64,000 bases of DNA from Bacteroidia bacterium (lineage in GTDB: Bacteria > Bacteroidota > Bacteroidia > JADZBD01). The translations under genes and the position numbers were made by a program. Positions 1-64,000 of the stretch are shown here, one piece after another; position 1 is the first letter of the stretch; each line of letters starts with the position of its first letter. The notes beneath the pieces were generated by a model, which was given only the letters and a program-made list of their open reading frames with translations, made no database searches and was not told the origin of the DNA. The stretch spans positions 1 to 64,000 of the forward strand of contig JADZBD010000018.1 in the NCBI GenBank assembly GCA_020852255.1. Direction: 5' to 3'.

Positions 1-799
1 CATCGCCGGTAAGGCAGGAGGAGTGCACGCGAACCAGGATTGGTTCATCTTCTTCCCAGCTGCCTTTCACCAGCGCAAGATGTTCCATTCCGTTGGTGGT
101 TTGGGTAAATGCAATAAGGCGGAATTTTCCGAACTCCGTGGGAAGATCTACCTCCACTTTCCGTTCCACAATACTTTCTCTTTTTAACCGGTAAGCGATA
201 AGATCTTTAATAGAAATGATGCTCAGGTTGAAACGTTGTGCGATCTGAAACAGCTGGGGTAGGCGAGCCATGGTTCCGTCCTCGTTCATTATTTCCACCA
301 GGGCACCGGCAGGTTCACAGCCTGCAAGTTTTGCAAGATCAACGCTTGCTTCGGTATGACCTGCTCTTCTCAAGACGCCTCCGTTTTTTGCCCTTAGCGG
401 AAAAATATGACCAGGTCTTGCAAAATCTGAGGGTTGAACGGAGGGGTCAATCAGCGCACGGATGGTTTTCGAACGATCCGAAGCGGAGATACCGGTGGTA
501 CAGCCATTACCCGTAAGATCGACAGAAACAGTAAAGGGTGTGGAGTGCTGCGACGTGTTCCGGGGAACCATCATTTCCAGCTGCAATTCCTCCGCTCGTT
601 TTTCTTCTATGGAGGCGCAGATCAGGCCGCGTCCGTGCGTGGCCATAAAGTTGACAACTTCCGGGGTAACATGCCGCGCCGCCGCAACAAAATCCCCCTC
701 ATTTTCACGGTCTTCATCGTCTACCACAATCACCACCTTTCCTGACCTGATATCTTCCAGGGCATCTTCAATACGGTTCAGACGGAGGGTGTGTTCCAT
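1..799 (-). CDS. ribBA: Riboflavin biosynthesis RibBA (DHBP synthase / GTP cyclohydrolase II), 3' part cut off
   Basis: The gene runs off the left edge; 266 residues are visible. Residues 1-205 form a 3,4-dihydroxy-2-butanone-4-phosphate synthase domain, with the acidic [10 protein letters not shown] motif at residues 27-36 and a [13 protein letters not shown] motif. It converts ribulose 5-phosphate to the four-carbon riboflavin precursor. From about residue 207 the reading frame continues into the start of a GTP cyclohydrolase II domain (FGKFRLIAF), so the protein is the usual two-domain RibBA of about 400 residues. The ATG at 799 is chosen because the domain begins right after it and a TACCTTTG promoter box ends four bases upstream. 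That leaves no room for a leader, so the mRNA is probably leaderless. Whether the cyclohydrolase half is intact cannot be judged here. Confidence 0.95.
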
Positions 800-811
800 A
801 GTGCAAAGGTA
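797..811 (-). promoter_or_regulatory. Leaderless promoter of ribBA
   Basis: The minus strand reads TACCTTTG (811-804), CACT, then the ATG start codon. TAnnTTTG is the known -7 element of the Bacteroidota primary sigma factor. Transcription should begin at or within a base of the ATG. The same 13 bases TACCTTTGCACTA occur at 16888-16876 and 63440-63452. Confidence 0.75.
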
Positions 812-826
812 CCATTTTCCCCGCGA

Positions 827-2002
827 TCACTGATGCCGGCGGGTAGGCTGCCAAACGGAGGTCCGAACCCCTCTCAGAAACCGAAACGTGCCGATAAAAA
901 GCGCCAGATTCATTGAGAGGAAATGCGTAGCAAACCGGAAGATTTTTATGTTCAGCCCTACCATGCTGCAAGCGAGGTCCAGGAGAGGAAGTGCCAATAT
1001 CCCGGCTCCGGCCCATAGTGTGTACCGGTAAACAGCGCTCGTGCATTCACAAAGCACCTGTAGCAGGTAAATATTCTGAAAAAGCATCACCAGCATCAGC
1101 CAGGGCCCCAGCCAGCGTAGAATCTTGTGGGAAAAAAAGCAAAAAGAAACAGCATCGAAACGAAAGAGCATCCCGGAAAACCTGAACATATTCTGGAAGT
1201 TTCCGGTAGCAATTCGGATCTTTCGTCTGAACTCTTCTTTCAGGCTGTAGGAAACATCTTCAAAGACCATGGCATTCTTTTCGTTAATGCATTTGTATCC
1301 TTTTTGGAGGACTTTCATGTTTACATAAAAGTCATCTACCAGGAAGCGTGGGGGTACAGGACTAAAAAGCTCCCTTCGTACGGAATAACATCCTCCGAAC
1401 GGACCCATCATACAACCCCAGAGTTTTCCTTCTGCATTTTTTGTTCCCACTTCTGTTCGGATATAGGTGTGTTCCTGTTTCGCGATTCCGCGGTTTCCAA
1501 CATCGCGATGCATCATGTTGGTGTCCACCAGTCCTGTACGGTCATCGGCATAATGACGGAGCATTTCTTTTAGTGTGCTTTTCTCAAAAAGAACGTTCGC
1601 ATCCGTAATTACAAGAATCTCACGGGTGCTAAGGGCTGCCAAATCATTGATGATACCGATCTTGCCAGTTCGTTGCGGAAATATTTTCAACTGAATACGT
1701 GCATCGCGCCGGGAAAGTGCTTCTACCTGTTCGTTGGTACTGTCCGTGGACGCGTCGGAACCAACCAGTATTTCAATTTTTTCCGAAGGATAATCCTGGT
1801 CAAGAACACTTTGAAGTTTTTCACAGATAACGGAAGCTTCGTTGTATGCGGCCACAAGAACGGAAACGGTAGGAAGGGGTTTTTCAGGGAGGACGGCGGT
1901 TTTCTTATAATGAGCTAGCAAGCGAACGGCCAAAGGAAATACGAGGTAGGAATGTGCGAGCGCTCCTGCTAAACTCCAGAATACGATTTCTTCCCAGATC
2001 AT
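827..2002 (-). CDS. Membrane glycosyltransferase family 2 (processive type)
   Basis: 391 residues. An N-terminal membrane segment (residues about 6-28) precedes a GT-A domain: VSVLVAAYNEAS, the nucleotide-sugar aspartate in SDASTDST, a second acidic motif ITDAN, and VDDFYVNMK as the likely catalytic-base region. RRKIRIATGNFQNM sits where processive enzymes carry QxxRW. Three hydrophobic segments follow near the C-terminus, as in membrane-embedded synthases related to NodC and cellulose synthase. The start at 2002 is preferred over an upstream in-frame ATG at 2128 because it gives an ATGA overlap with the preceding gene's stop and begins at the hydrophobic segment. It is the last gene of a three-gene minus-strand operon after lptF and a GT4 gene. 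Sugar and acceptor cannot be told. Confidence 0.85.
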   Translation of the reverse strand: MIWEEIVFWSLAGALAHSYLVFPLAVRLLAHYKKTAVLPEKPLPTVSVLVAAYNEASVICEKLQSVLDQDYPSEKIEILVGSDASTDSTNEQVEALSRRDARIQLKIFPQRTGKIGIINDLAALSTREILVITDANVLFEKSTLKEMLRHYADDRTGLVDTNMMHRDVGNRGIAKQEHTYIRTEVGTKNAEGKLWGCMMGPFGGCYSVRRELFSPVPPRFLVDDFYVNMKVLQKGYKCINEKNAMVFEDVSYSLKEEFRRKIRIATGNFQNMFRFSGMLFRFDAVSFCFFSHKILRWLGPWLMLVMLFQNIYLLQVLCECTSAVYRYTLWAGAGILALPLLDLACSMVGLNIKIFRFATHFLSMNLALFIGTFRFLRGVRTSVWQPTRRHQ

Positions 2003-3204
2003 GATTTCCGCTGTTTTTGATAAAATGCTGTCAGCTGCGCCGTGGTGGCCATATTGCCGAAATGCGCATGGGCAAAGCGGGAAGCCTGAGCGGAAAGTTC
2101 CCGGCAAAGCGTTTCGTCGCCCAGGCACCGGAGAATGGCTTTTGCGAATGAATCTGCATCATCCGCCACCAGGAAGTGCGTGCCGTTTTGTGCCCTTATT
2201 CCCTCGGCACCAACCGGAGTGGTAATTATCACTTTTCCAAGTGCCATTCCCTCCACAATCTTTACACGCATTCCACTTCCGGAAAAGAGCGGTACGATCA
2301 TCATGTTGTGCAAGCTCATGAAGTGTACTGCATCCTCCACCTCTCCCAGTACATTCACATTGGGTGCATGGAGAAACTTGATTTCCTCCGGCATATTTCT
2401 TCCTGCGATATGAAGCAGGAGATCCGGGTGATAGGCGATTACTTTCCTCCATACTTCCCTGATAAACCAACGGAGGCCTTCGAGGTTGGGAGCCCAGTCT
2501 AACGCGCCCAGAAAAAATATGTTTTTATGTGACGGAGGCTGATGGGTAGAACAGAATTCCTGCTCATCAAAAGAGGCAGGGCACATATGCACCGGACCGG
2601 TGAAGCCAAGATTCCTGAAACCAAGCTCGTCGACAGGTGAAATGGGTACCAGCACATCAATATTCTTCAATTGTTCGGTTTCAAAGCGGCGCAATTGCCG
2701 GGCAAGCAGTGTTAAGTAACTCCGCCGGAAAATGGTGTGTTCGTTGCGCGCCCGCCGCTCCCAGATCAGATGCTCAATGTTGTGTGCCCTGAGACTGATC
2801 AGTGCATTTGAATTCTCCCGGATAATAGAAATATAGGGGGCAAGATAAATCCCTTCCAGCTGAACCACATCAAACGGACCATTGTTCCGTAATAGTTCCC
2901 GTAATTTCTCTGTATATGCCCGTGAGAGGAATCGCTGCACATTGTACGAACGGTTCATTACTAATGATTTCAATGCCTGGAAGCTGCTGATATCATTGTC
3001 AATCTTCACCGAATGAAAAAGAATCTCTTCGGAGAGTTTTTCCGGGAGATCCATCGGGTTGAAGAAATGCTTCGTGGTATTCATCGCCAGAACCGTAACG
3101 CCATGCCCTTGCCGCGCGAGTGCTTTGGAAATGTTCAGGGTGGCAATGGCACCCCCATCCCTGGGTGGATACGGAAATTTATTGGTGAGCTGCAGTATCC
3201 TCAT
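1999..3204 (-). CDS. Glycosyltransferase family 4
   Basis: 401 residues with a GT-B fold. The N-terminal acceptor domain begins NKFPYPPRDGGAIATLNISKAL. The C-terminal donor domain has FFLGALDWAPNLEGLRWF, LLHIAGRN, a SGSGMRVKIVEGMALGKVIITT segment that includes the family's EGMALGxPVV-type donor-binding motif, and GAEGI. It transfers a sugar from a nucleotide donor to a growing glycan on the cytoplasmic side; donor and acceptor are unknown. The start codon overlaps the stop of the lptF-like gene (ATGA) and its stop overlaps the next glycosyltransferase, so all three are translationally coupled. Coupling with an LPS-export permease hints at lipopolysaccharide or a related surface glycan. Confidence 0.87.
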   Translation of the reverse strand: MRILQLTNKFPYPPRDGGAIATLNISKALARQGHGVTVLAMNTTKHFFNPMDLPEKLSEEILFHSVKIDNDISSFQALKSLVMNRSYNVQRFLSRAYTEKLRELLRNNGPFDVVQLEGIYLAPYISIIRENSNALISLRAHNIEHLIWERRARNEHTIFRRSYLTLLARQLRRFETEQLKNIDVLVPISPVDELGFRNLGFTGPVHMCPASFDEQEFCSTHQPPSHKNIFFLGALDWAPNLEGLRWFIREVWRKVIAYHPDLLLHIAGRNMPEEIKFLHAPNVNVLGEVEDAVHFMSLHNMMIVPLFSGSGMRVKIVEGMALGKVIITTPVGAEGIRAQNGTHFLVADDADSFAKAILRCLGDETLCRELSAQASRFAHAHFGNMATTAQLTAFYQKQRKS

Positions 3205-4658
3205 CTGCGTCTCCGTTTGAATAATTTAGCGACGGGTTCCAGATAAGCGTTCGCGTCGAAAAGGGTGGAGTCGGTCGTCGCCTTCCAGGAAAGAAACACA
3301 CCGAGAGGAAGCAGGATGAAGGGGGCTGCCCAGGCACCAAAAAAGGGAGAAATGATCAGCTCTTTCGCAAACTTTTCACCAGTGATACTGAGAATATAAT
3401 ATAGAATGAATAAAAGGATGGAGACTACTGCAGGCATTCCCAGTCCTCCCTTACGGATGATCGCACCGAGCGGCGCTCCGATGAAAAACAAAACAAGACA
3501 AGCAAAGGATAAGGTGAATTTTTTATGCCAGACCAGTTTCAGGCTAACCTCCGGTTGAATGAGGTTTTCCTTTTCCTGCATATAGCTCTCAACGTCGGTT
3601 TTAGAAGCACGGGCGCTTTGAATGGCTCGCTCCAGAACGAGAAGCTGCTTCTGGCGATCGTTCGCCGGAGGAGCCATTTTGATTTCCATTTCCGGATTGG
3701 GAAGGGGCAACACGGCAGATGGTTTGAACGGACTTACTGGTCGCTGCACGGTTTTGTGAGGAGGACCTTGCCTGAAGAATTTATTATTAACTCTGTTCAT
3801 GAAGAAAGCACCTGCTTCCGCGCGGTCGCGTTTTAAGGAGTCCAGTTCATCCTCAATCTGGCCAATGTTCAGCATATCATAGTTGGAACTCAGGATGTCC
3901 TCATCCATCCGCTTCAGTTCGAAGCCTCTTAGATCAATTCGCACCCGTTGCTCCATAAAATGCGTGCGGGTATAGGGATGGGAGATTTCGGTATTCTGAT
4001 TTACCATTTCATCTGCGGAGTGCCCGTTTTTGAGGGTTACAATCAGATGCTTTTTGTCGTCGCTGATTTGCATGGAGCCGGACTCTGCTGTAGTCACACG
4101 TGTGTTGCCCATGCCCTGTGTATGATCGTAAATCGTGATACCTTTTAATATATTGCCGTCATCGGATTTACCTTCGATACGTATTACATATCCCAGAATA
4201 CCGGAATAAAAGGCGCCGGGTTTCAGATTCATGGCTGGCTTGGTTTCAGCGATGCTGTGTACAATGGTCCATCCTTTCAGGCTGGCGAACGGAAGGATGT
4301 TGTTGCTGAATACAAATGCCAGGCAGCAAACACCCAGAATAAAAACGGTGAGCGGACGCATAATTCTCCCCAACGATAATCCTGCAGATTTTAAAGCAAC
4401 GAGTTCATAATGTTCTCCCAGGTTCCCGAAGGTCATCAGCGAAGAGAGTAGAATCGCGAGCGGCAGAGCCATTGGCACTAATGTGAGTGAAACATAGAAC
4501 ACCACCTCGGTCAGGGTGAAGACGTCAATCCCTTTTCCAACAAAATCCTCGAACCATTTCCAGAGAAATTGCATGAAAAGCACAAACAGCGAAATGAAAA
4601 ATGTGAGTACGAACGGACCAAGGTAGGCGGAGATCGTATATCGAGTCAGCGTGTTCAA
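3201..4658 (-). CDS. LptF/LptG family permease (YjgP/YjgQ)
   Basis: 485 residues, inner-membrane subunit of the LptB2FG transporter that extracts lipopolysaccharide. Three hydrophobic helices lie in the first 105 residues (FVLTFFISLFVLFM; VSLTLVPMALPLAILLSSL; ILGVCCLAFVFSNNILPFA). A large periplasmic beta-jellyroll domain follows, then three more helices near the C-terminus (LVLFFIGAPLGAIIRKGGLG is the family signature). The central domain carries an extra proline- and charge-rich stretch (about 285-340). The start codon is TTG at 4658. It is supported by a TATATTTG box ending exactly four bases upstream, the same spacing as at ribBA and the gene at 4749. Two glycosyltransferase genes follow with ATGA overlaps. 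F versus G type cannot be decided. Confidence 0.88.
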   Translation of the reverse strand: MNTLTRYTISAYLGPFVLTFFISLFVLFMQFLWKWFEDFVGKGIDVFTLTEVVFYVSLTLVPMALPLAILLSSLMTFGNLGEHYELVALKSAGLSLGRIMRPLTVFILGVCCLAFVFSNNILPFASLKGWTIVHSIAETKPAMNLKPGAFYSGILGYVIRIEGKSDDGNILKGITIYDHTQGMGNTRVTTAESGSMQISDDKKHLIVTLKNGHSADEMVNQNTEISHPYTRTHFMEQRVRIDLRGFELKRMDEDILSSNYDMLNIGQIEDELDSLKRDRAEAGAFFMNRVNNKFFRQGPPHKTVQRPVSPFKPSAVLPLPNPEMEIKMAPPANDRQKQLLVLERAIQSARASKTDVESYMQEKENLIQPEVSLKLVWHKKFTLSFACLVLFFIGAPLGAIIRKGGLGMPAVVSILLFILYYILSITGEKFAKELIISPFFGAWAAPFILLPLGVFLSWKATTDSTLFDANAYLEPVAKLFKRRRR

Positions 4659-4670
4659 GTTGCAAATATA
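4656..4670 (-). promoter_or_regulatory. Leaderless promoter of the lptF/G-like gene
   Basis: Minus strand TATATTTG (4670-4663), CAAC, then the TTG start codon (4658-4656). The box-to-start distance of 4 supports both the unusual start codon and a leaderless transcript. Confidence 0.7.
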
Positions 4671-4736
4671 TTACTAACCTTTTGCGTTTCAGTAATATGC
4701 ACTGCAATTATTGTGCAAATTTTCACGCTGAATACG

Positions 4737-4751
4737 TACATTTGACCTATG
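4737..4751 (+). promoter_or_regulatory. Leaderless promoter of the DPM1-like gene
   Basis: TACATTTG at 4737-4744, ACCT, then ATG at 4749. It is divergent from the lptF promoter, with 66 bases between the two boxes. Confidence 0.7.
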
Positions 4752-5489
4752 ATCCTGGGTCAGAAACTTGTGGTGGTGCTGCCGGCTTACAATGCTTCGC
4801 AAACGCTAAAACGCACCTATGATGAGATTCCCTTTGATATTGTGGATGAAGTAGTACTGGTGGACGATGCCAGCAAGGACGACACTTCAGAACAGGCCAG
4901 GGCCATTGGCATCCGGCATGTGCTCAGGCACGAAAAGAACCGGGGATATGGTGGTAATCAAAAGACGTGTTACAAGAAGGCTCTTGATCTTAACGCGGAT
5001 ATTGTAATAATGTTGCATCCCGACTATCAATATACTCCCAGGCTCATCCATTCCATGGCGTACATCATTGCCAATGGTGTTTACCCCGTGGTGCTGGGTT
5101 CCAGGATATTAGGCAAGGGGGCACTGCGCGGCGGGATGCCGGTGTATAAATACATTTTTAACCGTTTTCTTACGTTTACTCAGAATCTGCTGGTAGGACA
5201 GAAACTATCAGAGTACCACACCGGTTACAGGGCATTTTCTGTGAAAGTGATCCGGGCTATCGCCATCGAGGAAAACAGTGACGACTTTGTATTTGACAAT
5301 CAAATGTTGTCGCAAATCATCTATAAGGGGTTTGAAATCGCGGAAGTAACCTGCCCCACTAAGTATTTCGAAGAAGCTTCCTCTATCAATTTTTCAAGAA
5401 GCATGAAGTATGGGATCGGATGCCTCTCTGTTTCATTAAAACACCGGTTGAATAAATGGGGAGTAATGAAGTCCTCTATATACCGCTGA
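4749..5489 (+). CDS. Glycosyltransferase family 2, dolichol/polyprenyl-phosphate mannosyltransferase-like
   Basis: 246 residues. GT-A signature LVVVLPAYNASQTLKRT at residues 7-23, nucleotide-binding DDASKDDTS, the NRGYGGNQKTCY stretch, and MLHPDYQYTP in place of the usual DADLQ (the acidic motif is HPD). The GYRAFS and FDNQML segments near 155-180 match the DPM1 subgroup that loads a sugar onto polyprenyl phosphate. There is no C-terminal membrane anchor, unlike GtrB-type members such as the product at 7528. It stands alone on the plus strand, and its 3' end overlaps the convergent methyltransferase gene by 14 bases. Confidence 0.85.
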   Translation: MILGQKLVVVLPAYNASQTLKRTYDEIPFDIVDEVVLVDDASKDDTSEQARAIGIRHVLRHEKNRGYGGNQKTCYKKALDLNADIVIMLHPDYQYTPRLIHSMAYIIANGVYPVVLGSRILGKGALRGGMPVYKYIFNRFLTFTQNLLVGQKLSEYHTGYRAFSVKVIRAIAIEENSDDFVFDNQMLSQIIYKGFEIAEVTCPTKYFEEASSINFSRSMKYGIGCLSVSLKHRLNKWGVMKSSIYR

Positions 5490-6411
5490 CCCGGTCGCGG
5501 ACCAGAAATACAGGTTCGTTGCGGTAAAACAACCTGCGGGTGAATCCCAGCGGGTAGAGAGAACCAAAGCCGCTCTGTTCATAGTAAAGAATCACGTCTA
5601 CAGGATCAATTGAACTGGCTGCGTCTTCGTCACAACCAAGTTGCATCTCATAGTTCGGTTTTAGCTTAGTATACCGAAGGTCACGCCCCCCTCCGGAGAA
5701 GGGAAGAAGACGGAAGAGCCGCTGGAAGATTACCGGCGGTATGCGAATTAACGGAAATTCAGTAAAGGTGGCAGAGATGGCAATGAGTTTTTCCGTCAGG
5801 TTCATGGAGGAGAAGCTTTTTAGTCCTACCACCCCGTACCGTTGCCACCAACGACAAAACCAGGCATCGTTGTGGACCACCCAGCCTCCCGGTTTAATCA
5901 CCCGGGCAATTTCGCGGACTACCTTTTCCGGGTGAGTCGGGTGTTCAAGAAAAGTGTGCGTTAAAATGCAATCCACACTCTTATCCCTAAAAGGAAGCTT
6001 TTCCGCGTTGGCAGCAATTGAACAGCGGGTATATTTGTCAGAGTATCTATTCATATTTCCCTCTGAGATATCCAGAGGGATATAATTTGGAAATTTTTCG
6101 TTGGCCCACCCGCTCCTTTGCTGAAACACACCTCCGCCAAGCTCAATGATCAGGATATCGTTACCTAGCTTTTCCAGGATAAGATTGGTGATCTTTTCCA
6201 TCCTCTGGTATCCTTCACCGATCGCGGAATGCTTTTGTTTCAATTCATGATATTTGTCCGGAAGGGCTTTTGTTTCTGTTAAATAAAACTTGTCAAACGC
6301 CGCTGACACTTCTGATTTAGCGCCGAAGACCAGTGTGAGAGGGTTACCTTCAGATATGCTATAGTCCCCTGAAAGGCATGCTTTAAGGGCGGAAGGGATA
6401 GGGTGATTCAT
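5476..6411 (-). CDS. SAM-dependent methyltransferase (class I)
   Basis: 311 residues. The Rossmann SAM-binding site is IIELGGGVFQQ (about residues 88-98). LDISEGN supplies the acidic residue for the ribose, and the motif DCILTHTFLEHPTHPEKVVREIARVIKPGG is typical of methyltransferase type 11 proteins. The first 70 residues do not match the fold and may bind substrate. The substrate is unknown; such genes near glycosyltransferases often methylate sugars or lipids. The start overlaps the stop of the SUI1-like gene (ATGA), so both are one transcript. The end overlaps the convergent glycosyltransferase gene. Confidence 0.82.
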   Translation of the reverse strand: MNHPIPSALKACLSGDYSISEGNPLTLVFGAKSEVSAAFDKFYLTETKALPDKYHELKQKHSAIGEGYQRMEKITNLILEKLGNDILIIELGGGVFQQRSGWANEKFPNYIPLDISEGNMNRYSDKYTRCSIAANAEKLPFRDKSVDCILTHTFLEHPTHPEKVVREIARVIKPGGWVVHNDAWFCRWWQRYGVVGLKSFSSMNLTEKLIAISATFTEFPLIRIPPVIFQRLFRLLPFSGGGRDLRYTKLKPNYEMQLGCDEDAASSIDPVDVILYYEQSGFGSLYPLGFTRRLFYRNEPVFLVRDRVSGI

Positions 6412-6755
6412 CCTCCTGCTTTTTTTACAGGGAAGCCCTTTTCTCTCAGCATTTTCTCAAGTTTTTCACGGTGATCCCCCTGAATAAGTATATCACCGTT
6501 CTTGACATTGCCGCCAACTCCGCATTTCTGTTTGAGCTCACGTGCCAATTCATCCATGGCCTCGTCTGGCATCTGAAAACCGGTGATCCGGGATATCAGT
6601 TTCCCCCCGCCAATGCGGTCCAGATAAATTCGTAACGATTGCTGCGAGGGCAGAGCAGAGCTATACTCCGCCTGTTCTTCCTCCCCTGAAGGCACAAAGT
6701 CAGGGTTTGTGGAATACACTAACCCTCCGTCTCTGCTTTTCTTCTTCTTCATCAT
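6408..6755 (-). CDS. SUI1/eIF1-like translation factor (YciH family)
   Basis: 115 residues. The C-terminal 70 residues match the SUI1 fold: LRIYLDRIGGGKLISRITGF, then LARELKQKCGVGGNVKNGDILIQGDH, which is the conserved GGxVKxxxIxxQGD signature. The N-terminal 40 residues are lysine-rich and then acidic. YciH proteins are bacterial relatives of eukaryotic eIF1; their cellular role is not settled, with effects on start-codon fidelity reported for E. coli YciH. Two ATG codons (6755, 6752) are possible starts. It lies upstream of a methyltransferase (ATGA overlap) and directly downstream of the SRP RNA gene on the same strand. Confidence 0.88.
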   Translation of the reverse strand: MMKKKKSRDGGLVYSTNPDFVPSGEEEQAEYSSALPSQQSLRIYLDRIGGGKLISRITGFQMPDEAMDELARELKQKCGVGGNVKNGDILIQGDHREKLEKMLREKGFPVKKAGG

Positions 6756-6823
6756 CTCAATTGCTGATGGCCATAAATTTCAAACCCACCTGCTCCATTA
6801 ATAAACGGATCGGTGGGCGAAAT

Positions 6824-6922
6824 AGGGCAAGCTGATCATATCGCACCGCTACAACCGCCTACCCTTGCTTCGTTCCCGACCTGGGGGAGTTCAGCAGGAG
6901 CTGGTCGTATGAGACTTGCCCC
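6824..6922 (-). ncRNA. ffs: Signal recognition particle 4.5S RNA
   Basis: Read on the minus strand, the region contains the apical SRP helix signature: CCCCAGGTCGGGAACGAAGC followed by AAGGGTAGGCGG, matching the conserved CAGGTCcGGAAGgAAGCA...GGTA core that binds Ffh. The ends pair: GGGGCAAG at the 5' end (6922-6915) with CTTGCCC near the 3' end (6831-6825), closing a rod-like hairpin of about 99 nt. The 5' end is placed at the G run three bases after a TATATTTG box. The 3' end is estimated from the closing stem. Confidence 0.9.
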
Positions 6923-6925
6923 GTG

Positions 6926-6933
6926 CAAATATA
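6926..6933 (-). promoter_or_regulatory. Promoter -7 box of the SRP RNA gene
   Basis: TATATTTG on the minus strand. The RNA probably starts at 6922, three bases after the box, which helps calibrate start-site spacing for the protein-gene promoters in this window. Confidence 0.7.
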
Positions 6934-6952
6934 CAAAGTCCCTGCAAATCAG

Positions 6953-6960
6953 TATATTTG
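6953..6960 (+). promoter_or_regulatory. Promoter -7 box of the DUF4199 gene
   Basis: TATATTTG on the plus strand, 19 bases before the ATG at 6980. It is divergent from the ffs promoter, with 19 bases separating the two boxes, so the two promoters share upstream DNA. Confidence 0.6.
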
Positions 6961-6979
6961 CAAGCCAAAAATCTTACAA

Positions 6980-7531
6980 ATGCAGAAGAAAACCACATTA
7001 CTCAACAATGCCTCTATCTACGGACTTATCACGGGCATTGCCCTGGTTGTTTTTTCTATGATCCTGAATATGCTGGAAATGAGGAATTCGCCTCTGGGAT
7101 GGCTGGGAATGGTGATTATGGCTGCGGGGATGTGGTACGGAACAACCCAATGGAGAGACCGTTCGCTGGGTGGATATATCACCTTCGGCAAAGCATGGCA
7201 AGCGGGTACCATGATTAGCGTTTTTGTCGGTATTATTATTGCCATTTTTACTTACATCTACCTCACTTATGTTGATCCGGGTTCTCTCGATAAGGAACTT
7301 ATTAAGGCCGAGGAAAAAATGATGGACGACGGACAAATGACGGAGGAACAGATCCAGATGGCTATGGATATGACCCGTAAGTTCATGTCCCCCGTTATCC
7401 TGGCCATTACCGCAGTTATCAGTTATGTGATTTTCGGAATGCTGATCTCCCTGATCACGGCAGCCATTTCAAAAAAGGAGAACCCCAATGTTTTTCAGGA
7501 ATCTCCGATTGACCAGTCCAGCCAGTCATGA
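6980..7531 (+). CDS. DUF4199 membrane protein
   Basis: 183 residues of unknown function, a family found in Bacteroidota. Four hydrophobic segments: residues about 13-32 (YGLITGIALVVFSMILNMLE), 37-50, 72-92, and 142-166 (PVILAITAVISYVIFGMLIS). A charged, methionine-rich stretch of about 30 residues (KAEEKMMDDGQMTEEQIQMA) precedes the last helix. The start at 6980 is preferred to in-frame ATG at 6923 because the upstream part would cross the promoter box and add a non-hydrophobic tail. The gene overlaps the following glycosyltransferase (ATGA), an arrangement in which DUF4199 proteins often sit beside GtrB-like enzymes; a partnership is possible but unproven. Confidence 0.85.
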   Translation: MQKKTTLLNNASIYGLITGIALVVFSMILNMLEMRNSPLGWLGMVIMAAGMWYGTTQWRDRSLGGYITFGKAWQAGTMISVFVGIIIAIFTYIYLTYVDPGSLDKELIKAEEKMMDDGQMTEEQIQMAMDMTRKFMSPVILAITAVISYVIFGMLISLITAAISKKENPNVFQESPIDQSSQS

Positions 7532-8475
7532 ATATATCAGTTGTAATACCGCTGTTTAACGAAGAGGAGTCGCTTCCGGAACTTGCCGCATGGATTCGAA
7601 GGGTAATGGAAGGGAACAAGTTTTCCTATGAAGTTATTTTTATTGATGACGGCAGCAAAGACAAGTCGTGGGAAGTGGTGGAGAAACTGGCGGCTGATAA
7701 TTCATGCATTCGCGGCATTCGCTTTCGCCGGAATTACGGAAAGTCTGCTGCACTGCATGTCGGATTTGATGCCGCGCAGGGCGATGTAGTGATCACGATG
7801 GATGCAGATTTGCAGGATAGCCCCGAAGAGATTCCGGAGTTGTACAAGATGATTAGAGAGGGAAATTTCGATCTGGTTTCAGGATGGAAAAAGAAGCGAT
7901 ACGATCCCATCACCAAAACGCTTCCCACCAAATTATTTAACCGGGTAACGCGGATGGTTTCAGGCATATACCTGCACGATTTCAACTGCGGCCTCAAAGC
8001 ATACAGCCGTGATGTGGTTAAATCGATCGAAGTTTTTGGTGAAATGCATCGTTACATTCCGGTCATTGCCAAGTGGGCGGGATTTGTAAAGATAGGGGAG
8101 AAGGTGGTCGCCCACCAGGAACGGAAATACGGAAAAAGCAAGTTCGGATGGGAACGGTTCATCAACGGATTCCTGGATTTGCTTACCATCACCTTTATGT
8201 CGAAATTTGGGAAACGGCCAATGCATTTTTTTGGCCCATGGGGAACCATCATGTTCTTTATCGGATTTGTACTGGCACTGTATCTCGGCGCCAGCAAGAT
8301 ATGGCATGTTCTGCATAATCAGTCGGCCCGGTTGGTGGCCGATAATCCGCTTTTCTACATCGCACTCACTACCATGGTGCTGGGCACGATGCTTTTTCTG
8401 GCAGGTTTTCTCGGCGAACTTATTTCCCGGAACTCATCCGTGCGGAACAGTTATCTGATCACAAAAAAGATCTGA
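7528..8475 (+). CDS. Polyprenyl-phosphate glycosyltransferase, GtrB/DPM1-like with membrane anchor
   Basis: 315 residues. The GT2 domain has ISVVIPLFNEEESLPEL, FIDDGSKDKSW, the FRRNYGKSAALHVGFDAAQGD stretch and the metal-binding MDADLQDSPEEIPEL. The catalytic region has LHDFNCGLKAYSRDV, then HRYIPV and HQERKYGKSKFGWERF, all typical of enzymes that move a sugar onto undecaprenyl phosphate. Two C-terminal transmembrane helices (about 233-255 and 270-297) anchor it. The product would be a lipid-linked sugar donor for periplasmic glycosylation, as in the Gtr system; no matching GtrC-type transferase is adjacent. Start overlaps the DUF4199 stop. Confidence 0.9.
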   Translation: MNISVVIPLFNEEESLPELAAWIRRVMEGNKFSYEVIFIDDGSKDKSWEVVEKLAADNSCIRGIRFRRNYGKSAALHVGFDAAQGDVVITMDADLQDSPEEIPELYKMIREGNFDLVSGWKKKRYDPITKTLPTKLFNRVTRMVSGIYLHDFNCGLKAYSRDVVKSIEVFGEMHRYIPVIAKWAGFVKIGEKVVAHQERKYGKSKFGWERFINGFLDLLTITFMSKFGKRPMHFFGPWGTIMFFIGFVLALYLGASKIWHVLHNQSARLVADNPLFYIALTTMVLGTMLFLAGFLGELISRNSSVRNSYLITKKI

Positions 8476-8481
8476 TTCCCC

Positions 8482-9603
8482 GTGAAGGTTATCATACTCG
8501 GACCAGCTCATCCATTGCGGGGCGGACTAGCTTCGTACAATGAACGTCTGGCACGTGCCTTCATAGCGTCGGGTCATGATTGTCGTATTGTTACGTACTC
8601 TCTGCAATATCCCGGTTTTTTATTTCCGGGTAAGACACAGTTTTCTGACCAGCCGCCTCCGAAGGATTTTCCGGTGGAGGTTAGTGTCAATTCGGTGAAT
8701 CCCATGAACTGGATTGCCGTCGGAAACAGGATTGCGACGGAGAAACCGGACCTGCTTGTCTTCCGGTACTGGATGCCCTTCATGGCGCCGGCGCAGGGAA
8801 CAATTGCACGGAGGGTTCGAAAGAACCGGCATACACGAATTGTTGCTATTACGGACAACATTATCCCCCATGAGAAAATGATGTTCGGAGATGCACTCAC
8901 AGGATATTTTTTAAGAAGTTGTGATGGGTTCATCACCATGTCTGAATCGGTTCTAAAGGATATTGAAACACTTGGAATCAATAAACCTTCCAAATTCGTA
9001 CCTCATCCTTTGTACGATAATTTCGGAGAGGCGGTTCCACGGGAGAATGCACTCAGGGAACTGGGGTTAGACTCTTCTTTCAGGTACCTTCTTTTTTTTG
9101 GATTCATTCGAAAATATAAGGGACTGGATCTGCTGCTTGAGGCTTTTGCCGATTCCCGCCTTAGAAAGTTTCCCGTGAAGCTGATCATAGCAGGAGAATA
9201 TTACGAAGACCCTTCGCCTTATAAGACGATGATCAGAAATTATGGATTGAAGGAGTTTATCATCGAGCGCAATGATTTTATCCCCGATGATCGCGTGAAG
9301 CATTACTTTTCTGCAGCGGATCTGATCACACAAACCTACCGCCATGCCACGCAAAGCGGCGTTACGCAGGTAGCCTTGCAGTTTCGCAAACCGGTACTCG
9401 TTACGCGCGTGGGTGGTCTGGCCGAAATGGTGCCGCACGGGCAAGTGGGATTTGTTACGGATCCATCCGCCCGGGCGATCAGTGAAAAGCTTCTTGAATT
9501 TTTGGCAGGAAACCCGGAGCGATTTCAAAAAGGAATAGAGGAAGAGCGGAAACGGTTCTCCTGGAGTCTGATGGTTGATGAAATTATAAATATCACGAAA
9601 TAA
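8482..9603 (+). CDS. Glycosyltransferase family 4
   Basis: 373 residues, GTG start at 8482 six bases after the previous stop. GT-B fold: the N-terminal glycine loop PAHPLRGGLASYNERLARAF, a RYWMPFMAP segment, and the inter-domain YLLFFGFIRKYKGLDLLLEAF. The donor site has QSGVTQVALQFRKPVLVTRVGGLAEMV (the usual E-x7-E pair is changed to QSGV...E), a form seen in a subset of GT4 proteins that act in lipid-linked or surface glycan synthesis. It ends the DUF4199-GT2-GT4 operon. Sugar specificity is unknown. Confidence 0.85.
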   Translation: MKVIILGPAHPLRGGLASYNERLARAFIASGHDCRIVTYSLQYPGFLFPGKTQFSDQPPPKDFPVEVSVNSVNPMNWIAVGNRIATEKPDLLVFRYWMPFMAPAQGTIARRVRKNRHTRIVAITDNIIPHEKMMFGDALTGYFLRSCDGFITMSESVLKDIETLGINKPSKFVPHPLYDNFGEAVPRENALRELGLDSSFRYLLFFGFIRKYKGLDLLLEAFADSRLRKFPVKLIIAGEYYEDPSPYKTMIRNYGLKEFIIERNDFIPDDRVKHYFSAADLITQTYRHATQSGVTQVALQFRKPVLVTRVGGLAEMVPHGQVGFVTDPSARAISEKLLEFLAGNPERFQKGIEEERKRFSWSLMVDEIINITK

Positions 9604-9661
9604 GCAATATACAGCTACTTATTTAAAGTTTTGATTCCTTTAATGATTAATAGAAATATCG

Positions 9662-9679
9662 TAGGTTTGTTAATATATG
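9662..9679 (+). promoter_or_regulatory. Promoter of bioB
   Basis: TAGGTTTG at 9662-9669, seven bases before the ATG at 9677. The leader would be three bases or fewer if transcription starts 4-5 bases after the box. Confidence 0.6.
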
Positions 9680-10675
9680 AGTGAGCAGAAAAGAAAATGG
9701 AACAGACAGGATTTGAAGGCTGTTTACGAAATGCCCCTTCTGGAGCTGATCGTCAGGGCTTCTGATGTTCATAGAAGATATCACAAAGTAGGTGAAGTAC
9801 AGGTCAGTTCCCTGATTAGTGTGAAAACGGGTGGATGCCCGGAAGATTGCTCGTATTGTCCCCAGGCAGCCAGGTATAGTACAGAGGTGAAAGTTCACAA
9901 GATTTTACCTAAAGAGGAGGTGCTTCAGTTAGCCGAAAGGGCGAGGGAAGGCGGGGCATCCAGAATGTGCCTGGGTGCTGCATGGCGGGAGGTGCGTGAC
10001 AATGCAGATTTTGACCGGGTGATCGAAATGGTGCGTGGGATCAATGCCATGGGTATGGAGGTATGCTGCACCTTAGGTATGCTTACAAAGGAACAGGCGC
10101 AACGCCTGGCCGAAGCTGGCTTGCATGCGTATAATCATAACCTGGATACCTCGGAGGAGAACTATGGCGAAATTATCACAACCCGAAGCTACAAAGATCG
10201 GATTGAAACAATTGAAAATGTCCGCAAAGCCGGAATAACCGTTTGCTCCGGAGGAATTATTGGAATGGGAGAGAGTATTGACGACCGGATTGATATGCTT
10301 CTGACGCTCGCCTCTCTGGATCCGCAGCCGGAATCTGTTCCTATCAATGCCCTGGTTCCTGTTGCGGGTACTCCGCTTGAAAACCAGCCCCTCGTAGCTA
10401 TTTGGGATATGATACGCATGATAGCAACAACGCGGATCTGTATGCCTGAATCCAATGTGCGTCTCTCGGCCGGCCGAACCCGCATGAGCAGGGAAGGACA
10501 GGCGCTTTGTTTTCTTGCCGGTGCCAATTCGATCTTTGCCGGGGAGAAGTTACTTACAACGCCCAACCCTGAACTTGAGGAGGATAAAGAATTGTTTAGT
10601 ATACTGGGTCTTACTCCCGCCCCGTCAAATGCGGAAACTGCAGGCAACTATTCGGGCCTGGCAAACGTCCAATAA
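9677..10675 (+). CDS. bioB: Biotin synthase
   Basis: 332 residues, the usual length. A radical SAM enzyme that inserts sulfur into dethiobiotin. The [4Fe-4S] cluster motif [10 protein letters not shown] gives CX3CX2C near residues 53-60. [12 protein letters not shown] and the GGIIGMGES motif are family hallmarks. Residues around CLGAAWR and CCTLGML supply cysteines for the [2Fe-2S] cluster, and the conserved SAGR motif at LSAGRTRM holds the arginine ligand. It has its own promoter and no other biotin gene nearby. A small secreted-protein gene follows eight bases later. Confidence 0.96.
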
Positions 10676-10683
10676 TTAACCCC

Positions 10684-11430
10684 ATGGTACGCCTCCCGGC
10701 TCTTCTGTTGATTCTCGCTTTGTCCGCCGGACCTGTTTTCGCACAGAAAACTAAGGCAAAAAAGGGTCCTAAAACCGGAGGTAGCTTTCTGTCAAAACTG
10801 GACCGAAAATATGCCAAGTATTTCGCTGCTCTGGGAGCCGGGAAGGGAAAATCTTATTGGAATTCGGAGTTAGGTAACACGCTCATATATGACCTCAGCG
10901 GCGCATCCTATGCCTCCGGTAACATCAAGTTCAGAACATCCGGTGTCTACGACAACTATTTTCTGGATGTGTGTATGCCTATTTCTACTTTTCGCCTGGG
11001 CATTGGGATCAATTTCCAGTATCATTACATCGACAGGCTGACACTCGAACAGGCAACCGGGGATAAAATTATTTTATATTCCGAATCTTTCAGGATGGAT
11101 AAGATCTATGTGCAGTATGAGGTGCCCTTTGCACCAAAATCTGAGCATCCCCTGGCTTGCAGCCTGAAAGGCCATATCGGGTACTTCGGAGTTTCATTTG
11201 TTGATCACCATAACTTTTTTGGAGAAGAAGCCTTGGCGCAAACATGGTTTTTTACAATGGGACTTCTTCCGGATTTTAAACTCTATCCGCACACCTATGT
11301 TTTTCTCTTTCCTCATTTGGAATTCACCTATTTTAATAATTCCAAAGCAGAGAATCCTTCGGAGATCAAACACAGGATTTTTCAGTGGAATGTGTCCGCC
11401 GGAATACGGGTGGACATATCCAAGGAGTAA
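10684..11430 (+). CDS. Secreted or outer-membrane beta-barrel-like protein, unknown function
   Basis: 248 residues. Residues 1-21 form a signal peptide ending in FAQ (cleavage likely after GPVFA). A lysine-rich linker follows, then a region of alternating aromatic and small residues (GNIKFRTSGVYDNYFLDVCM, FRLGIGINFQYHYIDRLT, GHIGYFGVSFVDHHNFF, YVFLFPHLEFTYFNN) that looks like amphipathic beta strands ending in a short C-terminal strand. This fits a small periplasmic or outer-membrane barrel, but no family is recognised. It lies eight bases after bioB and may be cotranscribed. Its TAA ends exactly where the convergent uvrA stop begins, with no intergenic base. Confidence 0.65.
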   Translation: MVRLPALLLILALSAGPVFAQKTKAKKGPKTGGSFLSKLDRKYAKYFAALGAGKGKSYWNSELGNTLIYDLSGASYASGNIKFRTSGVYDNYFLDVCMPISTFRLGIGINFQYHYIDRLTLEQATGDKIILYSESFRMDKIYVQYEVPFAPKSEHPLACSLKGHIGYFGVSFVDHHNFFGEEALAQTWFFTMGLLPDFKLYPHTYVFLFPHLEFTYFNNSKAENPSEIKHRIFQWNVSAGIRVDISKE

Positions 11431-14274
11431 CTATTTCAGTTTGTCTTTCAAAAAGCGGGCAGTATGACCCTGGGATTTTTTTACCAGGTCTTCCGGCTTG
11501 CCTGCGAAAACCACTTCTCCGCCTGCTTCGCCTCCTTCGGGCCCCATATCAATAATCCAGTCGGCGCATTTGATTACCTCTGCATTATGTTCAATAACTA
11601 AAATGGAATGTCCCTGATGAATCAACGCATCAAAAGCCAGTAGCAACTTTCGGATATCGTGAAAATGCAATCCGGTGGTGGGTTCGTCAAAGATAAAGAG
11701 GGTTGTTTTTCCGTGCGTACCCATTCCAATGAAGGAGGCCAGTTTGATACGCTGTGCCTCGCCACCGCTGAGAGTGCTGCTGGACTGACCCAGATGGACA
11801 TATCCGAGTCCAACATCATCCAGTGGCCGTAGTTTTTCCACAATGCGGTGACATGCTGAAGTATATTCCGGAAATGACTCACCTGCTGAGCGGAAGAAAT
11901 GCATGGCATCACTGACTGTCATCTCGAGGATGTCAGCCGCGTTTTTTTCCATAAACACAACTTCAAGAATGTCCTGTTTAAATCTCTTTCCGCCACAGGA
12001 ATCGCAAGGCAGATGGATATCTGCCATAAACTGCATTTCTATGATCACTTCACCTTCCCCATGACATTGATCGCAACGGCCTCCCTCTACATTAAAGGAG
12101 AAGTGTGAAGGTTTGTATCCACGTAATTTCGAAAGTGGCAGATGGCAGAACAGGCTGCGGATCTCATCGTACGCCTTTACATATGTCACAGGATTACTTC
12201 GGGAAGATTTGCCAATCGGATTCTGATCAACAAATTCCACCTGCTCAATGCGATCCACGGAACCACCGAGCGAGGTAAACTTGCCGGGAATATCCGAACT
12301 TCCGTCCAGTCGCTTCCGGAGGGCATTGTAGAGGATTTTTCTGACCAGGGTAGATTTTCCGCTTCCGCTCACACCTGTAACAACCACCAGCCCATTCAGC
12401 GGAAGCCGGACATTGATTTTTTTCAGGTTATTCTCTGCCGCACCTTTTACTTCAATGTAATCATTCAGAATTCTTCTCCTGACCGGCATAGGAACCTTTT
12501 CGGCGCCTCCCAGATAGGCGGCGGTCCATCCTTTTCCGCTTTTTACCAGTTCTCTGAGTGTGCCCTGGAAGACTAATTCCCCTCCTCTGGAGCCTGCGTC
12601 CGGACCAATGTCAATAATCTCATCCGCCGCCTGCATGATCTCTTCATCATGTTCTACTACAATAACGGTATTACCGATGTCCCGGAGTTGTTGAAGTACT
12701 TTGATCAAACGATGTGTGTCGCGCGGATGCAGCCCTATACTGGGTTCGTCCAGGATATACATTGAACCCACCAGGGAACTACCCAGCGAGGTGGCCAGGT
12801 TGATGCGTTGCGATTCACCTCCGGAAAGCGAGTTGGATAACCTGTTCAGTGTCAGATATCCGAGTCCAACGTCCATCAGGTATTGCAGGCGATTACGGAT
12901 TTCCAAGAGAATGCGGCGCGCTACCTTTTCGTCGTGTTCATTCAGTTTTAGGTTGTGAAAAAAGGCATACAGATCGTGCACCGGCATAAGAACCAGTTCA
13001 GATATATTTTTCTTTCCTACACAAACATACGTCGCATCCCTCCGGAGCCGCGTACCTTTGCAATCCGGACACAGTGTCTTTCCCCGGTATCGTGCCAGCA
13101 TTACCCGGTACTGTATCTTGTACAGATTTTGTTCGAGCATCCTGAAAAAATCCCGGATACCGGAAAAGTGCTTATTTCCTTCCCATAATTCTTTCCGCTG
13201 CGGGGCACTGAGATCTTTATAAGGTTTGTGAACAGGGAAAGAAGTTTTTGCAGCATGTTTGATTACTTCCTTTTTCCATTCACTCATCACTTCGCCGCGC
13301 CAGCAGGCCACCGCATCCTGGAAAACAGAAAGGTTGTCGTCCGGTATCACCATGTTTTCATCAATCCCAATAATACTTCCGTAGCCTTCGCAGGTTTTAC
13401 ACGCTCCAACGGGATTATTAAAACTGAAGAAATTAACGTCGGGTTCTTCAAAAGTAATACCGTCCATCTCAAAATGGGATGAAAAGGTTTCCATTTGGTT
13501 TTCCCGGATCAACTCATTATTCCTCAACGGAGCAATGGCACATTCTTTATTTCCTTCAAACAAGGCCGATTGCACGGAATCGCTGATCCTTGCGGTGTTT
13601 TCTTCCTGGTCAGGATCGGAGGTAATCCTGTCTATTACCAGCCATTCTTTTCCGTCATGCGTACCTTTGTGCGCATGAAGCTCTTCAATGCGCGTTATTT
13701 TTCCGGATGAAAGGATACGGGAAAAGCCCTGTTGAATCAATAATTCAATTTTTTGACGACGTTCTTTCGGTTTTAGGGTTGGGAGTGGTGCAAGAATTAG
13801 AAAATGAGATTGAGCGGGGAGGCTAAGGCAATAGGCAACCACATCCGACACACTGTGACGCTTCACTTCCTTCCCGGAAACAGGGGAGTAGGTGCGCCCG
13901 GTTCTTGCAAACAATAACTTCAGATAATCGTAGATTTCCGTAGAGGTTCCAACGGTGGATCGTGGGTTCCGTGTGGTGACCTTCTGCTGTATCGCCACCG
14001 CCGGTGAGATCCCTTTTATAAAATCTACTTCCGGCTTATTCATTTTTCCAAGGAATTGCCGTGCGTATGCCGATAAGCTTTCTACGTAGCGCCGTTGTCC
14101 TTCAGCAAATAAGGTGTCAAACGCAAGAGTGGACTTTCCTGAGCCGGATAAACCGGTGATAACCACAAGCCTGTTGCGGGGAATAGCAACGGAGATGTTC
14201 TTCAGATTATGAAGCCGCGCTCCCTGGATATAAATATAACGCCGCGTATCTGTTGTATGGGAAACATCACTCAT
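11431..14274 (-). CDS. uvrA: Excinuclease ABC subunit A
   Basis: 947 residues, full length. It recognises DNA damage in nucleotide excision repair with UvrB and UvrC. Two ABC ATPase units are visible: Walker [16 protein letters not shown] near residue 35 and [15 protein letters not shown] near 640, with signature motifs LSGGESQRI and LSGGEAQRI and Walker [14 protein letters not shown] and [13 protein letters not shown]. Zinc-binding cysteines occur at [26 protein letters not shown] and CDSCGGKRF. The ATG overlaps the glyA stop by one base (TGATG), so uvrA is translated after glyA on one transcript. It ends against the convergent barrel-like gene. Confidence 0.98.
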
Positions 14275-15548
14275 CAGGCTTTGAACAACGGATATTTCTT
14301 CATCATCGTATTCACTTTCTTCTTTACCGCGGAAATACGTGTTTCGTTGTCTTTATTCATTAGCACTTCGTCCAGGAGATCCACCACCTTTATCATGTCT
14401 TTTTCTTTCAGCCCCCGGGTAGTAATGGCCGGTGTTCCGATCCGGATACCGGAAGTTACCAGCGGAGATTTATCATCATAAGGAACCATGTTCTTATTAC
14501 ATGTGATATCCGCCTTCACCAACGCACTTTCTGCCTCCCTGCCGGTGATGTTTTTTGAACGGAGGTCAATCAGCATGCTGTGATTCTGGGTTCCGCTGGA
14601 AATGATGTGATACCCCTTATTCATCAGGGCATCGGCCAGCACCGAAGCGTTCTTTACTACCTGGAGACAGTATTTCATGTATCCGTCCTGAAGATCTTCA
14701 CCAAAAGCCACTGCCTTTGCGGCAATCATATGCTCCAATGGACCACCCTGGGTTCCGGGGAAAACGCCACTATCCAGCAGAGAAGACATCATTCGTGTTT
14801 CACCTTTCGGTGTGGTGATTCCCATCGGATTCGGAAAATCTTTTCCCATCATAATCAGTCCGCCCCTCGGACCGCGTAAGGTTTTATGCGTAGTGGTAGT
14901 TACTACATGGCAATGAGGGAGTGGATCATTGAGAATTCCGCGGGCGATCAGTCCGGAAGGGTGGGAAATATCAGCCATCAGGAGTGCTCCCACTTTTTCT
15001 GCGATCTTGCGCATACGCTCATAATCCCAGTCGCGCGAATAAGACGAAGCTCCGGCGATAATCAGTTTCGGACGTTCGCGGGTAGCAATTTCTTCCATGG
15101 TATTGTAATTCACCCTTCCTGTTTCCCGGTCAACGCCGTAGAAGACGGGGCGATACAGTTTGCCGGAAAAATTAACCGGTGATCCGTGAGTCAGGTGTCC
15201 GCCATGTGACAGGTCAAAACCAAGCAGGGTATCACCGGGTTTGAGAATTGCGAGCATCACCGCGGAATTGGCTTGCGCGCCGGAGTGAGGCTGAACATTT
15301 ACCCAGGCAGCATTGAACAATGCTTTGGCACGATCAATGGCAAGTTGTTCAACCTGGTCAACCACTTCACATCCTCCATAATATCTCTTGCCGGGTAGTC
15401 CTTCGGCGTACTTGTTGGTCAGAACGGAGCCCATCGCGCTGAGCACATCGTTACTGACAAAGTTTTCGGATGCAATCAGTTCTATCCCGCTCATCTGGCG
15501 GTGCTTTTCCTTCGCGATCAAGTCGAAGATTTGATGGTCTTTGCCCAT
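14274..15548 (-). CDS. glyA: Serine hydroxymethyltransferase
   Basis: 424 residues, a PLP enzyme that interconverts serine and glycine with tetrahydrofolate. Signatures: [40 protein letters not shown], the PLP-lysine loop [19 protein letters not shown] (lysine in THKT), and [16 protein letters not shown]. Upstream on the minus strand lies TAATTTTA (15574-15567), a 7-of-8 match to the promoter box, 18 bases before the ATG. uvrA follows with a one-base overlap. Confidence 0.97.
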
Positions 15549-15566
15549 GGGTACAGTGTGAGAATG

Positions 15567-15574
15567 TAAAATTA
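15567..15574 (-). promoter_or_regulatory. Probable promoter -7 box of glyA-uvrA
   Basis: Minus strand TAATTTTA, one mismatch from TAnnTTTG, 18 bases upstream of the glyA ATG. Weaker than the perfect boxes elsewhere. Confidence 0.4.
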
Positions 15575-15614
15575 GAATTTGCGGGCAATGCTGCGTTGAC
15601 CCGGGGAATATTTT

Positions 15615-16088
15615 TTAACGGGTTTCAAGCAGTTTACATGCTGGCAGTACCATCATCAACGTGAGGGGGGTCTGCACAAAGTCCAGAAAGATCCGGGCAA
15701 AGTGGTATCCGTTATTGAAGTCGTTGAATACGAGGCCATAGAGATAGAAAATCCCGCCGAGAAGGCAGAAGAAAAGGTGAGCGACAAGGTTCAGATAGAG
15801 GTATTTGTGTTCCCGGAAATAATACCTGACCGTGAAATGCGCAATTCCGAAAAAAAGCAGGATAGTGAACAGGGTAAGGGGGAACTTCGCGTAATATAGG
15901 GTGTCGGCTTCCCAGGATTCAAGAAAGGAGAGGGAAGGAGGAAGGTGATAGTTTTCCTCACCGTACCATAACTTATATAACTGAAAATTGATGTTAACGA
16001 AGATAAAGTCCCTGAGAAATCCGAGCCCTGCAATCATGGATGCAATCATGATGCCGAAACTGACCTGTTTAATTCTTCGGTGATTCAT
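15615..16088 (-). CDS. Exosortase-associated membrane protein
   Basis: 157 residues with four hydrophobic segments: about 9-30 (FGIMIASMIAGLGFLRDF), 67-88 (LTLFTILLFFGIAHFTV), 94-118 (LNLVAHLFFCLLGGIFYLYG), and 134-150 (FVQTPLTLMMVLPACKLL). No catalytic motif is seen. Bacteroidota exosortase genes are commonly followed by one small multi-pass protein of this size, annotated only as exosortase-associated; this is a plausible member by position, size and topology, not by a recognised domain. The start at 16088 is preferred over 16151 because the longer version would overlap the exosortase by 83 bases and adds a non-membrane tail. The gene overlaps the exosortase end by 20 bases. Confidence 0.65.
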   Translation of the reverse strand: MNHRRIKQVSFGIMIASMIAGLGFLRDFIFVNINFQLYKLWYGEENYHLPPSLSFLESWEADTLYYAKFPLTLFTILLFFGIAHFTVRYYFREHKYLYLNLVAHLFFCLLGGIFYLYGLVFNDFNNGYHFARIFLDFVQTPLTLMMVLPACKLLETR

Positions 16089-16617
16089 CCGGCAGTGTGG
16101 GTTTGGATATCTTATTGGCCCACCACATCCATAGCAGAAAGATAACACCATAGACCAAAGCCTGAAAGGTATAGGTGTGGTTGAAATCCAGCCACTCTGT
16201 GTGATGAAATGCGATCAGAGATAAAACAGCGATACGTACTACATTCAACGTATGAATGATCGCTATGCCCGCCGGTATGAACCAGAGTTTCCTTTTCCAG
16301 GGTCCCGGCCAGGAGAGAATAAAAATCGTGAAAATAGCGAACAGGGTCAACCCGTTACAGGAATCGCCGATCCATACACCGTTCGAGCCGTCAATTCCCA
16401 TGGTCCTGTAAATTTCATCATACGGTCGCTCAATGAGAGGATATCCCATCCACTCCAGAAAAGTTGTACTGTGGGATATAAGTACATCAATGGTCAGTAG
16501 ATTCAGACGGGTGCGGGGTGTTATATAAAGCTCGTACAGCAGGTACCAGATCAGATACAGTGTTCCCGCTTTTAGCAGAAATACAAAAAACTTATTCTTT
16601 AAGAGGTTTGGAAACAT
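16069..16617 (-). CDS. Exosortase/archaeosortase family protein (Bacteroidota XrtF/XrtX-like)
   Basis: 182 residues, a short single-domain transpeptidase-like membrane protein. The three catalytic residues of the family are visible: Cys87 in GDSCNGLTLF, Arg128 in NVVRIAVLS, and His147 in FNHTYTF. Hydrophobic helices are at about 10-30, 88-103, 110-135 and 151-168. Such enzymes are thought to cleave C-terminal sorting signals of exported proteins and transfer them to an extracellular anchor, by analogy with archaeosortase. It sits 23 bases after the PID-CTERM-like gene, separated from it by a terminator-like hairpin, and overlaps its membrane partner. Exact subtype cannot be fixed by eye. Confidence 0.85.
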   Translation of the reverse strand: MFPNLLKNKFFVFLLKAGTLYLIWYLLYELYITPRTRLNLLTIDVLISHSTTFLEWMGYPLIERPYDEIYRTMGIDGSNGVWIGDSCNGLTLFAIFTIFILSWPGPWKRKLWFIPAGIAIIHTLNVVRIAVLSLIAFHHTEWLDFNHTYTFQALVYGVIFLLWMWWANKISKPTLPDESPKN

Positions 16618-16621
16618 AGGG

Positions 16622-16653
16622 TCAAAAAGAAAGCTGAGGGTTACTCAGCTTTT
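16622..16653 (-). terminator. Terminator or attenuator between PID-CTERM gene and exosortase gene
   Basis: On the minus strand the stop codon of the small gene lies in the loop of a hairpin: AAAGCTGAG (16652-16644), loop TAACC, CTCAGCTTT (16638-16630), followed by CTTTTT. The 9-bp stem and T run fit an intrinsic terminator. As the exosortase gene starts only 13 bases later, it probably acts as a partial terminator, lowering sortase relative to substrate. Confidence 0.65.
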
Positions 16654-16874
16654 GCGGTGTTTCGCTTTTTCTTTACGTCGTAGAGCTTTTTTCCCCCATA
16701 AGCCGCTCCGGCAACAAGAAGGAAACTCAGTCCCCCGTCAACCGGAATGCAGGGAGGTGGCCAGCAGGGTGGTCCCATCGGCGGTCCCATGGGTGGTCCC
16801 ATGGCCGCAAAAATATCTGCACATCCCAAAATCAGGAATAGTGTAAAAATCAGTAAGCGAAGAGATAGTCTCAT
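16641..16874 (-). CDS. Small secreted protein with PID-CTERM-like sorting signal, likely exosortase substrate
   Basis: 77 residues. Residues 1-24 are a signal peptide (LLIFTLFLILGCADIFAA). Then come three MGPP repeats (25-36) and CWPPPC. The C-terminus has PVDGG at 44-48, a hydrophobic run (LSFLLVAGAAYGG) and a basic tail (KKLYDVKKKR). This tripartite layout (motif, membrane helix, positive cluster) is that of an exosortase sorting signal, and the sequence resembles the PID-CTERM type known from Bacteroidota (PIDGGLSFLL...). It is the first gene of the exosortase operon. With only about 20 mature residues before the signal, it may be a surface decoration or carrier rather than an enzyme; the two cysteines may cross-link or carry a modification. 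Confidence 0.75.
   Translation of the reverse strand: MRLSLRLLIFTLFLILGCADIFAAMGPPMGPPMGPPCWPPPCIPVDGGLSFLLVAGAAYGGKKLYDVKKKRNTAKAE
16771..16803 (-). repeat. Tandem repeat encoding MGPP units
   Basis: Three copies of GGTCCCAT separated by four bases (12-base period) encode Met-Gly-Pro-Pro three times in the PID-CTERM-like protein. Confidence 0.8.
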
Positions 16875-16888
16875 TTAGTGCAAAGGTA
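16872..16888 (-). promoter_or_regulatory. Near-leaderless promoter of the exosortase operon
   Basis: Minus strand TACCTTTG (16888-16881), CACTAA, ATG. The first 13 bases equal those at ribBA and rnpB. If transcription starts as inferred for rnpB, the leader is two bases. Confidence 0.7.
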
Positions 16889-16891
16889 ATA

Positions 16892-19800
16892 CTATTTGTT
16901 TATTACGGCTTTATGCGTAACCGTTTGACCATGGACTGTTACCGAAATCAGGTAGATGCCGTTCGTCTCAGGAATGGAGATGGGAAGTGTCTGTTCCCCG
17001 ACCACCTCGGTGACGCTGGAAATTAACTCGCCCACCGCATCGTAAACCGATATCTGAACGGGGGTGTTGGGATCAAGACTGAATTGCAGCGAGGCAGATT
17101 TGCCGTCATTCAGAAGAAGTACTTGCCCATCGTTAAAGAACGTATTATCAACCGTTTTATTAAGCGCATCCTCACACGCGTTTTGTTCTCTGATGAAATA
17201 AAGCAGAAAGCGGTCAGGATCCTCGTTCATCCCGATAGTCACCTTAAATACGGGTGTTTCCCTGAGATCATGCACTTTTCCTGTTACCAGATCCTTGATC
17301 AGAACACATGAATACTCGTCAATATTGGATGCCCCGTTTATTGATAGTGTGTAGATACCATCTGCACCTACTTTTGCCCGAACGGGAATTACCACTACAT
17401 CTTCTATCGGGGCGAAGGCGTTTTTCACAAGCAACAGATTCCCCTGGTGAACCATGGTAAGATTGGGAGCTACTTTGTTTGGGCTCTTTACGAAGCGTGC
17501 GTCCAGTCCGTTATCGTAACCGTTCGTTGCATTTTCATCCAGATCAACAAAAATTTCATGAGAAAAAGAATTCAATTCTGAAGAGATCTTAATGGAAAGG
17601 TCGTGGATGTTAGCAACCCTGTACCAGGTAGAGGCTGTGCTGGGGGATTTTGACGACTGGGTAATATTGAGGGTTTGGCCGGAACCGGTGGCATAAACCC
17701 AGAATCCCTGGTGTGGTGCGATCATATCCCCGGCACCATACGTTATATAGTTTCCTGTATTATCATAAATGTAAAAGGAGGCATCAACGCCCGGAGATGC
17801 GGCGAGGATGGTAGACCAATCTACGAAAGCATTTTGACCGTTTCCAACCACATTTCCTCCAGGGTCCGGGGAAGCACCGGTGTAACTCAGAGAGATTGGC
17901 TGGGTGCCACTCACCGGGGTACCCGTAACATTGATTACTGAGGTTCCAAACCAATCTACCAGATCATCGCCAAGAAAAAGGGTATACCCCTGATCAGGAT
18001 CCAATGCGGTAGCTGTTGTTGTGATATTTACCCAGTCACCGGATGGTTCATCCCATTGGGTTACGGAGTAAAAAGTGGGACAGCAGGCAGTCCCATCAGG
18101 GCCTCCTACAGCACTCATGTAAATTTCATTATCCCAGTCCGCCAGGGTAGTGCCGCTAACAGGTGTAGCAAGATCAACCCAGTTGGCTGCACGGGGCGAA
18201 ATGTAACGATTCATAACATAGCCGGTGCCGGTAAAAGTGCCCGGGCCGCCAGCAATGATGGCATGTTTAAAAGCAGAGGAAGGCCAGGTGAATGATGTAC
18301 CGCCGGAGGTGGACATATTGCCGGAAGTAGGGATGTACGAATTGGAAATGGTATGGTTGCCAGCAGCCAGGGTAACGCCGGGTCCGGTATTGGCTACTTC
18401 AAAATCATAGAAGGTGTGATCCAGTCCGGCAGTAAGAATCTGAGCTCCGGAACCATTCATGGTTACTTTTCCTGAACGGGCATTGAAAGTGCTGTTCATG
18501 GCAATGAAACCAGCAACGGAGATGTTGTAATTACTGGCGCTCACATCGAGTGTTCCCGCAGAATGAGTGAAGTTACCCGTGCAGGAAATGCTGCTGGTGA
18601 GCGTCATGGTTGTAGTCGTGGATTTAATGATACTGTGAAATGTTTCTGTTCCCGCAACCGTTTTTCCTACACTAACGGATCCGGTTCCCTGGAAGAATAT
18701 GGTACTCGTTGCAGGCGAAAAAGTGCCGCCGGAGTTAACCCAGTTACGGGTCACAAAGAGAAACTGAGACCCTGAACAAGCCATGGTGCCTGCCGTAATG
18801 GTAACATCACGTCCAACGGAAATATTGGATGTAAGGGTCAGTGTACCGGTGTTGTATCGCTGAAAATTGTAAAACACCTCTGTTCCTACCAGGCGATTCA
18901 GCGTTTGCGCCCCAGTTCCTTCGAAACGAACAGCCCCTGTTCTGGGATTAAATACTCCCCCGTTATTCTGCCAGTCGCCCTGAATATAAAAAGAGTAGGG
19001 GTAGGTATTTACATCCAGCGTTCCCGAGTTAATGGTGAGATCGTCGGTGAGCCTTACATGCGTATTGAAAAGTACGGTTCCGGTACCGGAACATGTCATG
19101 TCGCGGAAGGTTTCCGTAATAGGTTTGAAAATGGTTTGCGTACCTGCACTGTTAAAAATGATATCGAATGATGTTAGATTGGCTACTCCTGAATTGTTTA
19201 CCCAGTTACCGGAAGTTGTGAAGGTAAATCCATTGCCATTCAGTGAGGTGCTTCCGTTAATAGTGGTAGTACCGGTTACTACAACATTGCCCATCAGGGT
19301 TTTTCCTCCGCCTCCTGAGAATGTCAGGTTATTATAGTTGGTGGTAGCAGGCTGTACTTGTCCAACGTATACGCCCCTATATTCAAATGTATTTGGGACT
19401 GCGCTGCAATCCAGTGTTCCAGCTATGCTATTGAAATTCCGACCGATTACGCAGGTAGATCCGGCTTCGTTAACGAAAGTGGTTCCTGCAGTGATTCCGA
19501 GGGTTTCAGAGTATAAGGTGATGGAACCAAAATTTCTGACCGTACCTGTGCCATACAGACGGATACCGCCTGGAGCATTAATAACCGTACCCGCGAGAAT
19601 GGTAGCATTATTAAAAAAAACATAATGCCCCGTGGCCGAGATTACAGCGGCCCCCTGAACAGTAGACACCCCGGTGAAATTTGTATTTCCAAGACCAGTG
19701 TATGTACCATCCACGTCCAGGTGGTTAACAATATTGAAAGTAGAACCTTTGGTAAGTGTTGCCCCAGCCAGGATCGAAAGACTTTTGCAATAGGCATACG

Positions 19801-19990
19801 CACTTGTCGAAATAGGATTTCCGGCAGTAATAACCACAGAGTCTGCCGAAGTCGGCACCTGTGCCGGAGACCAGGAGCCGGCTACATGCCAGCTTCCACC
19901 CCCGTTAGCAGAGGAGATTGTAGCTGCAATAGATTGCTGATGGATGCAAAGAACGATCAGTGCAACAGCACCAAGTGTAAATTTTCTCAT
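16892..19990 (-). CDS. Large T9SS-exported repeat protein with type A sorting domain
   Basis: 1032 residues. Signal peptide at 1-22 (ending SIAA). Residues 30-560 hold many short beta-rich repeats with motifs such as WVNSGGTFSPATSTIFFQGTG and TVNGSGAQ-like turns, a parallel beta-helix pattern common in adhesins. Residues 560-780 form a globular part (GTGYVMNRYISPRAANWVDLATP), common in Bacteroidota surface proteins. The last 75 residues (VLLLNDGKSASLQFSLDP... GIYLISVTVHGQTVTHKAVINK) match the type IX secretion C-terminal domain that directs export through the Por system and attachment or release. A weak promoter box (20014-20007) lies upstream. It ends 17 bases before the PID-CTERM promoter; relation to the exosortase system is unproven. 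Confidence 0.88.
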   Translation of the reverse strand: MRKFTLGAVALIVLCIHQQSIAATISSANGGGSWHVAGSWSPAQVPTSADSVVITAGNPISTSAYAYCKSLSILAGATLTKGSTFNIVNHLDVDGTYTGLGNTNFTGVSTVQGAAVISATGHYVFFNNATILAGTVINAPGGIRLYGTGTVRNFGSITLYSETLGITAGTTFVNEAGSTCVIGRNFNSIAGTLDCSAVPNTFEYRGVYVGQVQPATTNYNNLTFSGGGGKTLMGNVVVTGTTTINGSTSLNGNGFTFTTSGNWVNNSGVANLTSFDIIFNSAGTQTIFKPITETFRDMTCSGTGTVLFNTHVRLTDDLTINSGTLDVNTYPYSFYIQGDWQNNGGVFNPRTGAVRFEGTGAQTLNRLVGTEVFYNFQRYNTGTLTLTSNISVGRDVTITAGTMACSGSQFLFVTRNWVNSGGTFSPATSTIFFQGTGSVSVGKTVAGTETFHSIIKSTTTTMTLTSSISCTGNFTHSAGTLDVSASNYNISVAGFIAMNSTFNARSGKVTMNGSGAQILTAGLDHTFYDFEVANTGPGVTLAAGNHTISNSYIPTSGNMSTSGGTSFTWPSSAFKHAIIAGGPGTFTGTGYVMNRYISPRAANWVDLATPVSGTTLADWDNEIYMSAVGGPDGTACCPTFYSVTQWDEPSGDWVNITTTATALDPDQGYTLFLGDDLVDWFGTSVINVTGTPVSGTQPISLSYTGASPDPGGNVVGNGQNAFVDWSTILAASPGVDASFYIYDNTGNYITYGAGDMIAPHQGFWVYATGSGQTLNITQSSKSPSTASTWYRVANIHDLSIKISSELNSFSHEIFVDLDENATNGYDNGLDARFVKSPNKVAPNLTMVHQGNLLLVKNAFAPIEDVVVIPVRAKVGADGIYTLSINGASNIDEYSCVLIKDLVTGKVHDLRETPVFKVTIGMNEDPDRFLLYFIREQNACEDALNKTVDNTFFNDGQVLLLNDGKSASLQFSLDPNTPVQISVYDAVGELISSVTEVVGEQTLPISIPETNGIYLISVTVHGQTVTHKAVINK

Positions 19991-20006
19991 TGGTTACTTA
20001 TTTGTG

Positions 20007-20014
20007 TAAATATA
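20007..20014 (-). promoter_or_regulatory. Probable promoter -7 box of the T9SS protein gene
   Basis: Minus strand TATATTTA, one mismatch from TAnnTTTG, 16 bases before the ATG at 19990. The rest of the 19991-20203 gap shows no other gene. Confidence 0.45.
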
Positions 20015-20189
20015 CGAGCAAAGCGCGGTAAATGTTTGGTCATTAGTCGATTAAACACCCTTCTTTGTCTAATTACAAATGTAGGCATTGCGCATAAATA
20101 TTGCTCATTATCAGAGGATATTTCTTTCTGTGGGATAGGGGAGTCATGGCTTGCTTTTAATTGATTTTCACCTTTTTAGTTCAATTTCA

Positions 20190-20206
20190 TACCTTTGCGG
20201 CAGATG
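20190..20206 (+). promoter_or_regulatory. Promoter of the polysaccharide locus (wzc-like gene)
   Basis: TACCTTTG at 20190-20197, CGGCAG, ATG at 20204. The leader would be about two bases. This is the first promoter of the locus. Confidence 0.65.
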
Positions 20207-22579
20207 AGTGAGTCAAGTGGTCTGATAAACCTGAACGACCTCAAAAAGGTAATCCGCCTTGCCCGGCGGAACTGGTGGGTTGTACTCCTATGTGCCGGAG
20301 TTGCGTTTTTCTCCAGTTATATCTACACACATAAAATGGAGGATATCTATGGTGTAGAGTTGCATATCTTATTAAAATCAAACGAGGAATATAATCCGGG
20401 GAGCGTGGTCGGCGAGAATTATGGGAGCTATTACGGCTACAAGTCCTTTATTGACAATGCGAATGAAACAAGAGTTATTCAGTCCTATGACCTGATCGCC
20501 AAATCAATTGACCGCCTGAATTTTGAAGTGTCTTATTTCATTCAGGGGCGCTTGAAGACCACTGAACAATTCACGGGAATGCCTTTCAGAGTCACTTTTT
20601 CTACCATCAAGCCATGGCTTTATGGTCAGATGGTCAGAATGAGGATTCTTGACGAAAAGTCTTTTTCTATTTCATATCTGAACGCAGGAACGGAAGTCAC
20701 TAAGGAAGGACGGTTTAATGAGGAACTGATAGATACTGACTTTAATATATTGGTATCCCTCTCACCTACATTCACTAAAGAGTCATTGGCAAAATTGTCA
20801 GACATAGAGTACCTCTTCCGGATCAACCGGAAGGAGGACCTTATAAATCAGTTCAAGTATTCACTGGAAGTAGAGACACCTGATTATACGAATGTTCTTA
20901 TTTTGAGATTGAAGGATGTTATTTCAGAAAGAGCCAGGTTGTTTTTGGATACTTTATCAAAAGTATATATCGAAAATACCGTGAAAACGCGGTTGGATTT
21001 GAATGAAAACACACTGAAATATATCCAGAGACAAATGACAGAGGTGGTGACGGCCCTCGACACCATTGAAGATACGCTGATGCAGTACCGTGAAATCAAT
21101 AATATCCTTGATCTTGAAAAGGAAAGCCAGGAGTTTTTTGACAAAATGAGTACTTACCAGGAAAAACGGACCAAGTTGAATCTGGAATTGGAGGCTTTGA
21201 AGGATCTGGAAAAGTACATCATCGAGGATAAAGATCCGGAATTTCTTCCCCCCTCTGCTTATATCAGCATTACGGATGGATTCCTTCAGAAGAGCACGAC
21301 TGAACTGTATCGTCTCCAGCTAACAAAAAATGAAATGCTGGTGAGTCAAACGAAGGATAACCCGGCCTTTAGCGCTCTGGAGGGCAGAATACTGGAATTT
21401 AAAAGGATACTGCTGGTATATATTTCCAATTCCAGGAAAGCTACCAAAGAGGCCATGGCCAATGTGGAGACCGAAATCAACAAGTTTGTTACCAGTCTTA
21501 AAACCATTCCGGTTAAATCCCGTGGGGTAAACAACATTCGCCGTAAGCTCGGAGTAAATGAAAATCTCTACACGTTTCTTTTACAGAAAAAAGCAACAAC
21601 TGAAATTGCCAAAGCCAGTATCATCCCGGAAACCAAGGTAATTGAACAGGCGCGCTCGATGGGTATTGTGAGCCCGGACAAACCAAAGATCAGGTATTCT
21701 TTTCTGCTTGGCGGACTTCTTATAGGGCTGCTGATTACTTTCATCCGAATATTCTTTTTCGCACGAATTGAGAATTTCCAGGATCTGAAAGAAAACACGA
21801 ATCTGCCGCTGATCGGAGAGGTGGTTCACACTTCCGGGGTAGAGAACTTCAAGATTGCCCTGGATTCTCATCCAAAATCAGCACTTGCGGAATGCTTCAG
21901 GTCTATTCGTACCAACATACAGTATGTGCCGGTGGATCAGGAGCACAGAACCATCCTGATCACCTCCGGAGGTCCGGGTGAAGGGAAGACTTTTTGCAGT
22001 ATGAACCTGGGTTATATTCTGGCGAAAGCGGGGAAAAAGGTTATTCTGCTCGAATTTGATCTTCATAAGCCGAGGATACAAAAGAGTTTGCAGATGGAGG
22101 CGGATGTAGGTATTTCAACCATCGTGGTGGGTAGAACTACCATTGCAGAAAGCATTAAGAAAACCGAATTTGAGAATCTGGATGTACTCCTGTCCGGCCC
22201 CATTTCGCCTAATCCCTCCGAACTTCTTTTGTCACAACGTATACAGGACATATTCGATTATTGTAATAATCACTACGACTACGTTATTGTCGATACGGCA
22301 CCCATTGGGCTTATTTCAGATGCCCTTGTTTTGATGAAATTCTCCGACATCAAGTTGTTTGTTCTGAGTACCAGGTTTGCAAGACCCGATTCGGTGAAAA
22401 GCGTGAATGAATTGGTAAGCGCCAATCAGATTCGGAATTTCTTCTTCCTGTTGAATTCTGTTAAACAGCGCCGGTCACGGTATTATTACAGCAGGTATGG
22501 CTATGGCTACGGTTACGGTTACGGCTACGGCTACGGTTACGGCTATGGTTATGGGAAAGACACTTCTGGTAAAGCCTAA
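20204..22579 (+). CDS. Wzc-like polysaccharide co-polymerase / tyrosine autokinase
   Basis: 791 residues. N-terminal Wzz-like part with a helix at about 24-43 (NWWVVLLCAGVAFFSSYIYT), a long periplasmic coiled-coil region, and a second helix near 505-530 (SFLLGGLLIGLLITFIRIFFF). The cytoplasmic BY-kinase domain has Walker A GGPGEGKTFCSMN, Walker A' VILLEFDLHKPRI (the usual DxD is EFD) and Walker B VIVDTAPIG. The tail is tyrosine-rich: RYYYSRYG followed by ten Tyr-Gly pairs, the expected site of autophosphorylation. Wzc controls chain length and export of capsular or exopolysaccharide. An in-frame TTG at 20195 is rejected because it lies inside the promoter box. Confidence 0.92.
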   Translation: MSESSGLINLNDLKKVIRLARRNWWVVLLCAGVAFFSSYIYTHKMEDIYGVELHILLKSNEEYNPGSVVGENYGSYYGYKSFIDNANETRVIQSYDLIAKSIDRLNFEVSYFIQGRLKTTEQFTGMPFRVTFSTIKPWLYGQMVRMRILDEKSFSISYLNAGTEVTKEGRFNEELIDTDFNILVSLSPTFTKESLAKLSDIEYLFRINRKEDLINQFKYSLEVETPDYTNVLILRLKDVISERARLFLDTLSKVYIENTVKTRLDLNENTLKYIQRQMTEVVTALDTIEDTLMQYREINNILDLEKESQEFFDKMSTYQEKRTKLNLELEALKDLEKYIIEDKDPEFLPPSAYISITDGFLQKSTTELYRLQLTKNEMLVSQTKDNPAFSALEGRILEFKRILLVYISNSRKATKEAMANVETEINKFVTSLKTIPVKSRGVNNIRRKLGVNENLYTFLLQKKATTEIAKASIIPETKVIEQARSMGIVSPDKPKIRYSFLLGGLLIGLLITFIRIFFFARIENFQDLKENTNLPLIGEVVHTSGVENFKIALDSHPKSALAECFRSIRTNIQYVPVDQEHRTILITSGGPGEGKTFCSMNLGYILAKAGKKVILLEFDLHKPRIQKSLQMEADVGISTIVVGRTTIAESIKKTEFENLDVLLSGPISPNPSELLLSQRIQDIFDYCNNHYDYVIVDTAPIGLISDALVLMKFSDIKLFVLSTRFARPDSVKSVNELVSANQIRNFFFLLNSVKQRRSRYYYSRYGYGYGYGYGYGYGYGYGYGKDTSGKA
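22496..22555 (+). repeat. Hexanucleotide tandem repeat encoding (Tyr-Gly)10
   Basis: Ten units of TAYGGN encode alternating Tyr-Gly at the end of the tyrosine kinase. Third positions vary between units (TAT/TAC, GGC/GGT/GGG), so the repeat is imperfect at DNA level but perfect at protein level. Confidence 0.9.
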
Positions 22580-22648
22580 CGATCTGTAGATCAGCAATTA
22601 ACACACGCATCTTCCCTTTACTGTAACTTAATGATGGTAGATTTCGTA

Positions 22649-22679
22649 CATTTATGAGTAATTTAATTACTCATAAATG
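22649..22679 (+). promoter_or_regulatory. Perfect 31-bp palindrome over promoter and start codon of the regulator gene
   Basis: Arms CATTTATGAGTAATT (22649-22663) and AATTACTCATAAATG (22665-22679) are exact reverse complements around a central T at 22664. The right arm ends with the ATG start codon. The left arm overlaps TACATTTA (22647-22654), a 7-of-8 match to the -7 box, so the presumed transcription start also lies inside. It is most likely an operator for autoregulation by the winged-helix product. Confidence 0.75.
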
Positions 22680-23207
22680 ATAGGAACATTAGTATCGTCA
22701 AAGACCAGGATCAAGCTTCTCCTGAAATTTTTTCTGAACTCAAACAACACGGCCTATCTCCGGAATCTTGAGGAGGAGTTTGGAGAGTCGACCAATGGTA
22801 TCCGTTTGGAACTCAACCGGTTTGAGGACGCCGGCTTCCTGGAATCTTATTCCAGCGGTAACAAGAAAATGTTCAGGGTTAACAAGCTGCACCCGCTGTT
22901 CAAGGATATTCACAGCATTGTTTTAAAGGTAGTCGGGCTCGACAAGGTGTATGAATATATCCTGCAGAGGATAGGATCCCTGGAAAAGGTCTATCTGGTC
23001 GGCAAGCTGGCACGGGGCCAGGATTCAGACATCATTGACCTGGTGCTGGTTGGGAAAATTGACAAGGTATATCTCCTTGAACTTATTGAAAAAGCGGAGA
23101 AAAAAATGGACAAGAAGATCCGCTTTATTCACTTTGAAGTTGCCGAATTCGACTTGAGTAAGATTTCGGAGCCGGGTCTGGACCCACTCCTGGTTTGGGA
23201 AAAGTAG
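22677..23207 (+). CDS. Winged-helix regulator with degenerate nucleotidyltransferase-like domain
   Basis: 176 residues. Residues 1-70 are an ArsR-like winged helix (RIKLLLKFFLNSNNTAYLRNLEEEF...LNRFEDAGFLES). Residues 90-170 resemble a small nucleotidyltransferase fold: YLVGKLARGQDSDIIDLVLVG compares with the usual GSxARGxxxxDSDIDLLV, but GS is replaced by GK and an extra isoleucine breaks the DxD metal pair, so catalysis is unlikely. Proteins of this layout occur at polysaccharide loci of Bacteroidota. The gene's start codon lies inside a 31-bp palindrome, which suggests direct autorepression. It stands between the Wzc-like gene and the antiterminator gene; target genes beyond itself are inferred. 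Confidence 0.75.
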   Translation: MIGTLVSSKTRIKLLLKFFLNSNNTAYLRNLEEEFGESTNGIRLELNRFEDAGFLESYSSGNKKMFRVNKLHPLFKDIHSIVLKVVGLDKVYEYILQRIGSLEKVYLVGKLARGQDSDIIDLVLVGKIDKVYLLELIEKAEKKMDKKIRFIHFEVAEFDLSKISEPGLDPLLVWEK

Positions 23208-23296
23208 GTTAATAACTCCCTTTCCGAACAGGTCGGATCGGACAGCATACGATTGAAATTTGAATACTCAGCCCATGTGACTGAGGTGGCGAAGCC

Positions 23297-23794
23297 GTGA
23301 AAAAGTGGTATGTATTGTATGTAAATGTCCGTCATGAGAAGAAAGTGATGGAACGCCTGACACAAGCAGGTCTTGAAGCGTATGTTCCGCTTGTTAGTCG
23401 TGTGAGGCAATGGAGCGATCGGCGAAAAAAGATTGAAGAACCCTTATTCACGGGCTATGCTTTTGTAAAACTGCTTTCGCAAGAGTTCGACAAGCCAAGG
23501 TACATCCCAGGTGTGATTAATTACCTCTCCTTTGAGGGAAAGCCATCAGTGGTCACTGATAGGGAGATAGATGCGCTGAAATTTTTTGTCACTCATGGTT
23601 ACGATCTTGAGTGTGAAGAAACCGAATTCCTTCCCGGCGATAAGGCGATACTCAACCTGGGTCAGTTCCGGAATCTTCCCGCAGAGATCGATCAGATCAT
23701 TGGCAAGGGGTATGCTTATGTATCTTTCGATGGAATGAAAAAGAACATCCGTATCAAAGCTCCGATCGGAGCACTGAAACCGGCAAGAAAATAA
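23297..23794 (+). CDS. UpxY/NusG-family transcription antiterminator
   Basis: 165 residues, GTG start. The N-terminal NGN domain begins KKWYVLYVNVRHEKKVMERL and has YVPLVSRVRQWSDRRKKIEEPLFTGYAFVKL. The C-terminal KOW domain starts at GDKAILNLGQFRNLPAEIDQI. Bacteroides UpxY proteins bind elongating RNA polymerase at the start of capsule operons and prevent premature termination. Placement just before the export and biosynthesis genes is the typical one. The 89-base leader upstream contains short hairpins. The next gene starts at the last base of its stop codon (TAATG). Confidence 0.92.
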   Translation: MKKWYVLYVNVRHEKKVMERLTQAGLEAYVPLVSRVRQWSDRRKKIEEPLFTGYAFVKLLSQEFDKPRYIPGVINYLSFEGKPSVVTDREIDALKFFVTHGYDLECEETEFLPGDKAILNLGQFRNLPAEIDQIIGKGYAYVSFDGMKKNIRIKAPIGALKPARK

Positions 23795-24642
23795 TGGGAA
23801 AGAGTGCCTGGGATATAGAAATAAGTCCTCGTTCCGGATGGATGGTCCTCCCCATACGCGAAGTTTGGCGATACCGCGACCTTGTTGGATTGCTGGTTCG
23901 CAGGGATTTCGTGGCAAACTACAAGCAAACTATTTTAGGTCCCTTATGGATTGTGCTTCAACCGGTAATCACTTCGCTCACATTTGTGATTATTTTCAGC
24001 CGGATTGCAAATATTCCCACCGATGGCGTTCCCTCCATACTATTTTATCTTGCTGGCATTACGTGGTGGTCATACTTCGCTGATTGTCTTGTGAAAACTT
24101 CGGGCACCTTTATTGCCAACGCCAATGTCTTTGGCAAGGTATACTTTCCGAGGATTATCATGCCCCTTTCTGTTGTGATTTCAAATCTCGTGAAGTTGTC
24201 TATACAAACATTGGTTTTTACTATTATTTGGTTGTATTATCTCTTCAGAGACGGGAACATCACTCCACACTATCAGTTGCTTTGGCTGATCCCCGTTTTG
24301 ATTCTGATTCTTGGTGTGATGGGGATGGGAGCAGGCATTCTTATTTCATCTTTAACTACCCGTTATCGTGATCTGGCATTTCTTGTGGGCTTCGGTGTAC
24401 AGTTGCTGATGTATCTTTCACCTGTGGTGTATCCGCTTTCTGTTGCCGGAGAGGAAGCTTCTTCGGTGCTGTTACTGAATCCTATTGCATCTGTTCTCGA
24501 AGCGTTCAAATATATCTTCCTTGGAAAGGGTTTTTTTAGTTTTGCCGCATTAGCATATAGTGCATGCTTCGCTTCAGGAATACTTATTGCCGGCTTGCTT
24601 GTATTCAATAAAGTTGAAAAGTCCTTCATGGATACAGTATGA
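23794..24642 (+). CDS. ABC-2 type polysaccharide export permease (Wzm-like)
   Basis: 282 residues, six transmembrane helices spread over residues 55-275. The N-terminal IREVWRYRDLVGLLVRRDFVANYKQTILGPLW is the cytoplasmic amphipathic part conserved in O-antigen and teichoic acid export permeases, and GAGILISSLTTRYRDLAFLVGFGVQLLMYLSPVVYP is the family signature. It forms the channel that moves a completed lipid-linked glycan across the inner membrane. It overlaps the ATPase gene that follows (ATGA). Confidence 0.92.
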   Translation: MGKSAWDIEISPRSGWMVLPIREVWRYRDLVGLLVRRDFVANYKQTILGPLWIVLQPVITSLTFVIIFSRIANIPTDGVPSILFYLAGITWWSYFADCLVKTSGTFIANANVFGKVYFPRIIMPLSVVISNLVKLSIQTLVFTIIWLYYLFRDGNITPHYQLLWLIPVLILILGVMGMGAGILISSLTTRYRDLAFLVGFGVQLLMYLSPVVYPLSVAGEEASSVLLLNPIASVLEAFKYIFLGKGFFSFAALAYSACFASGILIAGLLVFNKVEKSFMDTV

Positions 24643-25916
24643 ATAGGCCAACTGTCATACAAGTAGAGAGCATTTCAAAGCAATATCGTTTAGGCGTGCT
24701 GGGTACGGGTACCTTTACCCGCGACGTCAGTTCATGGTGGGCCCGCGTTCGTGGAGAAGAAGATCCGAACAGCAAAATCGGAGAAGTGAACGATCGCACA
24801 GTCAAAGGAAAATCCGGCCTGGTATGGGCGCTTCGGGATATTAATTTTGAAGTAAAGCAAGGTGATGTGCTGGGAATCGTCGGAAAAAATGGTGCCGGGA
24901 AATCAACGCTCCTTAAGATCCTCTCCAGAACAACATCTCCCACCACAGGAAGAATTAGAGTGAAGGGAAGAATTGCGAGCCTGCTGGAGGTTGGAACAGG
25001 ATTTCATCCGGAACTCACCGGGCGTGAAAATGTCTTTCTTAATGGTGCTATTCTTGGAATGACCAGAGCGGAAATTCGCTCAAAATTTGATGAAATCGTG
25101 GATTTCAGCGGAGTAACGAGATATATTGATACGCCGGTTAAACGCTATTCTTCTGGAATGTACGTGCGGCTTGCCTTCGCCGTGGCCGCTCACCTGGAGC
25201 CGGAGATCCTTGTAGTAGATGAGGTGCTGGCCGTGGGCGATTTCGAGTTCCAGACCAAATGTCTGGGTAAAATGAAAAAAGTATCACAGGAAGGACGTAC
25301 GGTTCTTTTCGTAAGTCATAATCTGACTGCTGTACGGAACTTGTGTAATACGGGCTTATTGCTGAAAAACGGAGAGGTGGATTATTTGGGAGGTGTCTCA
25401 GAGGTTATTGATCGCTATATTGGAAAATCCAGTCTGCAGGACAGGCCTGTTTTCAAAGCAGCTGAGCAGCCGGGCAAGGAGGCTCAGATCCTCGAAGTCC
25501 GGCTAGAACCTGGCGCTTCTGGTTATTTTGATATCGCAGGTGAATTCAAAGTGTTTGTGCGGTTTAAAGTTAATGCCCCGATAACAGGACTTGCAGCCGG
25601 ATTTTCTATTGCAAGAGCGGATAGTACCGAACCTGTACTTGCCTCGAATGAAGCGGAACTGAATCCGGAATCGCTGAAGCTCCGGATCCCGGGTGTTTAT
25701 GAAAGCACAATTAAGGTTCCGTCAATGATTCTCAATTCTGGGCTTTACACGATCAGGGTTGGGCTAACAGCTCAGCGGCAGATTTATTCCGTGGTGGATG
25801 ATCTGCTTTTTGATTTGAAAGATTCAGCGGGTATTTTTTTAAAGCTGGGCTATGAAAGGAAGAACGCCATCCTGTCTACTCAATTGCCATGGGAAACTAA
25901 ATGGATCGAACAATGA
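24639..25916 (+). CDS. ABC polysaccharide exporter ATPase with glycan-binding domain (Wzt-like)
   Basis: 425 residues. ATPase domain: Walker A GKNGAGKSTLLK, Q-loop-region VGTGFHPELTGRENVFLNGAILGM (typical of Wzt), signature YSSGMYVRLAFAVAAHL, Walker B ILVVDEVLAVGD, and switch histidine in LFVSHN. An insert of about 40 residues (GTGTFTRDVSSWWARVRGEED) precedes the first core strand. The C-terminal 160 residues form a beta-rich domain (AQILEVRLE, GEFKVFVRFKVNAP) like the Wzt-C domain that recognises the chain end of the glycan in E. coli O8/O9a. Presence of this domain suggests the exported chain carries a terminal cap, fitting the many methyltransferases downstream. Confidence 0.9.
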   Translation: MNRPTVIQVESISKQYRLGVLGTGTFTRDVSSWWARVRGEEDPNSKIGEVNDRTVKGKSGLVWALRDINFEVKQGDVLGIVGKNGAGKSTLLKILSRTTSPTTGRIRVKGRIASLLEVGTGFHPELTGRENVFLNGAILGMTRAEIRSKFDEIVDFSGVTRYIDTPVKRYSSGMYVRLAFAVAAHLEPEILVVDEVLAVGDFEFQTKCLGKMKKVSQEGRTVLFVSHNLTAVRNLCNTGLLLKNGEVDYLGGVSEVIDRYIGKSSLQDRPVFKAAEQPGKEAQILEVRLEPGASGYFDIAGEFKVFVRFKVNAPITGLAAGFSIARADSTEPVLASNEAELNPESLKLRIPGVYESTIKVPSMILNSGLYTIRVGLTAQRQIYSVVDDLLFDLKDSAGIFLKLGYERKNAILSTQLPWETKWIEQ

Positions 25917-26890
25917 AAGTGCTGATCACAGGTGCGGACGGTTTCATCGGGTCACATCTTACGGAGCTAATGCTCAGCGAGGGACACGAAGTCACCGCCT
26001 TATCTTATTACAACTCGTTTAATTTCTGGGGGTGGCTGGAGGATATTCCGCATCATCCGCGATTAAAGGTGGTCTCAGGCGATATTCGCGATCCCCATTT
26101 TTGCAAAGATCTGGTAAAAGGGCAGGACCTCGTTTTTCATCTGGCGGCCCTGATCGCCATACCTTATTCTTATCATTCGCCGGCCAGTTATATTGATACC
26201 AATGTTGCCGGGACGATGAACATGTGCAAGGCAGCACTTGAAAACAATTGCCGGCGTATCCTGGTGACTTCCACAAGCGAGGTATATGGAACCGCCAAGT
26301 ACGTACCCATTGATGAAAAGCATCCCCTCCAGCCTCAATCACCCTATAGCGCCAGCAAAATTGGAGCAGATGCAATCGCAATGAGTTTTCACCATTCTTT
26401 TGGATTGCCGCTTACCCTCGTGCGTCCTTTCAATACCTACGGGCCGAGACAGTCTGCTCGAGCCATCATTCCTACAATCATTTCACAGGTGCTCAACAAT
26501 TATGAGGAGATTTCAGTGGGTGATATCACACCTACGAGAGATTTCACTTTTGTGGAGGACACTTGTCGTGGTTTTCTCGCTCTGGCCGAATGCGAAGGTG
26601 CGGCGGGGAAGGTGGTAAATATCGGTACAAATACAGAAGTCTCTGTGGCTGATCTCATTGACATGATTAGTAAACTGACGGGAAAGAAAGTCAAATACAA
26701 ACAAGATGAAAGCCGGCTGCGTCCCAAAGGATCTGAAGTCTATCGGTTATGGTGTGATAATTCCCTGCTGAAGGAACTGACTTCTTTTTCTCCTGCCGTT
26801 ACCCTGGAGCAGGGATTACTCAAGACGATAACCTGGTTTTCACTTAAAGAAAACCTGGCTAAATATAAAGCACACTTATACAATGTCTGA
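25913..26890 (+). CDS. NAD-dependent 4,6-dehydratase, LegB-like
   Basis: 325 residues, extended SDR. NAD-binding GADGFIGSHLTELM, the SYYNSFNFWGWL stretch, LAALIAIPYSYHSPASYIDTN, TSTSEVYGTAKYVPIDE and YSASKIGAD (YxxxK catalytic pair), then VRPFNTYGPRQSARAIIPTI. This set matches LegB, which removes water from a nucleotide-linked GlcNAc as the first committed step toward legionaminic acid. The start at 25913 gives an ATGA overlap with the ATPase gene; an in-frame ATG at 25901 is possible but leaves extra residues before the Rossmann strand. It opens the nonulosonic-acid block. No aminotransferase follows, which is unusual. Confidence 0.85.
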   Translation: MKVLITGADGFIGSHLTELMLSEGHEVTALSYYNSFNFWGWLEDIPHHPRLKVVSGDIRDPHFCKDLVKGQDLVFHLAALIAIPYSYHSPASYIDTNVAGTMNMCKAALENNCRRILVTSTSEVYGTAKYVPIDEKHPLQPQSPYSASKIGADAIAMSFHHSFGLPLTLVRPFNTYGPRQSARAIIPTIISQVLNNYEEISVGDITPTRDFTFVEDTCRGFLALAECEGAAGKVVNIGTNTEVSVADLIDMISKLTGKKVKYKQDESRLRPKGSEVYRLWCDNSLLKELTSFSPAVTLEQGLLKTITWFSLKENLAKYKAHLYNV

Positions 26891-27599
26891 ACGCGCTGTA
26901 ATTCTTGCGGGTGGGAAGGGAACCCGTTTGAGACCGTATACTATCGTCTTCCCAAAACCACTGATGCCGATCGGGGATTTTCCCATTCTTGAATTGGTGA
27001 TACGTCAGTTAGCAGAAAACGGTTTTGGTCACATCACCCTTGCAGTGAATCACCAGGCAGAGTTGATAGAAGCCTTCTTTAAAGACGGAGCAAAATGGGG
27101 AGTGAAGATTGACTATTCGCTGGAGGATAAGCCCCTGGGAACTATGGGGCCGCTTAAGCGCATTGAGGATCTTCCGGAGGATTTTCTTGTGATGAATGGT
27201 GATGTAATGACGGATCTTTCCTTTTCTTCCTTTCTTGATCGCCACAGATCATCCGGAGAAATTTTTTCCATTTCCTCATACCAACGTAATCAGGTTTCGG
27301 ATTACGGGGTGTTAGACGTGGATGGTGAAGGCGCATTAAGCGGATTCCGGGAAAAACCCTCGGTGAGCTTCCAGGTCAGTATGGGTGTTTATGCTGTGAA
27401 CAGGAAGGCGCTTGATTTTATACCGGCCGGTTCGGCATTCGGCTTCGATCAGTTGATGCTTGATTTTCTAAAGGCTGGAAAAATCGTGAACGTGTTGCCC
27501 CATAATGGGATCTGGCTGGATATTGGACGCCCGGATGATTATGAAAAGGCGATCGAAACTTTTGCCGAATCCAGGAAACTTCTGTTAAAAACAACATAA
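26883..27599 (+). CDS. Sugar-1-phosphate nucleotidyltransferase (possibly PtmE-like)
   Basis: 238 residues. LAGGKGTRLRPYTIVFPKPLMPIG holds the nucleotide-binding motif GGxGTRLxPxTxxxPKPL. FLVMNGDVMTDL carries the metal-binding aspartate and GFREKP the sugar-site residues. The length and sequence fit a mannose-1-phosphate or glucosamine-1-phosphate guanylyltransferase. Campylobacter PtmE makes GDP-GlcN for legionaminic acid; PtmE has CBS domains that are absent here. In this place it most likely supplies the activated hexosamine to the LegB-like enzyme. It overlaps the preceding gene by 8 bases. Confidence 0.8.
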   Translation: MSERAVILAGGKGTRLRPYTIVFPKPLMPIGDFPILELVIRQLAENGFGHITLAVNHQAELIEAFFKDGAKWGVKIDYSLEDKPLGTMGPLKRIEDLPEDFLVMNGDVMTDLSFSSFLDRHRSSGEIFSISSYQRNQVSDYGVLDVDGEGALSGFREKPSVSFQVSMGVYAVNRKALDFIPAGSAFGFDQLMLDFLKAGKIVNVLPHNGIWLDIGRPDDYEKAIETFAESRKLLLKTT

Positions 27600-27604
27600 G
27601 AACA

Positions 27605-28252
27605 ATGCCAGTTAAAATTGCAGTATTATTCGACCAGAGTAATACGTGGATAAAAAGAAAATGGGAGGAATGTTTTTTAGAGGAGATGCTTCCCACGGGT
27701 TTCGATTTACAGTTGTTTACAAATCCTGAAATTGTTAAGTCATACGAAATTGTTTTTGTTCTCGGATATACCAGGATACTACCCGACTCATTTATTACAA
27801 GCAATGCGCTGATCCTCCTGATTCATGAAAGTGCACTCCCTGAAGGGAAAGGTTTTTCACCCGTTCAGTATCAGGTGTTAGCAGGTAAAAATGAAATACC
27901 GGTATGTTTAATTGAAATGGCTCCTGAATTAGATTCAGGAGATATTATCTTAAGAGATAGTATTAAGCTGAAAGGTCACGAATTGTTAGATGAAATACGC
28001 CAGATACAATTTGATGTCACAATACGACTCTTGATTCGTTTTTTAAGTATTTATCCTAATTTCAATCGAGAAAAACAAGAGGGAAATTCTTCGGTTTATC
28101 CTCGCAGAACCGAAAAAGACGATCAGTTAATACTGGATGCTTCAATTGCGGATCAATTCAATCATTTCCGAATAGCTGATAACGAGAACCATCCTGTGTA
28201 TTTTATGAGAGGTGGTATAAAGTACTTATTAAAGATTTACAAGCAGGATTAA
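27605..28252 (+). CDS. Formyltransferase-fold protein, candidate sugar N-formyltransferase
   Basis: 215 residues. The formyl-THF transferase fold is recognised from LLIHESALPEGKGFSPVQYQVL (compare NIHPSLLPxxRGxxP in Fmt) and MAPELDSGDIILRD (the catalytic aspartate). The His and Asp of the catalytic triad are present, but the Asn two residues before His is Leu; known sugar formyltransferase-like relatives in nonulosonate loci have similar changes, so activity is possible. The C-terminal 55 residues (NREKQEGNSSVYPRRTEKDDQLI) keep the YPRRxxxDxxI motif of the Fmt C-terminal region. The gene looks AT-richer than its neighbours. Predicted role: formylation of an amino group on the sugar. Confidence 0.75.
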   Translation: MPVKIAVLFDQSNTWIKRKWEECFLEEMLPTGFDLQLFTNPEIVKSYEIVFVLGYTRILPDSFITSNALILLIHESALPEGKGFSPVQYQVLAGKNEIPVCLIEMAPELDSGDIILRDSIKLKGHELLDEIRQIQFDVTIRLLIRFLSIYPNFNREKQEGNSSVYPRRTEKDDQLILDASIADQFNHFRIADNENHPVYFMRGGIKYLLKIYKQD

Positions 28253-29334
28253 TGGAAAGACATACCCCCATCAATAAAGGAAATTATGAAATGGATACGG
28301 AACAGCGCCTGCAAGCATTTGAACGTTTGCGTGGTTTGGGATGGGAGGAAGAATACGCAGATTACAGGAGAAAATGGTCTGAATATCCGGCTTCTTTATA
28401 TGTGTCGGACTATCCATTGCTCCTTGATCTGGAACTTGCTTCCGTTTGCAACCTGAGGTGCCCCATGTGTTATACCATCACTCCTGAATTCAGGAAAAAG
28501 GTGAATGCGAAGCTGATGGACTGGGAGCTTTACACTAAACTTATTGATGAAACCGCCGGAAAGATAAGCGCTCTGCGTCTGAGTCTCAGAGGTGAGTCCT
28601 TCTTACACAAGCGATTTATTGATTGTATTAAATATGCTAAAGACAAGGGAATTAAAGAGGTATCCAGCCTCACTTCCGGGAACAAGTTCAGCCCGGAATT
28701 CACCCCCGGGGTAATTGATGCAGGTATAGACTGGATCACCGTATCAGTTGACGGGGTGGGAGATACTTACAACAGGATCAGGAAACCGATCACTTTCAAT
28801 GAAATACTGGAAAGTCTTAAGTTCATTAAGAAGTACAAGGAGGAACGTGGACTGAAGAAACCGGTAATTAAAGTGCAGGGTATATGGCCGGCAATCAGAG
28901 AGAACCCTCAGCTTTATTACGACACGTTCGCACCCTATTCCGATTTGATTGCCTTTAACCCGCTGATTGATTTTCTTCACCGGGAGGAGAACCCGCCCTA
29001 CATTAATAATTTTACCTGCCCTCAACATTACCAGAGGCTGGTGGTTGGGGCCGACGGCCTGGTAATGATGTGTTCAAATGATGAAGAAAATACGGAAGTG
29101 ATCGGTGATGCAAATAAGCATACCATATATGAAATATGGCATGGCGAAAAACTCAGCAGGATGCGAAGCCTGCATGCGAAAAATGAGGGATTCAAGGAGA
29201 TCCCCGTGTGCAAGAAGTGTTATTTGCCCCGTGTGATTGATGAGACGGAAACAGCGAAGGTAAGCGGACGTACATTTACAATTAAGAATTATCTGAACGG
29301 CTCCCAGATTATTGGTAAAAATGGCATTTCATAA
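28252..29334 (+). CDS. Radical SAM/SPASM protein in nonulosonic acid block
   Basis: 360 residues. The CX3CX2C cluster motif is CNLRCPMC at residues 66-73. LRLSLRGESFLHKRF and ITVSVDGVGDTYNRIRKP are radical SAM core elements. The C-terminal region carries SPASM-type cysteines (FTCPQHYQRLVVGADGLVMMC and PVCKKCYLP) for an auxiliary cluster. Related enzymes include those that remove or move amino and hydroxyl groups on sugars, but this one cannot be assigned a reaction. It lies between the formyltransferase-like gene and neuB. It overlaps the preceding stop by one base. A second possible start is ATG at 28291. Confidence 0.85.
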   Translation: MERHTPINKGNYEMDTEQRLQAFERLRGLGWEEEYADYRRKWSEYPASLYVSDYPLLLDLELASVCNLRCPMCYTITPEFRKKVNAKLMDWELYTKLIDETAGKISALRLSLRGESFLHKRFIDCIKYAKDKGIKEVSSLTSGNKFSPEFTPGVIDAGIDWITVSVDGVGDTYNRIRKPITFNEILESLKFIKKYKEERGLKKPVIKVQGIWPAIRENPQLYYDTFAPYSDLIAFNPLIDFLHREENPPYINNFTCPQHYQRLVVGADGLVMMCSNDEENTEVIGDANKHTIYEIWHGEKLSRMRSLHAKNEGFKEIPVCKKCYLPRVIDETETAKVSGRTFTIKNYLNGSQIIGKNGIS

Positions 29335-29335
29335 G

Positions 29336-30358
29336 ATGAAGCTTTTCGAAAAGATAAAGGATGGAGTATACGTGATCGCAGAGATCGGCGGTAATTTTAT
29401 CACCTTCAGAGAAGCGGCTCTTCTCATTGATGCTGCAGTTGCGTCAGGTGTGGATTGCATCAAGATCCAGACGTTCACAGCAGAACGGATCTGTATGTCG
29501 ACTGCCATGTTCGACATGGAAAATACAGGGAAAATTCGGCAACGGGATTACTTTAAAAAATACGAAATATCGGAGGACATCCATCGGAAGATATTTCAAT
29601 ATATTGCCGGTAAGGGAGTAGACTATCTTTCCACCCCTTCTCATTTCACGGATGTGGATATGCTGGAACGACTCAATGCGCCGGCTCATAAGATCGGAGC
29701 CGATGATGCAACAAATATTCCTCTTTTAAAATATGTGGCGCGAACCGGAAAACCCGTTTTGCTCTCTACGGGTATGTGTACGCTTGAGGAGGTAAGGGCG
29801 GCCGTAAATGCAATTAAAGAGGAAGGTAATGATCAAATCGTTGTATTTCACACTGTCAGCGGCTATCCTACCCATCCGCGAAACGTGAACCTGGAGGTGA
29901 TACCAGCACTGATCAGGGAATTTCCTCAACATCCTGTCGGATTCTCGGATCATACAGTAACACCGTTAGCTTCTTTATTCGCGGCGGCGAAAGGAGCTCG
30001 GGTTCTGGAACGGCATTTTACCCTGGATAAAATGGCGGATGGACCGGATCACATGCTGTCTTCAACTCCGGAGGAAATGAAGTACCTCGTAGATTCTTTA
30101 AAGCTTCTGCCCTTGATGAAAGGAGTTGATGTGAAACAGCCGTTCGGACCCGAGATCATGAACAGGCAAAACAACCGGAAATCATTGGTGGTGATAAAGC
30201 CGATGAACAAGGGAGATTTTTTTAGCAGGGAAAACCTGGATATATTAAGGCCGGGGACCGGAATACCCCCTGTAATGTTTGAAAACGTGATCGGAAAAAG
30301 GTGTTCATGCGAACTCCCGGCGGATCACCTTTTAACTCCGTCTGATATTGAGCAATAA
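29336..30358 (+). CDS. N-acetylneuraminate/legionaminate/pseudaminate synthase (NeuB family)
   Basis: 340 residues. TIM-barrel catalytic part begins VYVIAEIGGNF and has DCIKIQTF, LSTPSHFTDVDML, KIGADDATN, LLSTGMCTLEEV, GFSDHTV and VLERHFTLDK, all conserved in NeuB. The C-terminal 60 residues are the antifreeze-like SAF domain (NRKSLVVIKPMNKGDFFSRENLDILRPGTGI). It condenses PEP with a deoxyhexosamine to make a nine-carbon nonulosonic acid; which of sialic, legionaminic or pseudaminic acid is made cannot be read from motifs alone. The start at 29336 lies one base after the previous stop; ATG at 29321 is an alternative. Confidence 0.9.
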   Translation: MKLFEKIKDGVYVIAEIGGNFITFREAALLIDAAVASGVDCIKIQTFTAERICMSTAMFDMENTGKIRQRDYFKKYEISEDIHRKIFQYIAGKGVDYLSTPSHFTDVDMLERLNAPAHKIGADDATNIPLLKYVARTGKPVLLSTGMCTLEEVRAAVNAIKEEGNDQIVVFHTVSGYPTHPRNVNLEVIPALIREFPQHPVGFSDHTVTPLASLFAAAKGARVLERHFTLDKMADGPDHMLSSTPEEMKYLVDSLKLLPLMKGVDVKQPFGPEIMNRQNNRKSLVVIKPMNKGDFFSRENLDILRPGTGIPPVMFENVIGKRCSCELPADHLLTPSDIEQ

Positions 30359-31031
30359 TCCGGGTATTATTCTTCAGGCACGCATGGGCTCCTCGCGTCT
30401 CCCGGGAAAATCAATGATGCAGATCGGAGGTACCAATTTACCAGGATATATCTTGCGAAGATTCAAAAATGCAGGATCATCACTGCTGATCGTTTTGGCA
30501 ACAACCTCCAACGAATCGGATGACGTGTTGGCGGAATGGGCTATCGCTGAAGGAATCCCGGTTTTCAGGGGAAATGAGCAAAATGTTTTGGATCGATACG
30601 TCACATGTGCCCGACAGTTTGGTTTTGATCCTGTCATCCGGCTTACCGGGGATAATCCTTTTGTTGATATACCGGAACTGAACAGATTGATGCAAATGTT
30701 CAATGAACAGAATTGCGACTACATAAGTTCACATGGGTTGCTTCCTCTTGGATCGGGTGCTGAAGTGTTTTCCTTAAGGGCATTAACCCAATCCCTTCAG
30801 AAGGCGGATAGGCCGGATCATTTTGAACACGTGAACGAATATATTTTGCAACACCCGGGTGAATTCAGAATCGGACTATTTGCGATGGATCCGGAAAAGA
30901 ATTTTCCGGATGTGAGATTAACGGTGGATACCATGAAGGATCTCAAGAATGTGCAAAGTCTGGTAAAACATGATACAGATCCTGGGGGAAGCATTCTTCC
31001 GCTTTTAAAAATATGTTTGGGGTCTGCCTAG
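30348..31031 (+). CDS. Cytidylyltransferase, SpsF-like
   Basis: 227 residues, TTG start that overlaps the neuB end by 11 bases. GIILQARMGSSRLPGKSMMQIGG is the nucleotide-binding signature of the SpsF/CMP-sugar transferase family, and RLTGDNPFVDI carries the metal-binding aspartate. In Bacillus subtilis the order spsE (NeuB), spsF, spsG is the same as here, in an operon for legionaminic acid on spores. It would activate the nonulosonic acid with CMP. Confidence 0.86.
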   Translation: MSNNPGIILQARMGSSRLPGKSMMQIGGTNLPGYILRRFKNAGSSLLIVLATTSNESDDVLAEWAIAEGIPVFRGNEQNVLDRYVTCARQFGFDPVIRLTGDNPFVDIPELNRLMQMFNEQNCDYISSHGLLPLGSGAEVFSLRALTQSLQKADRPDHFEHVNEYILQHPGEFRIGLFAMDPEKNFPDVRLTVDTMKDLKNVQSLVKHDTDPGGSILPLLKICLGSA

Positions 31032-31954
31032 AGGCTTCAGGGGTCGTGGGATACGGCCATTTTTTTCGTTCGCTCATCGTAGCCCGGGAGCTTATCGAAG
31101 GGGGAGAAAAGGTGATGCTATTTATGAATCGTGAGGACCGGTTGATTCAAAGAATTGAAAACTCGGGAATACCATTCATGGTTGAAGAGGATATTGACCG
31201 GCCCGGGTGGAGAAAGGATATGGCCGGGAAGTTGGGGATCAAAGTTTGGATTGAAGACCGGCTTCGGTTCTCCGGTAATCATATCCGCGAACTTAGAAAT
31301 GCCGGGGTTTTTGTGGTGGGATTGGATCTTGTAGCCCGGGACGAAGAATATCCTGATTTGGTATTTAGTATCATGCCTTGTTTTTATGGTTTGTGCAAGG
31401 CAAGATCGAAGGTGTTTCAAGGCATGGAATTTTTTGTGCTGGATCCCGCATTGCGCGAATTCCGAAGGGAGCGGAAGGAAATCAGAAAAGTGTTGGTGAT
31501 GTTTGGTGGTACAGACACGCATTCTATAACATGGAAAGTGGCGGAGCAACTGCAGGGTGTATATGCACTTAAGGTAGTTCTTGGAGCTGGAACGGAAACT
31601 CGGATGTTCCCTGCAGGAGAGAAGGGTATAGAGGTGGTGCGTTCACCGGAATTACTATATAAGGAGTTTCCGGATTGCGACCTTGCTGTTTGTGCGGGAG
31701 GAATTACACCGTTCGAAATGGTTAGCACCGGGTTGCCTGTATGTATGATTGCTACGGAGGAACATGAGAAGATGAATGCAAGGTTTATTGCCGATCAAGG
31801 GATGGGAGTGGTTTTGGGCGATCGCCTGAATTATGATCTTCAGCCTGAAAAATTCGGGTCATTGAATCTTGCTCACTATAGCCGGAAAGGACTGGATTCG
31901 TTCCGTCATTACGGTGCCGGAAATATCATCAACAGGATCAGAGAGTTCGCATGA
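31013..31954 (+). CDS. PseG/SpsG-like nucleotide-sugar hydrolase
   Basis: 313 residues, GT-B fold. GYGHFFRSLIVAREL holds the conserved GxGH with the catalytic histidine. WIEDRL, GLDLVARDEEYPDLVF, VLVMFGGTDTHSITWK and CAGGITPFEMVSTGLP follow the PseG pattern. PseG removes UDP from the pseudaminic acid precursor before the NeuB-type condensation. In the SpsE-SpsF-SpsG order this is the third gene. It starts inside the end of spsF (19-base overlap). The presence of a PseG-type rather than NeuC-type hydrolase suggests the precursor is released without 2-epimerisation. Confidence 0.85.
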   Translation: MFGVCLEASGVVGYGHFFRSLIVARELIEGGEKVMLFMNREDRLIQRIENSGIPFMVEEDIDRPGWRKDMAGKLGIKVWIEDRLRFSGNHIRELRNAGVFVVGLDLVARDEEYPDLVFSIMPCFYGLCKARSKVFQGMEFFVLDPALREFRRERKEIRKVLVMFGGTDTHSITWKVAEQLQGVYALKVVLGAGTETRMFPAGEKGIEVVRSPELLYKEFPDCDLAVCAGGITPFEMVSTGLPVCMIATEEHEKMNARFIADQGMGVVLGDRLNYDLQPEKFGSLNLAHYSRKGLDSFRHYGAGNIINRIREFA

Positions 31955-32640
31955 GAGCTGTGATACATCAGCCGGATTTTATGCCTTACATTGGATTTTT
32001 CCACCGGCTTCTCCATGCTGATCAGTGGATTGTCTTTGATCATGTGCAATTCTTGTCTAATAGTAAGAGCTGGCACCATCGGGATAAGATCAAATCGGCG
32101 CATGGAGAGCGCTGGCTGACAGTTTCTGTTAAAAAATGCCCGCAGAAAACACCGATCAATGAAGTATTACTTTCGGACACCACAGATTGGAGATCGGATA
32201 ATCTCAATCTGATTCGCCAGGATTATCGCCAGTCTGCTTGGTTCAATGAGATATTTCCGCGGATAGAAAAATTGTACTCAACACCTTGCGAGCGATTGGT
32301 AGAATTTAATATCTTATCGATTGAAATGCTGATGGAAATGTTTGATGTCAGAATTAGTACGGTTCTTTCAAGCTCCCTTTCTCCGGAAGGTGCAAAGAAT
32401 GAGCTCTTGATAGATCTATTGTCGAAGGTAGGGGCCGACGAGTATCTGTCGGGAGTGGGAGCAAAGGATTACCTCCGGCCTGAATTGTTCGACCAGGCCG
32501 GAATCAAACTACTTATTCAACAATTCACTCATCCGGTTTATCCCCAGATCAATGGAGATTTTATCCCTTTCCTTTCTTCTATTGATATTCTTTTCAACTG
32601 CGGAATTGAAAAATCCTCGGCTATTATCAGATCAATATGA
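31951..32640 (+). CDS. WbqC family protein
   Basis: 229 residues. Opens HQPDFMPYIGFFHRLLHADQWIVFDHVQF, then HHRDKIKSAHGERWLTVSVKKC, the strong signature of WbqC proteins (HQPxxxPxxGFFxKxxxAD and WLTVPV). GADEYLSGVGAKDYL lies near residue 165. The biochemical role of the family is not established; members are common beside genes for aminosugars and O-antigens. It is coupled by ATGA overlaps to the genes on both sides. Confidence 0.85.
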   Translation: MRAVIHQPDFMPYIGFFHRLLHADQWIVFDHVQFLSNSKSWHHRDKIKSAHGERWLTVSVKKCPQKTPINEVLLSDTTDWRSDNLNLIRQDYRQSAWFNEIFPRIEKLYSTPCERLVEFNILSIEMLMEMFDVRISTVLSSSLSPEGAKNELLIDLLSKVGADEYLSGVGAKDYLRPELFDQAGIKLLIQQFTHPVYPQINGDFIPFLSSIDILFNCGIEKSSAIIRSI

Positions 32641-33548
32641 AATTTGAGACTTGTCCCATTTGCTCTTCGAAAGATATTTTCGAATACATGCATGGGGTGT
32701 TTGATAATCCGGAGGCCATCGTAAAAGAATGCAGAACCTGTGGCCTCCAGTATCTGTATCCCATGTTTACTGATGAGGAGGAAGATGTCTATTATCGTAA
32801 TTATTATGAAAGTCAGTCTGTCCGGCATTTTAAATCGAATTCGCTGAAGGATATGCAGGACGCCGCCCTCAGACTATACAATAATTACGAGGGGTATTAT
32901 AAAGCATTGCTCGAAAATACAGAAGCTGTTCTGGAAGTGGGATGTGGTACCGGAGGGTTCATTAAATTTCTGGCAAGTACAGGAGAGAATTTCCTCTACC
33001 ACGGCGTGGAAAGATCGGAGTCGAATCTGACATTTCTACGGGAATACAAACATTGGGACACTATCACTCCTGAGTTTTTTGAAACCTTCGGAGATCTGCC
33101 TGCGGGACAACAATATGATCTTGTTACGGCTTTCGGTGTGCTCGAGCACGTCCGTTTCCCTGACCAATTCCTCGAAGAATTAATACTTAAAGTCAGACCA
33201 GGTGGGCGTGTGGTTTTCAATGTTCCTAATAAGAATAACCCACTTGTTTCCTGGCTTGAATTGGAAGAATTCCGGAAGTTCACTTACATGATGCAGCATT
33301 GTTACACATTCACAGAAGAATCGCTGAAGACACTGGGGAAGCGCCATCATTTAGCAGTGAAAGAATTCAATTACCAACAGGTCTGGTCTCTGGACAATCA
33401 CCTTTCCTGGTTGAAGAACAGGAAACCCCACGATTTCAGCCGGTTCACGCGATTACTTTCTCCGGAAACTATAGCATCCTATAACCGCGACCTGATCCGA
33501 AACAAGGAAACAGATCTGGTATCGGTGGTATTTAACTACAATCCTTAA
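32637..33548 (+). CDS. SAM methyltransferase with N-terminal zinc ribbon
   Basis: 303 residues. An N-terminal zinc-ribbon motif uses CPIC (6-9) and CRTC (33-36). The methyltransferase core has VLEVGCGTGGFIKFLAS, YHGVERSES and DLVTAFGVLEHVRFPDQFLEELILKVRPGG. This layout matches C-methyltransferases of the NovU/TylCIII type, which also carry an N-terminal metal site, but the C-terminal domain is shorter. The substrate is likely a sugar of this locus. Coupled to WbqC by ATGA. Confidence 0.83.
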   Translation: MKFETCPICSSKDIFEYMHGVFDNPEAIVKECRTCGLQYLYPMFTDEEEDVYYRNYYESQSVRHFKSNSLKDMQDAALRLYNNYEGYYKALLENTEAVLEVGCGTGGFIKFLASTGENFLYHGVERSESNLTFLREYKHWDTITPEFFETFGDLPAGQQYDLVTAFGVLEHVRFPDQFLEELILKVRPGGRVVFNVPNKNNPLVSWLELEEFRKFTYMMQHCYTFTEESLKTLGKRHHLAVKEFNYQQVWSLDNHLSWLKNRKPHDFSRFTRLLSPETIASYNRDLIRNKETDLVSVVFNYNP

Positions 33549-33557
33549 CTTGATAAC

Positions 33558-34184
33558 ATGAATATTCTGGCAATCGGTGCTCACTTTGATGACATTGAAT
33601 TAGGCTGCGGTGGTGCACTGGCACGGCACGTTGCAAACGGAGACACAGTAATCGCATATGTAGCTACACTATCCGGTTATAAAAACGCAGACAATAAGGT
33701 GATCCGTCCTAATGAAATAGCCTTGAAGGAAGGGCAGGAGGCAATGAGGATACTGGGGGTTGAGCTGATTTGCGGCACATTTAATACCCTGGAACTTGAG
33801 TTTGCCGAGCCCCTGAATGTGCAAATTCTTCGAATCGTGGAAGAGCGTAAAATAGACAGGGTTTATATGCACTGGACAGGCGATGTACATCACGATCATA
33901 TTAGCCTTGCACACGCATCCTTACATGCTTGCCGCCATGTGAAGAGAATACTAATGTATAGGAGCAACTGGTATCATTCTGGGAAAGTATTCAATGGGAA
34001 TTATTATATCGATATCACTGAACACTGGGAGAAGAAGGAAAGTTCAATATTGGCTCATGAGTCAGAGTTAGGTAGAGTCAATAAGAAGTGGGTAAGCTTT
34101 TTCAGAAACGAAGCAGAGAATGCAGGACAACGAATCGGAGTGCCTTTAGCCGAGGTTTTTGAAGTTGTTAAATGGATTGAATAG
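33558..34184 (+). CDS. PIG-L family N-deacetylase
   Basis: 208 residues. The zinc-binding AHFDDIELGCGGAL motif (usually AHPDDE) and HWTGDVHHDHI (HxxH) are intact. Family members remove the acetyl group from GlcNAc-type amino sugars. In a locus with a formyltransferase-like gene, it could free an amino group for reacylation. It starts nine bases after the methyltransferase and abuts the DUF115-like gene. Confidence 0.88.
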   Translation: MNILAIGAHFDDIELGCGGALARHVANGDTVIAYVATLSGYKNADNKVIRPNEIALKEGQEAMRILGVELICGTFNTLELEFAEPLNVQILRIVEERKIDRVYMHWTGDVHHDHISLAHASLHACRHVKRILMYRSNWYHSGKVFNGNYYIDITEHWEKKESSILAHESELGRVNKKWVSFFRNEAENAGQRIGVPLAEVFEVVKWIE

Positions 34185-35035
34185 TGGCTGCGCGAAACAT
34201 TAAGCTTTTGATAAAAAAATGGCTCCTGCCTCCCGGGATTTCCGGGTTCCTGAGTGCGGGAGGGCATGCCGTTGTTTCGCAGGAGGATACTTCTCATATC
34301 CGGGAATTAAACAAAAAGGGAACCCTGCTTTCCGGTATCCATCAGGATGAAGATTGTTTCATTCTTGGAGCCGGACCGTCTATCAGGCAGCAGGATCTCC
34401 GAAAATTGATTGGCAAAGCGGTTATTAGCGTAAGCAATACCTATGTGCATGAGCATTTTTCTTACATTAAGCCGAGATACCATGTGCTTCCCAGCGTGTT
34501 TGCAAGCCATGGTCGTGTTTACGAGGAACATAAATTCCTTGACTGGTTAAGTGATATGGATAAAAACCTGGGTGCTGCTCAGGTGGTATTGCATTGGGGC
34601 GATAAGGAAAAAATAGAGCAAAATGCCATTTTTACCGGTAGGAAGTGCCATTGGGTGGAGTATGTGCCATGGAATGAGGATTTTTCTACTCCTATAGAAT
34701 TTGGAAGAATACCAAACATCTGGTCTGTTTCTGAATTGGCGCTCACATTGGCTGTCTATTGTGGCTTCCGAAAAATATATTTGCTGGGTTTTGATCATGA
34801 TTGGTTCAATGGACCCTTAAATTATTTCTTCGATACGCAAACGCAACATAAAGTGAAGCCAAGTACGGATCGGCTGGGCTATGCTGATGCTGAATATCAA
34901 ATGCGAAGACACGCCTATATTTTTAAAAAGTACAAATACCTGAATAGTTTTAAACAAAATATTTATAATGCGAATGCTAATCCTGATTCATATGTGGATG
35001 TTTTTCCAAAAGTAGATTTTAACAGCTTATTCTGA
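34184..35035 (+). CDS. DUF115/GT42-like protein, candidate nonulosonate transferase
   Basis: 283 residues, GTG start sharing one base with the previous stop. DCFILGAGPSIRQQDLRKL at residue about 58 and SELALTLAVYCGFRKIYLLGFDHDWF at about 185 are motifs shared by DUF115 proteins and GT42 bacterial sialyltransferases (GNGPS...; YxLGFDxxYF). Its place in a NeuB/CMP-transferase block suggests transfer of a CMP-linked nonulosonic acid, but the motif level does not separate the two families. The N-terminus has a basic stretch that may contact the membrane. DNA looks AT-rich. Confidence 0.6.
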   Translation: MAARNIKLLIKKWLLPPGISGFLSAGGHAVVSQEDTSHIRELNKKGTLLSGIHQDEDCFILGAGPSIRQQDLRKLIGKAVISVSNTYVHEHFSYIKPRYHVLPSVFASHGRVYEEHKFLDWLSDMDKNLGAAQVVLHWGDKEKIEQNAIFTGRKCHWVEYVPWNEDFSTPIEFGRIPNIWSVSELALTLAVYCGFRKIYLLGFDHDWFNGPLNYFFDTQTQHKVKPSTDRLGYADAEYQMRRHAYIFKKYKYLNSFKQNIYNANANPDSYVDVFPKVDFNSLF

Positions 35036-35037
35036 AC

Positions 35038-35865
35038 ATGAATTCAACACTGATAAAGATCACTCCTGGTTTTCTCTTAAGACTGTATAATAGACTGTCT
35101 AACTCTATTAAATTTAAAGGGAAGATGATCAGATTCGAAGCCAAATTGAGTGTTGTAAATAGTACAGTGGGGCAGAATAGTACCTTCGGTTCTAATGTTA
35201 GTTTGAATGGATCCAGGCTTGGAGAAAATACGATTCTTGAATCAAATGTGAAGGTTGAGAATTCAAGAATTGGGAATACAGCCTATATTTACCGCAATGT
35301 TCATCTTTCAAGTTCAGAGCTTTCGGAAAATTGTATTGTCTATCCGGATTCCCATGTAGCAAACGCTCGATTGGGAGCATTCTCCTATATCGGGCAGAAT
35401 TCATATATCAGTCTAACACATATTGGCAAATTTTGTTCCTTAGGGCCTAATTTGATTTCAGGTTGGGGTATTCACCCTACTAACGGAATATCCACACACC
35501 CAATGTTTTATTCTTCAAAAAAGAAGAATCGATTCACCTTTTCGGTTGAGGATAAGATCGAGGAAAGGAAAAGTATTTCTATTGGCAACGATGTTTTTAT
35601 CGGCATGAATGTGATCCTCCTAGATGGCGTGAGTATTGGGGATGGTGCTGTGATCGGTGCCGGCGCTGTTGTGTCGAAAGATATTCCTCCTTATGCCATA
35701 GCCGTGGGATGTCCAATAAGGATTGTTGGATATCGATTTTCAGAAGAGGTGATTGAAAAGCTTCTCTCCATGAAATGGTGGGATTGGGAATTTGAAAAGC
35801 TAAAGGAAGTAGAGCGCTCCTTTTTCAATGTAGACGAGTTCATTAAAAAGTATAGAAAGGTTTAA
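35038..35865 (+). CDS. Hexapeptide-repeat acetyltransferase
   Basis: 275 residues. Left-handed beta-helix repeats run through residues 35-215 (NSTVGQNSTFGSNVSL; IGNDVFIGMNVILLDGVSIGDGAVIGAGAVVSKDIPPYAIAVG). GIHPTNGISTHPMF contains the histidine of the xenobiotic/NodL-like acyltransferases. The C-terminus (LLSMKWWDWEFEKLKEV...FIKKY) is typical of Vat-like enzymes. It acetylates a sugar hydroxyl or amine. The N-terminal helix-rich 35 residues and long repeat run are somewhat longer than usual. Confidence 0.85.
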   Translation: MNSTLIKITPGFLLRLYNRLSNSIKFKGKMIRFEAKLSVVNSTVGQNSTFGSNVSLNGSRLGENTILESNVKVENSRIGNTAYIYRNVHLSSSELSENCIVYPDSHVANARLGAFSYIGQNSYISLTHIGKFCSLGPNLISGWGIHPTNGISTHPMFYSSKKKNRFTFSVEDKIEERKSISIGNDVFIGMNVILLDGVSIGDGAVIGAGAVVSKDIPPYAIAVGCPIRIVGYRFSEEVIEKLLSMKWWDWEFEKLKEVERSFFNVDEFIKKYRKV

Positions 35866-35973
35866 GAACTGGATTATTCCTAAAACAGAATAGCTTTACT
35901 GTCTGCAGACGCCTTGTCTCCCCACCTTTTACACCACGAGTCGTACTTTTTTTTAATGTAGCTAGAGATACCT

Positions 35974-36105
35974 GTGGCTCTGATTAAGAAAGATGTTCAG
36001 CCTGTTAGATTCATTCATTTGGACATTATACCATCGATACGTCGAAAAGGAAAACTGATGGAGTTTGATGTTATCTATTATAACAAGAGCCTGATCAAGC
36101 TGTGA
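35974..36105 (+). pseudogene. Remnant of a coding sequence in front of the next gene
   Basis: The only gap in the long operon (35866-36101) holds an open frame that begins after a stop at 35959-35961 and ends at 36105, overlapping the next GTG start as GTGA, the same coupling seen elsewhere. The translated 43 residues from GTG 35974 (…VRFIHLDIIPSIRRKGKLM…VIYYNKSLIKL) look like the C-terminus of an ordinary protein. No start with a domain precedes it. On the opposite strand 35868-35968 also reads as a plausible protein end (…IKKKYDSWCKRWGDK…). This suggests a deletion scar. No family was recognised. Confidence 0.4.
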
Positions 36106-36995
36106 TCACCTTCTTTACAACGGCTAAGAAATTTGAAGGGGAAACACGGAATAACCAACTAAATGCCATCCGAAGCTGGTTGATTCTTCACCCCGCTGTG
36201 GAAGTGATCCTTTTTCAATCGCCGCATGGCATTGACCCTGCAATGATAGATCCCAGAATCAAAATAGACCCATTTCCTGAATGTGTCAATAACATTCCCA
36301 GAATTGATTACATGTTTCAGTTTGTTTCAAAGCATGCAGCGAACTCCTATTGCTGCTTTATCAATTGTGATATTGTCCTTACGTCTGACTTTCTTAATGT
36401 TATTATGAACAGGCTAAGTGCATTAAAAAACGACTTTCTTGCAGTAGGGCAACGTTGGGATTTCGAAAACATTCAAGGGGAATGGCAATTTACTGAGGGG
36501 TGGCAGGATAAGTACCTCGGAAATCCGGCAATGCAATTGCATCCTCCCGCAGGTTCTGATTATTTCCTTTTTCCTAAGGGGCTGTACCCATCAGGTTCTA
36601 TACCTCCGCTGATTGTAGGTCGGCCCGGATGGGATCTCTGGATGATTTATAATGCCCGCAAGCGGAAAATCTGCACGGTGGACCTGAGTGGAGTCTTTAT
36701 GCTGTATCACCAGAATCACGACTATTCTCATAAAAATGTACATTATGAAAATAATCTGGATGAACCTGAAGCCATCCGTAATCTGAGTTTTCTTCCGGCC
36801 AGTGGAAAATATGAATTCACCCTTTTAGCCTGCGATTATGCGTTTGATGAGAAGGGGAAGATGGTGAAAAATTACGCCCGCTGGATGATGGAAAGATATT
36901 TGCGTATTTCCGCAGCACTTGGTCAGCACCGCACAATAGCCTGGATGAGGTATCGTTTTGCACAGATTTTATATAGAGTTTTCGGTCTCCGGTGA
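36102..36995 (+). CDS. Predicted GT-A glycosyltransferase-like protein
   Basis: 297 residues, GTG start. ITFFTTAKKFEGETRNNQLNAIRSWLIL starts a Rossmann-like domain; SYCCFINCDIVLTSDFLN has a DxD-like acidic motif (CDI) at about 85-95; LVGRPGWDLWMIYNARKRKI and FMLYHQNHDYSH resemble the acceptor and C-terminal metal histidine regions of GT-A enzymes. Similar proteins occur in polysaccharide loci without a characterised member known to me. It is coupled to the next glycosyltransferase by GTGA. Confidence 0.65.
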   Translation: MITFFTTAKKFEGETRNNQLNAIRSWLILHPAVEVILFQSPHGIDPAMIDPRIKIDPFPECVNNIPRIDYMFQFVSKHAANSYCCFINCDIVLTSDFLNVIMNRLSALKNDFLAVGQRWDFENIQGEWQFTEGWQDKYLGNPAMQLHPPAGSDYFLFPKGLYPSGSIPPLIVGRPGWDLWMIYNARKRKICTVDLSGVFMLYHQNHDYSHKNVHYENNLDEPEAIRNLSFLPASGKYEFTLLACDYAFDEKGKMVKNYARWMMERYLRISAALGQHRTIAWMRYRFAQILYRVFGLR

Positions 36996-37930
36996 ATTCC
37001 TCTTTGGCTCCCATCGTTCTTTTTGTCTATAACCGTCCCTGGCATACGGAGAAAACGTTGAATGCTCTGTCGCGTAATATACTGGCAGAGCAGTCTAAAT
37101 TGTTTGTTTTCTGCGACGGTCCAAAACAAGATGCCGGCAACGAAGACCTTGATAAAATCAGGGAGGTGCGTGATCTGGTGAGATCTAAAAAATGGTGTGG
37201 AGAAGTGCATATTGTTGAGAGAGACAAGAATTTGGGGTTGGCGGAGTCAGTAATCAAGGGCGTCACACTTGTAGTGAATGAGCATGGAAAAATTATTGTA
37301 CTGGAGGATGATCTTCTGACATCACCTCACTTCCTTCAGTATATGAATGAGGCCTTAAAGATGTATGCAGACAAGAAGAATGTTTTTCAGATCGCTGCGC
37401 ACCAATATAATCTTAAAAAGAGGCCCGAAAATGTAGAGGCATTCTTTGCCCCTTATTGTACATCATGGGGATGGGGCACATGGAAGAGAGCCTGGGACCA
37501 ATTCAATTATGAGTGCAAGGATTCTGATTTATTAGAAACTGACGAGTCATTACGCAATAGTTTCAATCTCGAAGGTGCATATCCCTTTGCGGAAATGATG
37601 ACAATGAGTAAAAAAACTCAAAAAGTGGATTCCTGGGCAATACGATGGTGGTGGACTGTTTTTATAAATAAAGGGATCTCTCTTTTTCCTGTTCGTTCGC
37701 TTGTTGCGAATATTGGCTTTGATAGGTCGGGCACACATTCACATCATTTGAAGAACGAGGAGGTTGAAAACATTGAAAATATTCGTGTGAGGCATTTACC
37801 TGAAGTGGTTGACCAAAATGAAGTTCTTTTTAATGAAATGAAGGGTGTTATTAGAAAAATGTTAAATAGTAATACCAAAGAGGAGACAATTTGGATGAGA
37901 ATCACAAATAAATTCAGAATAAGACACTAA
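36992..37930 (+). CDS. Glycosyltransferase, GT2/GnT-I-like
   Basis: 312 residues, GTG start. PIVLFVYNRPWHTEKTLNAL, VERDKNLGLAESVIKGV, IIVLEDDLLTSPHFLQYMNEAL (the acidic EDD motif) and YCTSWGWGTWKRAWDQF are the pattern of Bacteroidota transferases that resemble eukaryotic GnT-I. The C-terminal VRHLPEVVDQNE completes the family. The donor sugar is unknown. Confidence 0.8.
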   Translation: MNSSLAPIVLFVYNRPWHTEKTLNALSRNILAEQSKLFVFCDGPKQDAGNEDLDKIREVRDLVRSKKWCGEVHIVERDKNLGLAESVIKGVTLVVNEHGKIIVLEDDLLTSPHFLQYMNEALKMYADKKNVFQIAAHQYNLKKRPENVEAFFAPYCTSWGWGTWKRAWDQFNYECKDSDLLETDESLRNSFNLEGAYPFAEMMTMSKKTQKVDSWAIRWWWTVFINKGISLFPVRSLVANIGFDRSGTHSHHLKNEEVENIENIRVRHLPEVVDQNEVLFNEMKGVIRKMLNSNTKEETIWMRITNKFRIRH

Positions 37931-37935
37931 AAAGT

Positions 37936-38637
37936 ATGAAAAAAATCTTTCGCGCGATCACTCCGCCTGTTATTATTCAATTATTCAGAATGTTCAGGAA
38001 GTCTACGCAGGCGCCAAAAACCATACATGTTCAAAAACTCGGAGATCCTAAGCAACAAGACCTTGATCTGTATTATGATGTTACATATGCTGAGGCGCTG
38101 GAGGAGTGGGGTAAAGACAATACCTGGAATGAAATTCAAATGTTTTTGGCTTGCAGCCGCGGTAAGATTTTAGACATTGCCTGTGGGACTGGTAGAACAA
38201 TCAAGCTTCTGGAGTCAAAAAACCCACAATGTGAAATATATGGGTTTGATATATCTGACTTGCTGATTGCAAAAGCGAGAGAAAAGGGAATTCCTGACAG
38301 TCGGTTGAAAATCGCGGATGCTACTAAGATGCCATATAGTACTGATGAGTTTGATTATTCGTATTCCATCGGTTCTCTTGAGCACTTTACTGAGGAAGGT
38401 ATTGTGAAATTTATCTCTGAAAGCGCACGAGTTACAAAAGGCATGTCATTTCATATGATACCTGTATCAAAAAGCGGAAAGAATGAAGGTTGGATGAAAA
38501 CGATCCAAAGTTTTTACAATAACTCTGAAGGATGGTGGATGGAAAAGTTTGGAAACAGCTTTAGCAGGGTTTATACTATTGCCTCAAAGTGGGAAGACCC
38601 GATTTCGTTTGGCAGGTGGTTTGTCTGTATTAAATGA
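37936..38637 (+). CDS. SAM-dependent methyltransferase
   Basis: 233 residues. ILDIACGTGRTIKLLES is motif I, GFDISDLLI gives the acidic residue for ribose, and YSYSIGSLEHFTEEGIVKFISESARV is motif II/III. An N-terminal 50-residue extension has basic residues. It follows five bases after the glycosyltransferase and is coupled (ATGA) to another methyltransferase. Sequence is AT-rich compared with the core genes. Confidence 0.8.
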   Translation: MKKIFRAITPPVIIQLFRMFRKSTQAPKTIHVQKLGDPKQQDLDLYYDVTYAEALEEWGKDNTWNEIQMFLACSRGKILDIACGTGRTIKLLESKNPQCEIYGFDISDLLIAKAREKGIPDSRLKIADATKMPYSTDEFDYSYSIGSLEHFTEEGIVKFISESARVTKGMSFHMIPVSKSGKNEGWMKTIQSFYNNSEGWWMEKFGNSFSRVYTIASKWEDPISFGRWFVCIK

Positions 38638-39512
38638 CCTGGGAGGAAATTATCATATCAATTCGTAAAGACCCGGGAATGTCTGCCCTGGTTAAGGATG
38701 CGTACCTTTCTGAGGATATTACTGCTAATGCATCTTCTTTTTTTGATTCCGATGAGTTTAAAGAAACAATCCGGATTCTCCGGGAGCTGAATTTTTTGAA
38801 AACCGCCGCCAGGCTGGCAGATGTCGGGGCCGGAAATGGTATTGCCAGTTATGCCTTTGCAAAGGCCGGATTCAGGGTTTGCGCTGTAGAGCCTGATCCA
38901 AGCCACACGGTTGGGGCCAATGCGATCCGGTGGCTTAAGGAAAAGTGTAAGATGGTAAATCTGGAGGTGTTTGAGGCCGGAGGCGAAAAAATGCCTTTTG
39001 AGTCCAATAGTATGGATATCGTTTACGTACGGCAGGCAATGCATCACGCGGCTAACCTGCGGAGTTTTGTAAGCGAATGTGCCCGCGTTTTAAAACCTGG
39101 CGGCTGCCTGTTTACGTGCAGGGATCATCTGATCTATGATGATAAGGATAAGGAGTTATTTCTGAATTCTCACCCACTCCATAAATATTACGGGGGCGAG
39201 AATGCCTATACGCTCACGGAATACACAAACGCTATCGAAAGTGCCGGACTTAAGATCCAAAAGATGCTTCGCCATTTCGATTCAGTTATAAATTACGCTC
39301 CGCTAACCAGCGAGGATATCAGGAAAAAGGAGCTGGATCAGGTGGCTTTCGTGGAAACGCTATTCCGGAAGCGCTTTGCGGGAGTGTTTCAACGAGTTCC
39401 AGGCCTTCATGACTGGTATAGAAGGAGAGCCATTGGCAAACTCGGACCTGCCAATGATGAACGGTCGGTTCCCGGCCGCCTTGTTACATTTATTGCCATC
39501 AAGCCCGAATGA
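38634..39512 (+). CDS. SAM-dependent methyltransferase
   Basis: 292 residues. RLADVGAGNGIASYAFAKAGFRVCAVEPDPS is a clear SAM site, followed by MPFESNSMDIVYVRQAMHHAANLRSFVSECARVLKPGG. The C-terminal 100 residues (KYYGGENAYTLTEY; LHDWYRRRAIGKLG) may bind the substrate. Possible roles are O-methylation of a sugar or of a capping residue. It is coupled to genes on both sides by ATGA. Confidence 0.82.
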   Translation: MTWEEIIISIRKDPGMSALVKDAYLSEDITANASSFFDSDEFKETIRILRELNFLKTAARLADVGAGNGIASYAFAKAGFRVCAVEPDPSHTVGANAIRWLKEKCKMVNLEVFEAGGEKMPFESNSMDIVYVRQAMHHAANLRSFVSECARVLKPGGCLFTCRDHLIYDDKDKELFLNSHPLHKYYGGENAYTLTEYTNAIESAGLKIQKMLRHFDSVINYAPLTSEDIRKKELDQVAFVETLFRKRFAGVFQRVPGLHDWYRRRAIGKLGPANDERSVPGRLVTFIAIKPE

Positions 39513-40399
39513 CAATTCTGATTATAGGTTCACGTGGATTTATTGGCAGCGCATGCCTGAGACACTTTTCTGCTCAGCATTCTGTAATCACTGCCGACAT
39601 TGTTCCTGATAATTGTTCCACAGACCACTTTGAAATCAGCAAGGCAGCTGATTATAATAGGCTGTTCTCTGATAGGAGACCGGATTTGGTGATTAACGCA
39701 TCCGGTGCTGCAAATGTTGGTCAGTCCTTCAGTGATCCGGAGAAAGACAGGCAACTCAATGTGCTGAATGTAGATAATATTCTTAATTCTATCGCACTGT
39801 CGGGCCTCAAGTGTAAGTTCATTAATTTCTCTAGTGCGGCAGTATACGGAAATCCGGATTCCCTGCCAGTGAAAGAGAACGCCCGGTTGAATCCCTTGAG
39901 TCCTTACGGCGCCCATAAACTGGAGTCAGAAGGCCTGCTCAGAAACTATTGGACGAAACACGGCATCTCCGCCTGCAGCCTGAGAATATTCTCTGCCTAT
40001 GGCCCGGGCTTAAGAAAGCAGCTTTTCTGGGATCTTTATCACAAAGCCATGCAGAATAATGTTGTTACCCTGGCAGGAACGGGAGCAGAGTCACGGGATT
40101 TCATTTTTATTGACGACCTGGTTCATGCCATCGATCTGATCGCCACACGAGCGCCCATGAAGGGGGAAGCAATCAATGTGGCCACCGGCGAAGAGGTTAC
40201 GATCAGGGCAGCTGCCGAAATCTTTCTCCGGCAAATGGGAATGGGTCACCGCCTTGAATTTAATGGTAAAGTCAGGGAAGGAGATCCAATGAACTGGAGA
40301 GCCGATATTACTTTATTGAAAGAGTGGGGGTTCGAATCAGCAACCACGATCGAGCTCGGGTTACATAAATACCTGAAATGGGTAAAATCAAACGTGTAG
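39509..40399 (+). CDS. NAD-dependent epimerase/reductase (extended SDR)
   Basis: 296 residues. ILIIGSRGFIGSACLRHF binds NAD(P), INASGAANVGQSF and FINFSSAAVYGNPDSLPV give the serine region, and LSPYGAHKLESEGLL the YxxxK pair. LRIFSAYGPGLRKQLFWDL follows. It would epimerise, dehydrate or reduce a nucleotide sugar. The end overlaps the next gene by 22 bases. Confidence 0.85.
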   Translation: MTILIIGSRGFIGSACLRHFSAQHSVITADIVPDNCSTDHFEISKAADYNRLFSDRRPDLVINASGAANVGQSFSDPEKDRQLNVLNVDNILNSIALSGLKCKFINFSSAAVYGNPDSLPVKENARLNPLSPYGAHKLESEGLLRNYWTKHGISACSLRIFSAYGPGLRKQLFWDLYHKAMQNNVVTLAGTGAESRDFIFIDDLVHAIDLIATRAPMKGEAINVATGEEVTIRAAAEIFLRQMGMGHRLEFNGKVREGDPMNWRADITLLKEWGFESATTIELGLHKYLKWVKSNV

Positions 40400-41547
40400 C
40401 TATTTATTTCAGAGACAATCCCCGGTGGACAGGGGGAGTCTATTATCTGCAAAATCTTATAAAGGCTGTTCATACGATTCAAATTCCTGAGAACATTGAG
40501 ATCAGGGTGATTTGTTGTGAGGAAAAGGAATTGGACATGCTGCGAGAGTTGAATAACCGCCTTCCGGTTGAATTTATCCCTAAGAGTACCGTTTATCAGA
40601 CGCACAGAACATGGGAACGGGTGATCAATCGCATTTCGCGACTATTGCTCAATAGAAATAGTATCCGCAGAGATACGCTCATTAACAGGTATGCTGGTAG
40701 TTCCGATTGGGTTTATCCGGCTCCTGAACCGGAGTTTTTTAATACGATTCCGGGTAGAATTTGCTGGATCCCTGACCTTCAGCACAAAGCATTGCCCGAG
40801 TTTTTTAGTGCGGAAGAACTGAATCGCAGAGAGGAAACTATTCGTCAGTACATAGTCTCAAAGCACCCACTCGTGTTTAGTTCCATTGCAGCACGTAACG
40901 ACTTTATTACTTACTATACTCCAGGAACATTATCATTACACGTTTTGAATTTTGCCGTGTATCATCCTTCCCTTGGCCAATTGGATCCCAATAGAATAGT
41001 TGAAAAATATAATATTACTCAGCCTTTCGTATATGCCCCCAATCAGTTCTGGAAGCATAAGGACCATATTTCCGTGATTGAAGCGGTTTCGGAACTGGTG
41101 AAGGGGGGAGAGAAGGATTTGCTGGTTCTTTTTTCAGGCAATGAACATGATTATCGCTTTCCGGGGTATACCGACACACTGAAGCAAAGGGTCAAGGAGC
41201 TTGGCCTGACCGCAAACATCCGATTCTTAGGCTTTCTCCCAAGAGAAAACCAGCTCGTGCTGATGAAAAGAGCCTTGTTCATTCTTCAACCTTCATTGTT
41301 CGAAGGGTGGAGCACCGTGGTGGAAGATGCCAAAGCCCTGGATAAGCATGTCCTCGCTTCTGATCTGCCTGTTCACCGGGAACAACTGGGAAGCGCAGCC
41401 TCTTACTTTCCTGCCGGCTCTGTTCCTGGTCTCGCGGAGGCATTGCTGATATTGCTGAAAGGCAACATTCCGAAGCATGATTTTCAGTATGAACATAGTA
41501 GGAAGCGCTTTGCAACCGACTTTTTAGAAATCGTGACGAAGTTGTGA
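40378..41547 (+). CDS. Glycosyltransferase family 4
   Basis: 389 residues. RWTGGVYYLQNLIKAV begins the acceptor domain; GRICWIPDLQHKALPEFF is a feature of a subset of rhamnosyl/mannosyl-type GT4 proteins. The donor domain has VYAPNQFWKHKDHISVIEAV, LVLFSGNEHDYR, NIRFLGFLPRENQLVLMKRA and LFEGWSTVVEDAKALDKHVLASDLPVHRE (the E-x7-E pair). Coupled to the next methyltransferase by GTGA. Confidence 0.87.
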   Translation: MGKIKRVAIYFRDNPRWTGGVYYLQNLIKAVHTIQIPENIEIRVICCEEKELDMLRELNNRLPVEFIPKSTVYQTHRTWERVINRISRLLLNRNSIRRDTLINRYAGSSDWVYPAPEPEFFNTIPGRICWIPDLQHKALPEFFSAEELNRREETIRQYIVSKHPLVFSSIAARNDFITYYTPGTLSLHVLNFAVYHPSLGQLDPNRIVEKYNITQPFVYAPNQFWKHKDHISVIEAVSELVKGGEKDLLVLFSGNEHDYRFPGYTDTLKQRVKELGLTANIRFLGFLPRENQLVLMKRALFILQPSLFEGWSTVVEDAKALDKHVLASDLPVHREQLGSAASYFPAGSVPGLAEALLILLKGNIPKHDFQYEHSRKRFATDFLEIVTKL

Positions 41548-42308
41548 GTTTAAGGAGATCCCTTAAGGATTTAGCCTTTGCATTAGGGTGGAAGAATGTG
41601 GAATGCAACATTTGTAATCACAGAGATTTTCATATGCAGAGCGACAGCTGGCACGAACATACCGTCTGCCTGAAATGCCGGTCCCAGGTGAGGCATCGTT
41701 TGTTTAAGCAGATGCTGGATGTCCATCCCCGCTTCAACGCGAAAACACTGCTAGAAGACAAAACCGTGCTTCACTTCGCACCCGATGAAATGCTTCGCCC
41801 TTTTCTGAAAACTGCATCTGGCACCTATACCACTGCGGATTTGCTGGCTGAAGGATACAGTTACAGCGGTATTGACCGGATTCTGGATATTACTTCCATG
41901 CAAAGTGAGGTGAGCCAGGAAACCTATGATGCACTTATAGCCATGGATGTCCTCGAACATGTTCCCGATGATCGGGCCGCTCTGAGGGAAATACACCGGG
42001 TGCTGAAAAAAGGCGGACATTGTGTGTTGACCGTACCCCAGGATGACCATGCGGAAAATACAGACGAAGATGCTTCGGTCACAGATTCTGAAGCCAGAAG
42101 ACTGAGGTTCGGACAATCGGATCATGTCAGAATCTACGGAAAGGATATTGTGAAGCGGATGGAAGAAGCAGGCTTTCAGGTTCATTGGGTGGATGAAAAA
42201 GATTTCCCGGCCGATGAGCAACAGCTCTTTGTCCTTTTTCCACCCAAATTATCTGGAGTGCCCCATGCAACCAACTTCCGGAAGATATATATAGGGATAA
42301 AGAAATGA
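41544..42308 (+). CDS. SAM methyltransferase with N-terminal zinc ribbon
   Basis: 254 residues, GTG start. N-terminal CNIC and CLKC form a zinc ribbon (residues 16-19 and 39-42). The core then has VLHFAPDEMLRPFLK (motif I reduced), TADLLAEGYS, YDALIAMDVLEHVPDDRAALREIHRVLKKGG. The glycine loop is atypical (HFAPDE instead of GxGxG), as in a group of Bacteroidota glycan methyltransferases. Coupled to the following GT2 gene by ATGA. Confidence 0.78.
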   Translation: MSLRRSLKDLAFALGWKNVECNICNHRDFHMQSDSWHEHTVCLKCRSQVRHRLFKQMLDVHPRFNAKTLLEDKTVLHFAPDEMLRPFLKTASGTYTTADLLAEGYSYSGIDRILDITSMQSEVSQETYDALIAMDVLEHVPDDRAALREIHRVLKKGGHCVLTVPQDDHAENTDEDASVTDSEARRLRFGQSDHVRIYGKDIVKRMEEAGFQVHWVDEKDFPADEQQLFVLFPPKLSGVPHATNFRKIYIGIKK

Positions 42309-43273
42309 ATTCGCTTCCGCTGATCTCCATTGTCACTCCCAGCTTCAATCAGGCACCCTATCTTGAACAGACAATACGTTCGGTTCTGGATCAGAATTAT
42401 CCCCGCCTGGAGTATATTATCGTGGACGGAGGAAGTACGGATGGATCCGTGGACATTATCAGGAAGTACGCAAGTCAGTTGAAATGGTGGGTATCTGAGA
42501 AGGATAACGGGCAGTCGGACGCTATTAATAAGGGAATGAAACACGCCACTGGAGATATTGTGAACTGGATTAATAGTGATGATTATCTGGAGCCGAATTC
42601 ACTCTCTATGCTTGCTGAGGCATGGCAGAAGAATCGGAACGCGAATGTGTTTGTCTTCAGGCAAAGGGTTGTTAGGGGAGATACCCCATCGAATGGTGAC
42701 CCTGTTGGAAGTACCACGGTGGAGATTTCACTGGAGGAGATGCTGGCGCGGGCCCATATTGATCAACCCGCTACATGGTTCAAAGGAGATGTAATGAGAG
42801 AACTTTTTCCGCTGAATCAGGCATATCAATATGTCATGGATGCCGAGTTGTGGTGCAGATACCTTTTCTCTCATGGTAAAGAGCGAATCGTTAGCGTTTC
42901 TTCGGTTATCGTCAATTTCAGGCTACATGACAAAAGCAAAACTACCGGAGCGCAATCCGGATTTTTTAGTGAAAAGAAGCGCCTCTCGCTGGAAGTGCTG
43001 GCTCATTGTACGGGCGAGTCGGAACTCGCTGCGAAGATTGCGGAAGTGATGCGGAAGGCAGGAAAGATTGATGGATATTCCATGAAGCATTGGTTGCAAG
43101 GCCCAAAACTGAACAGCAAGAAGCTTACAGAACTGCTTCTGAAAAAACTGGTTTATGATGTTTTTGAATCCGGGCAAAAATCATTGGGACGTGAAATATT
43201 AACAACGAAACTTCGCAGACTGACACTGATTGATCCACGTTACTTTTATCTCATAGCTAAATCATTTTTTTAG
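42305..43273 (+). CDS. Glycosyltransferase family 2
   Basis: 322 residues. ISIVTPSFNQAPYLEQTIRSVLDQNYP, IIVDGGSTDGSVDI, KDNGQSDAINKGMKHATGDIVNWINSDDY: the last SDD supplies the metal-binding acidic residues. The pattern is typical of a non-processive GT2 that adds one sugar to a surface glycan. The next gene begins at the last base of its stop. Confidence 0.88.
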   Translation: MNSLPLISIVTPSFNQAPYLEQTIRSVLDQNYPRLEYIIVDGGSTDGSVDIIRKYASQLKWWVSEKDNGQSDAINKGMKHATGDIVNWINSDDYLEPNSLSMLAEAWQKNRNANVFVFRQRVVRGDTPSNGDPVGSTTVEISLEEMLARAHIDQPATWFKGDVMRELFPLNQAYQYVMDAELWCRYLFSHGKERIVSVSSVIVNFRLHDKSKTTGAQSGFFSEKKRLSLEVLAHCTGESELAAKIAEVMRKAGKIDGYSMKHWLQGPKLNSKKLTELLLKKLVYDVFESGQKSLGREILTTKLRRLTLIDPRYFYLIAKSFF

Positions 43274-44106
43274 TGCCTTTCTTCACCGTCATCATTCCCA
43301 CATATAATCGCGCAGTCAGACTCAAATTGGCAATTGAATCCGTACTTCAGCAATCATTTGGTGACTGGGAGCTTCTGATAATAGATGACGGTTCAACAGA
43401 CGATACGCGCGAAACTGTGCTTCGTTATGAGGATTCAAGGATAAAATATCACTGGCAGGAAAACAAGGAAAGGAGTTCAGCACGAAACAAAGGTATTGAT
43501 CTTTCTACCGGACAATACATATGTTTTCTGGATTCAGATGACACGTACGCCCCGAATCACCTTGAGGTTTTGCATTCTGTCATTCGACAAACAGGAGGGG
43601 AGTTGCTTCGTGTTTACGCCATTTTTAATAAGGAAAAGAGCGGCGATAAGATCCGCCAGGAAATACCATCGCGGGAATCCGGTTTGTTGGCTGACGCGGA
43701 AACACATTTTGTAAATGTGGTTTGTAACCCCTCTGCATTATGTGTGCGGAGGGAAATAGTAGACAAAGTCCGCTTTGATGAAGCGTTGTCGCTTGGCGAA
43801 GATTTTGATTTTATTATGCGCATTTTACAATATAAACCCATTTTTATCTCCGTTCCTGAACATACGATCATAATGGTTGAGCACGAAGATAATACCCTAA
43901 GCCAACAATCGCCTGAATTCCATCAGACGTATATTGATTCTTTGAAGAGCATACTTTACCGGCAGCTTGTTACAGATGAGAAGAACAGAAATACTCTTAT
44001 GGATCGTATTACAAGGAGATACCGTTGGATGGCGGAGTGCCATAGGTTGAAGGGCAATGTTTTTCTGTACTGGTATTACAAAATATTCGCCAGACTGTCA
44101 CGATAG
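43273..44106 (+). CDS. Glycosyltransferase family 2
   Basis: 277 residues, GTG start. FTVIIPTYNRAVRLKLAIESVLQQSF, LIIDDGSTDDTRETV, SARNKGIDLSTGQYICFLDSDDTYAPNH: the DSDD metal-binding motif is intact. Then NPSALCVRREIVDKVRFDEALSLGEDFDF forms the acceptor-side acidic residues. Adjacent GT2 at 42305 is a different subgroup, so this is not a recent duplication. Confidence 0.88.
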   Translation: MPFFTVIIPTYNRAVRLKLAIESVLQQSFGDWELLIIDDGSTDDTRETVLRYEDSRIKYHWQENKERSSARNKGIDLSTGQYICFLDSDDTYAPNHLEVLHSVIRQTGGELLRVYAIFNKEKSGDKIRQEIPSRESGLLADAETHFVNVVCNPSALCVRREIVDKVRFDEALSLGEDFDFIMRILQYKPIFISVPEHTIIMVEHEDNTLSQQSPEFHQTYIDSLKSILYRQLVTDEKNRNTLMDRITRRYRWMAECHRLKGNVFLYWYYKIFARLSR

Positions 44107-44117
44107 AAGTTTTAAAC

Positions 44118-44849
44118 ATGGATCGAATAAAGAAAATTGTAGTGGGGGATCACAAAGATGTGGGCCTTGGTAATAAATTCTCCCGCCACCAGTGGATTGA
44201 AAGGACACTGAAGAATATCCCGTCGGGTTATAAATTGCTCGATGCCGGAGCAGGAGAACAGCAATTTAAAAAGTTTTGCTCCCACTTACATTATACTTCA
44301 CAGGATTTCGCCGAATATGATGGCAGCGGTGATGGTAAAGGCATTCAGACGGAAAAATGGGATACCTCACAGTTAGATATCATATCTGACATTTGCTCAC
44401 TTCCTGTTCCAAATTCCACGTTCGATGCCGTGCTTTGTACAGAAGTTCTTGAACATGTGCCCGATCCAGGACGTGCAATTACCGAATTGGTGCGTGTGTT
44501 GAGATCCGGCGGGCAGCTGATTATCACGGCTCCATTTGGTTCTCTTACTCATTTTGCTCCGTTTCATTTCACCACCGGCTTCAACAAATATTATTATCAG
44601 CACTGGATGCGGATTTTAGGATGCGAAATACTGGAGTTAGTTCCTAATGGTAATTATTTTGAATGGATAGCACAGGAAGTCCGATATGCTGAAACGGCAT
44701 CGAAAACATACGGTGCTCCGAAAATGAGTTTGATCGAGAAGTGGGCGCAGAGGTACTTTCTTTCCTATCTTAAGCGCTGCGCATCTGCAAGCCCTTCAAG
44801 TGACGAATTGGCCTGTTTTGGTTTCCATCTTATTGCCCGTAAATTATGA
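44118..44849 (+). CDS. SAM-dependent methyltransferase
   Basis: 243 residues. LLDAGAGEQQFKKF is motif I, FDAVLCTEVLEHVPDPGRAITELVRVLRSGG is the type 11 signature, followed by TAPFGSLTHFAPFHFTTGFNKYYY and NGNYFEWIAQEVRY as the substrate side. Similar proteins are frequent in O-antigen loci. It starts eleven bases after the GT2 gene and overlaps the fucosyltransferase gene. Confidence 0.82.
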   Translation: MDRIKKIVVGDHKDVGLGNKFSRHQWIERTLKNIPSGYKLLDAGAGEQQFKKFCSHLHYTSQDFAEYDGSGDGKGIQTEKWDTSQLDIISDICSLPVPNSTFDAVLCTEVLEHVPDPGRAITELVRVLRSGGQLIITAPFGSLTHFAPFHFTTGFNKYYYQHWMRILGCEILELVPNGNYFEWIAQEVRYAETASKTYGAPKMSLIEKWAQRYFLSYLKRCASASPSSDELACFGFHLIARKL

Positions 44850-45745
44850 TCATGATCCGGTTGATGGGTGGTTTGGGAAACCAAATGTTTCAGTATGCCT
44901 TCGGTCGCATGCTTAGCCAGAAATATCAAGCAGAATTGGTTTTAGACGATACATTGCTAAAAGACAGGGCTTTTCCAGATGCTGTGGCTACTCATCGCGA
45001 TTTTGCATTGGATGTATTTAAATTAGCGCCGTACCGGATGGCGGTAAAGGAGGAGATCGATTTCTACAATGGACAATCGGGAGATCCCTTTCGGAAGCGG
45101 ATCATGCGCTATTTGCGTAACAGATTGGGATATTCCCGTCTGATAGTTCAGAAGGGAAACCAGTTTCATGATTTTTATCTTAAGCCAGGCGACAATCACT
45201 GTTTAGTCGGCCGATGGCAGGGTGAAATCTACTTTAGTGAAATTGCTCAGAGAATAAGGCAGGAATTTCAACTGAAAGATATTCTCTCAGTAAATACCTA
45301 TTCACTCGGGAAAGAGATAAAGCAGCAAAATTCATTAGCAATTCACATCCGGCGTGGAGATCTTTTGACGAGCCCATTGTATGCGGAAAGTATTGGAGCA
45401 CTCGAATTGAAATATTATCGGAATGCCGCGGAGATTCTTTTTAGAAAAGCTCAACCCGAAGCAACGTATGTTTTTTCGGACGATCCGGATTGGTGTGTAG
45501 AAAACTTTTCACCTGGATTTCCCGTAACTGTCGTGCCGGCTGTTTTGGGCCACCCGAATGGAGTGGGCCATTTGCATCTGATGTCATGTTGCAGACACCA
45601 TATCATATCAAACAGCACCTTCGCATGGTGGGCTGCCTGGCTGAAGGAATATCCGGAAGGCATAACGGTGGGTCCCAGAGATTGGTTCAGAGACCCGGAA
45701 TTGTTCAATCCGGTTATTTTCCCCGAAAATTGGATTAGGGTATGA
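44846..45745 (+). CDS. Alpha-1,2-fucosyltransferase (GT11)
   Basis: 299 residues. IRLMGGLGNQMFQYAFGRML is the N-terminal GT11 signature. LAIHIRRGDLL holds the HxRRGD GDP-fucose site, YVFSDDPDW and SNSTFAWWAAWLKEYPEG complete the conserved motifs. It adds fucose or a similar 6-deoxyhexose from the GDP donor in alpha-1,2 linkage. No gene for GDP-fucose synthesis is in the window, so the donor must be made elsewhere or differ. Confidence 0.92.
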   Translation: MIMIRLMGGLGNQMFQYAFGRMLSQKYQAELVLDDTLLKDRAFPDAVATHRDFALDVFKLAPYRMAVKEEIDFYNGQSGDPFRKRIMRYLRNRLGYSRLIVQKGNQFHDFYLKPGDNHCLVGRWQGEIYFSEIAQRIRQEFQLKDILSVNTYSLGKEIKQQNSLAIHIRRGDLLTSPLYAESIGALELKYYRNAAEILFRKAQPEATYVFSDDPDWCVENFSPGFPVTVVPAVLGHPNGVGHLHLMSCCRHHIISNSTFAWWAAWLKEYPEGITVGPRDWFRDPELFNPVIFPENWIRV

Positions 45746-46869
45746 GGATATTGTATTGTTCTGATGAATTTGGTGGCGTAACCACTACTTTTATACGAAA
45801 TGAGTTAATGGGGCTTGAATTGACGGATTCGCTGGCCTATCATTGTCTTAAATCTCCGGTTCATTCTTATCTGGATGGGAAGATTAAGATATATCGTTCA
45901 GAATGGAAACAAAATTTATTTATAAGAAAGTGGGATTACCTTTTGTGGAAAAATGATATTTCTCTAAGACTTCATAATAAGTATTTTTCAAAATCTTTTC
46001 AGAAGTGTGTTGCCGAGTTTGATCCTGAAATCATTCATTGTCACTTCGCCTTTGAAGGTTTACGTATTCTGAATGCAATTGATATTTTGACCATACCTGT
46101 TGTGTTGCATTTTCATGGATACGACGCCACTCAGATGATGAAATATAATTGTTATGTCAATGAACTTAAGAAATGGAGTGAACATCCCAAAGTTTATGCT
46201 ATCTGTTGTTGCAAGGCGCTGCAGGATCGATTGAATGAACACGGAGTAAAGTTCAGAAGCAGGGTTATCTTTTATGGCATTGATACAGATTTATTTACAC
46301 CTGGCATTCGACTGGCGCAGAATCCTTATTTTACTTTGCTGCAGATATCCTCTTTCAGTGAAAAGAAAGGGCATGAATATACGATACGGGCTTTTAAAAG
46401 TACACCACCTCACTATAGACTGGTTCTGGCTGGCGATGGGCCCGAAAAGGACAATATGGAGAGGTTGGTCGCTGAACTGGATCTTAACAGCCGTGTAACA
46501 TTCCCGGGTATTGTTGATCCGTTGCAGGCGAAAGTATTGTATAACTCTGCCGATGCATTCGTGCATCACAGTGTCACTGCCGCAAACGGTGATCAGGAGG
46601 GAATGCCCAATGCGTTAATAGAGGCAATGGCGATGGGATTACCTGTTATTAGTACTTTTCATTCCGGCATTCCGGAATTGGTTGAAAATGGCGTAAATGG
46701 GATTTTGGTAGAAGAAAGAAATATCACAGGTCTTTCTGAAGCTATGAAGAAAATCGGGGAATTGAGGTGTAGGGAGAAAAACAGAAATAAAATTTTGAAT
46801 CATTTTGATCGCACTATCCATAATCGCAACGTAAGAGAGTATTATTCACAAATATTAGATAATGAGTAA
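45742..46869 (+). CDS. Glycosyltransferase family 4
   Basis: 375 residues. IIHCHFAFEGLRIL and VVLHFHGYDATQMMKYN occupy the acceptor domain in the manner of colanic-acid WcaL/AmsK-type enzymes. The donor domain has LQISSFSEKKGHEYTIRAF, LVLAGDGPEKDNMERL, VHHSVTAANGDQEGMPNALIEAMAMGLPVISTFHSGIPELV. The gene is visibly AT-richer than core genes of the window, which suggests acquisition. Confidence 0.88.
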   Translation: MRILYCSDEFGGVTTTFIRNELMGLELTDSLAYHCLKSPVHSYLDGKIKIYRSEWKQNLFIRKWDYLLWKNDISLRLHNKYFSKSFQKCVAEFDPEIIHCHFAFEGLRILNAIDILTIPVVLHFHGYDATQMMKYNCYVNELKKWSEHPKVYAICCCKALQDRLNEHGVKFRSRVIFYGIDTDLFTPGIRLAQNPYFTLLQISSFSEKKGHEYTIRAFKSTPPHYRLVLAGDGPEKDNMERLVAELDLNSRVTFPGIVDPLQAKVLYNSADAFVHHSVTAANGDQEGMPNALIEAMAMGLPVISTFHSGIPELVENGVNGILVEERNITGLSEAMKKIGELRCREKNRNKILNHFDRTIHNRNVREYYSQILDNE

Positions 46870-47965
46870 TTACACAAAAACTGTATTTATTGTCGTTGGA
46901 ACACGGCCTAACTTTATCAAAGTAACGCGTTTTAAGGAAGTGGCAGAATCATTTCCCGGAATGTGTGTAAAAATCATTCATACCGGACAGCATTACGACG
47001 AAAAGATGGCGGATGTATTTTTCAGGCAATTTAAGCTGGTTCCTGATCATTTTTTAAACGTAGGTGCAGGTACTCCCGTCTCGCAAATGGCAGGCATTAT
47101 GATAGGGATAGAAAAGTTATGCACGGAGCTACGACCTGATTTGATGCTCGTGGTAGGCGATGTAAATTCAACATTTGCTGCAGCACTAACAGCTAATAAG
47201 ATGGGTATTATGTGTGGTCACGTGGAAAGTGGTCTCCGGAGTTTTGACCGGACTATGCCGGAGGAATTTAACCGGGTACTTACCGATGTGGTGTGTGATC
47301 TGTATTTTGTTACGGAACAAAGTGGCGCGGATCATCTTGTGCGGGAAGGTGTACAAGAGGAGAAAATCCATTTTGTTGGCAATACCATGATCGATACCCT
47401 GGTGAAATTTACCCCACAGATTAATGCCTCTCCTGTTCTTGAGGAATTGAACCTTACTTCCGGGAAATTCGCATTAATGACCATGCACAGGCCCGCCACG
47501 GTAGATAGTAGTACAGGACTGGAGAAGCTTTTTGATTTGATTGCGACGCTGACACGGAAGAATCCGGTGGTCTTCCCGATTCACCCGCGTACGAGAAAGA
47601 AGCTTGAAGATTTCGGATTGTCAAAGAAATTTTACGGATTGCACAATCTGATCCTGACAGATCCACTCGATTATTTTGCATTTCAAAAACTAACTAAGAG
47701 CGCCCGCTTCGTGGTTACGGATAGTGGTGGAATTCAGGAGGAATCTACCTTTCTCGGGATACCTTGCCTTACACTAAGACCGAATACTGAGCGACCGGTT
47801 ACAGTAGATTTTGGCACAAATACATTGGTTCCTTTTGATGTAACTAAAGTAACGATGCTCACGGAGCAAATTCTTTCCGGTACGTATAAAAAGGGCAAAA
47901 CCCCACCTCTGTGGGATGGCCTGGCTACCGACCGGATCATGAAAATCATCAGTAACATCAAATGA
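46862..47965 (+). CDS. wecB: UDP-N-acetylglucosamine 2-epimerase (non-hydrolysing)
   Basis: 367 residues. VGTRPNFIKVTRF, KIIHTGQHYDEKMADVFF, VVGDVNSTFAAALTANK, HVESGLRSFDRTMPEEFNRVLTD and VTDSGGIQEESTFLGIPCLTLRPNTERPVT are all family motifs. It converts UDP-GlcNAc to UDP-ManNAc. The NeuC-type hydrolysing enzymes share the fold, but the full WecB length and conserved ERPVT segment support the non-hydrolysing type. It provides ManNAc for the polymer. Confidence 0.92.
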   Translation: MSNYTKTVFIVVGTRPNFIKVTRFKEVAESFPGMCVKIIHTGQHYDEKMADVFFRQFKLVPDHFLNVGAGTPVSQMAGIMIGIEKLCTELRPDLMLVVGDVNSTFAAALTANKMGIMCGHVESGLRSFDRTMPEEFNRVLTDVVCDLYFVTEQSGADHLVREGVQEEKIHFVGNTMIDTLVKFTPQINASPVLEELNLTSGKFALMTMHRPATVDSSTGLEKLFDLIATLTRKNPVVFPIHPRTRKKLEDFGLSKKFYGLHNLILTDPLDYFAFQKLTKSARFVVTDSGGIQEESTFLGIPCLTLRPNTERPVTVDFGTNTLVPFDVTKVTMLTEQILSGTYKKGKTPPLWDGLATDRIMKIISNIK

Positions 47966-49095
47966 TATTTTTTACCTGCAATGACCCGGTTAACGGAATA
48001 TTCGAGAGTCAGGTAATCGACGTTTGCCGGTATCTGAAAGAGAATCATGGTGTCAGCATTCGTCTTATTTCCATGTTTCCGGCTTCTGCTTATTCAGAGC
48101 AGTCCGGTAAGCTTAGAATTTCCTCTCCGGACAGTATTGCTCTTCGCTCAGTTTTCCCACTCCGGCTGAATAATCTTAATTCCATGATCCTGAGAAGAGT
48201 GTTGCCTGAGCAAGCAGAAAACGTATGGGCAAGAGGGGTGTTTGCCTGCAAGATTGCGTTAAAACTAAAACAGAGTGGAAAAGTCAGAAAGGTCATATAT
48301 GATGGTCGCGGAGCTGTAGCGGAAGAATTCCGGGAATACATGGATCCTTCGGCGTTCAGGAGAATGAGGAACGCAGAGAAGACATGTGTATTGCAGTCCG
48401 ATTACCGGTGTGCCGTGTCCGATGAATTGGTTTCTTACTGGAGATCTGAGTTTGGCTATGCAGGAGAGACGCATGCCGTTATTCCTACTACCTTGAATTC
48501 AGCGGCAGCAACCCCCGATTTTTCTTCGGGTCATCGCCAGAAGATTCGCGAATCGCTGGGATTTTCGGCGCAGGATGTGGTTTTTGTTTTTTCTGGCGGC
48601 TCAGCCGACTGGCAGTCGTTTTACTTATTGGGAAATCTTATCAACAAGCACTTTCCCGGCAATCCGGATTATAAACTGTTACTACTGCTTCCGGATCATG
48701 CCACGGGCCCGGTTTTAAATCCAGTATTAATGGAAAGAGTAGTGCGAAAACACGTGTTGCCGGCAGAGGTTATACCGATCCTGACTGCCTGTGATTATGG
48801 ATTACTTGTTCGGGAACCTTCCGTTACTAATAAGGTTTCTGCGCCAACAAAATATGCGGAATATTTGTATGCGGGCTTGCAAGTGATTATTTCGGATGGG
48901 GTAGGAGATTATTCTGTACTGACTAAGCGGAGAAACACGGGATATACTACCGGTGATTTGCCGGCTAATTTATTCCGCGCAAGCGAGGCAAGAAGGGAGG
49001 AGTTGAAAAACACGGCGTTGGAACTTTTTTCAAAGAAGTCAGAGCGCATTCAACAAGCTTATCGCAAACTTCTCAATGCAGTGGGAGAACTATAA
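47962..49095 (+). CDS. Glycosyltransferase-like GT-B protein
   Basis: 377 residues. The sequence follows a GT4 layout: NDPVNGIFESQVIDVCRYLK, VIYDGRGAVAEEFREYM, DVVFVFSGGSADWQSF, YGLLVREPSVTNKVSAPTKYAEYLYAGLQVIIS. The donor region keeps the S-x-P-T-K-x-x-E-Y motif typical of GT4-like WbpH/WbnH-type proteins. The middle CVLQSDYRCAVSDELVSYW has unusual cysteines. No donor assignment. Confidence 0.72.
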   Translation: MIFFTCNDPVNGIFESQVIDVCRYLKENHGVSIRLISMFPASAYSEQSGKLRISSPDSIALRSVFPLRLNNLNSMILRRVLPEQAENVWARGVFACKIALKLKQSGKVRKVIYDGRGAVAEEFREYMDPSAFRRMRNAEKTCVLQSDYRCAVSDELVSYWRSEFGYAGETHAVIPTTLNSAAATPDFSSGHRQKIRESLGFSAQDVVFVFSGGSADWQSFYLLGNLINKHFPGNPDYKLLLLLPDHATGPVLNPVLMERVVRKHVLPAEVIPILTACDYGLLVREPSVTNKVSAPTKYAEYLYAGLQVIISDGVGDYSVLTKRRNTGYTTGDLPANLFRASEARREELKNTALELFSKKSERIQQAYRKLLNAVGEL

Positions 49096-50245
49096 GGGTA
49101 AAATTGCGCTGCTTACGGACGGTATAACTCCTTGGGTAGTAGGTGGGATGCAGAGGCATTCCTATTTGTTACTCAAAAGTATTTTACGGGCTGGGTGGGA
49201 GGTGGATCTTTATCACCCGGCTGGTCGCAATTTGCATGCCGGCTCCGAAATTCCCGGACTGGACACGGAGATGCGCCGGCGCGTGAATCTGATTCTGGTA
49301 CAATTTCCTGAGCCGGAATTCATACCAGGGCATTATCTGAGAAGATCGTTTCATTTTTCGGCAAATATTTTATCAGTCTTTCAGTCCCGGAAACCGGTAA
49401 ACATGATCATTGCAAAAGGATTTACGTCGTGGGCTTTTCTGACTAAAAAGAACAAGATGGCATTGCCGCCCGTTGCGGTGAATTTTCATGGAATGGAAAT
49501 GTTTCAGAGGAAGATTTCTTTGAAGCAGGCAATAGAACAGTGGATGCTGCGGGGACCGGTCCGATATAATTTACAAAAAGCAGATTACGTTTTTTCCTAC
49601 GGAGGAAAAATTACATCTATAATTATGGAAATCGGGGTTAATAGCGAGCGAATCGTGGAACTTCCGGCGGGTGTGGAGGAAAGGAATATACGAACTTCGG
49701 AACCGGGAGTCGCCGATGGTCCAAGAACCTTTGTGTTCCTGGGAAGGTGGGAGCGCAGGAAAGGAATTCAGGAACTTTCTGATGCAATCAGGTTATTGCT
49801 GAAGCAGGGACAAAAGTTTCACTTTCATTTTATTGGCCCCGTGCCCGACAACCATAAAGTTGCTTCAGATGCCGTAACATATCACGGAGAATTGACAGAC
49901 TTTCAGCGAATTCAAACCCTATTAATGTCGGCAGACGTACTCGTATGTCCTAGTTATTCGGAAGGTATGCCAAATTCAATACTGGAAGGAATGAGTGCAG
50001 GACTGGCGATCCTTGCTACGGAAGTAGGAGCTGTTCCCGTAATGGTTGATGCCCAAAACGGTGTCTTGCTGGATCGTCCGCATCGGGAAGAAATTGCGGA
50101 GGGCATTAAGAGAATGATTGGGATGAGTGAAGCAGAGCTGACAGCCATGAAGAGAAGTTCAGTAGAGAAGTGCCGGGAAAAATTTAATTGGAATGTCCTT
50201 GATAAGGAAATTTCTGCATGGATCAGCGGCCATATTCGGCCTTAA
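49076..50245 (+). CDS. Glycosyltransferase family 4
   Basis: 389 residues. WVVGGMQRHSYLLLKSIL is the acceptor-domain glycine loop, VNFHGMEMFQRK follows, and the donor domain has FVFLGRWERRKGIQELSDAI, FHFIGPVPDN, VLVCPSYSEGMPNSILEGMSAGLAILATEVGAVPVMV (E-x7-E pair). It overlaps the previous gene by 20 bases and the convergent epimerase gene by 23 bases, ending the long plus-strand run. Confidence 0.88.
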   Translation: MQWENYKGKIALLTDGITPWVVGGMQRHSYLLLKSILRAGWEVDLYHPAGRNLHAGSEIPGLDTEMRRRVNLILVQFPEPEFIPGHYLRRSFHFSANILSVFQSRKPVNMIIAKGFTSWAFLTKKNKMALPPVAVNFHGMEMFQRKISLKQAIEQWMLRGPVRYNLQKADYVFSYGGKITSIIMEIGVNSERIVELPAGVEERNIRTSEPGVADGPRTFVFLGRWERRKGIQELSDAIRLLLKQGQKFHFHFIGPVPDNHKVASDAVTYHGELTDFQRIQTLLMSADVLVCPSYSEGMPNSILEGMSAGLAILATEVGAVPVMVDAQNGVLLDRPHREEIAEGIKRMIGMSEAELTAMKRSSVEKCREKFNWNVLDKEISAWISGHIRP

Positions 50246-51158
50246 GCATGCGGCGGAGGCCGTCTTCCAGGCTGGTGTCGGGCTTGAAGCGTATGTTTTT
50301 GTAAAGTTTCTCAGAATTTCCTACCCTTCGCCCCACTTCATAATCGTAGCGTTTTGAAGGGGCCTTAATAAATGAAATGCCGGAAGTTGAACCGGTGATT
50401 TTCAAAACGGCATGGGCAAGCTCCCGGATGGAGATCTCCTCCTCATTTGAGACATTGAGTACCTCGCATCCCTTTAATTTTCCTGCAACTTTGATGCATG
50501 CGGTAACAGTGTCGTCAATATAAGTGAAGTCCCTGGTTTGTTTTCCGTTCCCATAAACGGAGAGAGGCTCTCCCTTCAGCGCCTGTTCCATGAAACGGGG
50601 AACAACCATGCGCGTATCTTGTCCGGGCCCATACACATTAAAGAATCGTAACGAAACACTTTCAAGCCCCTTCTCCTCATACAGCGCCTTTAAATAAATC
50701 TCATTGTATCTTTTGGCAATAGCATACGAGGTGCGCGGATCAAGGGAAATGGTTTCGGTAAAGGACTTTTCAATTGCCGAATGGCCGTAAACACCCGACG
50801 TGGAAGAGTAGATCAGTTTCTTGGTTCCGTTGGCGATGCAGTAATCCGTAATATTTCTGAGACCTACAATTTCAGTCTCCATGGTTTCAACAGGATTATC
50901 TGCCACAACGTCTACGCCCAGCACGGCTGCAAAATGATAGATCAGATCGCATCCCTTGGCAGCCAGTCGGACATCCTGCTTTCTACGGACATCACCCTTA
51001 ATAAATTTAAGCTTTTTCTGAACCCCTGCAGGTATCTTGTTGCCCCGAAGAAGGTTGTCCAGCACCACCACTTCTTTTCCCTCCTTTACCAGACGTGCCG
51101 CCAGGTGAGAGCCGATAAAACCGGCGCCTCCGGTAATCAGAACGCGTTTCTTAGACAT
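50223..51158 (-). CDS. NAD-dependent sugar epimerase/dehydratase
   Basis: 311 residues. VLITGGAGFIGSHLAARL, VLDNLLRG, FHFAAVLGVDVVADNP-type segment, IYSSTSGVYGHSA and SYAIAKRYNEIYL (YxxxK), then LRFFNVYGPGQDTRMVVPRF. It resembles UDP-glucose 4-epimerases and UDP-glucuronate decarboxylases; the exact reaction is open. It is the only minus-strand gene between 22677 and 53673 and has its own promoter, whose -7 box faces that of the acyltransferase gene. Confidence 0.85.
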   Translation of the reverse strand: MSKKRVLITGGAGFIGSHLAARLVKEGKEVVVLDNLLRGNKIPAGVQKKLKFIKGDVRRKQDVRLAAKGCDLIYHFAAVLGVDVVADNPVETMETEIVGLRNITDYCIANGTKKLIYSSTSGVYGHSAIEKSFTETISLDPRTSYAIAKRYNEIYLKALYEEKGLESVSLRFFNVYGPGQDTRMVVPRFMEQALKGEPLSVYGNGKQTRDFTYIDDTVTACIKVAGKLKGCEVLNVSNEEEISIRELAHAVLKITGSTSGISFIKAPSKRYDYEVGRRVGNSEKLYKNIRFKPDTSLEDGLRRMLKAEYGR

Positions 51159-51171
51159 ATTGGATTTAAGG

Positions 51172-51198
51172 TATCTTTGAAATAGAAAGACAAAGGTA
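51172..51198. promoter_or_regulatory. Face-to-face divergent promoters
   Basis: TATCTTTG at 51172-51179 (plus, for the acyltransferase gene) and TACCTTTG at 51198-51191 (minus, for the epimerase gene). The inferred start sites lie at about 51184 and 51186, so the transcripts begin at nearly the same point in opposite directions and polymerases would exclude each other. Confidence 0.55.
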
Positions 51199-51220
51199 AT
51201 GATTTCCCCGGCCTGTTACC

Positions 51221-52351
51221 ATGAATGAAGCAACCCGTGAAGGAAAAGAAATGCCCGGGCTGAATGCCCTGCGCTTTTTTGCCGCCTTTTCTGTTTTTAT
51301 CGGACACCTGGAGCTGATTAAATATCACCTGGGGCTGAAGAACAGATATGACATGTTTGAGCGGTTTAATTTCGGCGGGATTGGCGTTTATTTCTTTTTT
51401 GTGCTGAGTGGCTTTCTGATCACCTGGCTCTTGCTTCAGGAAAAGAAAAAAAGTGGAACAGTAGCAATTAGAGCCTTTTATATGCGAAGGATATTGAGAA
51501 TCTGGCCATTGTATTATCTGATCCTCATACTCGGCTTTTTTCTTTTACCGTCCATTGACTTCTTTGAACTCTACCCGCACGGCTTCAGAGAAAATTTCTA
51601 TCTCGATCTGATCCTTTACCTGATCGTTTTCCCTAACCTTGCCTTTGCCATAGCTCCTCCTGTGCCGCATATTGGTCAGGCCTGGTCTATCGGCGTGGAG
51701 GAGCAATTCTATCTGTTATGGCCTGTCTTGATGAAATATATCCGAAATACCGGAGGACTTATTTTTGGCCTGCTCGGATGCTACCTTTTGATCAAAGGAA
51801 CAATCTGGATTCTTACACCCGATGAGCCTGCTCAATGGTGGGGCGTGCTTAGAAGATATCTGGCAATGAGTAAATTTGAATGTATGATGGTGGGTGGACT
51901 TGGAGCCTGGATTGTGTTCAGGGAAACAAAATGCGTTTTATCAATCATTTTTCATCCCATAATACTGGCGGTTTCCCTGGTATTGATCCCATTACTTTCC
52001 TGGTTGCTTTTTCCTTATCATTTTCTGCAGGATGTAGTTCACCTTCCACTTTCCTTTTGCTTCATTATTGTTATACTGAATGTAGCTAAAAATCAAGGAT
52101 CGTTTTTAAAACTGAACAACCGTTATTTAGACCGTCTGGGTAAAATATCTTATGGTTTTTACATGTATCATCTAATGGTTCTCTTTCTGGTTGTTAAATT
52201 ATTCGCATGGAGCTACCGGGAGAATAATTGGTGGACCGATGCAGCAGTAGTGCCGGTCGCCTTCATGACCTCTACTGCTATTTCCTGGATATCCTATGAG
52301 TATTTTGAGAAGAGATTTATACGCATGAAAGCCCGCTACAGCAAAGTGTAA
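51221..52351 (+). CDS. Acyltransferase family 3 (membrane O-acetyltransferase)
   Basis: 376 residues with about ten transmembrane segments. GLNALRFFAAFSVFIGHLELIKYHLG holds the conserved RFxAAxxVxxxH motif, GGIGVYFFFVLSGFLITWLLL the SGFLI motif, and FYMRRILRIWPLYYLIL the RRxxRIxPxY motif. HIGQAWSIGVEEQFYLLWP carries the WSLxxExxFY signature. It transfers acetyl from the cytoplasm to a glycan at the membrane. The next gene starts at the last base of its stop. Confidence 0.92.
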   Translation: MNEATREGKEMPGLNALRFFAAFSVFIGHLELIKYHLGLKNRYDMFERFNFGGIGVYFFFVLSGFLITWLLLQEKKKSGTVAIRAFYMRRILRIWPLYYLILILGFFLLPSIDFFELYPHGFRENFYLDLILYLIVFPNLAFAIAPPVPHIGQAWSIGVEEQFYLLWPVLMKYIRNTGGLIFGLLGCYLLIKGTIWILTPDEPAQWWGVLRRYLAMSKFECMMVGGLGAWIVFRETKCVLSIIFHPIILAVSLVLIPLLSWLLFPYHFLQDVVHLPLSFCFIIVILNVAKNQGSFLKLNNRYLDRLGKISYGFYMYHLMVLFLVVKLFAWSYRENNWWTDAAVVPVAFMTSTAISWISYEYFEKRFIRMKARYSKV

Positions 52352-53688
52352 TGTTCAAAAATCTGACCATAGAAGATCCTCTCTTCCGGACCAGGCAAAG
52401 CCGCTGGGTTCTGCTCGTGGTTTTTCTTGCCATTTTTGTCAATTCCTATGTTTTTATAAAGGAGCCCGCAGAGGTGTACCTGAGCTATCCGGGCATCGCT
52501 TTACTACTCCTGCTTTGGCTGTTCCGTTTCGGGCTGCCACCTGTGATCATCCAGGTGTTTGGCATTTTGCTCTTTGCCGGCGTGTTGAATATTATCCTTG
52601 GAAATAACACGATTGGGAATTTTGTAAAAATATTTCTGGGAGTCTTTATGTCCTATCTTTTCTTCTATTATATTATGAAAGTTTTTGAGTTTAAAGTGGA
52701 AGAGTTGTACCGGTGGTATTTAAAAGGGTGTGTGATTCTCTCTTTAATCGGATTGTTTCAGTTTTTTTCCTTTCTCGTGGGATTCAGGTATGGATACGAT
52801 TTATCATGGATCTTGAATAAGGGAGGATTTATCGGTGGGGGTAATTTCGGTATACGGATTAACGCGCTATTCCCTGAACCGACTTATCTTGCCTGTACAC
52901 TTTCTCCTGCTATGTTCGTTGCGATGTATAACCTTTTCCGAAAGCAGCAGCTTTACCTGAATAGATGGCAGAGCGCACTGGTAATAGTCGTTTTTACTCT
53001 TTCTTTTTCCGGACTTGCGTTTGCCGCATTTTTAATTGCAGGTATATTACTGCTTGTTAACTTCGGACTGGTCCGGTATATCCTTCTCTTTGTGCCCGTG
53101 CTAATGATCAGCTTCTCCTTTATGTATAACAATGTAGAAGAATTCCGTCAACGCTACGACAGTACCGTAGAAATTTTTCGAACCGGTCAATTTAAAGTCG
53201 GAGAAACGCACGGATCATCGGTTATCTTATACAATAATTATCATGTAGCACTGGAAAATTTCAAGTCAAATTTTTTGTTCGGGACAGGACTTGGTTCCCA
53301 CCAGGTGGCATTTGAACAGTACAGCATTACAAAAGGAATTAAGACCTGGGGTTTCGACCTCAACAGCCAGGACGCCAACTCCATGCTGCTCCGGCTTATC
53401 TCAGAAACAGGATTATTCGGGACTATTCTCTTTCTGGTACTTTTTTTCAAATGCTATGTCAAACGGCATGAAGAAGACCCCGATTTCCCCCCCAGGTTCT
53501 GGATAATCTCAAATGGGATCTTTATTATGATTGCACTAAACCTTCTCCGGCAAGGTCATTATTTCCTCAACGGTTTTCCTTTTTTTGTTTGGCTCTATTA
53601 TTATAATTACCTGGACTATACGTCGTATATGGCGGAAAAAGCGGAGAAGCATAAGCAGCAGCCATCCGCCGGTTTAGCGGGCGGGTAA
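52351..53688 (+). CDS. O-antigen polymerase/ligase-like membrane protein (Wzy/WaaL)
   Basis: 445 residues, about eleven hydrophobic segments. A large loop (YNNVEEFRQRYDSTVEIFRTGQFKVGETHGSS) and LFGTGLGSHQVAFEQYSITKG follow the Wzy_C pattern. FPEPTYLACTLSPAMFVAMY and the C-terminal GHYFLNGFPFFVWLYYYNYL complete it. Whether it polymerises repeat units or ligates the glycan to an acceptor cannot be decided; with an ABC exporter in the same locus, ligation or an independent pathway is possible. Its end overlaps the convergent SGNH gene. Confidence 0.82.
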   Translation: MFKNLTIEDPLFRTRQSRWVLLVVFLAIFVNSYVFIKEPAEVYLSYPGIALLLLLWLFRFGLPPVIIQVFGILLFAGVLNIILGNNTIGNFVKIFLGVFMSYLFFYYIMKVFEFKVEELYRWYLKGCVILSLIGLFQFFSFLVGFRYGYDLSWILNKGGFIGGGNFGIRINALFPEPTYLACTLSPAMFVAMYNLFRKQQLYLNRWQSALVIVVFTLSFSGLAFAAFLIAGILLLVNFGLVRYILLFVPVLMISFSFMYNNVEEFRQRYDSTVEIFRTGQFKVGETHGSSVILYNNYHVALENFKSNFLFGTGLGSHQVAFEQYSITKGIKTWGFDLNSQDANSMLLRLISETGLFGTILFLVLFFKCYVKRHEEDPDFPPRFWIISNGIFIMIALNLLRQGHYFLNGFPFFVWLYYYNYLDYTSYMAEKAEKHKQQPSAGLAGG

Positions 53689-54381
53689 AAAGCTTGTTAA
53701 TTGCTGTAGCCATAGGAGATACCCCTTATCTGTAAGATGTACCCCGTCACTTGTCAGTTCTTCCGCCAGCCTTCCGTCCCTCTTGAATATGCGGTGCAGG
53801 TCAATAAATATCACTTTATATTCCCCGCATAGAGTCCGTATCCCTTCGTTTACTGAGCAAATGATGCGGTTGGCCTCATCCGGGTCGCTCATCCATCCTT
53901 CCTTGAACGAGACGGGAAGAATGCTTTGAAGAATGATATGCTCCGGTGGAAGGTAGCGAAGAGCTTTCTTTATGATATTACGGTAATTCCGGAGGATTTT
54001 CTTTTCACTGAGCCCGGCCAGAATATCATTGATCCCGATCTCAATATAGATACTCCCCGGTTGCTGGTTCAGGATGGTATCCATCCGGCGGAGAAGACTT
54101 CCTGTAAAATCACCATTGATACCGCACACAGAGACGGAAGCATTCCCGGAAAGATACGCCCCGAGACCCGCGGTCAGGCTGTTACCGAAAAACACATGTT
54201 TTCCGTGGTGTTTGAGTTTGTTAAAATGATTTGCCTTAAATTTCCACTCAACGGATTCTGAGTTTTTTTTAAAGATCGCATAAGGGCGTATCCATGCTTT
54301 GTAGATGAAAAATCCCCCGGCAAGGGAGATGAGAATGAGGATAAACCACCTCGCCCGGTATTGCCTAATCCGATCCCACAT
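53674..54381 (-). CDS. SGNH/GDSL hydrolase with membrane anchor
   Basis: 235 residues. A helix at 11-30 (RWFILILISLAGGFFIYKAW) anchors or exports it. Catalytic blocks: FFGNSLTAGLG (nucleophile Ser), IYIEIGINDILAG (GxND), and DGVHLTDKGY (Asp-His). The family removes or adds acetyl groups on glycans or acts on lipids. Last gene of a three-gene minus-strand operon. Confidence 0.85.
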   Translation of the reverse strand: MWDRIRQYRARWFILILISLAGGFFIYKAWIRPYAIFKKNSESVEWKFKANHFNKLKHHGKHVFFGNSLTAGLGAYLSGNASVSVCGINGDFTGSLLRRMDTILNQQPGSIYIEIGINDILAGLSEKKILRNYRNIIKKALRYLPPEHIILQSILPVSFKEGWMSDPDEANRIICSVNEGIRTLCGEYKVIFIDLHRIFKRDGRLAEELTSDGVHLTDKGYLLWLQQLTSFLPAR

Positions 54382-55252
54382 TATTCATTAGCCTGTCAAA
54401 ATTACGAGACTCTTTACGCCACTTCAGCCGGTTCATCCTGTTCAGTGCCCAGTAAACTTGCCCCGCAGTCCAGTAGCACTCTACATTGGATCGTCTGATA
54501 TGGTACGACTCCCGGTTGATATTGGATCCCGGATAGCTTCCGAAAAAATAGGAGTAATGTTTCCGGATCAGTTGCATCTCCGGAACGCCCGTGCTGTATG
54601 CCGTATTATTCGGACAACAGAAAGCCTTTACCTGATCAGCAGAAATGGCCAGCCGCTCTGCAATCAGCGACCTGCTTTCCGCAATTTCTTTTATCCGTTC
54701 AGCTAAATCAGGATGATTTGCCAGGAGATTGTGGGTATAGCTGTGAGATCCAACTGAATGTCCGTCCGCAACAAGTTGGTTCAGATCATTCCAATTCATG
54801 GCCTCATGATCTTCCGCTTCTGAATCTAACTCCGGATCTATCAGCGGGCGAATATGCTTTTGGAAGTATAGTTTTTGACCCGGCGGGGGGGTGTCAATGA
54901 ATGCTGGAAGCACGAAAAACCAGGCCTTCAACCCTAAGGTGTTAAGCGCCTCTGCAGCATGCAGGTTGTTTTTTAAACCATCATCAAAGGTGAGTAGCAG
55001 GGAGGGATGGTCTGCTTTCTCCTTATTCGAATATGCCGCCTCGAATTCTTTGGGAGAAATCAGGTGAAAATGATCCTTATACAAAGAAAGCTGCTCCCGG
55101 AATCCCTGTATATGTTTTCGCTGCGTTCCGTGATAATTCACCACCACAATCTCAGAGGAAGGATAGGATAAACCCCGGAAGCGGAATTCCATTTGACCCA
55201 GCGCCGTTTTTAGGCGCTCCTTCAACGGATGACTTTTTACGATGTATGTCAT
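54365..55252 (-). CDS. Polysaccharide deacetylase (NodB domain)
   Basis: 295 residues. Metal-binding TFDDG in LLTFDDGLKNNLHAAE, the GSHSYTHNLLANH motif (HxxxH) and FFVLPAFID give the NodB fold (about 80-210). It removes N-acetyl or other N-acyl groups from a glycan chain. The ATG at 55252 overlaps the GNAT-like gene's stop as TAATG; a GTG two codons upstream is in frame. The C-terminal 70 residues are unassigned. No signal peptide is obvious, so a cytoplasmic site is possible. Confidence 0.87.
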   Translation of the reverse strand: MTYIVKSHPLKERLKTALGQMEFRFRGLSYPSSEIVVVNYHGTQRKHIQGFREQLSLYKDHFHLISPKEFEAAYSNKEKADHPSLLLTFDDGLKNNLHAAEALNTLGLKAWFFVLPAFIDTPPPGQKLYFQKHIRPLIDPELDSEAEDHEAMNWNDLNQLVADGHSVGSHSYTHNLLANHPDLAERIKEIAESRSLIAERLAISADQVKAFCCPNNTAYSTGVPEMQLIRKHYSYFFGSYPGSNINRESYHIRRSNVECYWTAGQVYWALNRMNRLKWRKESRNFDRLMNNVGSD

Positions 55253-56214
55253 TACCACGTATCTATATCGCTGCGGAATAAGCGCCAGTTAGGGGCTTCC
55301 ACTATAGAACTATCGGGAAGAAAATTCTTAACCATAAAATATATTCGCTTGTTAAGTGGCATAAAGTTGCGCTGTTGCAGAGCCTTCCTGATGCAGCTGT
55401 TCTCCAATGGGTTAATTGCAATAGACAAAAAGTTAATGCTCCTGATCCGGGTAACTCTGCTTTCTAATAACTTTAATCCATTCGATATAAACTCTGCATT
55501 GCTGCAGTTCGTTCTAATGTCGCCAATTATCAAGTGCTTGAAGAATTTCCCCCTTTTTTCGGGCTTAAGAGCGCAAGTCATTTTCATGTCTCCTTCCGAA
55601 TATTCAAAAAACTGAACCTTGATCCCAGACCGGGCAGCGGCTCTCCATTTTCGAAATCCGGTATCTTCGGATAGGCTGATCAAATCGGGATCGAATGGAA
55701 AAGAAGATGTTAGCTCAGGGAAAGATTCGCTTAGGCAGGTGGGATTGAACGTTCGTAAAACTGAGAGGTAATTAATGGGTTTTACGTACCATGTGAGGTT
55801 AACAACATTTGTCCAGCCATTTCGGAGTAAACTATTTTTGCTGACATCTATTGGAAATCCGGTTAGGAAATCTATTTTTTTATGCTTTTGTAATTCCAGG
55901 TTCATAAACTGGAGGAGAGACGCAAAAACTCCCCTTCCTCTGTAGTTTGGATTTACGAGAGAATTGCCTGACTGAAAGGACCGAAACAGCGTGTTTTTCC
56001 ACCTGTAAGGCCAATAGAAAAAGGACTGAAATCCTGCCACTGTATTACCATCCATAGCAACGATGCGTATGCATTCTTCCTTCTGGTAAGGGTGATTGTA
56101 AAATGTGTCCATTTGGGATGCGAGTAACACTGGATCTACCCCGTATTCCTTTGCAAAAAGACCGGAGACCTGATCGGCCATCCAAGTTTCGTAAAGCTTG
56201 ATATCTAAGGACAT
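55252..56214 (-). CDS. GNAT-like N-acyltransferase
   Basis: 320 residues. The first half fits a GNAT domain: RIVAMDGNTVAGFQSFFYWPY, NSLVNPNYRGRGVFASLLQFMNLEL (acetyl-CoA R/Q-x-x-G-x-G/A motif), LTGFPIDVSKNSLLRNGW. The second half resembles the FemAB-like acyltransferase region only loosely. First gene of the minus-strand trio with the deacetylase and SGNH hydrolase. The three could change acyl groups on one sugar. Confidence 0.72.
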   Translation of the reverse strand: MSLDIKLYETWMADQVSGLFAKEYGVDPVLLASQMDTFYNHPYQKEECIRIVAMDGNTVAGFQSFFYWPYRWKNTLFRSFQSGNSLVNPNYRGRGVFASLLQFMNLELQKHKKIDFLTGFPIDVSKNSLLRNGWTNVVNLTWYVKPINYLSVLRTFNPTCLSESFPELTSSFPFDPDLISLSEDTGFRKWRAAARSGIKVQFFEYSEGDMKMTCALKPEKRGKFFKHLIIGDIRTNCSNAEFISNGLKLLESRVTRIRSINFLSIAINPLENSCIRKALQQRNFMPLNKRIYFMVKNFLPDSSIVEAPNWRLFRSDIDTW

Positions 56215-56226
56215 ACGTAGAATTGC

Positions 56227-56242
56227 TACCTTTACAAAGATA
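56227..56242. promoter_or_regulatory. Abutting face-to-face divergent promoters
   Basis: Plus-strand TACCTTTA (56227-56234, one mismatch) is followed directly by CAAAGATA (56235-56242), which reads TATCTTTG on the minus strand. They serve the genes starting at 56251 and 56214. The predicted transcripts would overlap at their first bases. Confidence 0.5.
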
Positions 56243-56250
56243 AGAAATCG

Positions 56251-57303
56251 ATGAAGCTTTTGGTACTTTATGAAGAACTGGCAGGTTATTTTCTGGCCTG
56301 CATTCGGGAACTGACCTCCAGAAAGGGTACACAGATTCTGATTATTGCTTCCTCACCCAATCCGGTGGCACCTTTCGATTTTCCGGAAATGGAAGGTGTG
56401 GAGATTCTTTACAGGGATAACATGAATGTGGAGTCTTTGCAAAAATGTGTGGCCACTTTCAGGCCAGATGTTATTCTTTGCGGTGGCTGGAGAAGAAAAG
56501 AATACCGCCGCATCTGTTCACTATATAAGCATACCATTCCGGTGGTGCTCGGTTTTGATAATCCATGGACCGGCTCAATGAAGCAGAGACTTCTTTCGCT
56601 GTTTGCGGGTGCATTTGTACGGCAGTCATTTACCTGCGCATGGGTTCCGGGAAACAGGCAGGTTATATTTGCCAGGCAACTCGGATTCAGGGATGCGGAA
56701 ATTTATACCGGTGCGTATTGTGCCGACACCCATAGGTACGAAAAATGGTATGAAGAACTTCAGCCGGAAAAAAGCAGGAACCGCCCACGTCGTTTTGTTT
56801 TTTCTGGCAGATATACTAATGTTAAAAATGTTGAAATGCTTTGGGACGCTTTCACAGAAGCGAAAAGTGAAACAGGAAGTGACTGGGAATTGTACTGCCT
56901 GGGCAAAGGAGATATTAAGTCGCGGCAGGAAGATGGCATCCGTCATCTTGGTTTTGTCCAACCGGAGGATATGCTTTTTGTTCTGAAAGACACATCGGTT
57001 TTTGTTTTACCAAGTACGTTTGAGCCCTGGGGAGTAGTGGTACATGAATTTGCGGCGGCGGGGTATCCACTGCTGCTATCCTCTTCAGTAGGAGCAGCGG
57101 AGGTCTTTCTGGAAAACGGGAAGAATGGTTTTTTGTTTGAGGCCTCTTCCCGGGAGTCTTTAAAAAACGCACTTAAGCATTTTATGAATCAAAGTGAAAA
57201 GGAATGGAGAGCTATGTCGGATCACAGCATGGTGCTGTCCCGGCGCATTTCACCTGCAAAGTGGGGAGATACTCTATGCTCCTTTTCTGAAAAGCATTTT
57301 TAA
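56251..57303 (+). CDS. Glycosyltransferase family 4
   Basis: 350 residues. FVFSGRYTNVKNVEMLWDAF, YCLGKGDIKSRQ, HLGFVQPEDMLFVLKDTSVFVLPSTFEPWGVVVHEFAAAGYPLLLSSSVGAAEVF: the last holds the donor-binding E-x7-E pair. The N-terminal domain (VILCGGWRRKEYRRICSLYK) is short, as in some Bacteroidota glucosyltransferases. A short gap of eleven bases precedes the asparagine synthase gene. Confidence 0.86.
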   Translation: MKLLVLYEELAGYFLACIRELTSRKGTQILIIASSPNPVAPFDFPEMEGVEILYRDNMNVESLQKCVATFRPDVILCGGWRRKEYRRICSLYKHTIPVVLGFDNPWTGSMKQRLLSLFAGAFVRQSFTCAWVPGNRQVIFARQLGFRDAEIYTGAYCADTHRYEKWYEELQPEKSRNRPRRFVFSGRYTNVKNVEMLWDAFTEAKSETGSDWELYCLGKGDIKSRQEDGIRHLGFVQPEDMLFVLKDTSVFVLPSTFEPWGVVVHEFAAAGYPLLLSSSVGAAEVFLENGKNGFLFEASSRESLKNALKHFMNQSEKEWRAMSDHSMVLSRRISPAKWGDTLCSFSEKHF

Positions 57304-57314
57304 ACAAGCCCGCA

Positions 57315-59210
57315 ATGTGTGGCATAAATATTATTCTCAGTTCACAGCCCGGGCCGGTCGGATTAGCAGCCGTTCAGCGGATGAACGACGCCATTGCCCA
57401 CCGCGGACCAGATGATACTGGCATATTCTCCGGGGGGAAAGTGCAGCATGTTTTTCTTGGACACCGACGTCTTTCCATCATTGATCTTACTGCAGCTGGT
57501 CACCAGCCCATGACGTCGTCTGATGACCGTTTTGTTATCGTCTATAACGGCGAGATCTATAATTTTTGTGATCTCCGCCTGGATCTCTCCAGGGCAATGC
57601 TGGGATCATCCGTCCAACCCTACGGATTCACAACAGAAACCGATACAGAGGTGATCCTTGCTGCGTATAAAGCCTGGGGCACGGAATGTGTTAAACGGCT
57701 CGACGGAATGTTTGCTTTTGCTATATGGGATAAACAGGAAGAAACGCTTTTTATTGCTCGCGACCGGTTTGGAAAAAAGCCGCTGTATTACTGGGCATCT
57801 GATGAGATGATGATTTTCTCCTCAGAGATTCGTGGAATTCTTGCCTCAGGTCTGGTAAAACCGGTACTGAACAGTTCCGCACTATGCGAATATTTCCAGT
57901 ACCAGACAGTGTACGGACAGGATACGCTGATCCGTAATATCCGTTTACTGGAGGCCGGCACATGTGCGGTGATAAAAGACGGAAAGATGAAGGGGTGGAA
58001 ATATCATGAAACGCCATCATCCCATCGTACAGATCTGCAGAGTCTTACCTTGCACCAGATCCGGAAAATGATTCATGAGGGTTTATCCAGGGCGGTGGAA
58101 AAGCGGCTGGTTTCGGACGTTCCATTTGGCGCATTCTTATCCGGGGGAATTGATTCAAGCGCGATAGTGGGCCTCATGTCACGCATGCACACCGGAAAAG
58201 TAAAGACCTTCTCCGTTGTTTTTCGCGAGCAGGAGTTCAGCGAACAGCAGTATGCGGACAGGGTAGCATCAAAGTTTAATACCGATCATACTAACATTGT
58301 CCTGTCTGTACAGGATTTCCTCAATACTATTCCCGATGCCCTTGCTGCAATGGATCATCCCGGTGGCGACGGACCTAATACTTATGTTGTAGCCGGCGCT
58401 ACCCGTAAAGCAGGTATCAAAATGGCCTTATCAGGGATCGGAGGAGATGAATTGTTCGCAGGATACGATGTTTTTAAGCGTATTCATAAAATGCGCAGAT
58501 GGTGGTGGCTGAATCTGCTGCCGCCGGATCTTCGGAAAATGTTGGCCTTGCCTGCGAACAAATTCCGGCAGACCGTAAAAACAGAAAAGATCGCTTCATT
58601 TCTTCAGGCTGGAACCGATATCAGGGAATTATACCGTGTAAGTCGCCAGGTTTTTTCGGATGATCAGGTTCGAAAACTGGTACAAACAAACTGCGGGTGG
58701 GAAATACGAAGAATACTTAAAGATATCCCCGAACTTCCTGACAATTTCCTTCTTTCACAACTTTCTCTTAATGAGATGCATACTTATCTGCATTCCGTGC
58801 TGCTTAGAGATACAGATGTAATGTCTATGGCTCACGGCCTGGAGGTGCGGGCGCCTTTTCTGGATCCTTCGCTTGTTGACCTGATACTTGGTATTCGCGA
58901 TGAGTGGAAATTCCCCCATTCTCCTAAGAAATTACTTACCGATTCACTGGGCGACCTGTTGCCTGCGGAAGTAATTCACCGGAAAAAGATGGGCTTTACA
59001 CTTCCCTGGGAACATTGGATGAGAAAGGAGCTTTACACATTATGCGATTCAAAAATCCGGTCTTTGTCTCAGAGAGGGTTTATTGGTAAAATTACTCCGG
59101 TTGAACTGTGGGAACGATTCTTAAAGAAGGATCCATCGGTAACCTGGTCCAGGCTATGGCATCTTGTAGTGTTGGAGGACTGGATGCAAAGGCACGCCGT
59201 CAATGAGTAA
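57315..59210 (+). CDS. Asparagine synthase-like glutamine amidotransferase
   Basis: 631 residues. Catalytic Cys2 directly after the initiator Met (MCGINIIL), AHRGPDDTGIF, GHRRLSIIDLTAAGHQPM form the glutaminase domain. The synthetase domain has FLSGGIDSSAIVGL (PP-loop), MALSGIGGDELFAGY and DVMSMAHGLEVRAPFLD. Asparagine synthase (AsnB) is the default call; homologues in O-antigen loci (e.g. WbpS-like) amidate uronic acids, and this one is flanked by glycosyltransferases, which favours sugar amidation. Confidence 0.9.
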   Translation: MCGINIILSSQPGPVGLAAVQRMNDAIAHRGPDDTGIFSGGKVQHVFLGHRRLSIIDLTAAGHQPMTSSDDRFVIVYNGEIYNFCDLRLDLSRAMLGSSVQPYGFTTETDTEVILAAYKAWGTECVKRLDGMFAFAIWDKQEETLFIARDRFGKKPLYYWASDEMMIFSSEIRGILASGLVKPVLNSSALCEYFQYQTVYGQDTLIRNIRLLEAGTCAVIKDGKMKGWKYHETPSSHRTDLQSLTLHQIRKMIHEGLSRAVEKRLVSDVPFGAFLSGGIDSSAIVGLMSRMHTGKVKTFSVVFREQEFSEQQYADRVASKFNTDHTNIVLSVQDFLNTIPDALAAMDHPGGDGPNTYVVAGATRKAGIKMALSGIGGDELFAGYDVFKRIHKMRRWWWLNLLPPDLRKMLALPANKFRQTVKTEKIASFLQAGTDIRELYRVSRQVFSDDQVRKLVQTNCGWEIRRILKDIPELPDNFLLSQLSLNEMHTYLHSVLLRDTDVMSMAHGLEVRAPFLDPSLVDLILGIRDEWKFPHSPKKLLTDSLGDLLPAEVIHRKKMGFTLPWEHWMRKELYTLCDSKIRSLSQRGFIGKITPVELWERFLKKDPSVTWSRLWHLVVLEDWMQRHAVNE

Positions 59211-60333
59211 GAAAGGAAAAATACTAGTTTTCATTGATTGGTATTACCCGGCGTACAAGGCGGGTGGTCCGGTGCAAAGTTGCCTTAATCTTATTGAACG
59301 GCTAGGTGACCAGTTTGAATTCAAAGTTGTTACTTCCAATAAGGAATATTTAGAATCAGACCCCCTCCCGGATATCGCAGCGGATCAATGGCTAACCGGC
59401 CCCTTCGGAGAACAAGTGATCTATCTTTCGGAAGCAGGAAATACCGCTATCTCCAGAATTCTGGAAAAGGAGATGCCGGATTTTATCTGGCTGAATTCAA
59501 TGTTTTCAAGCTCCTTCAGTATTCTTCCCCTCCGGCTATGGAAGGGAAAAGTGTTATTGTCGCCACGAGGGATGCTGGCACCGGAAGCACTAAGGCTGAA
59601 ACGAATAAAGAAACAGATCTTTCTAAAACTATCTGCCCTCTCCGGGTGGCATAAAAATGTTGTATTTCATGCCACGAATACGGAAGAGGAGAGGCAGATT
59701 AAAAAATGGTTTCCGGACAACGAAATACGGATTGCTCCGAATTTTTCCGCGCGAAGTACTCCTCTCAGAGTAAATCGGAAAAGATCTGCCGGTGAAACAC
59801 GACTCGTGATGCTTGCAAGGATTGCCCCGGAAAAGAACAATCTCTTTGCGTTAGAACTTTTGAAAAGCCGAAAACCGATCGGACAGATTACGATGGATCT
59901 CTACGGTGCTGAATACGACAAGGTGTACGCGGAAAAGTGCCGGAGTATCGCTGCTCGGATGCCTGAGGGAATTACCGTTCGGTTTATGGGAACCATTGAG
60001 CCGGGAAAGGTGCAGGAGATGTTTCAGAATTATGATTTTCTTCTTTTTCCCTCCAGAGGGGAAAATTATGGTCATGCTATCGTCCAGGCATGGAGCGCCG
60101 GTACTCCTGTGATTATTTCCGATGCCACGCCTTGGAAGGATCTTGAGAATAATTCTCTTGGATGGGAAATTCCATTAGAGGAAGAGAGAAAGTGGCAGGA
60201 AGTGCTCTCCCGCGCAGAGACGATGCCGGACGCCGAGTTTAATAGCTGGTCGTCTGCCAGTATCCGCTTTGCGAGTTCGCTAAGTAATGATCCGCAGACC
60301 CTGGTTTTAAATCAGAACCTTTTCCGGCTGTAA
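59203..60333 (+). CDS. Glycosyltransferase family 4
   Basis: 376 residues. FIDWYYPAYKAGGPVQSCLNLIERL, LSPRGMLAPEALRLKRIKKQIFLKL and FHATNTEEERQIKKWFP form the acceptor domain. LVMLARIAPEKNNLFALELL, DLYGAEYDKVYAEKCR, FMGTIEPGKVQEMFQNYDFLLFPSRGENYGHAIVQAWSAGTPVIISDATPWKDL is the donor domain. It overlaps asnB-like by eight bases and ends the locus. About twenty bases separate it from the ComEC-like gene. Confidence 0.87.
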   Translation: MSKKGKILVFIDWYYPAYKAGGPVQSCLNLIERLGDQFEFKVVTSNKEYLESDPLPDIAADQWLTGPFGEQVIYLSEAGNTAISRILEKEMPDFIWLNSMFSSSFSILPLRLWKGKVLLSPRGMLAPEALRLKRIKKQIFLKLSALSGWHKNVVFHATNTEEERQIKKWFPDNEIRIAPNFSARSTPLRVNRKRSAGETRLVMLARIAPEKNNLFALELLKSRKPIGQITMDLYGAEYDKVYAEKCRSIAARMPEGITVRFMGTIEPGKVQEMFQNYDFLLFPSRGENYGHAIVQAWSAGTPVIISDATPWKDLENNSLGWEIPLEEERKWQEVLSRAETMPDAEFNSWSSASIRFASSLSNDPQTLVLNQNLFRL

Positions 60334-60353
60334 TACATGCCTAAATTGCCGGC

Positions 60354-61895
60354 ATGATCTCCTGGGATCGTGTGCCGGCTCTGCGGTTACTAATACCGTT
60401 TATGCTCGGGATCATCGCCGGTCCCGGAGGCTGGTCTGTTCTTCCGGCCTCCGTACTCTCCCTGCTTCTTGTGCTTTCGCTTATTCTTCATCACCGCTCT
60501 GCGTTGTGGCGTGGTCTTGTCGTACTATCTCTTCTTTTCTTCCTGGGCTCTCTTTCGCGTTGGGTACATTCACCTCATGCCGACCATACACATTACGTGC
60601 ATTTTGGGATGGAACAGAACAGAAGCTGGATGGGAGAGGTGCAGAGCACCGCACGGACCCGTAAAGGTTCCTGGAATCTGACTGTAAATATTCATGCTTC
60701 GTTTTCTCATCAATGGCACCCCGCATCCGGTAGTATCAAACTTTACATCCGTACGAAAGATCCATTGCCTCTGCCCGGAATGATGATTTTCTTTAAAACC
60801 TACCTGCGGGCATCCAATCCGGACGATTTTTACGGAAAGTATCTTCTTCAGCATAATATTTATGCCGCAGGCAACGCACGGATCGCTGATTGCCGGTTAT
60901 TTGTTCCGGCTTTTTCCCTGCGATCTGTTTCAGCAAGGTGGCGCCGGGCTTTCATAGAGCGCATGAAGTCCTGCGGAGTGCACGGAAATGCATTGTTGGT
61001 GGGTCAGGCACTCGTGCTGGGCGACGACGGAGAAATTCCTGCAAGCGTCAGAGATGATTATGCAAATACAGGAGCCGTACATATCCTTTCGGTTTCCGGG
61101 CTCCATGTTGGAATGATCTATTTTCTTTTACGGATACTATTCCTGAATCATCGCTGGGGACAGCGACATCGTTTAATTGCTGTTCTGCCCGTAATCGCCG
61201 GTATCTGCTTGTACGCTCTGGTTACCGGAATGTCTCCCAGTGTTCTTCGCTCCGCCGCGATGTTTATTCTTTTTGCGGTCGCAGAAACCTGGAGAAAAAA
61301 GACAGAATCGGTGAATACCCTCGCTGTTTCAGCGTTTCTGCTGTTAGTTGCGAACCCATTACTGATCTTCGACGTTGGATTTCAGTTGTCCTATACAGCC
61401 GTATTCGGAATCCTTGTGTTTTATCAGCCCCTGCGTGCCCTTTGGATTCCGGAAAGCAGGTGGCAGCAATGGCTGTGGGATATGAATGTGCTTTCTGTGG
61501 CGTCACAAATAACTACCTTCCCGCTGATCCTGTATTATTTCGGCAAATTTCCTGTTCTTTTTCTGCTGGTTAATCTGGTGGTTATACCGTTTTCAACCGT
61601 GCTGCTCTACACCGGAGTCTTCATTATTTTGCTCGGATGGATTCCGGTAATTGGCGCGTGGGCAGGCTGGCTGTTTCGGAACGGAATGAATGGAATGAAT
61701 GCCGTTATTGAATTTACGGGTCAACTGCCTTTCGCGGTTCTTCAAAACATAAGCATTGGTTTGCTTTCGGTCCTATTGCTTTATTCAGGAATAGGGATGA
61801 TTACGCTCTGGCTCTACCGGAAAGATCCCCGCCTGTTTTCCTGGGTTCTGGGAATATTGCTACTGTTCCAGCTAAGCTTATTGTACCCCCAGTAA
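60354..61895 (+). CDS. ComEC/Rec2-related membrane protein
   Basis: 513 residues. The competence domain runs from about 190: LLVGQALVLGDDGEIPASVRDDYANTGAVHILSVSGLHVGMIYFLL, TGMSPSVLRSAAMF and FQLSYTAVFGILVFYQPL are family motifs. Multiple membrane helices follow. The N-terminal region holds an OB-like domain (residues about 80-180). There is no metallo-beta-lactamase domain, so this is the shorter Bacteroidota type. It may pass single-stranded DNA across the inner membrane. Its end overlaps the convergent gene by 18 bases. Confidence 0.92.
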   Translation: MISWDRVPALRLLIPFMLGIIAGPGGWSVLPASVLSLLLVLSLILHHRSALWRGLVVLSLLFFLGSLSRWVHSPHADHTHYVHFGMEQNRSWMGEVQSTARTRKGSWNLTVNIHASFSHQWHPASGSIKLYIRTKDPLPLPGMMIFFKTYLRASNPDDFYGKYLLQHNIYAAGNARIADCRLFVPAFSLRSVSARWRRAFIERMKSCGVHGNALLVGQALVLGDDGEIPASVRDDYANTGAVHILSVSGLHVGMIYFLLRILFLNHRWGQRHRLIAVLPVIAGICLYALVTGMSPSVLRSAAMFILFAVAETWRKKTESVNTLAVSAFLLLVANPLLIFDVGFQLSYTAVFGILVFYQPLRALWIPESRWQQWLWDMNVLSVASQITTFPLILYYFGKFPVLFLLVNLVVIPFSTVLLYTGVFIILLGWIPVIGAWAGWLFRNGMNGMNAVIEFTGQLPFAVLQNISIGLLSVLLLYSGIGMITLWLYRKDPRLFSWVLGILLLFQLSLLYPQ

Positions 61896-62810
61896 TTCGG
61901 GAATCAGCTCTCCATCGCCCTCCGGGTCAGAAATACCAAGGATACTGGTAATGGTATGGTGAAGGTCCTTCAAGGAATACCTGTTATTTACCTCTTTTCC
62001 ATCGGGAATGCCTTGTCCGATAGCAAAGAGCATAATGTGACGGCAGCCGTCACAGCCGTCACCATGACTTACAAAGCCATCCGCAATATTCGTTGAATGA
62101 CGTCCGTGGTCGTTCGTTACGATGAGTGCCGTTTTATTTCTGTAAACCGGATCAGATTGAATAAACTGCCAGATACGCCCCACGTAGCTATCCACGTCCC
62201 GGATACCTTGCAGATACCCGTCCCAGCTGCCTGAATGTGCAGAGCCGTCCGGTTCCCTGAAATTGACAACCAACAGGGAGGGGTGCTGCGCTGCCATGGT
62301 ACCCAGAACCCTCTGCAATGTGATGGTATCATGACGGTAACCGGTGGCCAATCCGTTGATCCCGCAATCGGTTCGCGGCATATACAGGTCTTTCCAGGCT
62401 GAATTCTTGCAGTTTCTCAGAACCTCCAGTTTGTCCTTGGAAGTGATAATCCATGCTCCTGAATTATCCTTCTTCCGTTCTCTCAGCCATACCTGCAAAA
62501 ACGAGGGCTCGTCAGGGATTTCCTGACCACCGTTATTAATATTCTGATATACGCCTGTTGTAATGGCCGTGTGGCCGCAGGTGGTCTGAGTATAGCCATC
62601 CTGAAAAAAGGAAGGAAAAATACAAGCCTCCGGGAGCAGAGAACGCATCACAGGGATATACATCAGATCCGGGGCACCGAACGTTTCACTGTACCGGGCT
62701 CCGTCCATCACTACTACTATAACGTGTTCAGCGGAGGGCGAGGTAACGGCGAGATCCTTCCGGCAGGAAAGAGAAAGCAGAACCGGAATAAAAAGCAAAA
62801 AGAACCGCAT
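61878..62810 (-). CDS. Alkaline phosphatase superfamily (phosphodiesterase/sulfatase-like) lipoprotein
   Basis: 310 residues. The N-terminus is a lipoprotein signal (FFLLFIPVLLSLSC, Cys16). Core: VIVVVMDGARYSETFG with the metal-binding aspartate, TTCGHTAITTGVY with the nucleophile Thr, and ALIVTNDHGRH, together with NFREPDGSAH, typical of type I phosphodiesterase/nucleotide pyrophosphatase proteins. It probably acts in the periplasm or at the outer membrane on a phosphate or sulfate ester. The ATG at 62810 lies three bases after the -7 box; an in-frame TTG (62816) would fall in the box. Confidence 0.85.
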   Translation of the reverse strand: MRFFLLFIPVLLSLSCRKDLAVTSPSAEHVIVVVMDGARYSETFGAPDLMYIPVMRSLLPEACIFPSFFQDGYTQTTCGHTAITTGVYQNINNGGQEIPDEPSFLQVWLRERKKDNSGAWIITSKDKLEVLRNCKNSAWKDLYMPRTDCGINGLATGYRHDTITLQRVLGTMAAQHPSLLVVNFREPDGSAHSGSWDGYLQGIRDVDSYVGRIWQFIQSDPVYRNKTALIVTNDHGRHSTNIADGFVSHGDGCDGCRHIMLFAIGQGIPDGKEVNNRYSLKDLHHTITSILGISDPEGDGELIPELLGVQ

Positions 62811-62836
62811 GGTCAAATGTACTAAATTTGGATATG
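62808..62836. promoter_or_regulatory. Back-to-back leaderless promoters
   Basis: Minus: TACATTTG (62821-62814), ACC, ATG at 62810. Plus: TAAATTTG (62823-62830), GAT, ATG at 62834. The two boxes are separated by one base, and each promoter's -33 region lies inside the other's coding sequence. Confidence 0.6.
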
Positions 62837-63412
62837 AAATTCCGGGTGGGTACCAGGGTGAAATTTCTCGATGAAACAGGGGAGGCCCTAGTGATGCATA
62901 TTTACCCCAATGGGAATATCAAAGTGCTCACCGAGGAAGGATTCGAACACATTATGCCGGAGGGAAAATTGATTCCGGTTCCGGGAATGGAGGAAGAGAC
63001 AGAAGATGAGGCGGCGAAGTCAACACAGCAGGATGGCATTCCTGATTTCGATCCGGAGGAGGTTATCAGTCTGAAGGAAAAAATGTTCAGCAAAAGAAGG
63101 GAATCGGCTCCGGCGCGGGATATCCGTACGGAGCAGATAGAGGTAGACCTTCACATAGATGAATTAGTGGAGAACGCAAAAGGAATGAGTAACAGTGAAA
63201 TGCTCGCTGTTCAGATTTCCATATTCAGGCAAACAATGGAGGAAGCGTTGACAGGTCGCATTCATAAGGTTGTTTTTATTCACGGGGTGGGAGCAGGGGT
63301 GCTGAAAGCGGAAATTAGAATAATCCTGAGAGCCGACTATCCTGCCTGCGAGTTTTTCGATGCCTCCATGAGCAAATATGGAATGGGGGCTACAGAGGTG
63401 CGTATTCGCTGA
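62834..63412 (+). CDS. Smr-domain protein (DUF2027-like)
   Basis: 192 residues. The N-terminal 60 residues resemble a small beta-barrel (VGTRVKFLDETGEALVMHIYPNG) followed by an acidic linker. The C-terminal Smr domain holds VDLHIDELVENAKGMSNSEMLAVQI and VFIHGVGAGVLKAEIRIIL, with the DLH and HGxGxGxLK motifs for DNA or RNA cleavage. Bacteroidota have this arrangement apart from MutS2; nuclease activity is probable but the cellular role is not known. Start at 62834 after the TAAATTTG box, not at the in-frame TTG at 62828, which lies in the box. Confidence 0.87.
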   Translation: MKFRVGTRVKFLDETGEALVMHIYPNGNIKVLTEEGFEHIMPEGKLIPVPGMEEETEDEAAKSTQQDGIPDFDPEEVISLKEKMFSKRRESAPARDIRTEQIEVDLHIDELVENAKGMSNSEMLAVQISIFRQTMEEALTGRIHKVVFIHGVGAGVLKAEIRIILRADYPACEFFDASMSKYGMGATEVRIR

Positions 63413-63439
63413 GTACGGTCTGATTAGCCGGTGTTTTTG

Positions 63440-63447
63440 TACCTTTG
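63440..63447 (+). promoter_or_regulatory. Promoter -7 box of rnpB
   Basis: TACCTTTG, then CACT and an A at 63452 where the RNA probably begins. This places the transcription start five bases after the box and calibrates the leaderless promoters. Confidence 0.75.
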
Positions 63448-63451
63448 CACT

Positions 63452-63836
63452 AAGGCTTCCTTGTCGCTCTTCGCTTTGGCGGAGAGAGGAAAGTCCGGGC
63501 AACATAGAACACCTCGCTTCCTAACAGGAAGAGTCCGCCTTTGGCGGATATGGAAAGTGCCGCAGAAAATTACCGCCTTTTATTTCCGCTTTGGCGGATT
63601 TGAAGGGTAAGGGTGAAAACGTAAGGTAAGAGCTTACGGGTTTCGTTGGTAACAGCGAAGCAGGGTAAACCCCGGGGGTTGAAAGGCCAAATAGGTTACG
63701 GTGAAGGGCTGTTCGCCTGAATCCGAAAGGATACCGTAACGGGTGGGCCGACAGATCAGGCCGGTGACGGCAGGACCAGACAAATGACAAGGGTTGGGAT
63801 GAAAATCCTGATGACAGAACCCGGCTTATAAGCCTT
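63452..63836 (+). ncRNA. rnpB: RNase P RNA
   Basis: About 385 nt. Conserved class A elements: GAGAGGAAAGTCCGGGC (CR-I, 63483-63500), the CAGGGTAAACCCC region (CR-IV), GGGTGGGCCGACAGATCAGGCCGG, and ACAGAACCCGGCTTATAAGCC (CR-V end). Ends pair as AAGGCTT (63452-63458) with AAGCCTT (63830-63836), the P1 helix. Three copies of a CCGCyTTTGGCGG-type hairpin occur inside. It matures 5' ends of tRNAs with the RnpA protein. Confidence 0.95.
63467..63598 (+). repeat. Three repeated hairpins inside rnpB
   Basis: Copies at 63467-63486 (CTCTTCGCTTTGGCGGAGAG), 63534-63548 (TCCGCCTTTGGCGGA) and 63585-63598 (TCCGCTTTGGCGGA). All contain CGCyTTTGGCGGA and fold into short hairpins with a TTT-type loop. Confidence 0.75.
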
Positions 63837-63840
63837 AACA

Positions 63841-63875
63841 TCAACCCAGACCTGCGGAGGCAGTGTCTGGGTTGA
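63841..63875. terminator. Terminator hairpin between rnpB and dnaN
   Basis: TCAACCCAGAC (63841-63851), 13-base loop, GTCTGGGTTGA (63865-63875): an 11-bp perfect stem in the short space between the convergent rnpB and dnaN genes. No U run follows on either side, so it may be a bidirectional hairpin or processing signal rather than a classical terminator. Confidence 0.6.
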
Positions 63876-63886
63876 CCATTTCCGGG

Positions 63887-64000
63887 CTAGTTGTTCAGCA
63901 TCACAGGCATCACCAGCATGAGGGTATCTTCCCCTTCTGCTGCTGCGGTGGCAGGCTTAATAATGCCGGCCCGGTTAGGGGCGCTCATTTCAAGAACCAC
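63887..64000 (-). CDS. dnaN: DNA polymerase III beta subunit (sliding clamp), C-terminus only
   Basis: Only the last 37 residues are in the window. The frame ends LEMSAPNRAGIIKP...EDTLMLVMPVMLNN and stops at 63887-63889. The SAPNRAGI and EDxLMLVMPVMLNN motifs match the C-terminal strand of the beta clamp. The rest lies beyond the right edge. Confidence 0.9.
   Translation of the reverse strand: MVLEMSAPNRAGIIKPATAAAEGEDTLMLVMPVMLNN

Follow-up and report, generated by a model that had tools for sequence, protein, structure and literature searches.

A conserved inverted repeat at the promoter of a putative winged-helix regulator, and its probable role as an operator of Bacteroidota polysaccharide genes

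What is the function of a long perfect palindrome that takes in the start codon of a gene? The window analysed here (the whole stretch of 64,000 nucleotides from a Bacteroidia bacterium) contains CATTTATGAGTAATT-T-AATTACTCATAAATG at 22649–22679, in which 15 of 15 bases are complementary around a 1-nt centre, as a preliminary description had claimed. This 31-bp repeat ranked first among the 14 inverted repeats of the window and, with up to three mismatches allowed, occurred once compared with zero expected in shuffled sequence, bearing out the claim that chance occurrence is negligible. Its 19-bp core is found in a single place in the 3.28-Mb genome. The right arm includes the ATG (22677–22679) of a 176-aa protein encoded on the forward strand (22677–23207), and this start codon is right because homologues begin at the same residue (MIxTLISSKTR). 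Two functions had been proposed for the palindrome: an operator for autorepression by this protein, or an RNA hairpin that hides the start codon.

Homologues, a profile search and a structural model indicate that the protein combines a winged helix with a degenerate nucleotidyltransferase-like domain. It had no Pfam match at E values up to 1 and no match to an NCBIfam HTH family. The AlphaFold2 model (pLDDT 86.7) has a predicted winged-helix DNA-binding fold at residues about 9–68 as well as an alpha/beta domain. Its best Foldseek match in the PDB was the repressor AntR (E = 3.5e-4), with other ArsR-type proteins and MntA nucleotidyltransferases also among the matches; fold scores were modest, at a TM of about 0.4 relative to the query, since each match covers a single domain. 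Residues 38–53, a stretch containing the predicted recognition helix, rank with the best conserved in the homologues. By profile, the C-terminal domain weakly matched 2rff (E = 3e-5). Across 40 homologues the GS...DxD catalytic signature is not kept, the GS serine being absent and the first aspartate variable, so transferase activity is improbable for the domain, which may bind a ligand or partner. The 176 residues include no cysteine, and no cysteine-based metal or thiol sensor site was found among them. We found no description of the regulator or its motif in the part of the literature covered, a weak indication in itself; the family is apparently undescribed, its kind of mechanism being already known.

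A core of the palindrome accompanies this gene across the phylum. Searching GTDB genomes with the 176-aa protein yielded 66 loci, and [TC]GAGTA-N7-TACTC, with at most one mismatch, was present upstream in all 66. The same was true of 29 of 29 loci inspected from a separate genome sample (in L100 only at −926). By chance, a site with at most one mismatch would be expected in 1.8% of 1.4-kb upstream regions, and an exact site in 0.15%. The motifs of the first 66 loci lie mostly 20–29 nt before the start codon, others at 32–160 nt and a few far upstream (−528 in L050, −784 in L055 and −1288 in L060, where a UpxY gene stands between motif and regulator). Six loci found later had the motif in five cases (four within 300 nt, one at −1482), with none within 1.5 kb upstream in the sixth (L149). 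Autogenous operators are characterised by a conserved dyad where the regulator's gene or operon has its promoter, and such a dyad was present in 95 of 95 loci and then in 5 of 6.

The separate sample, a draw of 396 Bacteroidota genomes, included 51 (about 13%) with the regulator gene at strong E-values and 59 at E = 1e-3. Tallied by hand from match tables, the strict motif occurred in 33 of the 51 genomes with the gene versus 32 of the 345 without it (Fisher p = 1e-17); spacer-6 patterns matched 3 of 37 and 15 of 38 genomes, which serve as a rough background only. Exact half-sites separated by 7 nt were found within 300 nt of the start codon in 55 of 66 loci, and none of the 66 had them at any other spacer from 0 to 20.

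Conservation is confined to the core, TGAGTA-N7-TACTCA, which occupies 22655–22673 of the window (half-sites GAGTA at 22656–22660 and TACTC at 22668–22672) and precedes the gene in all 95 of the homologue loci first examined, with a spacer of 7. The outer 6–7 bp and the symmetric centre, to which this copy owes its perfection, are locus-specific, and re-pairing left and right arms between loci gave about 0.04 such perfect sites per 96. The preliminary description had named conserved arms with a variable spacer in related genomes as support for an operator; the arms are indeed conserved within the core, whereas the spacer varies only in sequence and is always 7 nt long. Sites with A-rich centres, L016 (GAGTAATAAAACTACTC) among them, are reverse complements of forms present at other loci (GAGTAGTTTTATTACTC in L013), so that one asymmetric sequence serves in both directions. 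A protein that recognises double-stranded DNA would be expected to allow both orientations; an RNA loop would not.

The motif is also tied to promoter elements. The Bacteroidota sigma-A consensus is reported as TAnnTTTG at −12 to −5 (PMC9723704), and B. fragilis promoters carry TTTG near −33 (PMC7366714). In 36 of 96 sites, the commonest assignable class, this −7 box lies inside the motif (GAG-TAATTTTG-TTACTC), and 29 of these 36 have TTG at −21 to −18, the proper −33 distance, compared with 3–5 in background windows. The box lies on the left arm in 9 sites (4 with TTG at −31 to −28) and 15–18 nt upstream in another 9 (4 with TTG at −40 to −36). The TTG positions in the three classes thus indicate that the −33 element and the −7 box shift together and the dyad does not move. 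Promoter arrangements change repeatedly along the tree of regulators, with the commonest class showing 15 changes, and the motif stays. To judge from the sequences compared, the site tracks the promoter and not the start codon; with respect to the −7 box it takes at least three positions.

No perfect −7 box could be placed in 42 of the 96 sites, the window's included. Here, two forward-strand candidates read from the sequence each have one mismatch to TAnnTTTG: the uncertain TACATTTA (22647–22654) and, alternatively, TAGATTTC (22638–22645), which sits at offset −18 as in L016, L073, L076 and L080. No upstream TTTG or TTG was found at the proper distance from either candidate. The earlier proposal that the palindrome covers both the ATG and the −7 box therefore holds for the ATG and is less certain for the box.

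If the palindrome instead acted as an RNA, its transcript would fold and hide the start codon, placing control at translation. The window's RNA does fold strongly (−25.5 kcal/mol, z = −5.1), with the ATG within the stem, and a transcription start near 22650 would take in both arms. In the commonest assignable class, however, the −7 box within the motif would start transcription in the right arm and leave the left arm untranscribed, and the distance from motif to ATG is not kept, ranging from 20 to about 1480 nt. The stem letters are, moreover, nearly invariant between loci. Outer-arm covariation, considered as a sign of an RNA stem, was weak at most (z about 2 for Watson–Crick pairs across all sites) and not significant with G–U pairs allowed or in the close set. 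We regard control by a hairpin as very improbable. Of the two functions first proposed, the operator is supported, strongly so by the arms conserved in related genomes, and the hairpin is not supported as a conserved function; a 5′ hairpin in the window is possible as a side effect of the operator, the transcription start there not being fixed.

The palindrome stands at the head of a large gene cluster. By the ORF map, a one-directional run of some 29 genes, most of them abutting, occupies 22677–50245 of the forward strand. The run opens with the regulator, followed by a UpxY-family transcription antiterminator, a NusG paralogue (23297–23794; NF033644, 109.7 bits against a cut-off of 100), and then by ABC exporter permease and ATPase genes (23794–25916), named as polysaccharide export type from sequence and neighbourhood. 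ABC exporter genes likewise follow the regulator in many homologue loci. The run appears to be a polysaccharide operon with the putative operator at its head, presumably transcribed as a single unit. Upstream, on the same strand, lies a gene for a Wzc-like chain-length regulator/tyrosine kinase (20195–22579; TIGR01007, 153 bits against a cut-off of 108), whose product ends in a long YGYGYGYG repeat (22490–22560), presumably a tyrosine-rich tail. A large secreted-looking protein of 1032 aa is encoded on the reverse strand (16892–19990), divergent from the polysaccharide genes.

Antiterminators related to UpxY are recruited by leader elements, and in many loci a UpxY gene comes after the regulator, which raises the question of whether the motif could be a recruitment site for the neighbouring UpxY, either as an ops-like DNA element or as a LoaP-type RNA hairpin. 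A NusG-like gene was present in only 48 of 95 loci (some with short flanks), whereas the motif was in all 95, indicating that the motif goes with the regulator rather than with UpxY. A motif–UpxY link was set aside with UpxY nearby in only about half of the loci. Recruitment of UpxY is also at odds with the motif's place on the promoter, where part of it precedes the transcribed region, and with its occurrence in both orientations, and the transcribed, conserved pairing typical of RNA leader hairpins for NusG paralogues was not found in the motif. Extra sites in genus g17, described below, precede operons with no UpxY seen alongside. We consider recruitment of UpxY extremely unlikely.

In that genus (genomes G114, G149 and G232), extra sites lie before an operon of UDPG_MGDP_dh, Poly_export and chain-length genes, the first encoding a nucleotide-sugar dehydrogenase, and also precede GDP-sugar genes. 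At L134 (3231 and 4017) and L137, also of g17, a single regulator gene has two copies of the motif flanking it or nearby, which suggests that a second operator precedes the transport genes downstream. In the window's genome, the autogenous site is the only convincing one; a second match (L143) was set aside as a regulon site because it lies inside a coding frame. At L132, L135 and L139 the motif is just upstream of TAnnTTTG. This arrangement, seen at some extra sites, would suit an activator, and the site could also be bound by another protein that co-evolves with the locus. At most assignable sites, in contrast, the motif overlaps with the −7 box or start region, as is usual for repression, and it remains linked to the regulator gene itself even where neighbours change, making activation or binding by another protein unlikely. 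We infer repression from the position of the motif.

Phylum-wide linkage of motif and gene, a fixed spacer, promoter overlap, occurrence in both orientations and extra copies in g17 are what the loci display. The palindrome is, in our assessment, most probably a double-stranded DNA operator at which a dimer of the regulator would repress both the regulator gene and the polysaccharide operon that UpxY leads. In this model, a dimer of the 22677–23207 product would bind the two GAGTA half-sites (12 bp from centre to centre) and block sigma-A RNA polymerase at the promoter, so that the regulator gene and the operon downstream would be repressed together. A signal, possibly some ligand or partner that the degenerate domain binds, would release the repressor and allow transcription, with UpxY helping polymerase to traverse roughly 27 kb. 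More speculatively, the dead nucleotidyltransferase domain might sense a nucleotide or nucleotide-sugar and couple sugar supply to polysaccharide operons, making the family a phylum-wide set of undescribed repressors whose operator often encloses the sigma-A −7 box; we hold this wider proposal to be possible and rather doubtful.

What is known of surface-polysaccharide control in Bacteroidota comes largely from invertible promoters and from UpxY/UpxZ. A repressor and operator acting at the promoter, if confirmed, would supply a missing layer of this control. Polysaccharide regulons could then be sought by the sequence signature of the operator, and regulator and operator together form a concrete candidate protein–DNA pair.

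Among known systems, the Bacteroides capsule operons controlled by UpxY/UpxZ and invertible promoters are the same kind of target, and here a UpxY gene is next door. Unlike those promoters, the locus has a fixed promoter dyad and a putative DNA-binding regulator, with no inversion repeats found here. The regulator shares its predicted winged-helix fold with ArsR/SmtB-type repressors (AntR 6uvu, SqrR and BigR); as with these, the candidate operator is a short inverted repeat overlapping the promoter, and autoregulation is proposed. It differs from them in having no Pfam HTH match, in an extra C-terminal domain, in its operator sequence and in its lack of cysteine, which leaves no classical thiol metal site.

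The C-terminal alpha/beta domain matches MntA of HepT–MntA (5yep, 7bxo) and 2rff structurally, and weakly by profile. Unlike minimal nucleotidyltransferases, it is fused to a winged helix and has not conserved the GS and first catalytic aspartate, and unlike HepT–MntA, it had no toxin gene partner in the Bacteroidota loci inspected. A further comparison is with three distantly related Proteobacterial plasmid proteins (WP_041674343.1, WP_248889801.1 and WP_151073275.1) annotated 'nucleotidyltransferase domain-containing protein', which are about 26–30% identical to the regulator and, as read from translations, share its two-part layout. These cousins are encoded at L144:1372–1983, L145:2869–3468 and L146:2887–3498, each followed by an overlapping gene for a hypothetical protein of about 147 aa, a toxin–antitoxin-like layout. 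Unlike the regulator, they keep an apparently intact GS...DxD. Two of these three, L144 and L145, have inverted repeats at their own start regions, with a different palindrome (CCCA..TGGG).
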